Source: a virus. Taken from it: 36,602 bases of DNA. A model generated the notes under the pieces. It worked only from the letters and a program-made list of their open reading frames with translations, was not told the origin of the DNA and did no database searches. The stretch lies in the IMG/VR virus record IMGVR_UViG_3300041926_000014, positions 1 through 36,602 of that record. One strand, written 5' to 3'. Below are positions 1 through 36,602 of this stretch, one piece after another; position 1 is the first letter of the stretch; every line of letters starts with the position of its first letter. Made by a program: the position numbers and the translations under genes.

Positions 1-530
1 TCTATAACGCCATGTTGCAATGGCAACTTTTTTAGAGCAGCTATCTTGTCTTGATCTTCCTTATTCGAAGAAACAGCAACAACCGCTTGTTGTTGTTCTT
101 TTATTACTGTCTCTTCATTCTTTACTGTACTTCTTTTATTACTAGTGGCCGGTTCAGCCGTATCCGGTAGATCCGTTTCCGGTTCAGCCGCTTCCGGTGA
201 ACCCGTTAGCGGAGAAATTATTTTAAATTCATATATAACATACTCGAACTTAGAGAATTGTCCTTTTTTATCTTGTGATTGTCCTTTCTTTTCGCAATAT
301 CCTTGTTCAATAAGTTCATCAAGAAGAGAATATATCGCATCCCTTCCACCTCCTTTTCCTATGAAGATCTTGGAAAGATGAGCAACTGAAACCTGCCAAT
401 CGTCTTTTTTGCTAATGAGATAAGACCAAAGCCCCTTAGCTGCCCAAGATAATTTCCTATCAGAAAGAGGAGTTTTATTGAGCATCACATAAGGGTTTTC
501 TTTATTATGATCCGTACGTATGATACTCAT
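1..530 (-). CDS. Phage replication protein, N-terminal part (cut by window edge)
   Basis: An open frame starts at the ATG at 530 and runs off the left edge after 176 codons with no stop. Residues about 15-100 read like the winged-helix N-terminal domain of phage replication initiator/replisome-organiser proteins: a 'LSDRKLSWAAKGLWSYLISK' stretch, then 'WQVSVAHLSKIF', and a second helix 'AIYSLLDELIEQGY' with basic residues following. After residue 110 comes a disordered P/E/T/S linker encoded by imperfect 'ccggttcagccg' repeats (about 147-210), then a Q-rich stretch. The likely role is origin binding or helicase loading, but the C-terminal domain is not in the window. The start lies one base past the stop of the GIY-YIG gene, so the two are co-transcribed, with GAGAAGTG as the nearest ribosome-binding site. 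The HTH nature is fairly sure; the exact replication role is inferred. Confidence 0.72.
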   Translation of the reverse strand, partial: MSIIRTDHNKENPYVMLNKTPLSDRKLSWAAKGLWSYLISKKDDWQVSVAHLSKIFIGKGGGRDAIYSLLDELIEQGYCEKKGQSQDKKGQFSKFEYVIYEFKIISPLTGSPEAAEPETDLPDTAEPATSNKRSTVKNEETVIKEQQQAVVAVSSNKEDQDKIAALKKLPLQHGVI

Positions 531-531
531 T

Positions 532-993
532 TTACACTTCTCCTTTCTCAATAATTGGAATGATTTGTTTAAGATCTTCTATTAAATAATATCCATTAAT
601 ATGCTTTATATTTAGTTTCCTTACCGCTCTCTTGACCTTATGCATTTTTCCCTTAAGACATGGATGAGATCTTTGAAACCATTCGAGATAAGTGTATTTT
701 TTGTTTGAGGGAATATTGTAGTTTAGAAATGGCTTATGCATAATTATAGCTTCTGCTTCCGCCTCATTTGAAATCTCAGAAGGCACGATAAAATATTTAA
801 CCTTAACAAATTTCTTAGATTGTTGATGAGCGGATATCCTAGAAAAAAGACAAGTTGTCTGTCCGATATATATTATTTCATCGTCCTCATTGATGAGAAA
901 ATATATAAAAGATTTTTTGTGTTCATTTTGCAAAAGATCGAGATCGTAAATCTTAACTGTTGCGAAGGTATATTCTGAGGCTATTTCTGCCAT
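532..993 (-). CDS. GIY-YIG family nuclease-like protein
   Basis: A 153-aa protein with the GIY-YIG signature: 'FIYFLIN' at residues 29-35 and 'IIYIGQT' at 40-46 supply the two tyrosines (Y31, Y42). R52 and H56 follow on the helix, an acidic pair E79/E81 sits in 'NEAEAEAI', and an Asn in 'FLNYN' (91-93) ends the domain. All catalytic-type positions of the family seem present. The remaining 60 residues are basic ('KGKMHKVKRAVRK') and could bind DNA. Many phage GIY-YIG proteins are homing endonucleases, but this one sits neatly inside an operon and may be a recombination or repair nuclease. The start has a strong AGGAG at 998-1002, only four bases from the ATG, and this site is part of the three-copy 9-mer described separately. 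The next gene starts two bases downstream of its stop. Confidence 0.78.
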   Translation of the reverse strand: MAEIASEYTFATVKIYDLDLLQNEHKKSFIYFLINEDDEIIYIGQTTCLFSRISAHQQSKKFVKVKYFIVPSEISNEAEAEAIIMHKPFLNYNIPSNKKYTYLEWFQRSHPCLKGKMHKVKRAVRKLNIKHINGYYLIEDLKQIIPIIEKGEV

Positions 994-997
994 AATT

Positions 998-1097
998 CTC
1001 CTATCAAATAATTATTTTTGTTTGCCGTAAATTAATTAACTTGATAGGATTTAGACACATACTTCCTGTCTAGGTGTACGTACTATATCCTATCAAG
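998..1097 (-). promoter_or_regulatory. Candidate RNA switch (or triple operator) in the GIY-YIG gene leader
   Basis: The 9-mer TCCTATCAA occurs at 999-1007 and 1088-1096 and in reverse at 1041-1049. On the minus-strand transcript, segment 1 (1097-1087) can pair with segment 2 (1050-1040) as a perfect 11-bp stem. Segment 2 can instead pair over 9 bp with segment 3 (1007-999), which contains the AGGAG ribosome-binding site of the GIY-YIG gene. The two pairings exclude each other. The loop between segments 1 and 2 holds a 6-bp hairpin (TAGACA 1052-1057 with TGTCTA 1067-1072) and an 8-bp palindrome GTACGTAC (1076-1083). The repeats are seen directly; the switching is inferred. A protein-bound DNA operator with three half-sites is the main alternative. 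Confidence 0.45.
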
Positions 1098-1100
1098 ATA

Positions 1101-1124
1101 ACCCGCATTACGAGTGCGGGTTTT
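1101..1124. terminator. Intrinsic-terminator-like hairpin
   Basis: ACCCGCA (1101-1107) pairs with TGCGGGT (1115-1121) around a 7-base loop and is followed on the plus strand by TTTT. On the minus strand the downstream sequence is TTATCTT, so it could also weaken leftward transcription between the 72-aa gene and the GIY-YIG gene. Because the flanking genes read leftward, it may act as an attenuator in front of the repeat-containing leader. Confidence 0.5.
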
Positions 1125-1166
1125 CTGCTTCTATAAGTCTCCAATTTTTAAGCATTCTCTTAAATC

Positions 1167-1385
1167 TCATATGCATAGCCCATGTTTTTCCATAAATTTA
1201 TCTAGCCATTCCTGGGCTTCTTTCGCTGAATCGAATTTTGTTATTATATGTTGTGGTGCTCCCCCATCAAAATCATCATATAATATTTTCACTGAAAATT
1301 CATGCCCGTATTGATTAACCATAAATGAATGAATCTTATCCAAATTTACATATGCGCCGTCTTGGCATGGAATAAATTTAGTCAT
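1167..1385 (-). CDS. Conserved-looking 72-aa protein of unknown function
   Basis: I do not recognise the family. The protein looks like one small alpha/beta domain: an N-terminal beta region containing 'FIPCQDGAYVNLDKI', a central acidic 'YDDFDGG' turn, and a C-terminal amphipathic helix 'SAKEAQEWLDKFMEKHG'. There is no signal peptide or membrane segment. The start codon overlaps the stop of the upstream gene by 8 bases, which supports translational coupling and expression. It is the last gene before the hairpin and the repeat-rich leader of the GIY-YIG gene. Confidence 0.6.
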   Translation of the reverse strand: MTKFIPCQDGAYVNLDKIHSFMVNQYGHEFSVKILYDDFDGGAPQHIITKFDSAKEAQEWLDKFMEKHGLCI

Positions 1386-1695
1386 ATAAACACTTATGGT
1401 GAATTCTAGGGTTTATACAATATAAATCGGCTCGTTGTCCATATTGTGTGATGATGTGAGTACACTCATTAGGAACAATTACTATATATTCTTGGCCAAT
1501 TTCTGTGGATTTAATATATCCATTTTGTTCTAAATATTCCATGTCATGAGATTCAATGGATTTTTCAACCAGAACCATATCCTTCATTTGATAATCAATC
1601 GCTTTATGCCAGATCTTATGCTGAGACGTGGTTTCCAAATTAGGAATACAAAAAGGACACATGACACAGCATTTATTCCACGTTTTCAGGATCAT
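1378..1695 (-). CDS. Small Cys/His-rich protein, possible zinc binder
   Basis: A 105-aa protein not recognised as a known family. Residues 9-16 read CCVMCPFC, giving a CxxC/CPxC knuckle, with further His and Cys residues (H27, H30, H80, H99-H100, C102 region) that could complete a metal site. The middle 'MVLVEKSIESHDMEYLEQNG' region looks helical and is followed by a beta-rich 'EIGQEYIVIVP'. It overlaps its neighbours on both sides (23 bases upstream, 8 bases downstream), typical of tightly packed phage early genes. Function unknown; a nucleic-acid-binding adaptor is a guess from the cysteines. Confidence 0.58.
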   Translation of the reverse strand: MILKTWNKCCVMCPFCIPNLETTSQHKIWHKAIDYQMKDMVLVEKSIESHDMEYLEQNGYIKSTEIGQEYIVIVPNECTHIITQYGQRADLYCINPRIHHKCLYD

Positions 1696-2008
1696 TTGAC
1701 CACCCTAGCATTTCTATTTCAATACGGTCTTCATCTTTTTTCCAGTTTAAGAGACCATGGTCGCACAATTCTATAAGATGCGGCATGAAATCCCTTTTGC
1801 GTATGTTGAACTGGTGTTCCACGTGATCCATGAATGTAAATATATTATTTTTCTCATCCTTGTTTCTCCATAGCTTTATATAGTTAGAAATTAGGTTGTC
1901 CTTTGCGTGCAGGAGCCTATCTATGTAAAGAAAAGGTGGATCTTTTTCGATATTGTGAGGATAAATTTGTTGATTTAAATCTTCGATCATTATAAAATCT
2001 GCTCGCAT
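1673..2008 (-). CDS. Small helical, possibly winged-helix early protein
   Basis: A 111-aa protein. Residues about 40-105 resemble a winged-helix fold: 'ISNYIKLWRNKDEKNNIF' helix, a second helix 'DHVEHQFNIRKRDFMPHLIE', then 'LCDHGLLNWKKDEDRIEIEML' as recognition end and wing. This arrangement is like the small helix-turn-helix proteins that accompany phage replication genes, and the gene lies upstream of the replication protein in the same leftward operon. The ATG at 2008 follows the preceding stop by one base; a second ATG at 1990 is possible. The DNA-binding assignment is inferred from the pattern, not from a sure family match. Confidence 0.58.
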   Translation of the reverse strand: MRADFIMIEDLNQQIYPHNIEKDPPFLYIDRLLHAKDNLISNYIKLWRNKDEKNNIFTFMDHVEHQFNIRKRDFMPHLIELCDHGLLNWKKDEDRIEIEMLGWSNDPENVE

Positions 2009-2009
2009 T

Positions 2010-2189
2010 TCATACAGTTACTCGACTGTGATTTGTGTTTCTGATGCAGCGGGAAAGGTCTCCTGCTGCATCCCTTTTCAAATCATCTTCATTTATCTTG
2101 ACCTCAATTAAATTTTTAATCAACATCAAATTTTCAAAGGATGTTGATATGAATGAATTCAGAAAATTCATAAAATCAGACTGGTGCAT
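2010..2189 (-). CDS. Small hypothetical early protein (59 aa)
   Basis: The frame is open from a GTG at 2276, but its first 29 residues lie under the low-complexity tail of the HTH gene and look like frame shadow. The ATG at 2189, which overlaps that gene's stop by 14 bases and has CCAGG upstream, is the more credible start; an ATG at 2171 is a weaker alternative. The 59-aa product is helical, with a hydrophobic centre ('FENLMLIKNLIEV') and an acidic/basic tail. The family is not recognised. Its upstream region carries the (CAA)n stretch discussed in the findings. Confidence 0.45.
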   Translation of the reverse strand: MHQSDFMNFLNSFISTSFENLMLIKNLIEVKINEDDLKRDAAGDLSRCIRNTNHSRVTV

Positions 2190-2442
2190 CGCTGGCAGCC
2201 TGGTTTTGTTGTTGTTGTTTATTGTTTTCATCCTTGGGTTTATTATCCTCATGATCTGACCCCAGTAGATCTTCACATCTAACTAATCCGGCTGTACCTT
2301 TCTGGATTTTTACAGCTACTTCCAAATCCATTCTTTTACCTTCGATAGCTTTCCATAAAGTTGCCCTCGCAACGCCTAGTCCTTTTACGAAATCTTGTAT
2401 ATCATACTCTGGAAATCTATTAATATATTCTTTTAATTTCAT
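2176..2442 (-). CDS. Cro/YdaS-like HTH regulator
   Basis: An 88-aa protein whose first 60 residues fit a Cro/YdaS-type helix-turn-helix: 'LKEYINRF' helix, 'DIQDFVKGLGVARATLWKAI' as helix-turn-recognition helix (residues 15-34), then 'GKRMDLEVAVKIQKGTAGLV' and a closing 'RCEDLL'. The tail from residue 62 is disordered and Q/N-rich. In lambda-like phages such a protein sits at the head of one early operon and represses the divergent promoter, and here it is the first leftward gene beside the operator at 2472-2486. Its start has AAAGGAAAAAATT as ribosome-binding site. Whether it acts as Cro or as the main repressor cannot be told; no longer CI-like gene is visible. Confidence 0.75.
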   Translation of the reverse strand: MKLKEYINRFPEYDIQDFVKGLGVARATLWKAIEGKRMDLEVAVKIQKGTAGLVRCEDLLGSDHEDNKPKDENNKQQQQNQAASDAPV

Positions 2443-2554
2443 AATTTTTTCCTTTTTTTGTGTTTTAGCTCTTGAACATAATTCAATCGATGTGATATAT
2501 TCTATTCAGAAACGCAAATAATGTCAAGGACGACGTGTAACACAGGAGTAAAAT
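2443..2554. promoter_or_regulatory. Divergent early control region with operator and rightward promoter
   Basis: This is the only gap where leftward and rightward early operons diverge. A perfect inverted repeat TTGAA-CATAA-TTCAA lies at 2472-2486. On the plus strand TTGAAC (2472-2477) and TATATT (2496-2501), separated by 18 bases, form a good sigma-70-type promoter, so the operator covers the -35 box. A regulator bound there would block rightward transcription; the adjacent HTH protein is the obvious candidate. Leftward promoter elements are less clear. The plus-strand gene at 2555 has GGAG eight bases ahead of its ATG. Confidence 0.6.
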
Positions 2555-2758
2555 ATGTATGGATATGATCTATTAACAAACCATGAGTATGAATTAATTT
2601 GTGCTTATGACGATATCTACGACGAAGCTTTAGAGTTTTTAGAAAGCATGGGAATTAAAGGAAAACTTTATGCATCAGTTTTGACAAGAAACCAAAATTT
2701 ATTTGAAGAACTATATAGAGACTACCAATCCGACATGATTGATAGCGATAACAAATAG
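2555..2758 (+). CDS. Acidic 67-aa early protein, unknown
   Basis: First gene of the rightward operon, with a GGAG ribosome-binding site at 2546-2549. The product is strongly acidic and helical ('YDDIYDEALEFLESMG' followed by 'LFEELYRDYQSDM'). Small acidic first genes of phage early operons are often host-takeover or anti-repressor proteins, but nothing in the sequence proves that here. I do not recognise the family. Confidence 0.62.
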   Translation: MYGYDLLTNHEYELICAYDDIYDEALEFLESMGIKGKLYASVLTRNQNLFEELYRDYQSDMIDSDNK

Positions 2759-2767
2759 GGAGATTTT

Positions 2768-2938
2768 ATGGCTGTTTATATATGTGCGCAGTGTGATAGT
2801 TACATTGATGAAGACAATGGCGGATGTAATGAATGTCCTTGGGATGAATGCGAATGCATTTGTGACAATTGCGCTGAATATCTTGACTATCAAGCTGAAC
2901 TTGCATCGGAAAATTATAATGAAATGATGATGAATTAG
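2768..2938 (+). CDS. Cysteine-rich zinc-binding miniprotein (56 aa)
   Basis: An ATG at 2768 with GGGAG upstream opens a 56-codon frame ending in TAG at 2938. It carries nine cysteines in CxxC-type pairs: C6/C9, C20/C23, C28/C30/C32 and C35, in an otherwise very acidic chain ('DEDNGG', 'WDECECICDNC'). This pattern should bind one or two zinc ions. The spacing to the genes on both sides is short, which argues for an operon. No function is known to me; phage miniproteins of this sort often bind host transcription or restriction factors. Confidence 0.6.
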   Translation: MAVYICAQCDSYIDEDNGGCNECPWDECECICDNCAEYLDYQAELASENYNEMMMN

Positions 2939-2949
2939 GAGTAAATGAA

Positions 2950-2972
2950 AAGGGGTGCGGGAATCACCCCTT
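2950..2972. other. 8-bp hairpin between early genes
   Basis: AAGGGGTG (2950-2957) pairs perfectly with CACCCCTT (2965-2972) around a 7-base loop CGGGAAT. No T-run follows on either strand, so it is not a standard terminator. It may stabilise mRNA ends or mark an RNA-processing site within the rightward operon. Confidence 0.4.
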
Positions 2973-3023
2973 CTCTACATGAAAAATCACTAAAGAGACG
3001 CAAAAAAGCTTAAGGAGGCTTTT

Positions 3024-3200
3024 ATGAGATCAATTAGAGATATACAAGAAAAATTATTTATGCTCAATGATAAAATCAAATGGGCTGAAATGTTCCTAGC
3101 ACATGCTAAGGCTGAGGCCCATGAAATGCAGGAGATGATATTTGATATAGAAGAAGATCAATGGTTAGAGAAAATAGCGAATCAAAATAGGAGTGCGTAA
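3024..3200 (+). CDS. Small coiled-coil early protein (58 aa)
   Basis: An ATG at 3024 has a very strong AAGGAGG ribosome-binding site at 3012-3018. The 58-aa product is almost wholly helical, with heptad-like spacing ('IRDIQEKLFMLNDKIKWAEMF...'), so it probably forms a short coiled coil. Its stop overlaps the next start (TAATG). Family not recognised. The strong Shine-Dalgarno suggests high expression. Confidence 0.6.
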   Translation: MRSIRDIQEKLFMLNDKIKWAEMFLAHAKAEAHEMQEMIFDIEEDQWLEKIANQNRSA

Positions 3201-3463
3201 TGAATTCAGATTATAACAAAATACCTGAAAATATGATGAGAAGCATGAAAAATTATGTTTCTAAAGGAGATAAACTTGGTGGATTTTTACAAGCTATTTT
3301 CGCAAATGATCTTTTAGGAAGCTTTTCAAGAGCTGATAAAACGAATCTTCCTTTAATATCTATATATGTAACATATGTACATTGGGAAACACCTTTCCAA
3401 TGTCACGGAAGTTACGAAATTATTCAAAATTGGATCAATGAAAAACAAAATTTAGATAAATAG
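3200..3463 (+). CDS. Conserved small phage protein (87 aa) of unknown function
   Basis: The layout 'YNKIPENMMRSMKNYVSKGD', then 'GGFLQAIFANDL', 'SRADKTNLPLISIYVTYVHW' and a closing 'IIQNWINEKQ' matches a small protein I recall from many phages and prophages, in which a helical N-terminus reads '(I)P..M...I..YV..G...G.FL.A...NDL...ARAD..N'. It is usually found in early or recombination operons and has no established role. The start overlaps the previous stop by one base. The ribosome-binding sequence AGGAGTGCGTAATG is nearly repeated before the next mini-ORF. Confidence 0.68.
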   Translation: MNSDYNKIPENMMRSMKNYVSKGDKLGGFLQAIFANDLLGSFSRADKTNLPLISIYVTYVHWETPFQCHGSYEIIQNWINEKQNLDK

Positions 3464-3472
3464 GAGTGCATA

Positions 3473-3535
3473 ATGGATACAGGAAATATAAGAGATAACA
3501 TTGAAAAAGCGATGAAAATTTTAGACAATATTTAA
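3473..3535 (+). CDS. Possible 20-aa micro-ORF
   Basis: ATG at 3473 is preceded by AGGAGTGCATA, almost identical to the ribosome-binding region of the previous gene (AGGAGTGCGTA at 3190-3200). It encodes a 20-residue helical peptide ending at TAA 3535, and the next gene starts 17 bases later. It could be a real micro-protein, a leader peptide coupling translation into the annealing-protein gene, or a decayed remnant. Low confidence because of its length. Confidence 0.3.
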   Translation: MDTGNIRDNIEKAMKILDNI

Positions 3536-3552
3536 ACAAAGGAGAAACACAA

Positions 3553-4365
3553 ATGACAGCATTAACAAAAATAGAAACAATAAACAACAGCCACGATATG
3601 GCTGTTATCGAACAAGTCGTATTACAGGGTGATTTATCAAAATTAAATCCTGAACAAAGAGTAATGTATTATAATAATGTATGTAAAAGTCTTGGACTCA
3701 ATCCATTCACAAGGCCATTCGATTACATCCAATTGAATGGAAAGCTTACGCTTTATGCCAAAAAAGATGCTACAGAACAACTGAGGAAACTCAATGGAAT
3801 ATCTATTGAGAAATTGGAAACAAAGCTCGTAGATGATCTCTATATTGTTACTGCTACAGCTAAAACAAAAGACGGAAGAATGGATTCTGCTACAGGGGCA
3901 GTAACAATAGGTCATTTAAAGGGTGATGCCAAGGCTAATGCGTTAATGAAAGCTGAGACAAAAGCCAAGCGCAGGGTTACATTAAGCATCTCCGGCATGG
4001 GGTGGTGTGATGAAACGGAAATAGAGACAATTCCAAGTGCCAAACATGTTAATATTGATGTGTCGACTGGAGAGTTCAAAAATGAATCAATTCAGGAAAT
4101 AGAAATGAATGTAAATCCGTTTTACATAGAGAAGATTAGCAATCAACATGCAGGTGAATTGGCTCAAATTCTGATAGAATGTTCAGAAGAAAGTCAAAAA
4201 GGATTTTTGGAATACATTAGAAAATCATACGAAACTAATAGTATCGAAGGATTGCCGGAAAAGGATTTTGAGAAACTGAAAAAGATATTATCAAAGAAAC
4301 GAGATGAACATCAAAAAATGTTAGCTGAAAAAGAAATGACGATTAATGTAAAACCGGAGGAATAA
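3553..4365 (+). CDS. Putative single-strand annealing recombinase (RecT/Bet-like)
   Basis: A 270-aa protein. The N-terminal half contains 'LGLNPFTRPFDYIQLNGKL' (residues 47-65) and 'LYAKKDATEQLRKLNGISI' (67-85), and the core ends with 'GDAKANALMKAETKAKRRV' (124-142) followed by 'TLSISGMGWCDE'. This matches phage proteins that I place, with some caution, among RecT/Redbeta-like single-strand annealing proteins: the first motif corresponds to the 'GLNP.T..' segment of that group and the last to the basic 'K.E.KA.RR' helix. The C-terminal third (from about 190) is helical and charged, likely for oligomer or partner contacts. Such proteins anneal complementary strands during replication-coupled repair. 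The exonuclease gene at 4854 in the same operon supports the call. The start has AAGGAG at 3539-3544. Confidence 0.7.
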   Translation: MTALTKIETINNSHDMAVIEQVVLQGDLSKLNPEQRVMYYNNVCKSLGLNPFTRPFDYIQLNGKLTLYAKKDATEQLRKLNGISIEKLETKLVDDLYIVTATAKTKDGRMDSATGAVTIGHLKGDAKANALMKAETKAKRRVTLSISGMGWCDETEIETIPSAKHVNIDVSTGEFKNESIQEIEMNVNPFYIEKISNQHAGELAQILIECSEESQKGFLEYIRKSYETNSIEGLPEKDFEKLKKILSKKRDEHQKMLAEKEMTINVKPEE

Positions 4366-4550
4366 TGCAACAAAGAGAATTAGAAGAATACTGGAAAGCC
4401 CATACCGATGGATATAAAAAGGGATGGGAAGTAGGTTATGAAAGGTGTATGGATATCATTTTTAGATTAAATGAATTAAAAGATAGTGATTTTGGTCATT
4501 TGATCGATTGTTTGGAAAAATTTAAGGAAATCATCATTAGAGATCCTTAA
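4365..4550 (+). CDS. Small helical protein (61 aa), possible frameshifted product
   Basis: The ATG overlaps the annealing-protein stop (TAATG) and follows GGAGGAA. The product is helical and charged, with aromatic-rich 'YWKAHTDGYKKGWEVGYE'. Its stop codon sits in the context CCT-TAA-A, and the +1 frame past it stays open to 4650, encoding a further W/C-rich segment with no start codon of its own. The gene may therefore be shortened by a mutation, or extended by +1 frameshifting at the CCT-TAA context. Function unknown. Confidence 0.55.
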   Translation: MQQRELEEYWKAHTDGYKKGWEVGYERCMDIIFRLNELKDSDFGHLIDCLEKFKEIIIRDP

Positions 4551-4650
4551 AAAGAATGAAAATAATGATTATGAAGATATTGAAGAATGGAAAAAAAGTT
4601 GGCAGGAATGCTTTGATCATATGCTAAATGGATGTAAAGGAGAGGGATAA
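4504..4650 (+). other. Start-less open frame after a CCT-TAA stop context
   Basis: In the +1 frame relative to the 61-aa gene, codons from 4504 to the TAA at 4650 are uninterrupted. They encode '...NNDYEDIEEWKKSWQECF' and a 'DHMLNGCKGEG' end, which reads like real protein and loosely resembles the beginning of the 61-aa gene (both pair E-E-x-W-K with a Trp/Cys helix). No ATG, GTG or TTG in frame could start it well. Either it is made by frameshifting from the upstream gene or it is the tail of a broken gene. Confidence 0.35.
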
Positions 4651-4778
4651 TGAAAGAGGAATTGATCAAATATGTGATGGAAAAAGCTGATAAATACTAT
4701 TCAGATGATTTTCCCATATGTGAAATTGAAACATGGATTAGAGAATTCTTTGATCAACATGTACGTGAAATAGGCTAA
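4650..4778 (+). CDS. 42-aa acidic early protein
   Basis: ATG at 4650 overlaps the preceding stop (TAATG) and has GGAGAGGG immediately upstream, a good ribosome-binding site. The 42-residue product is helical and acidic ('ELIKYVMEKADKYYSDDF' then 'IETWIREFFDQHVREIG'). It is short but well placed in the overlapping-gene series. Unknown function. Confidence 0.5.
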   Translation: MKEELIKYVMEKADKYYSDDFPICEIETWIREFFDQHVREIG

Positions 4779-4783
4779 AAAAA

Positions 4784-4808
4784 CGAGGCATACCCTTTGT
4801 ATGCCCCG
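4784..4808. terminator. Terminator-like hairpin before the exonuclease gene
   Basis: CGAGGCATA (4784-4792) pairs with TATGCCCCG (4800-4808) with one mismatch around CCCTTTG. A run of seven A lies just left of it (4777-4783), so read on the minus strand it is a standard hairpin plus T7 terminator; rightward it lacks a T-run. Flanking genes read rightward, so it may block antisense transcripts from the opposite direction and leave forward transcription mostly intact. Confidence 0.5.
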
Positions 4809-4853
4809 AATAGATATATTTTAATCAATGACAAACAAGAAAATAGTATAATT

Positions 4854-5438
4854 ATGATTTTAAATCAAGCAAGAAAAGTAAATGCCATACGACATGATGT
4901 TGATCAGGGATCCCCTGAATGGTTGGCACTTCGTAAGAAACATGTGTGCGCTAGTGATGCATTAGAAGTGATGTCGTTATCCAAATGGACAACGAGACAA
5001 GAAGCGTTAGATAGAAAATTAGGAATATTAGCTGAAAAACAAAAAAATTATCTAATGGAAAGAGGTGTTGAATTAGAACCTCCGGCAAGAAGATTAGCTG
5101 AAGAAATGTTAGACACTTTTTTCATTCCAGGAGTATACCAAAGCATAGAATATCCATTCATGTTAGCGAGTTTGGATGGGATTTGCATGGACAACAAATT
5201 AATTCTTGAAGTAAAGTGCACGAATAAAAAAAACCATGAGCTTGCCAAAGATGGAAAAATCCCTGACTACTATTATCCGCAGGTACAACATCAAATTGCT
5301 GTTTGCGATATTGATTGCTGCCATTACTTCAGCTTTGACGGAGATAGTGGGGTTATAGTAATCGTGGATAGGGATGAGGAATTTATCAAGCGCATGATCG
5401 AAATAGAGTATGAGTTTTACCAGGAAATGATTAAATGA
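4854..5438 (+). CDS. YqaJ-family viral recombination exonuclease
   Basis: A 194-aa protein with the layout of YqaJ/lambda-exonuclease-type PD-(D/E)xK nucleases: 'GSPEWLALRKKHVCASD' (residues 19-35) at the start, conserved 'ERGVELEPPARRLAEE' (69-84) with E75, then 'ASLDGI' (D108), 'LILEVKC' (E119 and K121, the ExK pair), and the 'PQVQHQ' helix (142-147). D108, E119 and K121 should hold the catalytic metals. It degrades DNA ends to make 3' tails for the annealing protein encoded upstream. The frame is open back to 4797 with a TTG, but that region overlaps the hairpin; the first ATG is at 4854, without a strong ribosome-binding site. Its stop overlaps the next start. Confidence 0.85.
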   Translation: MILNQARKVNAIRHDVDQGSPEWLALRKKHVCASDALEVMSLSKWTTRQEALDRKLGILAEKQKNYLMERGVELEPPARRLAEEMLDTFFIPGVYQSIEYPFMLASLDGICMDNKLILEVKCTNKKNHELAKDGKIPDYYYPQVQHQIAVCDIDCCHYFSFDGDSGVIVIVDRDEEFIKRMIEIEYEFYQEMIK

Positions 5439-5587
5439 AAAAATTACCGTTTATCATTTGTATTATTGGCTTGATCACAACAAATATATCAATTTTTTTC
5501 GGTAATTATGAATTTTTGATAAGAGCAATAGCTTCAGGATGTTGGGGATTTATGTTGGCATATTATATGAATTCTATCAGGGGATGA
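5435..5587 (+). CDS. 50-aa membrane protein with two predicted helices
   Basis: ATG at 5435 overlaps the exonuclease stop by 4 bases and follows AGGAA. The product has a hydrophobic segment at residues 4-22 ('LPFIICIIGLITTNISIFF') and a second at about 27-44 ('LIRAIASGCWGFMLAYY'). It is a two-helix inner membrane miniprotein, possibly holin-like or superinfection-related, but the early position argues against a lysis role. A second 50-aa two-helix gene lies at 6691, although the sequences are not obviously similar. Confidence 0.55.
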   Translation: MKKLPFIICIIGLITTNISIFFGNYEFLIRAIASGCWGFMLAYYMNSIRG

Positions 5588-5591
5588 TTAA

Positions 5592-5924
5592 ATGCTTCCA
5601 TATAACAAACACTGGCTTGAAAATGAAATGCACTTGATTGAAGCTCAAACTAAAAAAGATAAACGCAAAAAAAAGGACACTGAAATTATGCGTGGATGGT
5701 TACTTTGTATATCTGTATTTTTCGTTTCTGTAGCAAGCGCACATGATATTTTTATATGTAGGTCACATATTCCTAATGCTAGTCAAATGCAAATCATCGA
5801 AGATGTTGACGGACATAATCTAGAAGTTAAAAGGGGCACATGGAGATGCCCCAATCCTAAATGTAGATACATAAATGATAATAGAATACGATATTGCCCT
5901 TTATGCGGATCGGAGAGACAATGA
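5592..5924 (+). CDS. Zinc-ribbon protein with an internal hydrophobic segment
   Basis: A 110-aa frame. Residues 1-32 are charged, residues 33-50 ('MRGWLLCISVFFVSVASA') form a membrane helix or signal peptide, and residues 84-110 form a four-cysteine zinc ribbon ('CPNPKCRY' and 'CPLCGSERQ'). The ATG at 5592 has AGGGG upstream. An ATG at 5688 with AAGGA upstream would make a shorter protein beginning exactly with the hydrophobic segment, so two products are possible. The last 51 bases are repeated with six differences at the end of the mini-gene at 6070-6153. Confidence 0.6.
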   Translation: MLPYNKHWLENEMHLIEAQTKKDKRKKKDTEIMRGWLLCISVFFVSVASAHDIFICRSHIPNASQMQIIEDVDGHNLEVKRGTWRCPNPKCRYINDNRIRYCPLCGSERQ

Positions 5925-6073
5925 CAGCTGATGAAGTTAAAGCAATCATGTTGGATTTTGCCCAAATGCTCATGAATGCTTACCCAGATAAAAATGCGTC
6001 TCAAATATCTTTGAAAGATGTTAGAGATGTAATTGAAATTTGGTTTGAAAAATATATTAAGGAATGCTTGTGA
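5921..6073 (+). CDS. 50-aa helical early protein
   Basis: ATG at 5921 overlaps the previous stop (ATGA) with GGAGA just upstream. The product has two helices separated by 'YPDKNASQIS', the second reading 'LKDVRDVIEIWFEKYIKEC'. No metal motif or membrane segment. It lies between the two zinc-ribbon copies and is translationally coupled on both sides (ATGA upstream, GTGA downstream). Unknown function. Confidence 0.55.
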   Translation: MTADEVKAIMLDFAQMLMNAYPDKNASQISLKDVRDVIEIWFEKYIKECL

Positions 6074-6153
6074 GTGGAAAATGCAAAAAATGCGGATATG
6101 AAAATGACAATAGAATACGATATTGTCCTCTTTGTGGATCAGAGAGACAATGA
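6070..6153 (+). CDS. 27-aa stand-alone zinc ribbon
   Basis: A GTG at 6070 overlapping the previous stop (GTGA), with AAGGA upstream, opens a 27-codon frame. It is a minimal four-cysteine zinc ribbon: CxxC at residues 5-8 and CPLC at 19-22. It duplicates the C-terminal domain of the 110-aa protein at 5592-5924 at both DNA and protein level. It ends in an ATGA overlap with the next gene. Tiny, but the overlap pattern and the conserved cysteines support it as a real gene. Confidence 0.5.
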   Translation: MSGKCKKCGYENDNRIRYCPLCGSERQ

Positions 6154-6329
6154 ACGATATGGATTTAAAAGAATTAACTAAGCAATCGTATGAAAAACAT
6201 GGTGTTAAGTATTCGATATATAAGGAAATGAATGAATTTTATGGAACTCCTATACCTGAAGGATATGAGGTTATTTTAATTGAAGATGGATGCTTTCCCA
6301 AATCCTTGATGTTAAGAAAAATTCAATGA
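6150..6329 (+). CDS. 59-aa hypothetical protein
   Basis: The frame is open from 6123, but the ATG at 6150, which overlaps the zinc-ribbon stop (ATGA) and follows GAGAGA, is the natural start. The product has a helical N-terminus and a beta-like centre ('PIPEGYEVILIEDG'), ending basic. No recognised family or motif. Confidence 0.58.
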   Translation: MNDMDLKELTKQSYEKHGVKYSIYKEMNEFYGTPIPEGYEVILIEDGCFPKSLMLRKIQ

Positions 6330-6691
6330 AAAAAGTGAAATGGATGATTCATAGGAAAAATATGAGCAGCGAATGCGAATCATGCGGCGAGCATATATTG
6401 GACTGCCAATGTAAAAACGATTGTAAAAAAGAAGAAAGTAAAACGGCTTTACATGGAAGTGTTTGTTTAGCATTTACCGCACCATATGGTGGAAGAATAG
6501 AGATTAAAACCAATAAGGAAATTGATTCGGAACAGGATATAGGGCCCGATGAGGAGATAGAAGGGCTTCATTATGTGGTAACATATAATGGTATATCCTG
6601 TCCCTTTTATAGTACGACCAAATGCGGAGCTTATGCAATAGCATTAGGTATCCAATGGGGTGCGTATTTTAGGATAAATCATGGTGAGTAA
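6326..6691 (+). CDS. Cys-rich N-terminus plus beta-rich domain, unknown function
   Basis: Starting from the ATG at 6326 (ATGA overlap with the previous stop) the protein has 121 residues. An ATG at 6362 has a better ribosome-binding site (ATAGGAAAAAT) and may be the true start. Near the N-terminus four or five cysteines ('CESCGEHILDCQCKNDC') form a likely zinc knuckle. The remainder is beta-rich, with 'GGRIEIKTNKEI', an acidic 'GPDEEIEG' loop, 'HYVVTYNG' and a Cys/Tyr-rich end. I do not recognise the family. Confidence 0.55.
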   Translation: MKKVKWMIHRKNMSSECESCGEHILDCQCKNDCKKEESKTALHGSVCLAFTAPYGGRIEIKTNKEIDSEQDIGPDEEIEGLHYVVTYNGISCPFYSTTKCGAYAIALGIQWGAYFRINHGE

Positions 6692-6843
6692 TGACTAACG
6701 CAGATAAAGCTAATATATTTTGTATATTAACATTTGTATTGATTGGCATCAGATATAATAATTCAATATTTTATAATTTAGCTATAGGAATATCTCTTGG
6801 AGCGTGTATGTTTTATCATTTTAAATTATGGTTTAAAAGATGA
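6691..6843 (+). CDS. 50-aa membrane protein with two predicted helices
   Basis: ATG at 6691 overlaps the preceding stop (TAATG) with GGTGAG upstream. Residues 8-20 and 27-47 are hydrophobic ('NIFCILTFVLIGI', 'FYNLAIGISLGACMFYHF'), giving two membrane helices and a basic C-terminus. It has the same length and topology as the gene at 5435-5587. Function unknown. Confidence 0.52.
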   Translation: MTNADKANIFCILTFVLIGIRYNNSIFYNLAIGISLGACMFYHFKLWFKR

Positions 6844-6904
6844 CAAATATTCCAAAAAAATCACTGAATATTCTGCAGGGAATGTTTTGAATTAAGCATG
6901 GTGG

Positions 6905-7075
6905 ATGATGAAAATATTTTATGGATCTTTGATTGGATTGATAATGATGGGTGTTCCTTTGAAAATATCGTATGATTATCATACTTTGAAAAAATATTAT
7001 CCTTCGTTGACATTTTTTCAGTTTATTTTTCAACATAGTCGATATTACATACCACCCGATAAAGAGAAAAACTAA
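6905..7075 (+). CDS. 56-aa small membrane or exported protein
   Basis: Two adjacent ATGs (6905 and 6908) open a 56- or 55-codon frame ending in TAA at 7075, three bases before the next gene. The N-terminus 'MMKIFYGSLIGLIMMGVPL' is a typical signal-anchor or signal peptide, followed by a short Tyr/Phe-rich tail ('FFQFIFQHSRYYIPP'). Ribosome-binding signal weak (GGTGG). The 60 bases before it (6844-6904) hold nothing I can support as a gene. Confidence 0.45.
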   Translation: MMKIFYGSLIGLIMMGVPLKISYDYHTLKKYYPSLTFFQFIFQHSRYYIPPDKEKN

Positions 7076-7078
7076 ATA

Positions 7079-7588
7079 ATGAAGTTTATTCATTACACTG
7101 ACAAACCTATTAATTCATTAGAACCAAGGGACTATAGTCAAGCTGACCTAGAATGGCAGTCTAAACCTAATGGATTATGGTTCAGTGTAGAGGAAGTTGG
7201 GAAACATCCCAATAATTACAATTGGAGAGAATGGTGTGAGGCTAAAAATTATCAAGTGGGATCTCTTGTAGTGGCCTACGAGATAGTTTTGAAAGAGGAT
7301 ACAAACATCCTTCACTTAAAGACCGCTGAAAAAATTAAAGAATTCACCAAGCAATATCTCTTGAAAACTCGTGACGGGCATGCTGAATGGGGTACCTATC
7401 AACTTGAATGGAATGAGGTGAAAAAGAAGCATAGCGGCATCATTATTTCACCTTATCAATGGGATTGTAGATTGTCACTGGAAACAGGCTGGTATTATGG
7501 TTGGGATTGCTCCAGTGGTTGCATTTGGGATGTATCATGTATTAAAGAATTTGTGTTCAGAGCACCGCATCGCATGCAAAGACTTTGA
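7079..7588 (+). CDS. Conserved 169-aa protein, possible ADP-ribosyltransferase-like fold
   Basis: I recognise the layout, although not a named family: 'MKFIHYTDKPINSL' at the start, 'KPNGLWFSVE' at residues 29-38, 'WREWCEAKNY' at 49-58, 'NILHLKTAEKIKEFTKQY' at 76-93, 'GIIISPYQWDCRLS' at about 120-133 and 'WYYGWDCSSGCIWD' at 138-151. Proteins with this order occur in phages and bacterial genomes. The opening HYT and the 'GLWFS' strand recall the NAD-binding start of ADP-ribosyltransferase-type folds, and no catalytic Glu can be assigned with confidence, so that is inference only. It is the last gene of the rightward operon, and its 3' end overlaps a minus-strand gene by 94 bases. Confidence 0.68.
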   Translation: MKFIHYTDKPINSLEPRDYSQADLEWQSKPNGLWFSVEEVGKHPNNYNWREWCEAKNYQVGSLVVAYEIVLKEDTNILHLKTAEKIKEFTKQYLLKTRDGHAEWGTYQLEWNEVKKKHSGIIISPYQWDCRLSLETGWYYGWDCSSGCIWDVSCIKEFVFRAPHRMQRL

Positions 7589-7734
7589 TCTCTTGGCATC
7601 CACATCCACATGTGACCAATTTCCTTGCATTCGTCTTCTCTCTTGCTACGTTTAGCGTCTGACTTAGTTGACTTCGTATTAGTCAATTTGGCATCATTTT
7701 TGTTATTATTTTTCAAATCTAGGATGTCTCTCAA
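7495..7734 (-). CDS. Small protein with basic N-terminus and CxxCG motif
   Basis: A 79-aa frame. Residues 1-33 are Lys/Asn-rich and disordered, then 'CKEIGHMWMWMPRDQSLCMRCGALN' contains a Cys/His/CxxC set that could hold one zinc. This half resembles small phage proteins with 'GH.W......C.RCG'. The last residues ('QMQPLEQSQP') lie antisense to the end of the 169-aa gene. The start overlaps the upstream gene by 29 bases. Considered real because of the metal motif and its place in the leftward series, but the C-terminal 30 residues may be incidental. Confidence 0.5.
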   Translation of the reverse strand: MRDILDLKNNNKNDAKLTNTKSTKSDAKRSKREDECKEIGHMWMWMPRDQSLCMRCGALNTNSLIHDTSQMQPLEQSQP

Positions 7735-7903
7735 AACTCATACAGCAATCTTTGCACCAATAGGTTTTTCTCAATTTATCTATGATGAAAATGTTATCCT
7801 GTTGGCATCTAGGGCATTCTTTTTTAGGATTGATATCTATTGTTTGAGCTTGTGAGACGCACACCAGATTTATAGAATATTGACCTATATAGTCCATTAG
7901 CAT
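7706..7903 (-). CDS. Zinc-ribbon protein (65 aa)
   Basis: The second half is a clear zinc ribbon: 'CPRCQQDNIFIIDKLR' followed by 'YWCKDCCMSFERHPRF', with four cysteines in two CxxC knuckles spaced about 20 residues apart. The first 25 residues ('YIGQYSINLVCVSQAQTID') may be an extra strand pair. The start overlaps the Lys-rich gene upstream by 7 bases. Single zinc ribbons of this kind bind nucleic acid or proteins; the partner is unknown. Confidence 0.62.
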   Translation of the reverse strand: MLMDYIGQYSINLVCVSQAQTIDINPKKECPRCQQDNIFIIDKLRKTYWCKDCCMSFERHPRFEK

Positions 7904-8031
7904 TTGCCTTTCATGGCTTTTTTGCCTTTTTTGACGAGTTCGTCACGTTTTTCGTCTTTATCAAGTATCTTTTTAGTGGCCTTTTCAAGCCCTTTTTCTT
8001 TTCTTATCAGATTTTTATATTGTCGATCCAT
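7897..8031 (-). CDS. Lysine-rich 44-aa phage protein
   Basis: ATG at 8031 with AAAGG upstream; stop TAA at 7897. The product is a very basic single helix with repeated K-E-K/K-x-x-K spacing ('LIRKEKGLEKATKKILDKDE', 'KRDELVKKGKKAMKGKC'). Similar short 'EK.L.K.TK.LL..DKKRD' proteins occur in many phages with related structural modules; they may bind DNA or the virion, but the role is not established. Confidence 0.58.
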   Translation of the reverse strand: MDRQYKNLIRKEKGLEKATKKILDKDEKRDELVKKGKKAMKGKC

Positions 8032-8045
8032 TATTTGTACCTTTC

Positions 8046-8276
8046 TTAGATGATCTTTGTATCTATGATATTTAAATTATGCATGATTGATGCGAGTTTT
8101 TCTTTATTCACAATGCCTTGGAAAAAACATTCGTTATATACTTCACGCCATTGCGCTTCGTAGATTTCTTTTTCTTTCATCAACTCTTGAATTTTCTTTT
8201 CTTTTTCTGAAAGTCCATCACGTTTTCTTGATTCTTCAATAAAAAGAATCAGTTCAGGTGTCAGATTATTTCGCAT
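8046..8276 (-). CDS. 76-aa helical (coiled-coil) protein
   Basis: The protein is almost all helix: 'LTPELILFIEESRKRD' then a charged 'LSEKEKKIQELMKEKEIYEA' segment with coiled-coil periodicity, and a C-terminal 'VNKEKLASIMHNLNIID'. Its start overlaps the upstream gene by 11 bases. No enzyme motif. Likely a small late or accessory protein; function unknown. Confidence 0.55.
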   Translation of the reverse strand: MRNNLTPELILFIEESRKRDGLSEKEKKIQELMKEKEIYEAQWREVYNECFFQGIVNKEKLASIMHNLNIIDTKII

Positions 8277-8466
8277 ATTTTCTACGATAATTAGACACCG
8301 ATGCTCCCCTCTTACCTATTTCTGAAGCAACATCACTATCATTTATTTTGTAGTATGATGCAGCTATTCGACAAGCTAAAGGCACAGACTTTCCTTTTTT
8401 AACCATACTAGAAGCAAAACTTACAGCTTTAAACAATATTTCATCTTCAATAAATGGCATGATCAT
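8266..8466 (-). CDS. Small HTH-like protein (66 aa)
   Basis: Residues 28-60 ('SVPLACRIAASYYKINDSDV' then 'ASEIGKRGASVSNYRRK') have the spacing of a helix-turn-helix, with a basic recognition-type end. The start overlaps the stop of the upstream 48-aa gene as ATGA. It could be a small transcription regulator of the late or accessory operon. The family is not sure. Confidence 0.5.
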   Translation of the reverse strand: MIMPFIEDEILFKAVSFASSMVKKGKSVPLACRIAASYYKINDSDVASEIGKRGASVSNYRRKYAK

Positions 8467-8609
8467 TTTTTCTTTGGTTTTTTGATATGTGCACCTGATT
8501 TCCTAACTTCATTTAGACTTGCAGCTATGCTTTGAGCCTTTGAATGGCCGCTTTTTTCCATCTCTTTTATATTGGATCCGATGTTTTTCTTACCTGGTTT
8601 GAGGGGCAT
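8463..8609 (-). CDS. Basic 48-aa phage protein resembling DUF6496
   Basis: ATG at 8609, TGA at 8463, overlapping the next start by 4 bases. The product begins 'MPLKPGKKNIGSNIKEMEKS' and continues 'GHSKAQSIAASLNEVRKSG', then ends in a Lys-rich tail. This is the pattern I associate with the DUF6496 group of phage miniproteins ('MPLKKGKS...I..NI.E....GK...QA.AIAL..ARK'). These occur near capsid genes and are unassigned. The start lies inside the end of the lipoprotein gene (20-base overlap). Confidence 0.68.
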   Translation of the reverse strand: MPLKPGKKNIGSNIKEMEKSGHSKAQSIAASLNEVRKSGAHIKKPKKK

Positions 8610-8805
8610 TTGCATTGTCCTTGTTTGAAACTTTTATAGTTATTTCGACATCAGTATCTTTTTGAAGCGCTTCTCGAGATATTTCAGTCTTGATAGCTGT
8701 ATCATCCGCGATTTCTTCTGCCGCTGTAAATAGCTGTGGAAGGCTCTGGCATCCTGACAATATAATCACAAATGGTAATATGCATTTACTTATGTGTTTC
8801 AGCAT
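8590..8805 (-). CDS. Small lipoprotein
   Basis: From the ATG at 8805 the product has 71 residues with a lipoprotein signal: 'MLKHISKC' positive start, hydrophobic 'ILPFVIIL' and lipobox LSGC, predicting cleavage before the Cys at residue 19. The mature part is acidic, then basic ('AAEEIADDTAIKTEISREAL'), without known domain. The frame continues upstream to a TTG at 8871, but a promoter -10 box lies in that stretch, so 8805 is preferred. There is no Shine-Dalgarno; a (CAA)n leader precedes the ATG. It might be an outer-membrane spanin or a superinfection-exclusion lipoprotein. Confidence 0.65.
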   Translation of the reverse strand: MLKHISKCILPFVIILSGCQSLPQLFTAAEEIADDTAIKTEISREALQKDTDVEITIKVSNKDNANAPQTR

Positions 8806-8835
8806 GATTTGCTTTTGTTGTTGTTGTTTATTCGA

Positions 8836-8864
8836 AATATATGTAATCTTTTTTTTATTTACAA
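8836..8864 (-). promoter_or_regulatory. Promoter of the lipoprotein operon
   Basis: On the minus strand TTGTAA (8864-8859) and TATATT (8841-8836) are spaced by 17 bases, a good sigma-70-type match. The predicted start is about 8829, so the mRNA would begin right at the CAA-repeat stretch (8831-8813) and have a leader of only about 25 bases. Confidence 0.5.
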
Positions 8865-8882
8865 TAGACAACGCGGGTTTTG

Positions 8883-8990
8883 ATGCGTGATTTCATCATA
8901 TCCATAATAATTTTCAATATGCTATTTTGCGTGTGGATGTACAGCCTATCAAAACGTGGAGAATATGAAGATGAAGAGGATGTTATATAG
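8883..8990 (+). CDS. 35-aa single-span membrane miniprotein
   Basis: ATG at 8883 opens a 35-codon frame ending TAG at 8990. Residues 4-22 ('FIISIIIFNMLFCVWMYSL') are a membrane helix; the C-terminal 13 residues are acidic ('RGEYEDEEDVI'). It overlaps the next gene, in a different frame, by 20 bases. No clear ribosome-binding site. Its small size makes it uncertain, but the overlap with an exported partner is the arrangement seen in some lysis-gene pairs. Confidence 0.4.
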   Translation: MRDFIISIIIFNMLFCVWMYSLSKRGEYEDEEDVI

Positions 8991-9198
8991 CTATATATAT
9001 CTGATTTTGGGTATACATGCGTTTTCTTTTTCTTGTGAAGATGATGAAAAAATAGAATATTATATCTTAACAGAACCTCCCACAGTAGAATGGGAAGGAC
9101 ATTTATGGATACCTGAATTGCTCATACATAGCCTGGAATGTCCTTGCAATGGATATGATGAAGATGAACTTATCGACTTAACGATTATCTTGCCGTAG
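8971..9198 (+). CDS. 75-aa exported protein
   Basis: GGAG at 8958-8961 favours the ATG at 8971 (9-base spacing); GTG 8956, ATG 8965 and ATG 8980 are alternatives. The N-terminus 'MKRMLYSYIYLILGIHAFSF' is a signal peptide ending before S-C, so cleavage at or near that Cys is plausible, although the box is not a standard lipobox. The mature part is acidic with three more cysteines ('LECPCNGYDEDE'). Its last 14 bases overlap the end of the convergent fibre gene. Its role is unknown; a periplasmic or outer-membrane accessory is likely. Confidence 0.5.
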   Translation: MKRMLYSYIYLILGIHAFSFSCEDDEKIEYYILTEPPTVEWEGHLWIPELLIHSLECPCNGYDEDELIDLTIILP

Positions 9199-10267
9199 TT
9201 AACGCTTGATTCATGTAAAATAGATCTGTGATCACTGAATTAGCTGCAATAGTACCTGCAGACCAGATTATCGCTATAAAAGGTGATACAGGATTAGTTG
9301 TCGGAATATTCGTTATTATATTTCCTAAAGACACTCCATCCATCGTAAAATTAACAGAACTCGCTGCAGCATTAACGGTAATTTGAGCATTATGCCATGC
9401 TGATGTTACGGAAGTGCTACTTGTATCCGTTGTAGCTGTTGATGCAGAAGATGTGATAAATTCCCATTCACCGCTATTTACGTTATCACTATACAAGAAA
9501 TAACATCCATTAGCTTGAGCTGAAGCAGATTTTGATGCAAAATCACCTAACCCTAAAACTAATGTATATCTATTGGTAGAATTGCTTAGAGTTGCAATAT
9601 TGAATACAAAGTTTAATGTTATTGCTCCTCCTCCTAGAAGGAATGAATTATTACCAAGGCTACAAAGATATAAACTAGCTGCAGTAGTTCCAGAAGTAAG
9701 TGATCCATTTCCAACTAAACCAGGATGTGCCGTTGAAGATACAGCAGGATTTCCATTCATCGTATTGGATCCAGAACCACTACCACCCCATGAATATGTT
9801 GATATTATGACGGCTGAACTTGCTGAAACTCCTGTGAAATCATCAAATAAATTTATCGTTGAATTAGGAGTAAATCCTCCAGAATTTGCCTGCCAGGTTG
9901 GCAACGCACTGGCTCCATTAGAAGTCAATATTTGTCCTGATGTTCCTACTCCAGATACGTTTTGAAATGCTCCTGTAGCTGTTGTTCCAGCAGTTATGAC
10001 ACTATAAGCCGTAAAAGTAGTATTTCCTGTTCCTCCTCCTGCTACTACTGCCGTACCAAATGTAGGTTGGGAAGATGATCCTTGAGAGATAAAAGGTATT
10101 CCGGATGTGGCTGATGGTGCGACATTGTTTATTGTATTTGATCCTGCTCCACCTGTATAAACGTTATATTGTGTAGATGATGTAGTGCTAAAGGTTGCTG
10201 TTCCATCGAAATTAACAAGTCCACTTGCACCTGTTTCATTTATTGCATTTGCTTGTTTTGTTGCCAT
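9185..10267 (-). CDS. Fibre-like virion protein with a C-terminal lectin-like domain
   Basis: A 360-aa protein. The first 150 residues are low-complexity T/S/G/A repeats with 'GTSGQILTSNGASALPTWQA', a motif common in phage fibre proteins just before the distal domain. Residues about 150-360 look like a beta-sandwich of LamG/concanavalin type: a 'LFDDFTG' start, 'FLLGGGAITLNFVFN', 'WHNAQITVNAAASSVNFTMD' and 'VSLGNIITNI'. It could be the sugar-binding tip of an appendage. It is the last of seven collinear late genes, and its start overlaps the previous stop (TAATG). Confidence 0.66.
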   Translation of the reverse strand: MATKQANAINETGASGLVNFDGTATFSTTSSTQYNVYTGGAGSNTINNVAPSATSGIPFISQGSSSQPTFGTAVVAGGGTGNTTFTAYSVITAGTTATGAFQNVSGVGTSGQILTSNGASALPTWQANSGGFTPNSTINLFDDFTGVSASSAVIISTYSWGGSGSGSNTMNGNPAVSSTAHPGLVGNGSLTSGTTAASLYLCSLGNNSFLLGGGAITLNFVFNIATLSNSTNRYTLVLGLGDFASKSASAQANGCYFLYSDNVNSGEWEFITSSASTATTDTSSTSVTSAWHNAQITVNAAASSVNFTMDGVSLGNIITNIPTTNPVSPFIAIIWSAGTIAANSVITDLFYMNQALTTAR

Positions 10268-10734
10268 TAGTTAAAGCTCACTTGATTTTGGTATTGATAT
10301 AACATGATGATGGCCATATTCATTTCTTGTAAGGAAATCGTCACGGGGGAAGCTCTGGCAGCAAAGGAAATAGATTGAGCTATTGGAACATAGTTAAGGT
10401 AGTTTACAGTCGTTCCCGCTGATGTTTGAGTATAATATAAGTGTGTCACACCTGATGATGATTCCGTAATATCGAATTGAGATAACGGCCATGCATTCAA
10501 TAAATTCGGCTGCACGGATTTACCAAAGTTGGTTATTATCAACAACCAGTAGGTGTTCAAAAATTGCCAATATAGAAGAAAATCGCTTTTGGATAAGTTG
10601 TAAGTGGATATCGTTTGAAATGTAAATGTATTAGATGAGAAAGTTATTTGGTCAACCAACGTGCTGGATTCATAGAAACTGATAGTTTGTGTTTGACCTA
10701 CGATGTCGACTTCTGTGGTGGTAGTAAGAGCCAT
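10267..10734 (-). CDS. Structural or appendage-associated protein (155 aa)
   Basis: Mixed beta-rich N-terminus ('TISFYESSTLVDQITFSS') followed by a helical, aromatic segment ('LSKSDFLLYWQFLNTYWLL') and a C-terminal helix ('LQEMNMAIIMLYQYQNQV'). I do not recognise the family. Position between two fibre-like genes and a GAGGTAAAATT ribosome-binding site suggest a virion component or fibre chaperone. Confidence 0.55.
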   Translation of the reverse strand: MALTTTTEVDIVGQTQTISFYESSTLVDQITFSSNTFTFQTISTYNLSKSDFLLYWQFLNTYWLLIITNFGKSVQPNLLNAWPLSQFDITESSSGVTHLYYTQTSAGTTVNYLNYVPIAQSISFAARASPVTISLQEMNMAIIMLYQYQNQVSFN

Positions 10735-10743
10735 AATTTTACC

Positions 10744-12345
10744 TCAACTTAATGTCCATGAACCAATTACTGATGTTGCAAACCATATCGCGTCACTTGC
10801 TCTATAAATCAACGTGACGGAATCACCGTTTTTATTGCTGGCTGCTGTTCCTGCTGTAGCTGTATTGATGGCTGATCCGATCTGGATTTTCTGCCCTGTA
10901 TTCGCCGTAATCGTTAATATACCTGATGCGCTATCCACAACAAAAGCTATGGCATTTCCTTGCGCAGGCGATGCCGGTAATGTTGCCGTTAATGTAGCTG
11001 TACAAAAATAACCATTGCTAGCAACTGCGTTAAACGATAAAGATTCATCAGTCCAAGTAAAACCTTCACCTGTATTGTTAATGGTTATAGTATTTGCCGT
11101 TGCTACGACACTAATTCCTGTTCCAGCTGTAATTGTAGCTGTTCCTAATTGATTAGATGCTTCTGTAACAACTTTTGCAACACTACCTACGTTTACGCCG
11201 TCAATGCCTGTAATATAGCATGCTGTTTGCGCATTTCCAATGCGCGTTGTTGTGCTTTCAGTAACAGTTCCGAGAACACCATTTCCAATACAAATATTAT
11301 TAGATTCCGTACTGATATAATTCTGTCCTGCCGTATATCCTACACAAGTATTTCCGGTTCCTGATGTGACAGCACTTAAGGCATTTGTTCCTACGGCTGT
11401 ATTAGTTCCACCTGTAGCTAATTTCAATGTTTGATATCCTACACCAACACAATTGCTATTTGTAGAAATTGTGAGCAAAGAATTTACCCCTATTGCTACA
11501 CTATTGGTGCCTGATGTCATGGCAGCTAAAGCACTTCGTCCTAAAGCTACGTTGGATCCTCCAGATGTCAGTGCATTCAATGCATCAAGTCCTAGACCTA
11601 AATTATTCGCTCCACTTAATGTTTGATTTCCCGCAGAAATTCCAATAAATAAATTATTTGTTCCGAAATTATGAAAGAAAAGAGAATTCATTCCAGTCAG
11701 CTGAAAACCTGTAGATGCTGATTGACCCATTCGAATAACATTGCTTTCTGCTGCTGTTCCTGGTACTCCTGCACCTATAATGATATTATTGCTTTCACTG
11801 CTAGTATAATTAGATCCCGCTGAAGCTCCTAAAAGTGTATTTGATGCTCCTGTGGTAATTCCTGAACCTGCTGCATATCCCAAAGCCGAATTTGATCCAC
11901 CGCTAGTAATAGCCGTTAAAGCTGTATCTCCAACTGATGCCGTATGTGTAGCTGATGTGATGGCACTTCCTGCCGATCCTAACATCAAATTCGATAAACC
12001 AAAATCTTGGGTTAATGTAGGAGTAGAACCAACAAATTTTACGGTTGTATTAGCAGTTTCAATATTAATATTATTTGAGGAAGGAGAAGCAGTTCCAGAA
12101 TTTCCCGTTAATGTTTCTACAGCACTACCACCACCGGTCAAGCCAATTTCAATTGAACCATTACTATTTGTTATTGTAACTCCTGATCCTTGTGTAAGAG
12201 TTGCAACTCGTATATGTGGAGCGACAGATGATCCGATTAATAATTGACCATCTAAAAGCATTTGAGCGGTTCCGGAAGTTAAGGAATTCCCAGTGAAGTC
12301 CACATTAAGGGCATATAAAACGCTACCAGTATCAAATCCAGGCAT
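10744..12345 (-). CDS. Repeat-rich fibre protein (533 aa)
   Basis: After an N-terminal 75 residues, the protein is built of about ten units of 20-30 residues with the pattern 'N(S/N)..(L/I)G..A....TSG..N', for example 'NLGLGLDALNALTSGGSN' and 'VALGRSALAAMTSGTNS'. This is the left-handed beta-roll pattern seen in trimeric adhesin heads and many phage fibres. Residues about 410-533 form a distinct C-terminal beta domain ('TATLPASPAQGNAIAFVVD', ending 'IWFATSVIGSWTLS'). The start has AGGAATATTT upstream. Likely host-surface recognition. Confidence 0.72.
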   Translation of the reverse strand: MPGFDTGSVLYALNVDFTGNSLTSGTAQMLLDGQLLIGSSVAPHIRVATLTQGSGVTITNSNGSIEIGLTGGGSAVETLTGNSGTASPSSNNINIETANTTVKFVGSTPTLTQDFGLSNLMLGSAGSAITSATHTASVGDTALTAITSGGSNSALGYAAGSGITTGASNTLLGASAGSNYTSSESNNIIIGAGVPGTAAESNVIRMGQSASTGFQLTGMNSLFFHNFGTNNLFIGISAGNQTLSGANNLGLGLDALNALTSGGSNVALGRSALAAMTSGTNSVAIGVNSLLTISTNSNCVGVGYQTLKLATGGTNTAVGTNALSAVTSGTGNTCVGYTAGQNYISTESNNICIGNGVLGTVTESTTTRIGNAQTACYITGIDGVNVGSVAKVVTEASNQLGTATITAGTGISVVATANTITINNTGEGFTWTDESLSFNAVASNGYFCTATLTATLPASPAQGNAIAFVVDSASGILTITANTGQKIQIGSAINTATAGTAASNKNGDSVTLIYRASDAIWFATSVIGSWTLS

Positions 12346-12354
12346 AAATATTCC

Positions 12355-12942
12355 TCATGACGAAAACGTGTAATTTAAAGTAGCATTCCAATCAATTGCA
12401 AATCCCCCTGATCCATCCGAAACACCTGTAACAGAAATTATTGCATTATTTCCACTCACTCCAAGTGATGCTAATGCTTGAGGAGGATTTCCTAATGCTC
12501 CTTCTTCAAAATGGTCAACAACCTGAGTCGGAATTAAAAATGCAGCCGTTCCAGTAGTTCTCACAGATCCTACAATAGTATATCCACACCCTAGTGGAGC
12601 TCCTATTCCGGATTTAGCAAATCCGGCAATAACAATCTCAAATGTATATACTCCGGGAGTTGTTCCTAAAGGCAATGTTATTAATGTTGACGAGGATGTT
12701 GCTGTAGTTGTGGTTGTTCCTGTAGCTCTATTTGTTAAAATAATATCAACTTCATTACCATTAGTCGTTGCAGGAGTTCCTCCATTTGTAATAATTCCAT
12801 TTTGATTATTTTGAGTTGATGATTCTCCATTTACAATAATTATATTTGATGCAGGAACAGCAGTGCCATTTTGAGTTTGAAAACTTGTGGGAATGAAAGG
12901 AGGTGTAGGGCCTGCCGCAGTGTTTAAGAAAAATTGGCTCAT
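12355..12942 (-). CDS. Fibre-related virion protein (195 aa)
   Basis: The start 'MSQFFLNTAAGPTPPFIPTS' is of a kind I recall at the N-terminus of phage fibre-like proteins, in which 'MSQFF.N....PPP' leads into a beta repeat region. Residues 75-195 form a beta-rich domain ('LPLGTTPGVYTFEIVIAGF', 'GGFAIDWNATLNYTFSS'), perhaps a jelly-roll. The start overlaps the previous stop by 4 bases, so it is co-translated with the 115-aa gene upstream. Confidence 0.62.
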   Translation of the reverse strand: MSQFFLNTAAGPTPPFIPTSFQTQNGTAVPASNIIIVNGESSTQNNQNGIITNGGTPATTNGNEVDIILTNRATGTTTTTATSSSTLITLPLGTTPGVYTFEIVIAGFAKSGIGAPLGCGYTIVGSVRTTGTAAFLIPTQVVDHFEEGALGNPPQALASLGVSGNNAIISVTGVSDGSGGFAIDWNATLNYTFSS

Positions 12943-13286
12943 CTATATCCTGCAATTTGAAGCTGCGTTGAAGTTGTAGAGGTTCTTCCCCAAATAATTT
13001 GCCCTGCACGTCCATAAAGAGTACCGGAACCATAGGGAGGAGCATCTTGGTGATTTGTTTGAAAATCAAATAAGATAGTGGCACCTGATGGCCAAAAATC
13101 ATGTTTATTTATCCCATCATAGCTGATATCAACACCAACAGCAGAACCATTGTAGATTTTCAACATTTTGATATTATCTGAAAACCCACCGGGCCCATTT
13201 AAAGGTTGGAAAGTTCCTGTCAATGTAGTTAAATCAAAACTCACTGCTAAAATAGGTTGAAAACTATCCAATTCAGGATTTGACAT
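12939..13286 (-). CDS. Beta-rich virion protein (115 aa)
   Basis: A compact beta protein: 'ILAVSFDLTTLTGTFQPLNG', 'IKMLKIYNGSAVGVDISYDG', then 'DFWPSGATILFDFQTNH' and 'AGQIIWGRTSTTSTQLQIAG'. It looks like a single beta-sandwich of the type found in phage decoration or fibre-attachment proteins. It ends with a 4-base overlap with the next gene and starts one base after the stop of the 74-aa gene. Exact role unknown. Confidence 0.6.
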   Translation of the reverse strand: MSNPELDSFQPILAVSFDLTTLTGTFQPLNGPGGFSDNIKMLKIYNGSAVGVDISYDGINKHDFWPSGATILFDFQTNHQDAPPYGSGTLYGRAGQIIWGRTSTTSTQLQIAGYR

Positions 13287-13287
13287 T

Positions 13288-13512
13288 TTAACCCTCGGCT
13301 ATAGATTCTATTTTATTTTTTTCTTCATCGGCTTTCTTTTTCGCTTCAGATTGTTCTAATTGCGCTTTCAGATGATCTTCAACTTGACCCATGTATTTCA
13401 TGAATTGAAAAAGGGCTTCTTTTGCATGTTCTATCGGCGCATCATTGTCGCAAAGAAAATGATAGACTTTTGTTCCAATTTGAAATTCGAGTTTGATGAT
13501 ATTTTTAAGCAT
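13288..13512 (-). CDS. Conserved small late protein (74 aa)
   Basis: The ATG at 13512 with AGAGGAATAAAC upstream is the right start; the frame opens earlier at 13548 but without a ribosome-binding site. The N-terminal half is beta-rich ('IIKLEFQIGTKVYHFLCDND'), then a helix 'HAKEALFQFMKYMGQVEDHL' and a charged coiled tail. I recall the same 'KL.F.IG.K.YHF.C..D.P....KEALFQF.K..GQ.E' layout in other podovirus-like genomes between fibre genes. Possibly a fibre-assembly or linking factor. Confidence 0.63.
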   Translation of the reverse strand: MLKNIIKLEFQIGTKVYHFLCDNDAPIEHAKEALFQFMKYMGQVEDHLKAQLEQSEAKKKADEEKNKIESIAEG

Positions 13513-13528
13513 GTTTATTCCTCTGTTA

Positions 13529-16165
13529 TTAAGATAATACCCAAACATTGATCAGTACATTATCTCCAACCCCAAGCGCTCCGGATCCATTATTTTTTGT
13601 TGCCACAACAATTTGACCGGCTGATTGTGTAACGCTTATCAATGTCATTTGTGCCCCATTTGTTGAAGCATTTAAATTTGTCACAGTAACAAATATGCAT
13701 GATGTTGTCAAAATTTTACTACTAACAATTGTAAAAGATTGGGAAGCTCCTGAGGCAGTCGTGAAACCTGTCCAGGTAGTACAAAGAAGATTACTATTAA
13801 GAGTTACGGTTGTTGTTGCTGAAGCTGTGGAAGCTGTATCCGGAGGAGCTGAAATCAAGCCCGGTGTGGTTGCTCCTGTGGCTAAAGAAATTCCACCTGT
13901 ACCAGATTGAAGCTTTAAGGATGCCGAAGTATTAAGCGATCCTATTTTAACGGCAGTAGCCGCCGCACCTGTTCCAATGTTAATTGTATTGGCAGCGGCA
14001 TCATTACCGATATTAATTATCCCTGCTGATCCTACAATTGCAAAAGTGCTTCCAGACGCTATTGTGAATGTTGTATTTCCTGCGGATGTACTGCCGACAT
14101 TAAGTACGTGCGCAGCTGTTCCAGTATTAATATTTACGGTTCCCGCCGTTGTAGAGGCATTTGTTCCAAAAATATTAGCTGCAAGTGTTCCCCCTGTCGC
14201 TGTTCCATTGAATAAATTCCAAGTACATGTTCCGGAAGCAATGGTTCCGCTAAATTCATTAATTGTTGCTGTGGCTCCTGCAATAGCACCATTTAATACA
14301 TTAAAATTGTTGGTAGCTGTATTTGCGCCGCCCAAAATGTTAATGGCCTGAGTAACGGCATTGGCTACACCTGCCATAATAGAGAGAGTTTGATTAGCTC
14401 CAGGAGTTGCACCATTTAATATATTAACTGTGCTAGCTGCTGTTGCTGATGCTCCGGAAGCCAAAGCAATTGTTTGAGAAGAGGTATTTGCACCATTTCC
14501 TATGGTGATTTGATTGCCGGAAACCCCATTTCCAATGGCTATTGTTTTAACTCCTGATCCTGTTCCGCCTAGATTTATGGCAATAGGTTGTGAGCCTGTA
14601 CCCAAATTAAATGTCGATGTTCCTGTGGCAACGTTACCTGTCATCAAATTGATGGTTTGCGCCACTGCTGCGCCTGTTACACCAGTCATTATATTTAATG
14701 TTTGTGCGGCTCCAGGAGTTGCACCGCTTAATATGTCAACTGTAGAAGCTGCAGTAGCTGAAGCACCATTTGCAATTTGTATGGTTTGCGCTGATGTATT
14801 AGTGGCGTTGCCTATACGAATATCACATCCACGTGCACCACCTAAATTAAACTGTTGTGTACCACCTGTTGCAGTACCTGTTAAAATATTTAACGTTTGA
14901 TTATTTGCGCTTGGAGTACCCGATAATATATTTACAACATCGTTTTGTGCGGCTGATGTGCCGCCACATCCACCAATATTTACTGCTCTCGTAGCTGATG
15001 GAGCCACATTACCAACATCAATTTGTGTTACTCTTGGGCTATCACCCAATAACAATGTCGATGTGCCTGCCGTTTCAACGCCTGAAAGAATTTCTACTGT
15101 GCTTCCACCTGAACCCGTACTATTGCAAATTTCAACAGTTTGAGCCATGGTATTAATACCACTCGCAATTAATACGGTATCGCCTCCAACGCCATTACTT
15201 AAATTAAGTGTATTTGCTGTGGTTCCTCCTAAAATGGTAACTGTATTACCACCATTTCCCGTAGCAATATTGACATTATTTGCTGTTCCGGAACCTGTAG
15301 AAATATTGGTAGTATTAACACCATTTCCTATGCCTATATCAACTGTATTAGTAGCCGATGAATTTCCTAACTGAATATGACCTGTACTTTGGGCTGTTCC
15401 ACCAATTCTCAACGTACCTGTAGTTAATCCGGCACCAATATTTATATTTGTGCCTGTCGTACCATTAAGAGTTAAAGTTGTGCCACCAATTACAGATGTA
15501 TTTGTTGCGCTTGTACCACCCAAAACTATGGTTCTAGCTGCCATAGTTCCTATGCTAATATTGTCAGCGTTATTATCTGTGCCGATGTTAATTGCAGTTC
15601 CGCCAGAATTCCAAGTTCCTCCTGCCGTACCTGTAAGGGTAGTAAAACCAATTGTCGATTGGCTTGAACTACCAATAGGAAGAGAAGACGCATTTGCCAA
15701 TGCGTATGCTAATGATCCCGGATTTATGGCATAGTTTGTAGTCAGAGAACCGGCGGCAGCTTGAGCATTAGAAGCAAGATAAACGATCCCTTGCACTGCT
15801 GTAGAAGCCGGAACGCCTCCGGCACTTGCATATGTGCCCACAAATGTATAAACATCATTCGCGTTAGCAACAACGGCAGCAGGATAGGCCGAAGCTCCGC
15901 CAGTTGTCCATGTTGCATATGGAGATAATATTACTGTTCCGTAAGTTGAAGATGTAGCGGGTTCAACATTATCAACATTCCATACGCCTGCGCCCGTTGT
16001 CACATATATGACAGGAGGATTTACGGCATTATTTTGAACCCTAGTTCCGGGAGGGTAAATATCATTGCTATTAGGAGCCCTTAACCAAGGGTTAAGAAAT
16101 TGAGGATAAACGTAATTGTCAACGCCGGCTGCGTTATAGGGATAAGATCCAAAGGGGGCTGCCAT
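13529..16165 (-). CDS. Very long repeat fibre protein (878 aa)
   Basis: The first 180 residues are a virion-attachment-type domain rich in Pro/Tyr ('YPQFLNPWLRAPNSNDIYPP', 'PPVIYVTTGAGVWNV') with a 'VPASTAVQGIVYLASNAQA' segment common in phage fibres. Residues 180-770 are about 25 beta-solenoid-like units with 'I.IG.G....(T/S).(T/N)I..G' spacing. Two 37-residue units ('SATAASTVDILSGATPGAAQ' and 'SATAASTVNILNGATPGANQ', around 14399-14818) are nearly identical, showing recent internal duplication. The C-terminal 100 residues are a separate beta domain. It heads the fibre operon, with AAGAGG before the ATG. Confidence 0.74.
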   Translation of the reverse strand: MAAPFGSYPYNAAGVDNYVYPQFLNPWLRAPNSNDIYPPGTRVQNNAVNPPVIYVTTGAGVWNVDNVEPATSSTYGTVILSPYATWTTGGASAYPAAVVANANDVYTFVGTYASAGGVPASTAVQGIVYLASNAQAAAGSLTTNYAINPGSLAYALANASSLPIGSSSQSTIGFTTLTGTAGGTWNSGGTAINIGTDNNADNISIGTMAARTIVLGGTSATNTSVIGGTTLTLNGTTGTNINIGAGLTTGTLRIGGTAQSTGHIQLGNSSATNTVDIGIGNGVNTTNISTGSGTANNVNIATGNGGNTVTILGGTTANTLNLSNGVGGDTVLIASGINTMAQTVEICNSTGSGGSTVEILSGVETAGTSTLLLGDSPRVTQIDVGNVAPSATRAVNIGGCGGTSAAQNDVVNILSGTPSANNQTLNILTGTATGGTQQFNLGGARGCDIRIGNATNTSAQTIQIANGASATAASTVDILSGATPGAAQTLNIMTGVTGAAVAQTINLMTGNVATGTSTFNLGTGSQPIAINLGGTGSGVKTIAIGNGVSGNQITIGNGANTSSQTIALASGASATAASTVNILNGATPGANQTLSIMAGVANAVTQAINILGGANTATNNFNVLNGAIAGATATINEFSGTIASGTCTWNLFNGTATGGTLAANIFGTNASTTAGTVNINTGTAAHVLNVGSTSAGNTTFTIASGSTFAIVGSAGIINIGNDAAANTINIGTGAAATAVKIGSLNTSASLKLQSGTGGISLATGATTPGLISAPPDTASTASATTTVTLNSNLLCTTWTGFTTASGASQSFTIVSSKILTTSCIFVTVTNLNASTNGAQMTLISVTQSAGQIVVATKNNGSGALGVGDNVLINVWVLS

Positions 16166-16183
16166 ATAAAACCTCTTGTTATG

Positions 16184-16247
16184 AATCTTGATAATGGTTT
16201 GACAAGATTAAAATTGAAAGTTTATGGTTTGATAAAGATTAACAAGT
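16184..16247 (+). promoter_or_regulatory. Promoter and operator-like repeats of the inserted cassette
   Basis: TTGACA (16199-16204) and TATGGT (16223-16228), 18 bases apart, form a rightward promoter with a perfect -35 box. ATGGTTTGACAAGATTAA (16194-16211) recurs as ATGGTTTGATAAAGATTAA (16224-16242), a direct repeat 30 bases apart, about three helical turns. AATCTTG (16184-16190) and CAAGATT (16203-16209) form an inverted repeat. These sites frame the promoter and are good candidates for binding by the HTH protein encoded just downstream. Confidence 0.5.
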
Positions 16248-16484
16248 ATGGAAAAAGAATTTTACAGCATAAAAGAGGTAGCGGTTATTTTTGCCGTCCA
16301 TGAAAATACAATACGTAAAGCCATACGTATGGGATTTATTGCAGCACTAAGAATAGGAAACTGCAAAAAAAGCCCTTATAGAATATCAAAAAAGACAATA
16401 GATAGGATTCACGTATCTTTGATTCTTGAATTTGAGAAAAAACACTTGAAAAAAATAGAATTATCGCCTATAATATCTGACTAA
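16248..16484 (+). CDS. Excisionase/MerR-type HTH protein (78 aa)
   Basis: Residues 5-50 fit the DNA-binding excisionase-family (MerR-like winged helix) pattern: 'FYSIKEVAVIFAVHENTIRK' (helix-turn-helix), then 'AIRMGFIAALRIGN' and a basic wing 'KSPYRISKKTIDRI'. The C-terminal 28 residues are a basic helix. Such proteins regulate excision or transcription. Here it reads against the surrounding late genes, behind its own promoter and beside paired direct repeats, so self-regulation is likely. No integrase is near. Ribosome-binding site weak. Confidence 0.72.
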   Translation: MEKEFYSIKEVAVIFAVHENTIRKAIRMGFIAALRIGNCKKSPYRISKKTIDRIHVSLILEFEKKHLKKIELSPIISD

Positions 16485-16495
16485 AAAGGAATTTT

Positions 16496-16717
16496 ATGCA
16501 TAAATATGTATTATCATTATTTTTATTAACATCATCAATCTCTTTTGCAGATAATTACTATATTACATCTGGAGATGCTGCATTAGAAATATATGAACGA
16601 GAACAATTAAAACAACAACGAATAAGAGAAAGTTTTACGAAACCTATTCAAATAAAGAGAGAGAAAGAGATTAAAAAAATGGAAGAAGAAATTGAGAAAA
16701 TGGCAAATAGATTTTAA
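16496..16717 (+). CDS. Exported 73-aa helical protein
   Basis: AAAAGGAATTTT precedes the ATG. The N-terminus 'MHKYVLSLFLLTSSISFADN' is a clear signal peptide with cleavage after SFA. The mature 54 residues are a highly charged helix ('YEREQLKQQRIRESF', 'IKREKEIKKMEEEIEKMANR'), probably a coiled coil in the periplasm. It ends with a 4-base overlap with the convergent late gene. Together with the HTH gene it forms a small moron-like cassette; a role in changing the host envelope, or a spanin-like role, is possible. Confidence 0.6.
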   Translation: MHKYVLSLFLLTSSISFADNYYITSGDAALEIYEREQLKQQRIRESFTKPIQIKREKEIKKMEEEIEKMANRF

Positions 16718-17424
16718 AGCAAACGTCGGTAATTAAATCCTGAATTACGGATATATTGCCAAAATGCTGCGCCTAATGATGGAATTTTTCCTATCCACCA
16801 CCGGCCGAATTGATTTTGACCTTTTGTTTTAGCTGCTGCTGCGCCTTGTCTAAATGCATTAAATAAATTTGCAGGTACATTATCATATTCATATACAGCA
16901 CCACTTTGAAATCTAACTTTCAATTTTCCATCTTTGGGATTATAGCGAAAACCGTAGATATTGGAGGAATTTAGATCAGCGTGAGGAATTCCATCTCTAA
17001 CTGGAGGTTCTCCACCCGGTGGCATCATAGCAGTTAGGTATTCTATAACTCTATTCAGTTCATCCGGATTGCTTAATAACTGTTGTGTTGATGGTGTAGG
17101 ATAAGTTCTAAGATATTGTTGAAATGCTTGTTCATTCTGTCCTGCTAAAATCCAAAGCAGTTGTGCATCTGCACTTGGAGGCTGTTCTGTTATTGTTGGA
17201 ATTTCTGGGCCTTGGAATGGTTCACGTCCTTTTGGTTCTGGAATTGGAGGAGCAATTTGTGGTTGTTGTTGTTTTAATTGATCTATTCTTGTGATAGTCG
17301 TATCTAATTCTTGAGCAAGCAATGCTTGAAATTCATCGCTTAAAATTTCCCCTGATTGCAAAACATCTTGAATGCCTTTCAAAAGTTCGTTTAAAAGCTG
17401 TTCAAGAGATTGCAATTCATCCAC
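16714..17424 (-). CDS. Virion-associated protein with KTSC domain
   Basis: 236 aa from a GTG at 17424, placed just after the upstream stop with AGAGGCGG ahead. Residues 1-70 are a coiled coil and Pro/Gln-rich linker; residues about 150-225 match the KTSC domain: 'SSNIYGFRYNPKDGKLKVRF', 'GAVYEYDNVPANLFNAF' and the terminal 'GRWWIGK' region. KTSC domains occur in phage structural or ejection-type proteins and in bacterial proteins of unclear role. It is the last gene of the internal-virion-protein block. Confidence 0.68.
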   Translation of the reverse strand: MDELQSLEQLLNELLKGIQDVLQSGEILSDEFQALLAQELDTTITRIDQLKQQQPQIAPPIPEPKGREPFQGPEIPTITEQPPSADAQLLWILAGQNEQAFQQYLRTYPTPSTQQLLSNPDELNRVIEYLTAMMPPGGEPPVRDGIPHADLNSSNIYGFRYNPKDGKLKVRFQSGAVYEYDNVPANLFNAFRQGAAAAKTKGQNQFGRWWIGKIPSLGAAFWQYIRNSGFNYRRLL

Positions 17425-17425
17425 A

Positions 17426-18061
17426 TCAACCGCCTCTTTGTTGTTGTATCTTTTGCAAGATAGCCATTAATGCTTGTTGTCCTTTACCTGTTTGTTGTTG
17501 TGGTTGTTGAGTTTCTTGAGGAAGATTTACAGGGCCTCCGTATTGACCTCCGCCATATACAGATTGTAGAATAGAAGAGAAAGGCGTTTTATGATCTTCT
17601 TCCAATTTTTTTATCACCTTTTTGAATTTATCGTTAACTTGAGCTAATGCTCCAGCTTCTAACGGTGGACGTCCTTTTGTCACTTCTTCTTTAATGAATT
17701 GATGCAATTCAGGTGAATATTGTTCAATGATATTTCTCTGATCTTTTGCCGGTTGTGGTTCTGATTTTTGTATCTTATCTTTTACGAAATCCATTCCTTC
17801 TTTTGCATTCAAACCTTTTTCCATTCCTCTTTTTAAAAAATCACCTACTTTGGGACTTATTTTAGAAATACCTTTTAAGGCTAAATCAAAAGGAATATGT
17901 TCACTCAAAAAAGGTAAAATACGTGATCCTAATCCTGCACCGGCAGCAGATAAACCTAATCCGGCTGTTTTTTTTAAACCACCTTTGACAGATTCATTAA
18001 ATTCTTTTTCCCTTCTAATCTGTTCTTCAGAAGCTCTTTCATCAGGTCTCATTGTATTCAT
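17426..18061 (-). CDS. Putative internal virion protein with a hydrophobic segment
   Basis: A 211-aa protein with a basic helical start, a Gly/Ala/Leu-rich segment at residues 32-52 ('KTAGLGLSAAGAGLGSRILP') that could insert into membranes, a charged helical middle, and a Gln-rich tail. Small proteins with one Ala/Gly-rich membrane-seeking helix are typical of podovirus ejection proteins. Its start overlaps the previous stop by 4 bases. Role inferred from composition and position. Confidence 0.58.
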   Translation of the reverse strand: MNTMRPDERASEEQIRREKEFNESVKGGLKKTAGLGLSAAGAGLGSRILPFLSEHIPFDLALKGISKISPKVGDFLKRGMEKGLNAKEGMDFVKDKIQKSEPQPAKDQRNIIEQYSPELHQFIKEEVTKGRPPLEAGALAQVNDKFKKVIKKLEEDHKTPFSSILQSVYGGGQYGGPVNLPQETQQPQQQTGKGQQALMAILQKIQQQRGG

Positions 18062-19431
18062 TTTTTACCTCGATTAGGTGGAATAACCCATAAATCACCC
18101 CATGCAGGCAAAGTTCTAACATCTTCGCCTTCCGCTAATTCTCTTTTTTGACGATCATTTCTTAATTTTTCTCTATTTTCCCCTATTTCTTTAAAAAATG
18201 TGTATTGATCAAAATTTGGATCTTTTTCTTTTATTAATCGAGCTATTGATAAAAGACTGTCTTCATAACCTAACGAATCAATGATATCATATGCTCGTTT
18301 TCTGGCATTTTCCGTGCCCGAAAATATGCCAGAAGGCTTTATTTTATTAATGTATTCATTTGTTGATTTTGTAGGCGGATATGCAATAGACGCAGCTCCT
18401 TGAGGAGACATTAAAAAATCACTTTTAAGATTTTGGAAAAATTCATCATCATTACCAGTTTCAGAAAATATCTTTTGATACTGTTTCAGCTTTTCGTATG
18501 TAGAGCCATATTTTTTAAAAGACAAGAAATCTGACAAAGATCCTTTTTCTAGAGTCTTCATTTGACTTTTTGTTTTAGCCAATTCTAAGGCTTTTGTTGA
18601 CCATTTATCAGCAACATCATCAATGTTTGCATTTGGATTCGTAGCTAATTCTTTATCCATTGCTCTTTCTATAGCAACAAGATTTTCCCCGGTAATATCT
18701 TTGTAAATTTCTGCGGGAATTTCTCCTTCTTTGGCTGAATTTTTCTGTAACTTTGTAGAAAGTTTATCTCTAAATGAATTTACTAACTTACTCCTGATAT
18801 CTTCCAATCTTTGATTTTCTGCTCTTACTGCTTCAGGTTGTGCTAATTCTCTAGTTTCCTGATCAGATACGGCTTGTTGCACTTGATCAAATGTAAGGTT
18901 AGGATGTTCATCCCAGTACTTTCCAATTTCATTATTTCTTTTTTCGGGCGTCCAAGGAGCAATAGTTTGAAATTGTGGTGCTAACGGATTCTGTGGATTG
19001 ATTTGATTTTGTGCTAAAGGCTGACCTCGTTGAATTTCCGGATTTTCTGCCTGTGGGTTTATTTCTTGCTCATTAAGTTGTCTTCGATATGCATTAGGAT
19101 TAATCCCGGCAAATGGAATGCCTGCTGCTTCGCTTGCAAATTGTTGTGTTGGCTGTGCTTGTTTTTGATTTCTAGAAAAAGAATTCCTAATTCCTTGCTG
19201 TTTTGCCAATTCACCAAAAGATTGGATCATCTGAGGAGTTATTCCCGGAATTGCTGCTAGTTGTGCTAATTGTTGAATTGGAGATTGGTTTACGCTTTGC
19301 TGTTGGAATTTCTGCAATCCTGAAGCTAAACGATGTCTTTCGATCTCTTTAGGTATCTGTTCGGCAAGACCTTGGCCAAATCCAGTTCCTATTCTTCCTA
19401 ATAAATTACCCGGTTTAACTGAATATGACAT
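18058..19431 (-). CDS. Putative internal virion (ejection) protein, 457 aa
   Basis: Mostly helical and hydrophilic with many Gln/Asn. The N-terminus 'KPGNLLGRIGTGFGQGLAEQ' is glycine-rich and amphipathic; there is no lysozyme, transglycosylase or other enzymatic motif I can see. A segment 'NARKRAYDIIDSLGYEDSLL' near the C-terminus is helical. Located between two other internal-type proteins and after the neck proteins, which is where ejection proteins are encoded. The start has AGGAGATAATACTA upstream. Confidence 0.58.
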   Translation of the reverse strand: MSYSVKPGNLLGRIGTGFGQGLAEQIPKEIERHRLASGLQKFQQQSVNQSPIQQLAQLAAIPGITPQMIQSFGELAKQQGIRNSFSRNQKQAQPTQQFASEAAGIPFAGINPNAYRRQLNEQEINPQAENPEIQRGQPLAQNQINPQNPLAPQFQTIAPWTPEKRNNEIGKYWDEHPNLTFDQVQQAVSDQETRELAQPEAVRAENQRLEDIRSKLVNSFRDKLSTKLQKNSAKEGEIPAEIYKDITGENLVAIERAMDKELATNPNANIDDVADKWSTKALELAKTKSQMKTLEKGSLSDFLSFKKYGSTYEKLKQYQKIFSETGNDDEFFQNLKSDFLMSPQGAASIAYPPTKSTNEYINKIKPSGIFSGTENARKRAYDIIDSLGYEDSLLSIARLIKEKDPNFDQYTFFKEIGENREKLRNDRQKRELAEGEDVRTLPAWGDLWVIPPNRGKK

Positions 19432-19436
19432 TAGTA

Positions 19437-20117
19437 TTATCTCCTATTATAACTAAAATCTGGTAAGGGCTGAGATGTATAAGTTTGTCCATATGGAGAA
19501 GTGTTTCTACCTACTGGCTCAGAAGATTGGTTATTTTTTTGTGATAATAAATTTGTGAACTGATCTCCTAAATAAGTGCCTACTGCTTTTCCTGCTGCCG
19601 GTGAGATAGATGAAAAAAATCCTTCTGTACCTGGCTGCGTCATGCGATCGGCTGAGAAATTACCTAATCCAGCTTGTCCGATATTTGCCAAGCCCGCTGC
19701 ACTTTGATTACGCAAATTTGCTCTTATTTGAGCAAGTCTTTCTGATAAATCTGTTCCCGCTCCTACTGCAGCATTTCTAAAACCTGAGCTTGAAAGTCCA
19801 CCAGCTCCCATACCTGCAAATTGTTCTCCTAGCCCAGGAATGATATCTTCGTGAAATCTTCTTAATTCAGGTGCAGCAAAAGCATTAAAATCTTGTGGAT
19901 TGTTTCCTAAATTGCCTCTATAATAATCCGCAGCTTCACCAAATGCACCTCCTGCTCCCGGCCCCATACCGGCATTGATCAATTGCTGAAGCAAAGGCAA
20001 TTGCTCTTTGGTTAAAGTAGGTACATTCTTATGTTTTTCTTTAGATCCACTAAAAAATTTATTTCCTGCAGAGGTTGCCAAACCTCCAGCCAATGCCGCT
20101 AAAATTGGAACCCACAT
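19437..20117 (-). CDS. Putative internal virion protein with N-terminal membrane segment
   Basis: 226 aa. The N-terminus 'MWVPILAALAGGLATSAGNK' is a hydrophobic Ala/Gly helix, as in phage ejection proteins such as those that line the infection channel. The middle contains 'LLQQLINAGMGPGAGGAFGE', then 'FAGMGAGGLSSSGFRNAAVG' and 'LSERLAQIRANLRNQSAAGL', a helical bundle pattern that I recall in other podovirus virion proteins. TAGGAGTTAAT gives a strong ribosome-binding site. Confidence 0.65.
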   Translation of the reverse strand: MWVPILAALAGGLATSAGNKFFSGSKEKHKNVPTLTKEQLPLLQQLINAGMGPGAGGAFGEAADYYRGNLGNNPQDFNAFAAPELRRFHEDIIPGLGEQFAGMGAGGLSSSGFRNAAVGAGTDLSERLAQIRANLRNQSAAGLANIGQAGLGNFSADRMTQPGTEGFFSSISPAAGKAVGTYLGDQFTNLLSQKNNQSSEPVGRNTSPYGQTYTSQPLPDFSYNRR

Positions 20118-20125
20118 ATTAACTC

Positions 20126-20638
20126 CTACAATTCTTGTATATATTCAATAATAACATAAGATCTTGTATACGCACTGTAATTTGATGTTGTTGTCACATT
20201 AACATTTGTAGCATCCATATTCAATATGATAGACCCAGGTCCAGAATTCGCCCAATATTGCAATGAAAATGCTTTAAAATTTATGGGATCGGTTGCAGAG
20301 ATCCACATTTCAATTAATGTAAAATTTGAATCAAATATAATTCCATGAGGAACAGATTTCGTTGTATTATTTGGAAGCGTGCCAAAGTTAATGACAATTC
20401 TCAAAATCTGTCTAAATTGCTGAGAATTTTGATTTCCTTGAATATTTACGCCAGGAATAAATGCTTTTCCACTCAATAATTCTTCATCAAGAAACCAACC
20501 AATTTCGCGGATGTTTATGGCATTGGACATCTTTTTCATTTGTTCAACGATAAACGGCCTAGCATCATCCCATTGCATAGGGATAGCATCAAATACCGGA
20601 ACATAGCTTTCTAATTGTTGACTATCTAATGAAATCAT
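20126..20638 (-). CDS. Structural protein (170 aa), beta-rich C-terminus
   Basis: The ATG at 20638, which overlaps the previous stop as ATGA and follows AGGATC, is preferred over the upstream start at 20656. The first 80 residues are helical ('FIVEQMKKMSNAINIREIGW'), with 'WFLDEELLSGKAFIPG'; the rest is beta ('ILRIVINFGTLPN', 'TRSYVIIEYIQEL'). It could be a tail-tip or head-to-tail component. Not recognised at family level. Confidence 0.58.
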   Translation of the reverse strand: MISLDSQQLESYVPVFDAIPMQWDDARPFIVEQMKKMSNAINIREIGWFLDEELLSGKAFIPGVNIQGNQNSQQFRQILRIVINFGTLPNNTTKSVPHGIIFDSNFTLIEMWISATDPINFKAFSLQYWANSGPGSIILNMDATNVNVTTTSNYSAYTRSYVIIEYIQEL

Positions 20639-21288
20639 GATCCTATTGCCATCCAATATAATATTTTTGATGATGAAGAAGATGTGTTATTAACGCTGAA
20701 TCCTGTTTTCGTTATATTGAAAACAAAAGCATTTTGGGCTGTTGTAGATGTACTTGTCGAACCATAACCCGTTGTTATTGAATATATGGTAGAATTGCTC
20801 GCATACGCTTGCGTAAATGTTATATTCGTTGGATTGCTTGCATTGACATTCATTACAGCTTGGCCCCAATTCAATATTAATCCTCCCGGTAAAAATGTGG
20901 CTCCATTTGCTGCCAATGTAGGAATAAAATTACGAGTCATTTGAATTAAACGACCGCCACCTGATTGATAATACAATTGCTCATCCGGGAAAATACCGTC
21001 ATTTGTTTGAGCAACAAAAAGTTCTCCTATTCCAGAAACATTGAGTGGGGCAGATGGTGGAATCGTTAATTGAGAAATCGGATAATTATTAGGCGGATTG
21101 GAGGCTAGTGTAGAAAAAGGAACGCAATGAATAACTGTGTGATAGCCATTATTAGGAGTAATGGAAAATTTAATGTGATCCTTTCCAAAACTCGTATCAA
21201 GTTGCTGAAAATTCAATTGTAGATTTTTATAATCCACACTAAGATTCAAAAGTCCATTTGGCACTAAAGGATTGAAAGTGCTAGTCAT
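20635..21288 (-). CDS. Tail or fibre-type protein with gp53-like C-terminal domain
   Basis: 217 aa. The N-terminal half has 'YKNLQLNFQQLDTSFGKDHI', a typical fibre/tail start followed by a glycine/proline-rich stretch. The C-terminal half starts with 'LPGGLILNWGQ', a signature of the fibre C-terminal domain found in phage tail-fibre proteins (gp53-like), and alternates strands to the end ('ILYWMAIGS'). GGGGTAAAAT precedes the ATG. Probably part of the short tail or a spike. Confidence 0.64.
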   Translation of the reverse strand: MTSTFNPLVPNGLLNLSVDYKNLQLNFQQLDTSFGKDHIKFSITPNNGYHTVIHCVPFSTLASNPPNNYPISQLTIPPSAPLNVSGIGELFVAQTNDGIFPDEQLYYQSGGGRLIQMTRNFIPTLAANGATFLPGGLILNWGQAVMNVNASNPTNITFTQAYASNSTIYSITTGYGSTSTSTTAQNAFVFNITKTGFSVNNTSSSSSKILYWMAIGS

Positions 21289-21298
21289 ATTTTACCCC

Positions 21299-23611
21299 TT
21301 AAGAAAAAGCTTGTGTAAGACGCCCTGCACGCCTTAACCATAAAATTTGTGCATCGATTTGAACATCTAAAGTTTGTTCTATTCCTGCCATTTGAGCATT
21401 GCTAAATGTATATTCCAATGTTAAAAAATTAGCTCTTGTTGGACAGAAAACACGTTGCCAAAATTTGGAACCTGCGATCATATTTGTTGTACCGGATGTT
21501 GTGGGTATAGTCGCGTTGAAAAATTGATCGGGCTGTCCTTCTAAAAGCCCTCCAGAAATGACGTTGGCAGGAAGAGTATTACTTGTGGTATTATCATCAT
21601 AATCTAGATATACATTTACTGATATTGCTCCACCACTTGCTTGTTCTGTAGCATTCATGAGAATGTCAAAATATCCCATTTGGATGGATTGTCCATCTTC
21701 GATAAAACCAAATTTTTTGCTCACAATATCAAAATTATCTCTGACAGAAATTAAACCACCACCAACGTATGGATTTGCAGGGGTTGTATCAAGTTGGGGT
21801 ATACTAAATTCTCCATCTAAGGGATTGTATAGATTTAAAGAAAATGTATTGGTGGGATCAGATGTACTTAATACTATACTAAATATCCCTCCATTTAAAT
21901 TTGCAAATGCTGTACCTGTGGGAATTCCAGAAATACTTATTACGGCACCTGTCTGCAAATTGTGGTTTGGACTTGTCACAGTTGTAGAATTAGGACTATT
22001 TGCTGTTATTGCAGATATGTAAAGCGAAGGATCATTTGTTGTTGTTTCATTAAGATATTCAATAAATCCCTGTTGATTTCCCCCTACAATCGTATATTGG
22101 AATGCCGGTTGATCTATCCAAGGAAAATTACAATTGATCCATGGTAAATTTGTATTCATCCATGTTCTACTTGCCGGAGTTTGAAAAGTTCCTAATGCTG
22201 TTAAAGAATCCGTAAAGATGCTCCACGAATCATTTTCATAATTATAAACTAGTCTTTGATCAGGATATGTCCCATTTGCAGCTTGACTGCATACCGTCCA
22301 ATAAACTAAGCGATTTTCAAAATCTCTAATTCCTTGGATACGTTGTGGAGCATCATTGCTATTGTTTAAATTAAAAACGAAATTAGGGATTTTTATATCG
22401 ATCTTTTCGCTTTTATAACTATCACATTCCACTATTCCTTTATCACCTATACCTAAAAGGCTTGTATCAAATTGTACCGCGCTGAATAAACTCTGGGCCC
22501 CTAATTCTGCATTTACTCTTTCAATTTGAAATGGTGCTATGGTACGCCCTGTATAACGTAATTGCCATGTTGATCTTTCGCAATAAATGACAAGATTATC
22601 CCTTACAAAACCTATTGCGACAATATCCTCGGAGGTAGGAATATCAAGAAAACCTCCTCGGCCCCTTATATCATCTCTCCAAGCATTCGGATTAAGATTA
22701 GAGGTAACTATCGATCCGTCTGACGTTGTAAAAGGCGTTCCAAGAGCTGCCCATCGAATTCTTCTTGTATAAGATAATCCCGGGTTTATTGTTCCTTCTA
22801 TCGTATTGAAAACAACTAACCGCCCTCTAAATGGCAACATGGCAAGACAATTTAAAAGAAGATTTCCGGAAGCATCGATTTGAGGAGAAAAATTTTGCCA
22901 ATTGGTTGCAGTTTGTCCATTACAATAACGGATAGGATCATTGAAATTGGTGGCCCAAAAGATGTTAAAATTCCCATCTCCTACCCAATAATTCGTAGTC
23001 CAAAAAAATTGTGAATCACTTCCGGTCCATGTTGTTCCAGGCAAAAATTCCTGAAATGAATTGATACTGGAATTGAAATTATAAGCATAAGTAGTGTCAA
23101 AAAAAACGGTTTGTTCATTCAATGCCGGATCAGGTTCACGCTGGCGAATTCCCATTACAGGCAAACAGGGATAATAACTAAATGTAATAGTGGCAGCCGT
23201 GGTAATACTGGAACCTTTCACAGCTAACGCAGTTGTCGTATAATTTATGGTTCCCGTACCTATTCCGGAACTAACTAAAACTCCTAATCCATTGTCTGTA
23301 TATGTGATTGTCCCTCCAACAACTACAACAACCGAACCGGGAACTATTTGCGCACTTGTTTCTAATGAATAATAAGTTTGCAATGTCCTAAAAAGATTTC
23401 CACCACCTCCGGTGCTTCCTATGGATTGACTTGGTAAATTTCTTTGTAATCTTCCAAGGATTTGATAAGCTTTTTTTCTTTGGATTCTTTCACGAAAAAT
23501 ATATGCGTTTTGTAAAATAGGGTAAGCATCGGCAGGTAATATAAATTGCTGTCTATCTTGTACGAGTCCTGTTTCATAAGATTTAATGTATAAAGGTTGA
23601 TATCCGGCCAT
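21299..23611 (-). CDS. Tail/neck stabilisation protein (770 aa), P22 gp10-like context
   Basis: The ATG at 23611, immediately overlapping the previous stop (TGATG), is the start; the frame extends a little further up. The N-terminus reads 'PLYIKSYETGLVQDRQQFIL' and 'YPILQNAYIFRERIQRKKAY', which I associate with phage packaged-DNA stabilisation proteins. A beta-propeller-like middle follows, and at about residues 540-620 an FCCH-type beta insert ('VTSPNHNLQTGAVISISG'). Such proteins plug the portal vertex after packaging. The family link is by recollection, not search. Confidence 0.67.
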   Translation of the reverse strand: MAGYQPLYIKSYETGLVQDRQQFILPADAYPILQNAYIFRERIQRKKAYQILGRLQRNLPSQSIGSTGGGGNLFRTLQTYYSLETSAQIVPGSVVVVVGGTITYTDNGLGVLVSSGIGTGTINYTTTALAVKGSSITTAATITFSYYPCLPVMGIRQREPDPALNEQTVFFDTTYAYNFNSSINSFQEFLPGTTWTGSDSQFFWTTNYWVGDGNFNIFWATNFNDPIRYCNGQTATNWQNFSPQIDASGNLLLNCLAMLPFRGRLVVFNTIEGTINPGLSYTRRIRWAALGTPFTTSDGSIVTSNLNPNAWRDDIRGRGGFLDIPTSEDIVAIGFVRDNLVIYCERSTWQLRYTGRTIAPFQIERVNAELGAQSLFSAVQFDTSLLGIGDKGIVECDSYKSEKIDIKIPNFVFNLNNSNDAPQRIQGIRDFENRLVYWTVCSQAANGTYPDQRLVYNYENDSWSIFTDSLTALGTFQTPASRTWMNTNLPWINCNFPWIDQPAFQYTIVGGNQQGFIEYLNETTTNDPSLYISAITANSPNSTTVTSPNHNLQTGAVISISGIPTGTAFANLNGGIFSIVLSTSDPTNTFSLNLYNPLDGEFSIPQLDTTPANPYVGGGLISVRDNFDIVSKKFGFIEDGQSIQMGYFDILMNATEQASGGAISVNVYLDYDDNTTSNTLPANVISGGLLEGQPDQFFNATIPTTSGTTNMIAGSKFWQRVFCPTRANFLTLEYTFSNAQMAGIEQTLDVQIDAQILWLRRAGRLTQAFS

Positions 23612-24912
23612 CAAGGATATCCTTCGCCACCCCATCCACCATATATTGTGTAAGGCTGCGTGCTGTTAAATAATTGATAATTGGGTTGACCTATTTCTTC
23701 TATTCCTTGACGTTCGAGAACAAGGGCCTCTTGACGCATAAAACCCTCTCTTAAATTCTCTACGCCTTCTAAATCTTGCCTATCTCTTAGTATCTCCATA
23801 GATACACCAAAAGCGATATATTGACTCCATTGCGAAAGGATAGGTAAATCTGTAGATTCCATAAATTGAACAGGCGTTAAATATGTCTCCACTTCTATTT
23901 TATGGATAAGTTTTGGGATAGGTCTTACCGTAAATTCATTATTCCAAAATAAAAGACAATAAGGTCTTCCTGTTTGATATTGGCTTACCCATACTGTGAA
24001 AAGATTTCCTAATCCTAAAGATATACCAGTTGGTAAAGTAAAATTGATTTGTCCAGATACATAATTCACATTTCCGATGATCAAAGGATTAATTAAACCT
24101 GGATTTGATGTATTTATGTTGTACATTCCTGGAATCGCCGGATTTGTTGAAGCTAAAGGCACCGAAATAACAGGATTAGGGCTAATCACATTATTAGTGC
24201 TGACGAGATTCAAATTACCATTGCCATCATCATTTATGGAAATAGGATTATTATTTGCATCCACTCCACCAATAACGACTTCTTTGCTCAGAAATGGCCC
24301 TTGAATTACAAAAGAAAATGTTTGTGATATTGTTGACCAACTTCCTCCTGATGTGTATGTACCAAATAAACTGCTATCCACATTCAATGAAAAATCATTG
24401 GCATCGATAACGGTTATCGTATAATTATTTCCATTGAGTTGAGTCATTCCTCCCACATTAGTGATTGTGACCACAGCTCCATTTGTGAGATTATGATTAG
24501 GGCTTGTAATTACGCATGGATTTGCATTTGTTGCGCCTGTTATTGAACCGGTAAGTGTATTTCCACCTATCTGAAATAAAGTAGGCCAACGGGGCCACAA
24601 ATTATAAAACTGAGTTCTATCTTTGAATAATGTTCCTAATATTCCCTCAACATACATTGGAGCACGTACACCCATATTGAAATTTACATCAAGTGGATAA
24701 CGGTCAATATAAGGTTGAGTAAAAAAAGTATATACCGATCTTTGTTGATCGATCTTGATCGCATATGGGAAATCGTTTTGATAAAAATTATTGATATATT
24801 CATCAATGGATGCTGTAGACAAGGCGAATTCAGAAGAAGAAGCGGTTAAACGCCTAATCTTATTTCTAATAAATGTAACAGTTGAATCGCCCGGGCCTAC
24901 AGGATTAACCAT
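23611..24912 (-). CDS. Head-completion/tail adaptor protein (433 aa) with FCCH-like domain
   Basis: The N-terminus 'VTFIRNKIRRLTASSSEFAL' is a helical segment of the type seen in head-tail adaptor proteins of podoviruses, with 'DEYINNFYQNDFPYAIKI' next. Residues 120-200 form an FCCH-like beta domain ('VITSPNHNLTNGAVVTITNV') almost parallel to the one in the neighbouring 770-aa protein. The C-terminal part is helical ('FGVSMEILRDRQDLEGVENL'), which is common at the adaptor's C-terminus. GAGGTAAATA gives a good ribosome-binding site. Confidence 0.65.
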   Translation of the reverse strand: MVNPVGPGDSTVTFIRNKIRRLTASSSEFALSTASIDEYINNFYQNDFPYAIKIDQQRSVYTFFTQPYIDRYPLDVNFNMGVRAPMYVEGILGTLFKDRTQFYNLWPRWPTLFQIGGNTLTGSITGATNANPCVITSPNHNLTNGAVVTITNVGGMTQLNGNNYTITVIDANDFSLNVDSSLFGTYTSGGSWSTISQTFSFVIQGPFLSKEVVIGGVDANNNPISINDDGNGNLNLVSTNNVISPNPVISVPLASTNPAIPGMYNINTSNPGLINPLIIGNVNYVSGQINFTLPTGISLGLGNLFTVWVSQYQTGRPYCLLFWNNEFTVRPIPKLIHKIEVETYLTPVQFMESTDLPILSQWSQYIAFGVSMEILRDRQDLEGVENLREGFMRQEALVLERQGIEEIGQPNYQLFNSTQPYTIYGGWGGEGYP

Positions 24913-24921
24913 TATTTACCT

Positions 24922-25341
24922 CTAAAATTTTTCAGAAACAAGACGCCATTGCCAATCGCCCGGCTGATCTTTAGCAAGTGGAGAACCATCTTTTGTGACT
25001 TTTTCTCCATCCACTTCCATGAGACCACTTCGTTTTGGCTGAGAATCTTTATTAACTTCTTTAACAAATCCATATGGAAGTTTGTAGCTTCTCCCTGGAA
25101 TGAGATGATACATTTGAATTGGATCCCCTGCATATCGACAATAAGGTTTATCCAATCTTTCTGTTTGAGGCCCTTTTGTAATTAAAGCGACATCTACAAG
25201 ACGAGCATCATCTTTACGTTGTTTTTCCAGTTCAGCTTTGATTTGCGGAGTGCAATGTTTAAATCCTACATCTTCGCATGAATTTGTTATGGTATTTACT
25301 AAACCATGTTCTTCTCCTGAACCTGTAACCATTTTAATCAT
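24922..25341 (-). CDS. Conserved late protein (139 aa), unknown
   Basis: A soluble, charged protein with 'GLVNTITNSCEDVGFKHCTP', a helical 'QIKAELEKQRKDDARL', and 'MYHLIPGRSYKLPYGFVKEV' in the centre. I recall the latter 'LIPG..Y.LP.GFV.EVN' stretch in virion-region proteins of similar phages, without an assigned role. It sits between neck and decoration genes; a head-completion or capsid-associated function is likely. The start uses AGGTAATTAAT. Confidence 0.6.
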   Translation of the reverse strand: MIKMVTGSGEEHGLVNTITNSCEDVGFKHCTPQIKAELEKQRKDDARLVDVALITKGPQTERLDKPYCRYAGDPIQMYHLIPGRSYKLPYGFVKEVNKDSQPKRSGLMEVDGEKVTKDGSPLAKDQPGDWQWRLVSEKF

Positions 25342-25342
25342 A

Positions 25343-25738
25343 TTAATTACCTATATTGTTTAAGGATTGAAATGAAATTTGATTTGTGACATTTGAAAAT
25401 TGAAGATTCTGAGAACCTGAAGGGGATAAACTTGCCGGCCCCGATCCATCATTGGGAATAAAAAAAGGATCGAAATTGATTGAATTTATATTTACTGTGA
25501 TATATGGCCCATTCACTTGTAAAATAGGTGCAGAAATACCATTTGCCTGCCACATACCATATGTCTGTGGAATATTTAATTTCACAACTTGTCCCGGAAT
25601 GTATGTATTTACCTGATCACTATTCATCGTCGTAGTTATTACCATCGGATTTGTATTAGTGATCGCAGTAATTTCCAATGCACTTGGTATAGCAATCACT
25701 GGAGGCAAATAAGTATTAGCATTATTTGGAACAATCAT
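25343..25738 (-). CDS. Small beta-rich virion protein with FCCH-like fold (131 aa)
   Basis: Nearly the whole protein is one FCCH-like unit: 'ALEITAITNTNPMVITTTMN', 'YIPGQVVKLNIPQTYGMWQA', then 'GPYITVNINSINFDPFFIP'. The same strand order with 'G..(V/L)...IP..(Y/F)GM.Q.N' occurs in the 343-aa protein encoded two genes upstream, so the two probably share ancestry and may both coat the capsid. The start overlaps the previous stop as ATGA. Confidence 0.6.
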   Translation of the reverse strand: MIVPNNANTYLPPVIAIPSALEITAITNTNPMVITTTMNSDQVNTYIPGQVVKLNIPQTYGMWQANGISAPILQVNGPYITVNINSINFDPFFIPNDGSGPASLSPSGSQNLQFSNVTNQISFQSLNNIGN

Positions 25739-25914
25739 TTTCTTAAATGTTTAAGGGTTTCTGCTAGGTGAGCTCTTTTAGCTGTTTTTTTATTTTTGCT
25801 ATGTTCGGCTTTTTTAAGTTTTGATTCAGGGATTTTTTCCCCTTTTTTAACATGAAGAGATTTCCTTAACGCCCCAGGTTTTTTTATCGCGTTTTGTATC
25901 CACATTTCCGCCAT
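25735..25914 (-). CDS. Conserved basic 59-aa phage protein
   Basis: ATG at 25914 with GAGGACAT upstream; TGA at 25735 overlaps the next start. The product reads 'WIQNAIKKPGALRKSLHVKK', 'GEKIPESKLKKAEHSKNKKT' and 'AKRAHLAETLKHLRK'. This layout ('I..AIKKPGALR..L.VK.GE.IP..KL.KA......AKRA.LA.TL') is a miniprotein family I have seen in many phage structural regions, always unassigned. It is too short for most gene callers, but the pattern is convincing. Confidence 0.72.
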   Translation of the reverse strand: MAEMWIQNAIKKPGALRKSLHVKKGEKIPESKLKKAEHSKNKKTAKRAHLAETLKHLRK

Positions 25915-25946
25915 ATGTCCTCAATGTAAATCTGTTTTACATAAAA

Positions 25947-25972
25947 GGGATGGGACAAATAATCGCCATCCC
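25947..25972 (-). terminator. Intrinsic terminator after the decoration-protein gene
   Basis: On the minus strand GGGATGG (25972-25966) pairs with CCATCCC (25953-25947) around a 12-base loop and is followed by TTTTAT. It lies directly after the stop of the 343-aa gene and before the ATG of the 59-aa gene, so it can reduce transcription from the capsid/decoration unit into the neck genes. Confidence 0.65.
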
Positions 25973-25979
25973 CATGTTA

Positions 25980-27011
25980 CTACGTACCATTTCCGCCTAT
26001 AGTCGCGGTTTCCATTTTATATGCCTGCCAGATGACAACATCGGCAGCAGAACCACCAGGACTATTTGCCCCGGCTGGAACATACATATAAGGAATAAAA
26101 ACACCACTATGGAAAGGCAACTGATTAAAATTATAACCAGTTTGAACGCCTGTAATCGGATTATAGGTGGTAGATTGTCCAGCCGGTGCGCATGTAGCAA
26201 AAAGCTGGGTTGTTGGCGAACCACTGGAGGCAGGGAATGCAAATGCTGTGTAATTGGTAGTATTGACGTTAATTAAGAAATTATATGGGTCAATAATAGC
26301 CGTTACAATGGCAGGTTTGCTTTGCGCTTGGTTGAAATTATTGAGTTGAACCATGCCAAAAGATGCTGGAATAGTAAATTCAAGTTTTTGACCAAGATAA
26401 ACGAATCCTGCTTGTGATACTGTAACTTGAGCTTGTGTTGCCTGTGTAACAGCAGTTACATATAAAAATTGTGGTTCGACAGGTAAGTATTGATTCACTC
26501 TCCTTACTTGGAAAGCTGTAGCCGCTGAACCAGGAGAATTTAAACCTAACAATGTAAAACCGGAACCGGACACACTAGAAATGGTAAATGTCATTCCAGA
26601 ATATTGCAAAGCTCCCACACTATTGTAAATAACAACTGTATCCCCATTAGAATATGTGTTAGTTACTGTGGCAACGGCTGGGCTGGCATTTGTAATAGTT
26701 GTACCTGTCAAAGCTGCCTGGGGTGCAGGGAAACTAGAAACATAAGTAAAACCATTTGATGCCGTAGAAGTGGAAAACAAGTCCATGTCAATAACACTGG
26801 AACCAGCTTTTCTCCATCTAATCCCATCATTTTGATTGGTGATACCACCACCAAACCATTCACCACCTACGCAAACTGTAGGAGATGCAGCAGCCATTTG
26901 AGTATAGTTAATGGTTTTAAAGTAATCAGCACCGCTGGGTAACGGTATAATTTGATTTACCGCTGTAGCAGGCTGAGTAAATGTACCTTGCGTAACAATA
27001 GTAAAAGGCAT
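25980..27011 (-). CDS. Probable capsid decoration/structural protein (343 aa)
   Basis: A beta-rich protein encoded directly after the major capsid gene, where decoration proteins usually lie. The N-terminus is 'MPFTIVTQGTFTQPATAVNQ' with 'GGEWFGGGITNQNDGIRWRK' near residue 55. Two FCCH-like beta units follow: residues about 95-155 ('TNASPAVATVTNTYSNGD' opening) and 185-260 ('VTVSQAGFVYLGQKLEFTIP'). The C-terminal part is Gly/Pro-rich and ends 'DVVIWQAYKMETAT'. Ribosome-binding site AGGAGG. Function inferred from position. Confidence 0.62.
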   Translation of the reverse strand: MPFTIVTQGTFTQPATAVNQIIPLPSGADYFKTINYTQMAAASPTVCVGGEWFGGGITNQNDGIRWRKAGSSVIDMDLFSTSTASNGFTYVSSFPAPQAALTGTTITNASPAVATVTNTYSNGDTVVIYNSVGALQYSGMTFTISSVSGSGFTLLGLNSPGSAATAFQVRRVNQYLPVEPQFLYVTAVTQATQAQVTVSQAGFVYLGQKLEFTIPASFGMVQLNNFNQAQSKPAIVTAIIDPYNFLINVNTTNYTAFAFPASSGSPTTQLFATCAPAGQSTTYNPITGVQTGYNFNQLPFHSGVFIPYMYVPAGANSPGGSAADVVIWQAYKMETATIGGNGT

Positions 27012-27019
27012 ATTTCCTC

Positions 27020-27988
27020 CTATGAAGGCATAAAGGTTGTTACATTCAGTCCACTAATCCAGTTTTGATTAGTGATTGCCCTAGCGATGGCAAATTTCGC
27101 GTATAGCTGTGAGTTTTGCGCTACGGACGAAACAACCCATGGAGGACGATAGCCTATAACGGCTGTATATTGGTTTTGTTCTATTTTTGCGGCAGCTTCC
27201 AATCCATACATAGGAATTGTATAAACTGTATTTCCCTTTGTTGATACTCCAGGTGTTCTAGCTGCTTTGGATGAGGTGAAAAACCTAAATCGTGAAATAG
27301 AACAATATTCTTCTGGCCTTAGACCTTCTTGTGCGGGATAATTTACTTTTAAAGTAACACCTTGCACTTTTTGAAGGTCACTTGTAATATTAGTCGAACA
27401 AAGAGCTATAAATGCATCTCTGGTCGGTGATGTTGAAAATTTATTCATAGCATCTATGCTAGTCAACATTGTTCTAGCATCATTACCAAGCAAGATTTGT
27501 TCGATGTTATTTACATCATTCAGAGAGATATTAGAAGGCTGATCTCCATTACTTCCGCCTGTGGCATTAAGATAGCTAACTGAAGAGCTGAAAAGATCTC
27601 TCATCAATAGATCTTCTTTTTCTCTCAACCATTGTCCCAGCAATGCAGTGAACTTTGTTAAGGTTTTGGAATTCTCCCATAATACGACCTGCTCGTTGGT
27701 TACCATGCTTTTTGCATATATTTCCATTGTTGCATCGATATCGGTACGAACTGGAACTTCTGAAGCAGGATCAATACCAGAGCCGTCCAATTGACCGCCA
27801 TCCGTAGAAAGCTTTTCAAAACGGCTCATACGTGTGGTTTTACCGATATATGCTTCTGCATGGTGTAAATCCACTCCAAAAGAGTGAATTAAATTAAACA
27901 TTGGCGTGGACAATAAATCCTCGGAAGCCTGCACTGGCAATTCCGGAGCCATGTTATTGATGTTTGTTATGCCTGAAGGAAATGACAT
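27020..27988 (-). CDS. Major capsid protein, N4-gp56 family
   Basis: 322 aa. The sequence follows the N4-gp56 capsid family: 'LPVQASEDLLSTPMFNLIHS' N-terminal helix, 'KTTRMSRFEKLS', 'WENSKTLTKFTALLGQWLRE' spine helix (residues about 105-124), 'NISLNDVNNIEQILLGNDAR' at about 150, 'RDAFIALCSTNITSDLQKV' near 195, 'RFRFFTSSKAARTPG' near 237, and a C-terminal 'IGYRPPWVVSSVAQNSQLYA'. It forms the HK97-like icosahedral shell on the scaffold encoded upstream. GAGGTAATAAA precedes the ATG. The gene has its own strong promoter and structured leader. Confidence 0.88.
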   Translation of the reverse strand: MSFPSGITNINNMAPELPVQASEDLLSTPMFNLIHSFGVDLHHAEAYIGKTTRMSRFEKLSTDGGQLDGSGIDPASEVPVRTDIDATMEIYAKSMVTNEQVVLWENSKTLTKFTALLGQWLREKEDLLMRDLFSSSVSYLNATGGSNGDQPSNISLNDVNNIEQILLGNDARTMLTSIDAMNKFSTSPTRDAFIALCSTNITSDLQKVQGVTLKVNYPAQEGLRPEEYCSISRFRFFTSSKAARTPGVSTKGNTVYTIPMYGLEAAAKIEQNQYTAVIGYRPPWVVSSVAQNSQLYAKFAIARAITNQNWISGLNVTTFMPS

Positions 27989-28018
27989 TTTATTACCTCG
28001 ACGATGGGTTAATACGTC

Positions 28019-28100
28019 CTAGTGGCGAACTAGTAAATATCTGCCCACGCTGGCGAGGCGTGTAATCAGCCGGAGTTAGCGAAGCTCAAGATCAGCTGAT
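28019..28100 (-). promoter_or_regulatory. Three-hairpin 5' leader of the capsid mRNA
   Basis: Reading leftward from the predicted transcript start: ATCAGC (28100-28095) pairs with GCTGAT (28070-28065), enclosing a small AGC-GAA-GCT-type hairpin; CACGC (28062-28058) pairs with GCGTG (28050-28046) around CTCGCCA; and CTAGT (28033-28029) pairs with ACTAG (28023-28019) around TCGCC. The last two loops share TCGCC. The region is clearly more GC-rich than its surroundings. It may stabilise the mRNA, bind a virion protein, or control translation. Confidence 0.5.
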
Positions 28101-28106
28101 TTCACT

Positions 28107-28134
28107 TTTATCAAATTAAAATTTTAATTGTCAA
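28107..28134 (-). promoter_or_regulatory. Strong promoter for the major capsid gene
   Basis: Minus strand TTGACA (28134-28129) is a perfect -35 box; GATAAA (28112-28107) follows at 16 bases. Initiation about seven bases on would begin the RNA at roughly 28100, which is exactly the outer base of the first hairpin of the leader. It allows the capsid gene to be expressed above the rest of the late operon. Confidence 0.55.
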
Positions 28135-28337
28135 TATCATCTTTTTTCACATTTTCCATTTTTTTCATTAAATATGGCCTAAGAAGAAACGAAGCTATAT
28201 GTTTTGATAATTCATTTTGATAATTCATTTTGATAAAATTGATATTGATCTGGCCTTCCATAAGATATAGAATCGCTTCTCATCAACGCTGCTTCTAATT
28301 CCTGATAATCTCTTTCAGTATATTCAAAGTTTTTCAT
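28124..28337 (-). pseudogene. Small late gene split by a 13-bp tandem duplication
   Basis: ATG at 28337 overlaps the scaffold stop (TAATG). The intact frame gives 41 residues ('FEYTERDYQELEAALMRSDS', ending 'YQNELSK') and stops at TGA 28212-28214. If one copy of the 13-base repeat (28202-28214 / 28215-28227) is removed, the frame continues without interruption to TAA at 28124: 'HIASFLLRPYLMKKMENVKK' and 'DDIDN', a 66-aa protein. The extra repeat has thus broken, or can reversibly switch off, the gene. Function unknown; position between scaffold and capsid. Confidence 0.55.
28202..28236. repeat. 13-bp tandem repeat, 2.7 copies
   Basis: TTTTGATAATTCA at 28202-28214 and 28215-28227, followed by a partial third copy TTTTGATAA (28228-28236). 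Slipped-strand mispairing across this array would change the reading frame of the small gene that contains it, as 13 is not a multiple of three. Confidence 0.9.
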
Positions 28338-29074
28338 TAGCTTAATCTTTTTAATGTGCTTTGCATTCTTTCCCAATTAGCTGATTTTTTTGCTTCATCC
28401 AATCTGGCTGATGGAACCTGTCCTGTGCCTGTGGTTGTGCCGGCACTCGATATAGAGCCAGGTTTTTGTAGATTTTTTTCAACTTTTGCCATATCTTTTT
28501 TATCGTTTAAATTGGGCACAAATTTTCTAATTGCATTATACATTGCAACCCATTTATCATATCCATCAGGCATATATCTAAAAGGAGCTGTAAGCTCAGG
28601 ATAATGATAATCTAGATAATCACAATTTTCAGTTGTCACAACCTTATTGAAATCGGGGAATGTTTGAACAATTCTTTGTGGTGCTTCTTGTTGCTCTCTT
28701 TGCAGACGCTGCTTCTCTGCTTCTGCTTCCCTATCTGCTATTATTTGTTTGACTCGCCTATCTATGCGTTCTTGTTCTGTATCTTCTATATCCCCAGCAT
28801 CATGATTATGATTTTGACTTGGTTTATTTGTAATAGCTTCAAGAGCCGCTTTTAAGGCTGCTGCTTCTTCTTGCTTAGATTGAGCACGTTTTTCGGCTTC
28901 TTCTCTAGCTTTTCTATCGGCTTCACGTTGTTCCCTAAAAGCTTTCCAATTTGTTTTATTTTCTTCAGATTTGATTTCTGGAGATGCTTCTTGAGGAGAA
29001 TTAGGCTGAACATCTGTATTTTGTTGTTGTTCTTTTTTTGGTTCTGTCTTAATTTCTGTTACGGCAGGAATCAT
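28337..29074 (-). CDS. Capsid scaffolding protein
   Basis: 245 aa, highly charged and helical. The N-terminus is P/E/Q-rich and disordered; residues 40-150 form a long coiled coil ('FREQREADRKAREEAEKRAQ', 'RIDRRVKQIIADREAEAEKQ'); a more compact part follows ('PDFNKVVTTENCDYLDYHYP', 'AMYNAIRKFVPNL'); and the C-terminus is basic ('SANWERMQSTLKRL'), as needed for capsid binding in P22-type scaffolds. It lies between portal and capsid genes, as expected. Its ATG has GAGG five bases upstream, embedded in AAAGGCCTC, which also serves the divergent gene at 29086. Confidence 0.8.
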   Translation of the reverse strand: MIPAVTEIKTEPKKEQQQNTDVQPNSPQEASPEIKSEENKTNWKAFREQREADRKAREEAEKRAQSKQEEAAALKAALEAITNKPSQNHNHDAGDIEDTEQERIDRRVKQIIADREAEAEKQRLQREQQEAPQRIVQTFPDFNKVVTTENCDYLDYHYPELTAPFRYMPDGYDKWVAMYNAIRKFVPNLNDKKDMAKVEKNLQKPGSISSAGTTTGTGQVPSARLDEAKKSANWERMQSTLKRLS

Positions 29075-29085
29075 AAAGGCCTCAT

Positions 29086-29367
29086 ATGGTTGATGATAAA
29101 AAGAAGAAAGCTATCATAAAAAAAATTAACAAGAAACTCCTTGAAAGTCTAGGCAATTATAGAAAATTCTTAAATTATGCTGCAGGTGATGTTCCAATAG
29201 GCTGTCTATGCGTTAATCCTATCATTGAAAAGATATTACACGAAAACGGTTTCGAAAGGGTCTACGACCTTTTTAACACAGATCTTACTAAAATCAAAGG
29301 GCTCGGAAGATCCAGGCTGGGGGAGCTTACAACCCGCCTTCAAGAGTTCATCGCGATGCAGGGTTAG
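29086..29367 (+). CDS. RNA polymerase alpha-CTD-like / helix-hairpin-helix protein on the opposite strand
   Basis: A 93-aa protein. Residues 1-30 are Lys-rich and helical; residues 35-90 match the alpha-subunit C-terminal domain pattern: 'DVPIGCLCVNPIIEKILHEN', 'GFERVYDLFNTDLTKIKGLG' and 'RSRLGELTTRLQEFI', with the helix-hairpin-helix turn at KGLGRSRL. I recall similar phage proteins. Such domains bind DNA and activators, so the protein might redirect host polymerase. It starts 11 bases from the divergent scaffold start with no room for a promoter between, and its last 132 bases overlap the convergent 29236-29844 gene. Confidence 0.75.
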   Translation: MVDDKKKKAIIKKINKKLLESLGNYRKFLNYAAGDVPIGCLCVNPIIEKILHENGFERVYDLFNTDLTKIKGLGRSRLGELTTRLQEFIAMQG

Positions 29368-29844
29368 ATATTCAGTTTCTGAAGGCATAGTGATGTCATG
29401 CTCATAACGTATATATTCCCAGAATTTACCTTCAAAAAATGCTACAGACCATGCTTGCATAGTTTTATATCGCTTGTCAACCACAGCCAGGGAGGCTAGT
29501 TCAGCCATTACAATATCACTTGGCAGTACCCATAAGCGTTTTGTTATTCTGTCTGATTGTTTATTGTATAAAAAAACTGCTTGATTAGGCCTTGGCTGCG
29601 GCAGATAAGGCCAGCAATAGAATTTGCGGCGAGTTAGATTAGGTATCAGAGAATCTTTAGCTATGATCATCACAACGCAGAATTCATCTTCATCAATCAT
29701 AGAGCGATAGATGTTAATACTATCCCATAAATGCTTGGTGATATCATCAGACATGGCATGACCGACCTCTCTAGCATCATATTTAGTGGTATCTGATGCT
29801 GCCTTGCGTGATAATTCCCCGGCTGTTTTTCGATTTTCACTCAT
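29236..29844 (-). CDS. Conserved phage protein (202 aa) of unknown function
   Basis: From the ATG at 29844 (overlapping the upstream stop by one base, GGAAAGAG upstream). The centre is distinctive and I recall it from related phages: 'YRSMIDEDEFCVVMIIAKDS', 'RRKFYCWPYLPQPRPNQAVF', 'LYNKQSDRITKRLWVLPS', 'YKTMQAWSVAFFEGKFWEYI' and 'YLTLHRDELLKAGCK'. Related proteins, as I recall them, end near the AGCK motif; here another 29 residues follow, lying antisense to the alpha-CTD-like gene. Position between portal and scaffold suggests a packaging or assembly role, but that is unproven. Confidence 0.72.
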   Translation of the reverse strand: MSENRKTAGELSRKAASDTTKYDAREVGHAMSDDITKHLWDSINIYRSMIDEDEFCVVMIIAKDSLIPNLTRRKFYCWPYLPQPRPNQAVFLYNKQSDRITKRLWVLPSDIVMAELASLAVVDKRYKTMQAWSVAFFEGKFWEYIRYEHDITMPSETEYLTLHRDELLKAGCKLPQPGSSEPFDFSKICVKKVVDPFETVFV

Positions 29845-30071
29845 TATATTGACTCTTTCCAAAACATGTCTGTGCGTAAAAAGTGGTATTGATCATCTTT
29901 TTCATAACATAACATATCACAATTCATATGTTTATCATGTTTATAAGGGCGTGTAATCATCGATTCAAATGATGAAAATTTTCCATTTTCCAAAATTCCC
30001 AATGAGATGATTTCTCCTTTGGGAGGGAGTTGATCTTTTACTGGTATCCAACCTTCGACTAATGATCGCAT
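29844..30071 (-). CDS. DUF551-like small protein (75 aa)
   Basis: The N-terminal 'EGWIPVKDQLPPKGE' matches the 'W.PV...LP..GE' opening of DUF551-type phage proteins, which then run as a beta-rich domain ('IISLGILENGKFSSFESMIT', 'YHFLRTDMFWKESI'). The family has no established role. The start 'ATGCGATCATTAG' is shared with the next upstream gene through a 22-bp direct repeat. It ends in TAATG overlap with the following gene. Confidence 0.6.
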   Translation of the reverse strand: MRSLVEGWIPVKDQLPPKGEIISLGILENGKFSSFESMITRPYKHDKHMNCDMLCYEKDDQYHFLRTDMFWKESI

Positions 30072-30228
30072 TCATTTATTAATTCTTAGATGTAATCATG
30101 ATGTCATATTTTATTTTTTCTAGAAATTTTTCTACAACTTCGACATCATATTGAAGAACAAGATCTAAAAATTTATGATATAATTCGTCAGTTTTAATCT
30201 TTTTTTCTAATGATCGCATTCATTTATT
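30059..30228. repeat. 22-bp perfect direct repeat flanking a 46-aa gene
   Basis: CTAATGATCGCATTCATTTATT occurs at 30059-30080 and again at 30207-30228, 148 bases apart. Both copies cover a start codon, so both downstream genes begin ATGCGATCATTAG. Recombination between the copies would remove the 46-aa gene exactly, which suggests that it was inserted or duplicated through this repeat. Confidence 0.9.
30079..30219 (-). CDS. 46-aa helical protein inside the direct repeat
   Basis: ATG at 30219, TAA at 30079. The product is helical and charged ('KIKTDELYHKFLDLVLQYDV', 'EVVEKFLEKIKYDIMIT'). Its first four codons come from the repeat, the same as in the DUF551-like gene. The start overlaps the end of the 63-aa gene. 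Unknown function; it may be a recent insertion. Confidence 0.45.
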   Translation of the reverse strand: MRSLEKKIKTDELYHKFLDLVLQYDVEVVEKFLEKIKYDIMITSKN

Positions 30229-30398
30229 TTTTGATGTGGTTGTGCTCTATCTTTTCCAGGTCTTGGTAAGAAAGCCCCGGCAGGATCGTCCCCATAACCT
30301 TCAGCAGACATAGGAAAATGTTTTTCCCATGCTTTTTCACTTGGCATGCCTAAGTGATACCCAATATTCAAATCATGAGCTTCTTTTGATTTTTTCAT
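30207..30398 (-). CDS. 63-aa phage protein of unknown function
   Basis: Starts at 30398 after TTGAGGAAAT. Residues read 'EAHDLNIGYHLGMPSEKAWE', 'KHFPMSAEGYGDDPAGAFLP' and 'RPGKDRAQPHQKINE'. The 'GAFLPRPGKDR' part looks conserved-type, but I cannot name it. Its last codons lie in the 22-bp repeat, so the original C-terminus may have been altered. Small soluble protein, unknown role. Confidence 0.55.
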   Translation of the reverse strand: MKKSKEAHDLNIGYHLGMPSEKAWEKHFPMSAEGYGDDPAGAFLPRPGKDRAQPHQKINECDH

Positions 30399-30421
30399 AT
30401 TTCCTCAAATTAAATGAAGGA

Positions 30422-30451
30422 AGGCTATAAATGTTCGCGAATTTATAGCCT
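30422..30451. terminator. Perfect 11-bp inverted repeat with TTCGCGAA centre
   Basis: AGGCTATAAAT (30422-30432) pairs with ATTTATAGCCT (30441-30451) around GTTCGCGA; the centre TTCGCGAA (30434-30441) is itself palindromic. It lies between the stop of the 64-aa gene and the start of the 63-aa gene. CGGTTTT follows on the plus strand but no T-run on the minus strand, so it may be a terminator for antisense RNA, an attenuator, or a protein-binding site. Confidence 0.5.
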
Positions 30452-30477
30452 CGGTTTTGTGGACGTCTCGCCCACTT

Positions 30478-30672
30478 CTAATATTTCATTTTATGCTTTC
30501 TAGTGTAGGATGCAAGAGCATCGGCATTTTTCTTAAGCTCTTCTGGATTTCCCATTTCACTATTAGCATATTTGCCGTCAGCTTGATCAACCATTTCATA
30601 TTTTTTTTCATGGTGATCTCTGTTAAATTCTCCCATCGCATTCATATGCTTATGATGTGGATGACCTTTCAT
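30478..30672 (-). CDS. His/Lys-rich 64-aa protein
   Basis: AAGGAGTATATT precedes the ATG. The product is rich in His, Lys and Met: 'MKGHPHHKHMNAMGEFNRDH', then 'EKKYEMVDQADGKYANSEMG' and 'NPEELKKNADALASYTRKHK'. The N-terminal HPHHKHM cluster could bind metal. Co-transcribed with the portal gene just upstream (10-base gap). Unknown function. Confidence 0.58.
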   Translation of the reverse strand: MKGHPHHKHMNAMGEFNRDHHEKKYEMVDQADGKYANSEMGNPEELKKNADALASYTRKHKMKY

Positions 30673-30682
30673 AATATACTCC

Positions 30683-32698
30683 TTAGCCCATATTGGCTGT
30701 TTGATTTGTATTTTCTGTATTTTGTCCTTTTATTGCCATAGCAATTTCATAAGAACGACCTATCATTTCTAAATCCATATTTTCAAGATCAAGCATAGAT
30801 TTTACTAAATCCATTTCAGTTTGCGTACGTTTATGTTCAGCATCTGCATGTAGATCGACAACTTTTGCTTGTGATTCATCAACCTTGGCCATATCTAAAC
30901 GGGATTTAGCAAATGCTTGCATGATTTTAGCTTGATCTAATTGAGCTTGTTGTTGCGATTGAGCTTCTTGCGCCTGTTGTTGTTGTTGTTGTTCTTGTTC
31001 CATTTCATCGATTACTTGACGCTTATTTGCGAGGAATGCAGCTCTTAGGATAGATTTGTTAGAAACAGGTATTTGCATTTCACGGAAATTAAGTAACTGT
31101 TGAAGCTCCATTTGTTTTTGAGTTGTTGAGTAGTTACCTTCTTCGACTGCCAGGCTGTATTTTTGGCTGTAGCTTGAAAAGAATCTTGGATCAGCTTCAT
31201 GTCCCAATATGTTACGTATTTTACCTTTGCTGAAGTTTTTTCGGATAGCTTCCATTCTAATCTTGCCATATAATCGTTGAGTATAATCCAATTTGTCAAA
31301 GATCGTTTGCAGAGTTGTAAGCCCGGCCCCTTGTCGAAGCATACTAAGGATACCGGATTTATCATCGGTTGCAGCTCCGAGTAATTCTTCATTGACACCT
31401 GATATTTTTGTTATGTCTTCGGATAATGATTGTGATAGTTCTAATAATGACTGAGGAATAGCCGCAGGTTCAATTCTTTGCACTTCATTCGGCAAATGAC
31501 CGGCTTTTAAAGGCACTAAAAATCCCTGCCCCGATTGCCTGAAGGCTTTTACGTCTGTAACTGCATCAATAGGGAAAATCCAACCTGAATTTATTTGTGA
31601 TTGAAGAATTTCGAGCTCAATGACTTTACGCATGTTATAGAGAAATTGAGCATCCCTGAGATTGCGTATGACACCCATAACACGCCAAGCATAGTTAGTA
31701 ACATCAGGTTCATAATAACAAATAGAAGGAACACAAGGATATGAATCAATATTGAGAAGATTAGGCCCATTATATACTTCTTTATCGCCTAAGGCTATTG
31801 ATAGCTTGACTGTAGGGATTTGCATTTTCTTGATTTGTAGCCACGGTTGTTGTTGAAGCACCATTTGCAACATTTCTTCAGGTTCTTCATCTTCTTCCTC
31901 CCATTCAATAGATTCACCTGATTTGGGATCGATCACCATCGTTGCTGTTCTAGTGGATCTATAAAGGAATTCATCATAAGTAAACATATTGTTGAGAGCA
32001 ATATTTTGTAGTTCAGCTTGCACGGGAAATCTTCCGTCTTTCATTCCGGAAGGACGCATCTTATCTATTTCTTTATCATATCCTTTTAGAAGTACTTTTG
32101 CGCCTTCTTTTGATGTCCAACGCCTTCTCCATATGCCGTCACAGTCGCTGAGATCCTGCTTGCGGAAATACTGCGATATTAGGAAATTATTGTATGACAC
32201 CGCATCATCAAAAAGATCTCCTGAAATAGGATCAAAAGTATAATCAGGATACATATAAATCAAAGTCATACCTGTATCTGTTGAACCTTCAAAGGCCTCG
32301 CTTAAATATTCTTGAAATCCGCTTCTAGTTTCACACCATTTTAAGACCATATTCCAATCGTCTGCGAGAGAATCTTCTTCATGTAAAGGAACGGTAATAG
32401 TAGATTTGCGATATTGTCTTTGACGTCCACATATCATATTGATATGTCGACGAATCAAGTTAAAGAAATAACGATAGGCATTTTGATTAAAATTGTTTCC
32501 TGTAGCCCATCCATAAAGCGATTGATCGCCTACTTTGAAACGCTTATCTATAAAACCTTGAGACCAATAGGCTGAATTCCCTGTATAGTTTGCCTGATAG
32601 AATTCATCTTTTAGCTGTTTTATATTTTTCGAACTGACATCGGAAGGGTCTATATAACCCACTCCCATGTTGTAACCACCTTGGGAATATGACGGCAT
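30683..32698 (-). CDS. Portal protein, P22 type
   Basis: 671 aa, the size of P22-like portals. The N-terminal clip/wing region has 'YRYFFNLIRRHINMICGRQR' (residues about 75-94), a helix typical of this family, 'GSTDTGMTLIYMYPDYTFDP' next, and 'YYEPDVTNYAWRVMGVIRNL' near 335. The channel region includes 'INSGWIFPIDAVTD' and 'ITKISGVNEELLGAATDD', followed by 'KSGILSMLRQGAGLTTLQTI', where the GVNEE.LG pattern is characteristic. The C-terminus is a Gln-rich coiled coil with a CAA-encoded Q tract, probably the barrel or a disordered tail. It is the ring through which DNA enters and leaves. Confidence 0.85.
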   Translation of the reverse strand: MPSYSQGGYNMGVGYIDPSDVSSKNIKQLKDEFYQANYTGNSAYWSQGFIDKRFKVGDQSLYGWATGNNFNQNAYRYFFNLIRRHINMICGRQRQYRKSTITVPLHEEDSLADDWNMVLKWCETRSGFQEYLSEAFEGSTDTGMTLIYMYPDYTFDPISGDLFDDAVSYNNFLISQYFRKQDLSDCDGIWRRRWTSKEGAKVLLKGYDKEIDKMRPSGMKDGRFPVQAELQNIALNNMFTYDEFLYRSTRTATMVIDPKSGESIEWEEEDEEPEEMLQMVLQQQPWLQIKKMQIPTVKLSIALGDKEVYNGPNLLNIDSYPCVPSICYYEPDVTNYAWRVMGVIRNLRDAQFLYNMRKVIELEILQSQINSGWIFPIDAVTDVKAFRQSGQGFLVPLKAGHLPNEVQRIEPAAIPQSLLELSQSLSEDITKISGVNEELLGAATDDKSGILSMLRQGAGLTTLQTIFDKLDYTQRLYGKIRMEAIRKNFSKGKIRNILGHEADPRFFSSYSQKYSLAVEEGNYSTTQKQMELQQLLNFREMQIPVSNKSILRAAFLANKRQVIDEMEQEQQQQQQAQEAQSQQQAQLDQAKIMQAFAKSRLDMAKVDESQAKVVDLHADAEHKRTQTEMDLVKSMLDLENMDLEMIGRSYEIAMAIKGQNTENTNQTANMG

Positions 32699-32706
32699 TT
32701 TTTACC

Positions 32707-32729
32707 ATATATTAAATTATTTAATATAT
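32707..32729. other. 10-bp AT-rich hairpin before the portal gene
   Basis: ATATATTAAA (32707-32716) pairs with TTTAATATAT (32720-32729) around TTA, in the 43-base gap upstream of the portal ATG. On the mRNA it ends about eight bases before the start codon and so could slow ribosome access; there is only a weak GGTAA site. Confidence 0.5.
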
Positions 32730-32741
32730 AGCATTTAATGA

Positions 32742-33068
32742 TTATTCTGGCTCTGGATATTTCAAATTTACAATATATTTTTGTTTTTCATTGTCCCAAG
32801 CTAATTCACCATTCTTGACAAGAGTCCAATGAGTTACATCAGAGTTACATATTTTTGGTGAATTCCAGACATCCTTATCACATCTATACCATTGCCGGCA
32901 AGGATGATCCCAAAAAGCTTTGATCTTCGTTTTGCACCCTTTTTTTAATATCCACACATTATGAAATGAAGGGGGTAAAAGATATTCATCATCTTTATTT
33001 TTAAATAATTCGAGTACTTTTGGAATCTCAACGTGACTTATCTGTATCCATTGTTCTGCTGGATTCAT
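32742..33068 (-). CDS. 108-aa hypothetical protein
   Basis: Starts at 33068 inside the upstream gene (41-base overlap), with AGAGAAATG ahead. Aromatic and Cys-containing: 'NVWILKKGCKTKIKAFWDHP', 'CRQWYRCDKDVWNSPKICNS' and 'VTHWTLVKNGELAWDNEKQK'. The four Cys may bind metal but the spacing is irregular. No known family. Between terminase and portal, where accessory packaging genes are often found. Confidence 0.55.
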   Translation of the reverse strand: MNPAEQWIQISHVEIPKVLELFKNKDDEYLLPPSFHNVWILKKGCKTKIKAFWDHPCRQWYRCDKDVWNSPKICNSDVTHWTLVKNGELAWDNEKQKYIVNLKYPEPE

Positions 33069-33267
33069 TCATTTCTCTTTGTAATTTCGATTGCATTTCT
33101 TTTGCTGTTTGTCTGATTAAAGATAGGACAGCCCTTTGAACTCCTGGATCTTTTTGGAAAAATTCTTTTTCACATTCTTCATTCATGAAAACAAGCTTTG
33201 AATACTGTTTGATTTCTCCATATTCATCGAATAGCATTGAGTCTATATGCTCAAATTTATTTTTCAT
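33028..33267 (-). CDS. 79-aa helical hypothetical protein
   Basis: The ATG overlaps the previous stop by one base (TAATG). The protein is helical, with 'FMNEECEKEFFQKDPGVQRA' and 'VLSLIRQTAKEMQSKLQREM', a coiled-coil-like segment, and a polar tail. The tail lies in the overlap with the next gene. No family assigned. Confidence 0.52.
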   Translation of the reverse strand: MKNKFEHIDSMLFDEYGEIKQYSKLVFMNEECEKEFFQKDPGVQRAVLSLIRQTAKEMQSKLQREMNESSRTMDTDKSR

Positions 33268-33488
33268 TAGAAAAATGACCTATAAAATTCTTTCACTTGT
33301 TCTTCAGGGAATCTTGAGAACCAACATTCATCACATTCCTGCATATGGTGCCCATAACTTTGCAAGTATTCTTTTGAACATTTAAAACACTGATGTTTTT
33401 TTATCTCAGAATTCATTAAATACTCAACAAACCTATCAATGTCTTCTGTAGTGATCTCAGTAGGCTTGTTTAATTGTTCATCCATCAT
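33267..33488 (-). CDS. Small zinc-finger protein (73 aa)
   Basis: Starts directly at the terminase stop (TAATG), with CCAGGATATTTTT upstream. The middle carries 'CFKCSKEYLQSYGHHMQECD' and 'ECWFSRFPEEQ', a CxxC-x12-15-CxxC arrangement with extra His residues that should hold one zinc. The N-terminal part is acidic and helical. Its placement next to the large terminase suggests an accessory role in packaging, perhaps an HNH-like remnant without the catalytic core. Confidence 0.6.
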   Translation of the reverse strand: MMDEQLNKPTEITTEDIDRFVEYLMNSEIKKHQCFKCSKEYLQSYGHHMQECDECWFSRFPEEQVKEFYRSFF

Positions 33489-34774
33489 TAAAAATATCCT
33501 GGCCCTATTTGCGGGTTCATATAACCATAGCCTTCATTTTCTTCGTATACTTTATGACGCAGTTGTTGAATTGTCAAGTTTTCGTCTGGATTGTTAAATT
33601 CGCCTTGTGGAAATGCGCTGTAACAAGCGTATCTAAGGGCATCTGGTAGGTGATCAGCTCGTTTTGTTTTATCCGGCTTATCTTCGCCTCTATCGGCTGC
33701 TTTGGGACACCATGAATAAGATTGCAATTGTTCTCTCAAAATCTGACATGAGCGATGAATAACTAAGTTTTTCCCGGCAATAAATTTACCTGTTGTTTTT
33801 ATTCCAGGTACGACATCGTTAATTGCATCAAGTACGGGCAAATCTCCTTGTCGAAGAGCGATCTTAAGTGAGGCGGCAGACGGGTCAAGATATATAGCTG
33901 ATACACTTTTATAACCGATAAAGTCTTTAATATCCTTAACCAGTTCCGCATCCGTTTTGGCTCGTCCGGCTTTGGCACTATCATAATAATATTCCGCCTC
34001 GACATGGAGCTGGGGCCATTTACGGGGAGATACCCCCACCAATACCGCAGCCGTTGCATTCGTCGTACCATAGTCGATACCGACAATGTAGTAGGATGGT
34101 GGCTCGTATGGTAAACTGTATTCATTATCATGGTCGTATGTGTCATAAATTGCACCTGTGGCTAATGTCCATTCACCTAAAATATATCGTTTATACCACA
34201 TTCCAGTATATGAGGCTTTAATTTGTTGTTTATAAGCTTGATCAAGAGAGGGATTATCTTCTAAATTGAATTGCCAGCATTTTAGATCTAGAGCTGGATT
34301 ATCGATATAATCTTTCTTAAGCCAATGTGCAGGGCCTTCCGGGTTACATGTAGCTAGAATTTTTGCTCCAGGCTTACGCATGCGCGATTCAAGCATCTTC
34401 CAAAATGGTTCTGGCAGGCATGTTGCTTCATCAACATAAGCTAACACTAAAGTCGAGCCTTGGATAGTATGTACAGCAGAAACATCAGGAGCACCAACAA
34501 ACCAAATGGTGCGTCCAAATAATATATCTTTTTGTGCTTTTTCTGTGGGTGCAGGAAATCCCATCCTCTCATACATATGTGTGAGTATGTTTCTTTGAAT
34601 AGAACCCCGATTGACGCCAATAATCATGACTTCGCCGGGAGGGCCAAATTCTATATCATAAATGAGACGTTCTAGGCTTGAATATGTTTTACCTGAAGAT
34701 ACGGAGCCAACCCATATATTATATCTGTGGGTCGCTTGTGAGAAGCTCTGACTCTGTTTTGGGCTGTTCGGCAT
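33488..34774 (-). CDS. terL: Terminase large subunit
   Basis: 428 aa. The ATPase has Walker A GSVSSGKT at residues 23-30, Walker B 'LVLAYVDE' at 109-116 with D115/E116, and a coupling motif 'ILATCNPEGP' near 138. The RNase H-like nuclease has 'IVGIDYGTTNATAAVLV' (first Asp), 'SAIYLDPSAASLK' (second Asp) and 'DHLPDALRYACY' (third Asp). Both activities are therefore complete. The enzyme cuts concatemers and pumps DNA through the portal. Its first 56 bases overlap the small-terminase gene, so translation is coupled. Confidence 0.92.
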   Translation of the reverse strand: MPNSPKQSQSFSQATHRYNIWVGSVSSGKTYSSLERLIYDIEFGPPGEVMIIGVNRGSIQRNILTHMYERMGFPAPTEKAQKDILFGRTIWFVGAPDVSAVHTIQGSTLVLAYVDEATCLPEPFWKMLESRMRKPGAKILATCNPEGPAHWLKKDYIDNPALDLKCWQFNLEDNPSLDQAYKQQIKASYTGMWYKRYILGEWTLATGAIYDTYDHDNEYSLPYEPPSYYIVGIDYGTTNATAAVLVGVSPRKWPQLHVEAEYYYDSAKAGRAKTDAELVKDIKDFIGYKSVSAIYLDPSAASLKIALRQGDLPVLDAINDVVPGIKTTGKFIAGKNLVIHRSCQILREQLQSYSWCPKAADRGEDKPDKTKRADHLPDALRYACYSAFPQGEFNNPDENLTIQQLRHKVYEENEGYGYMNPQIGPGYF

Positions 34775-35144
34775 TTGTTTTTTGTCTTAGTTGTTCTTCT
34801 AGAAATGCTATGCGTTGGTCTCTGTGGAGTATTTCTGAATTAGGTGCTGTTGTTTTGTTATCTTTATCTTGTTCTTGTTCTAGCCATTCTCGACCTAGAA
34901 TCGTAAGCATCTGAGTATTACCATCCATAGCTCTTTCATACTGCTGGTGACGCACATTTCCTTTTCCTACATTGTGTAAATTAGCGGAGTATTCAGAGAA
35001 ATATACGCCATATTCTGCTTTGAATCGATCACTAAAAGTGTCTTTATTAATGCCAAAATCCCAACATATTTCAGTAGCTGTACAACCAGCCTGCATTTTT
35101 CTTTCTACTAAATCCCAATCGATTGGCTTAGGTGGCCTAGCCAT
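34719..35144 (-). CDS. terS: Terminase small subunit
   Basis: 141 aa from the ATG at 35144, which has AGAGGA seven bases upstream; the frame extends to 35174 but without such a site. The N-terminus 'MARPPKPIDWDLVERKMQAG' leads into a helix-turn-helix ('CTATEICWDFGINKDTFSDR'), the usual DNA-recognition domain of phage small terminases. A helical middle ('NVGKGNVRHQQYERAMDG') and a coiled-coil tail ('RDQRIAFLEEQLRQK') for oligomerisation follow. It lies immediately upstream of the large subunit, as expected. Confidence 0.82.
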   Translation of the reverse strand: MARPPKPIDWDLVERKMQAGCTATEICWDFGINKDTFSDRFKAEYGVYFSEYSANLHNVGKGNVRHQQYERAMDGNTQMLTILGREWLEQEQDKDNKTTAPNSEILHRDQRIAFLEEQLRQKTNAEQPKTESELLTSDPQI

Positions 35145-35292
35145 TTTCGTCGTCCTCTTGTTCAAGAAATGCATCGATATAGCAAGACAAATAGCCTATG
35201 TTATAGAGTGCTATTTCTAGATGATCATCAAAGAGATGATTTCGGATCATTTCCAATTTAGATTTTATGTAATTCAGGTCTGATTCAACCAT
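35137..35292 (-). CDS. 51-aa acidic protein between methyltransferase and terminase
   Basis: ATG at 35292 lies inside the methyltransferase stop region (8-base overlap) and TAG at 35137 overlaps the small-terminase start by 8 bases. The product 'MVESDLNYIKSKLEMIRNHL' and 'FDDHLEIALYNIGYLSCYID' is a pair of helices with an acidic end ('LEQEDDENG'). I recall similar 'MVE.DL.YI..KLEM...L....I..ALYN.G.L' miniproteins near phage terminases. Unknown role. Confidence 0.6.
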   Translation of the reverse strand: MVESDLNYIKSKLEMIRNHLFDDHLEIALYNIGYLSCYIDAFLEQEDDENG

Positions 35293-36298
35293 TTTGTATT
35301 CTCGCTTTTGCTATGTTGCAGTAATCTTCTTCTTTCTCTATGCCTATAAAATTAATGTCAAGATGCTTGCATGCAATGCCAGTTGTACCCGATCCCATAA
35401 ATGGATCAAGGCATATTGGTGTACCTGGAGGAGCTAGTAATTTGATGATGTATTTCATTAAGGCGATAGGTTTGACGGTTGGATGCGAACACGGTTTATC
35501 AAGCCCTTTATTTCTTTCAGCTGATGAGGCTTTTGCGCAATAGAAAAAGCGTGAAGCGCCACCGGAATCATTATGACCTGGGTAATCCATTCTTTTTTTT
35601 CCTGAAAACATACCTGAATCTTTTTCCGTAGGATTCCATCCATTTTTTCCAGATTTACTAAATCCGCTTTGCTGATCAAGCAAATGCGCGCTTTCTTCAC
35701 TTAATATAAGATTGGCTGGCCATCGGCCTTTATGAATTGATTCAGTTGCTGTTTTATATTCGCCATATAGTTTAGGAAATTTATCTCCACCATTAGTTTT
35801 AATTTCATCATTTCCTATTCGCGAATCATCAATATTAATACCAGCTAATCCCCATTTTTGGGCATTTTGGGCATATGTGCCGTCTAGGGGTTTCATGCAT
35901 AATAGCCATCCTTCCCAGGAAGGTTTTAGTGCTGTGCCATAGCCTTCTAAGCCAAAATGATTATGTGATTTAGGAAAGCCAGAACCAAAGAGATGCATTA
36001 TCATATCGCGTATAATCCATCCCGAATCTTCTATTATGCAACCAAGTCTATGTATCATACGGGGTAATCCGGCGCATGCCATCGTGGAGCCTGGTTTGCA
36101 AATACGTAGCATTTCTTGCCAATATTCGGTAGATGGTATTTGATGATCCCAGCCTTTGTTCATGAATGAAATGCCGTAGGGGCTGTCTGTGACTATAAAG
36201 TCTACGCTATTATCCGGCATAGTGCGCATTATTTCGAGACAATCGCCATGATGTATGGTTTGAGTAGATGTATGAGTGAAGTCTAGTTGTGCGGTCAT
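35285..36298 (-). CDS. Site-specific DNA methyltransferase (beta-type motif order)
   Basis: 337 aa. Motif IV is TDSPYG at residues 37-42 and motif I is 'CLDPFMGSGTTGIACKHL' near residue 300, so the catalytic motif precedes the cofactor motif, as in beta-class N6-adenine or N4-cytosine methyltransferases. 'THPTVKP'-type sequence appears as 'SHPTVKPIALMKYIIKLL' just before motif I. The DSPY variant is common in phage enzymes. A large middle section is the likely recognition domain. With no restriction nuclease nearby it is best seen as a stand-alone phage methyltransferase for protection or regulation. No ribosome-binding site; a (CAA)n leader precedes the ATG. Confidence 0.85.
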   Translation of the reverse strand: MTAQLDFTHTSTQTIHHGDCLEIMRTMPDNSVDFIVTDSPYGISFMNKGWDHQIPSTEYWQEMLRICKPGSTMACAGLPRMIHRLGCIIEDSGWIIRDMIMHLFGSGFPKSHNHFGLEGYGTALKPSWEGWLLCMKPLDGTYAQNAQKWGLAGINIDDSRIGNDEIKTNGGDKFPKLYGEYKTATESIHKGRWPANLILSEESAHLLDQQSGFSKSGKNGWNPTEKDSGMFSGKKRMDYPGHNDSGGASRFFYCAKASSAERNKGLDKPCSHPTVKPIALMKYIIKLLAPPGTPICLDPFMGSGTTGIACKHLDINFIGIEKEEDYCNIAKARIQNG

Positions 36299-36332
36299 GA
36301 TTTTATGTTTGTTGTTGTTGTTATTTTTGTAA

Positions 36333-36386
36333 AGTATTTTCTTTAGAATATTTTCCTTGCAAAATATATTGAAGTTTTGTTATATT
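36333..36386. promoter_or_regulatory. Divergent promoter region sharing TTGCAA
   Basis: On the plus strand TTGCAA (36357-36362) and TATATT (36381-36386) are 18 bases apart. TTGCAA is a palindrome, so on the minus strand the same six bases can serve as -35 with AATACT (36338-36333) 18 bases on, giving a start near 36326 for the methyltransferase, just before its CAA-repeat leader. The rightward promoter is the better one. Confidence 0.45.
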
Positions 36387-36492
36387 GTATATATCAAAGC
36401 GAGCACGTCTCCTGGAGCCATCCAGAATTAGCAAAGGATGCAGTTGTAGCGGTTAGCTAAGAAAGAGAATAACTAAAAAAAAGGATAATTTT
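36387..36492 (+). other. Long leader before the right-end gene
   Basis: About 100 untranslated bases separate the rightward -10 box from the ATG at 36493. They contain CTGGA-GCCA-TCCAG (a 5-bp hairpin around 36413-36426) and TAGC-GGTTA-GCTA (about 36448-36460), in a stretch more GC-rich than its surroundings, followed by an A-rich part with AAAAAAAAGGATAATTTT as ribosome-binding site. No ORF of note. It may be a structured regulatory leader. Confidence 0.35.
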
Positions 36493-36602
36493 ATGGATTG
36501 GACACAGGCGATTTCGATTATGGCAACTGTAGTTGCTACAGGATATTATATACATAGAGAAATACAAAATGATATGAGAGCTCAAACAGCAAGAACAGAT
36601 CG
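36493..36602 (+). CDS. Small membrane protein, N-terminal part (cut by window edge)
   Basis: ATG at 36493 with AAAGGATAATTTT upstream. The visible 36 residues start 'MDWTQAISIMATVVATGYYI' (one membrane helix) and continue 'HREIQNDMRAQTARTD', a helical, charged segment. Short proteins of the form 'M.W......I......V...F..HR.I..D...Q.AR.D.LY' occur in intracellular and aquatic Gram-negative bacteria and their phages and usually end soon after. The C-terminus is outside the window. Function unknown. Confidence 0.6.
   Translation, partial: MDWTQAISIMATVVATGYYIHREIQNDMRAQTARTD

Follow-up and report, generated by a model that had tools for sequence, protein, structure and literature searches.

What is the role of three copies of one 9-mer placed in alternating orientation around the Shine-Dalgarno (SD) box of a phage gene? 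The window, that is, the whole stretch of 36,602 nucleotides analysed here, contains TCCTATCAA twice on the plus strand (copies 1 and 3) and once as the reverse complement (copy 2), at exactly the positions given by an earlier sequence-only reading (Table 1). No other exact copies occur in these 36.6 kb. The expected mean count is 0.48, and none of 100 dinucleotide shuffles reaches three. In the leftward transcript the order is copy 1, a structured loop, copy 2, an AT-rich spacer and copy 3. Judging from the sequence comparisons described below, the 9-mers probably serve as arms of a translational attenuator that is controlled by an antisense RNA and located in the leader of a phage replication-initiator operon.

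Table 1. Positions of the leader elements and of the adjacent genes in the window
Feature	Position	Strand	Comment
Leader	994..1166	-	Follows the small gene 1385-1167 and precedes the GIY-YIG and initiator genes; located likewise in L044, L005 and L006
Copy 1 (candidate pre-emptor arm)	1088..1096	-	TTGATAGGA on the leftward RNA; partner copy 2; putative antisense target
Copy 2	1041..1049	-	TCCTATCAA on the leftward RNA; partners copy 1 or the SD copy
Copy 3 (SD copy)	999..1007	-	TTGATAGGA; holds most of the SD box of the GIY-YIG gene; AGGAG at 1002-998
GIY-YIG / T5orf172 protein	532..993	-	First gene after the leader; absent from the matching position in L044
DnaD/O-like replication initiator	3..530	-	Truncated at the edge of the window; start codon 1 nt past the stop of GIY-YIG
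Small gene upstream of the leader	1167..1385	-	Conserved in L044
Tandem repeats inside the initiator gene	149..208	-	Candidate origin iterons, unlike the 9-mers
Intrinsic terminator	1100..1126	+	Hairpin A stem 1100-1122, then TTTTCT; would end the antisense RNA; compensatory changes in L044
Predicted antisense promoter	1022..1050	+	-35 TTGCCG at 1022-1027, 17 nt, extended -10 TGATAGGAT (hexamer 1045-1050)
Putative antisense RNA, about 70 nt	1057..1126	+	Spans the loop, copy 1 and hairpin A, not copy 2; deduced from the terminator, the promoter and the masking fold

The leftward strand can form two mutually exclusive stems. One, of 11 bp, joins copy 1 to copy 2 and closes the structured loop (hairpin B), and in this state the SD copy is free, as the sequence-only reading had proposed. 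Its second proposal, pairing of copy 2 with copy 3 over the AGGAG, also agrees with the folding: this stem has 11 contiguous pairs, including G-U, and 16 once the spacer joins. The two stems had been described as comparable in strength, and indeed, the free fold of the leader, with copy 1 paired to copy 2, has the energy of -40.1 kcal/mol versus -37.4 kcal/mol when the copy 2:SD stem is forced, a gap of 2.7 kcal/mol. If copy 1 is removed, the SD stem with 16 pairs is formed. A strict three-copy test applied to 2113 SD sites of the window and its relatives retained this site alone. Downstream of the copy 2:SD stem there is GAATTATGG with no T-run, and no minus-strand terminator was found after the SD-containing stem.

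The element was originally described as belonging to the GIY-YIG gene. This does not hold in the related phage L044, where the element is present, the GIY-YIG gene is absent, and the initiator follows directly. Thus the element is a part of the replication-initiator leader rather than of the GIY-YIG gene, and the latter is apparently an insertion that separated the leader from the initiator and took over the leader. The initiator protein of the window has matches in DnaD-like and initiator families of phages, and a Cro/YdaS-like regulator is encoded among the genes upstream. The initiator genes of L005, L006 and L044 contain tandem repeats at intervals of about 22 bp, which are candidate origin iterons; because of this location, origin repeats are not an obvious role for the 9-mers. 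A promoter-like site with 10 of 12 matches (TTGATG-16-TATAAT) is located at 1243-1270 on the minus strand, inside the gene 1385-1167. It does not score above shuffles; a transcript of the leader alone, directed to the initiator, could begin here.

Relatives of the phage were collected via TerL, yielding 80 contigs of uncultivated phages from soil and other metagenomes. In the collections searched, the window's version of the sequence has one true orthologue, L044. Exact-pattern scans of IMG/VR (hairpin A with the start of hairpin B; copy 2 with the SD box) produced L044 as the sole true relative, the remaining matches being unrelated terminators or coding sequence, and searches with the GIY-YIG protein and with the small upstream protein and its alignment gave nothing useful beyond L044. 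The element of L044 is 73% identical to that of the window, contains a 15-nt identical SD block and lies immediately before the initiator gene. The sequence-only reading had suggested comparing related leaders for paired substitutions in both stems. L044 keeps both stems; hairpin B has tolerated changes and a bulge, and two compensatory pairs are seen in the terminator hairpin A. Copy 1 of L044 is degenerate as a DNA site, yet it still pairs, with a bulge.

About ten relatives have the element in the same place with almost wholly changed sequence but retained layout, which consists of an opposite-strand terminator, a hairpin, a spacer rich in AT and an SD box repeating the first arm of the hairpin. 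In L005 the copies are TTGATAAGA, with an 18-nt exact repeat between the hairpin arm and the SD region, and there are extra TTCGATAA copies upstream. The same three-part relation is realised by other sequences in L073, L046/L023 and L075, and in a shorter version in L006. L163, retrieved later by a different query, has the same layout with AAAGGATAGA; the layout of L165 is similar but weaker. The family leaders L012, L035, L049 and L039 have no clear SD copy. Upstream of position 2055 in L023 and of position 3010 in L165, copy 1 is multiplied to three direct repeats before the hairpin (GGGCTAGACAC and AAGGAC-type units); perhaps these are extra antisense or decoy targets. No bacterial genome was matched via TerL. 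Matches to the capsid protein (MCP) in genome collections are limited to L160 and L161, two short contigs from MAGs assigned to Bacteroidetes and Nitrospiraceae, and these assignments may be binning errors.

Hairpin A is strong and forms on the minus strand too, and it is an intrinsic terminator on the plus strand only. Leftward genes adjoin the leader, and in the window annotation the next rightward genes begin beyond 2500. No annotated rightward gene needs this terminator, and therefore a short rightward transcript is called for. The candidate promoter TTGCCG-17-TAGGAT scores above all 40 of 40 shuffles with the model of E. coli sigma-70, which may not be that of the host. Its -10 box sits on copy 2, the start being predicted near 1057, and thus the putative antisense RNA does not include copy 2. 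The sequence-only reading had overlooked hairpin A, this predicted promoter and the identity of the second leftward gene as an initiator. With the same E. coli model, the matching promoter positions are top-scoring in L044, L006, L073 and L131 as well, the L044 promoter being weak. The predicted start is 66-69 nt from the start codon in the window, L044, L006, L131 and L073. When the part of the leader covered by the predicted antisense RNA is masked, SD pairing in the predicted fold increases from 45-50% to 80% in both the window and L044. A similar rise is observed in L006, L131, L005, L023 and L150, and no rise in L012, L049 and L039.

The likely trigger of the switch is this candidate antisense RNA from the opposite strand. 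By default, copy 1 would act as a pre-emptor by pairing with copy 2 (hairpin B), leaving the SD copy free. The antisense RNA would run from its predicted start through the complement of copy 1 to the terminator. By binding the leader it would occupy copy 1 and the loop, copy 2 would be released and pair with the SD box, and translation of the first gene would stop. In the relatives this gene is the replication initiator; here it is the GIY-YIG gene coupled to the initiator. More genome copies would produce more antisense RNA, and initiator synthesis would be limited. The antisense RNA itself would carry TCCTATCAA and could block the SD box directly. It is possible, although we propose this more tentatively, that the phage family as a whole limits its initiator by a plasmid-style antisense attenuator at the position of lambda oop, the repeats being rewritten together and each phage having an incompatibility-like RNA specificity.

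The generic energy of SD complementarity is not unusual in the initiator leaders compared to all genes. As it failed to separate the initiator leaders, the 3' arm of the hairpin was then required in the score. With this hairpin-arm-to-SD score, 16 initiator leaders are stronger than 1394 other leaders (p = 2.4e-6), some control leaders also showing strong SD complementarity. Since SD boxes and anti-SD sequences share general composition, the next step was a swap test with controls, in which SD boxes and hairpin arms were exchanged among 16 leaders, whether or not a copy was visible in them. The leaders' own SD/arm pairs beat the swapped ones (p = 5e-5, and 1e-4 without near-duplicates; z = -5.1), whereas 120 sets of control leaders have mean z of -0.8 and minimum of -3.8.

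Antisense terminators precede 16 of the 18 initiators in the discovery set, which was partly found by eye, and 9 of 18 held-out initiators, versus 111 of 1498 other genes. For promoter-plus-terminator cassettes, defined with the E. coli sigma-70 promoter model, the respective counts are 8/18, 5/18 and 13/1498. When only intergenic leaders are considered, cassettes are found before 5 of 9 held-out initiators versus 6 of 417 other leaders (p = 5e-7). On the other hand, held-out initiators of other phages show no enrichment of the SD switch (1/16, p = 0.29). Hence the antisense cassette is general, whereas the SD switch looks specific to this phage family. The survey suggests that oop-like RNAs are common among phages. 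Antisense promoter-plus-terminator cassettes before O/DnaD-type initiators are also seen outside the family in L137, L143, L150, L152 and L153.

This difference between cassette and switch would be natural if the cassette functioned without any SD switch. Expression of the initiator would then be limited by the antisense RNA, with RNase III cleaving the duplex, or by its promoter interfering with transcription, and the SD copy would be a by-product. Lambda pO/oop, in the same position, acts by cleavage of the cII mRNA and by interfering with pR (PMC3349717, PMC3985674, PMC5869508). However, the cis match between the SD box and the hairpin arm across sequence-divergent leaders would be unexpected, and we consider this explanation unlikely. 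It is even harder to interpret the 9-mers as DNA sites, either repressor half-sites or initiator-protein iterons, one of which overlaps the SD box by chance. Repeats in both orientations and the additional upstream TTCGATAA copies in L005 are consistent with such sites, but the spacing of the inverted copies varies between phages from a few to about 90 nt, unlike an operator, and in L044 the pairing is kept where the DNA site is degenerate. Moreover, the candidate origin iterons have another sequence and lie inside the initiator genes, and there are no more exact copies of the 9-mer in the window, the vicinity of the regulator gene included. These observations make DNA sites quite improbable.

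Nearly as improbable as the DNA sites, or slightly more so, is an RNA switch that acts purely in cis and responds to temperature, a metabolite or a protein. The sequence-only reading had taken the exclusive stems for an RNA switch over a ribosome-binding site, possibly a thermosensor or a riboswitch. Conservation of the layout in sequence-divergent relatives argues for the switch, and the alternative stems within 2.7 kcal/mol suit a cis-acting device, but the suggested triggers do not fare well. The predicted probability of the copy 2:SD stem is 0.0015 at 15 C and 0.023 at 45 C, remaining below 3% throughout, and since the predicted population hardly shifts in this range, heat sensing is unlikely. 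A metabolite riboswitch is unlikely too, as the leader has no Rfam match at the gathering threshold and no aptamer-like sequence is conserved across the phage family. Besides, the rightward terminator would be left unexplained. Finally, these could be ordinary processing or terminator hairpins with a chance repeat at the SD box; chance repeats do occur in AT-rich DNA, and some controls have strong SD complementarity. However, with three exact copies in none of the 100 shuffles, the family-wide cis match, and the same layout in the later found L163, we regard this as very improbable.

For plasmids, the control of initiator leaders by antisense RNA is textbook knowledge. In the staphylococcal RepA_N plasmid pSK41, an antisense RNA of about 83 nt, RNAI, is counter-transcribed to the rep leader, and its binding was proposed to induce a stem hiding the ribosome-binding site, thus acting on translation; the origin is inside rep, and the antisense target is reported to lie about 100 nt before the start of translation (PMC5703833). 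Similarly, the SD box in the leader of the window can be hidden in a stem, the 5' arm of which has a pre-emptor as its alternative partner. Unlike pSK41, the operon belongs to a phage and encodes a DnaD/O-like initiator, the RNA is predicted, the candidate -10 box is on copy 2, and a GIY-YIG gene is apparently inserted. In the pT181 RNAI and pIP501 RNAIII systems the SD-containing stem has a competitor in the pre-emptor arm, which is in turn occupied by the antisense RNA (PMC5703833). The attenuator proposed here would follow the same pre-emptor logic in the translational form proposed for pSK41, whereas the stems of pT181 and pIP501 are mainly transcription terminators and the copy 2:SD stem lacks a T-run.

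To our knowledge, lambda OOP is the only well-studied phage antisense RNA at the initiator-leader position, and its role in replication is still debated. In lambda, the pO-oop-tO unit encodes a short antisense RNA with its own terminator just ahead of the O-type initiator. The window has a terminator and an O-type initiator together with a predicted promoter, and would produce such an RNA with the same position and polarity. Candidate iterons inside the initiator gene and regulator genes further upstream are also as in lambda. However, about 52 nt of OOP overlap the 3' end of cII, whereas here there is no overlap with the upstream gene: the terminator ends at about 1126 and the gene at 1167, so that the putative RNA stops about 40 nt short. 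As this overlap is a defining feature of OOP, the putative RNA is not classed as OOP. Its likely target, the SD box of the downstream gene, is another difference. P22 sar and P1/P7 c4 are also small phage antisense RNAs controlling translation of phage genes (PMC12197685), as is predicted for the window, but they control antirepressor genes, and the element considered here would control replication. No description of OOP-like elements of this kind was found in a literature search whose coverage did not extend to subscription journals.

If the proposed mechanism is true, a family-wide covarying antisense/SD attenuator would link plasmid copy control with lambda OOP, and OOP-type RNAs might be widespread copy-control devices. 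It would also provide a model, open to direct testing, for the timing or limitation of replication initiation by a phage. Through the repeats that determine specificity, relatives infecting the same cell could come to compete at the RNA level.

Another structure was observed at 27986-28075 on the minus strand, before the major capsid gene (27988-27020). This is a long hairpin with the SD box of the capsid gene in the 3' arm (GCCTCG / CGAGGT), possibly a conserved structured leader. There are no Rfam matches in the window, the capsid leader included. A stem blocking the capsid SD box is also present in about half of 35 relatives, and its flanks change together: GCCTCGCTAG/CTAGCGAGGC, GCCTCTCTAA/TTAGAGAGGT, GCCTCGTTAA/TTGACGAGGC.
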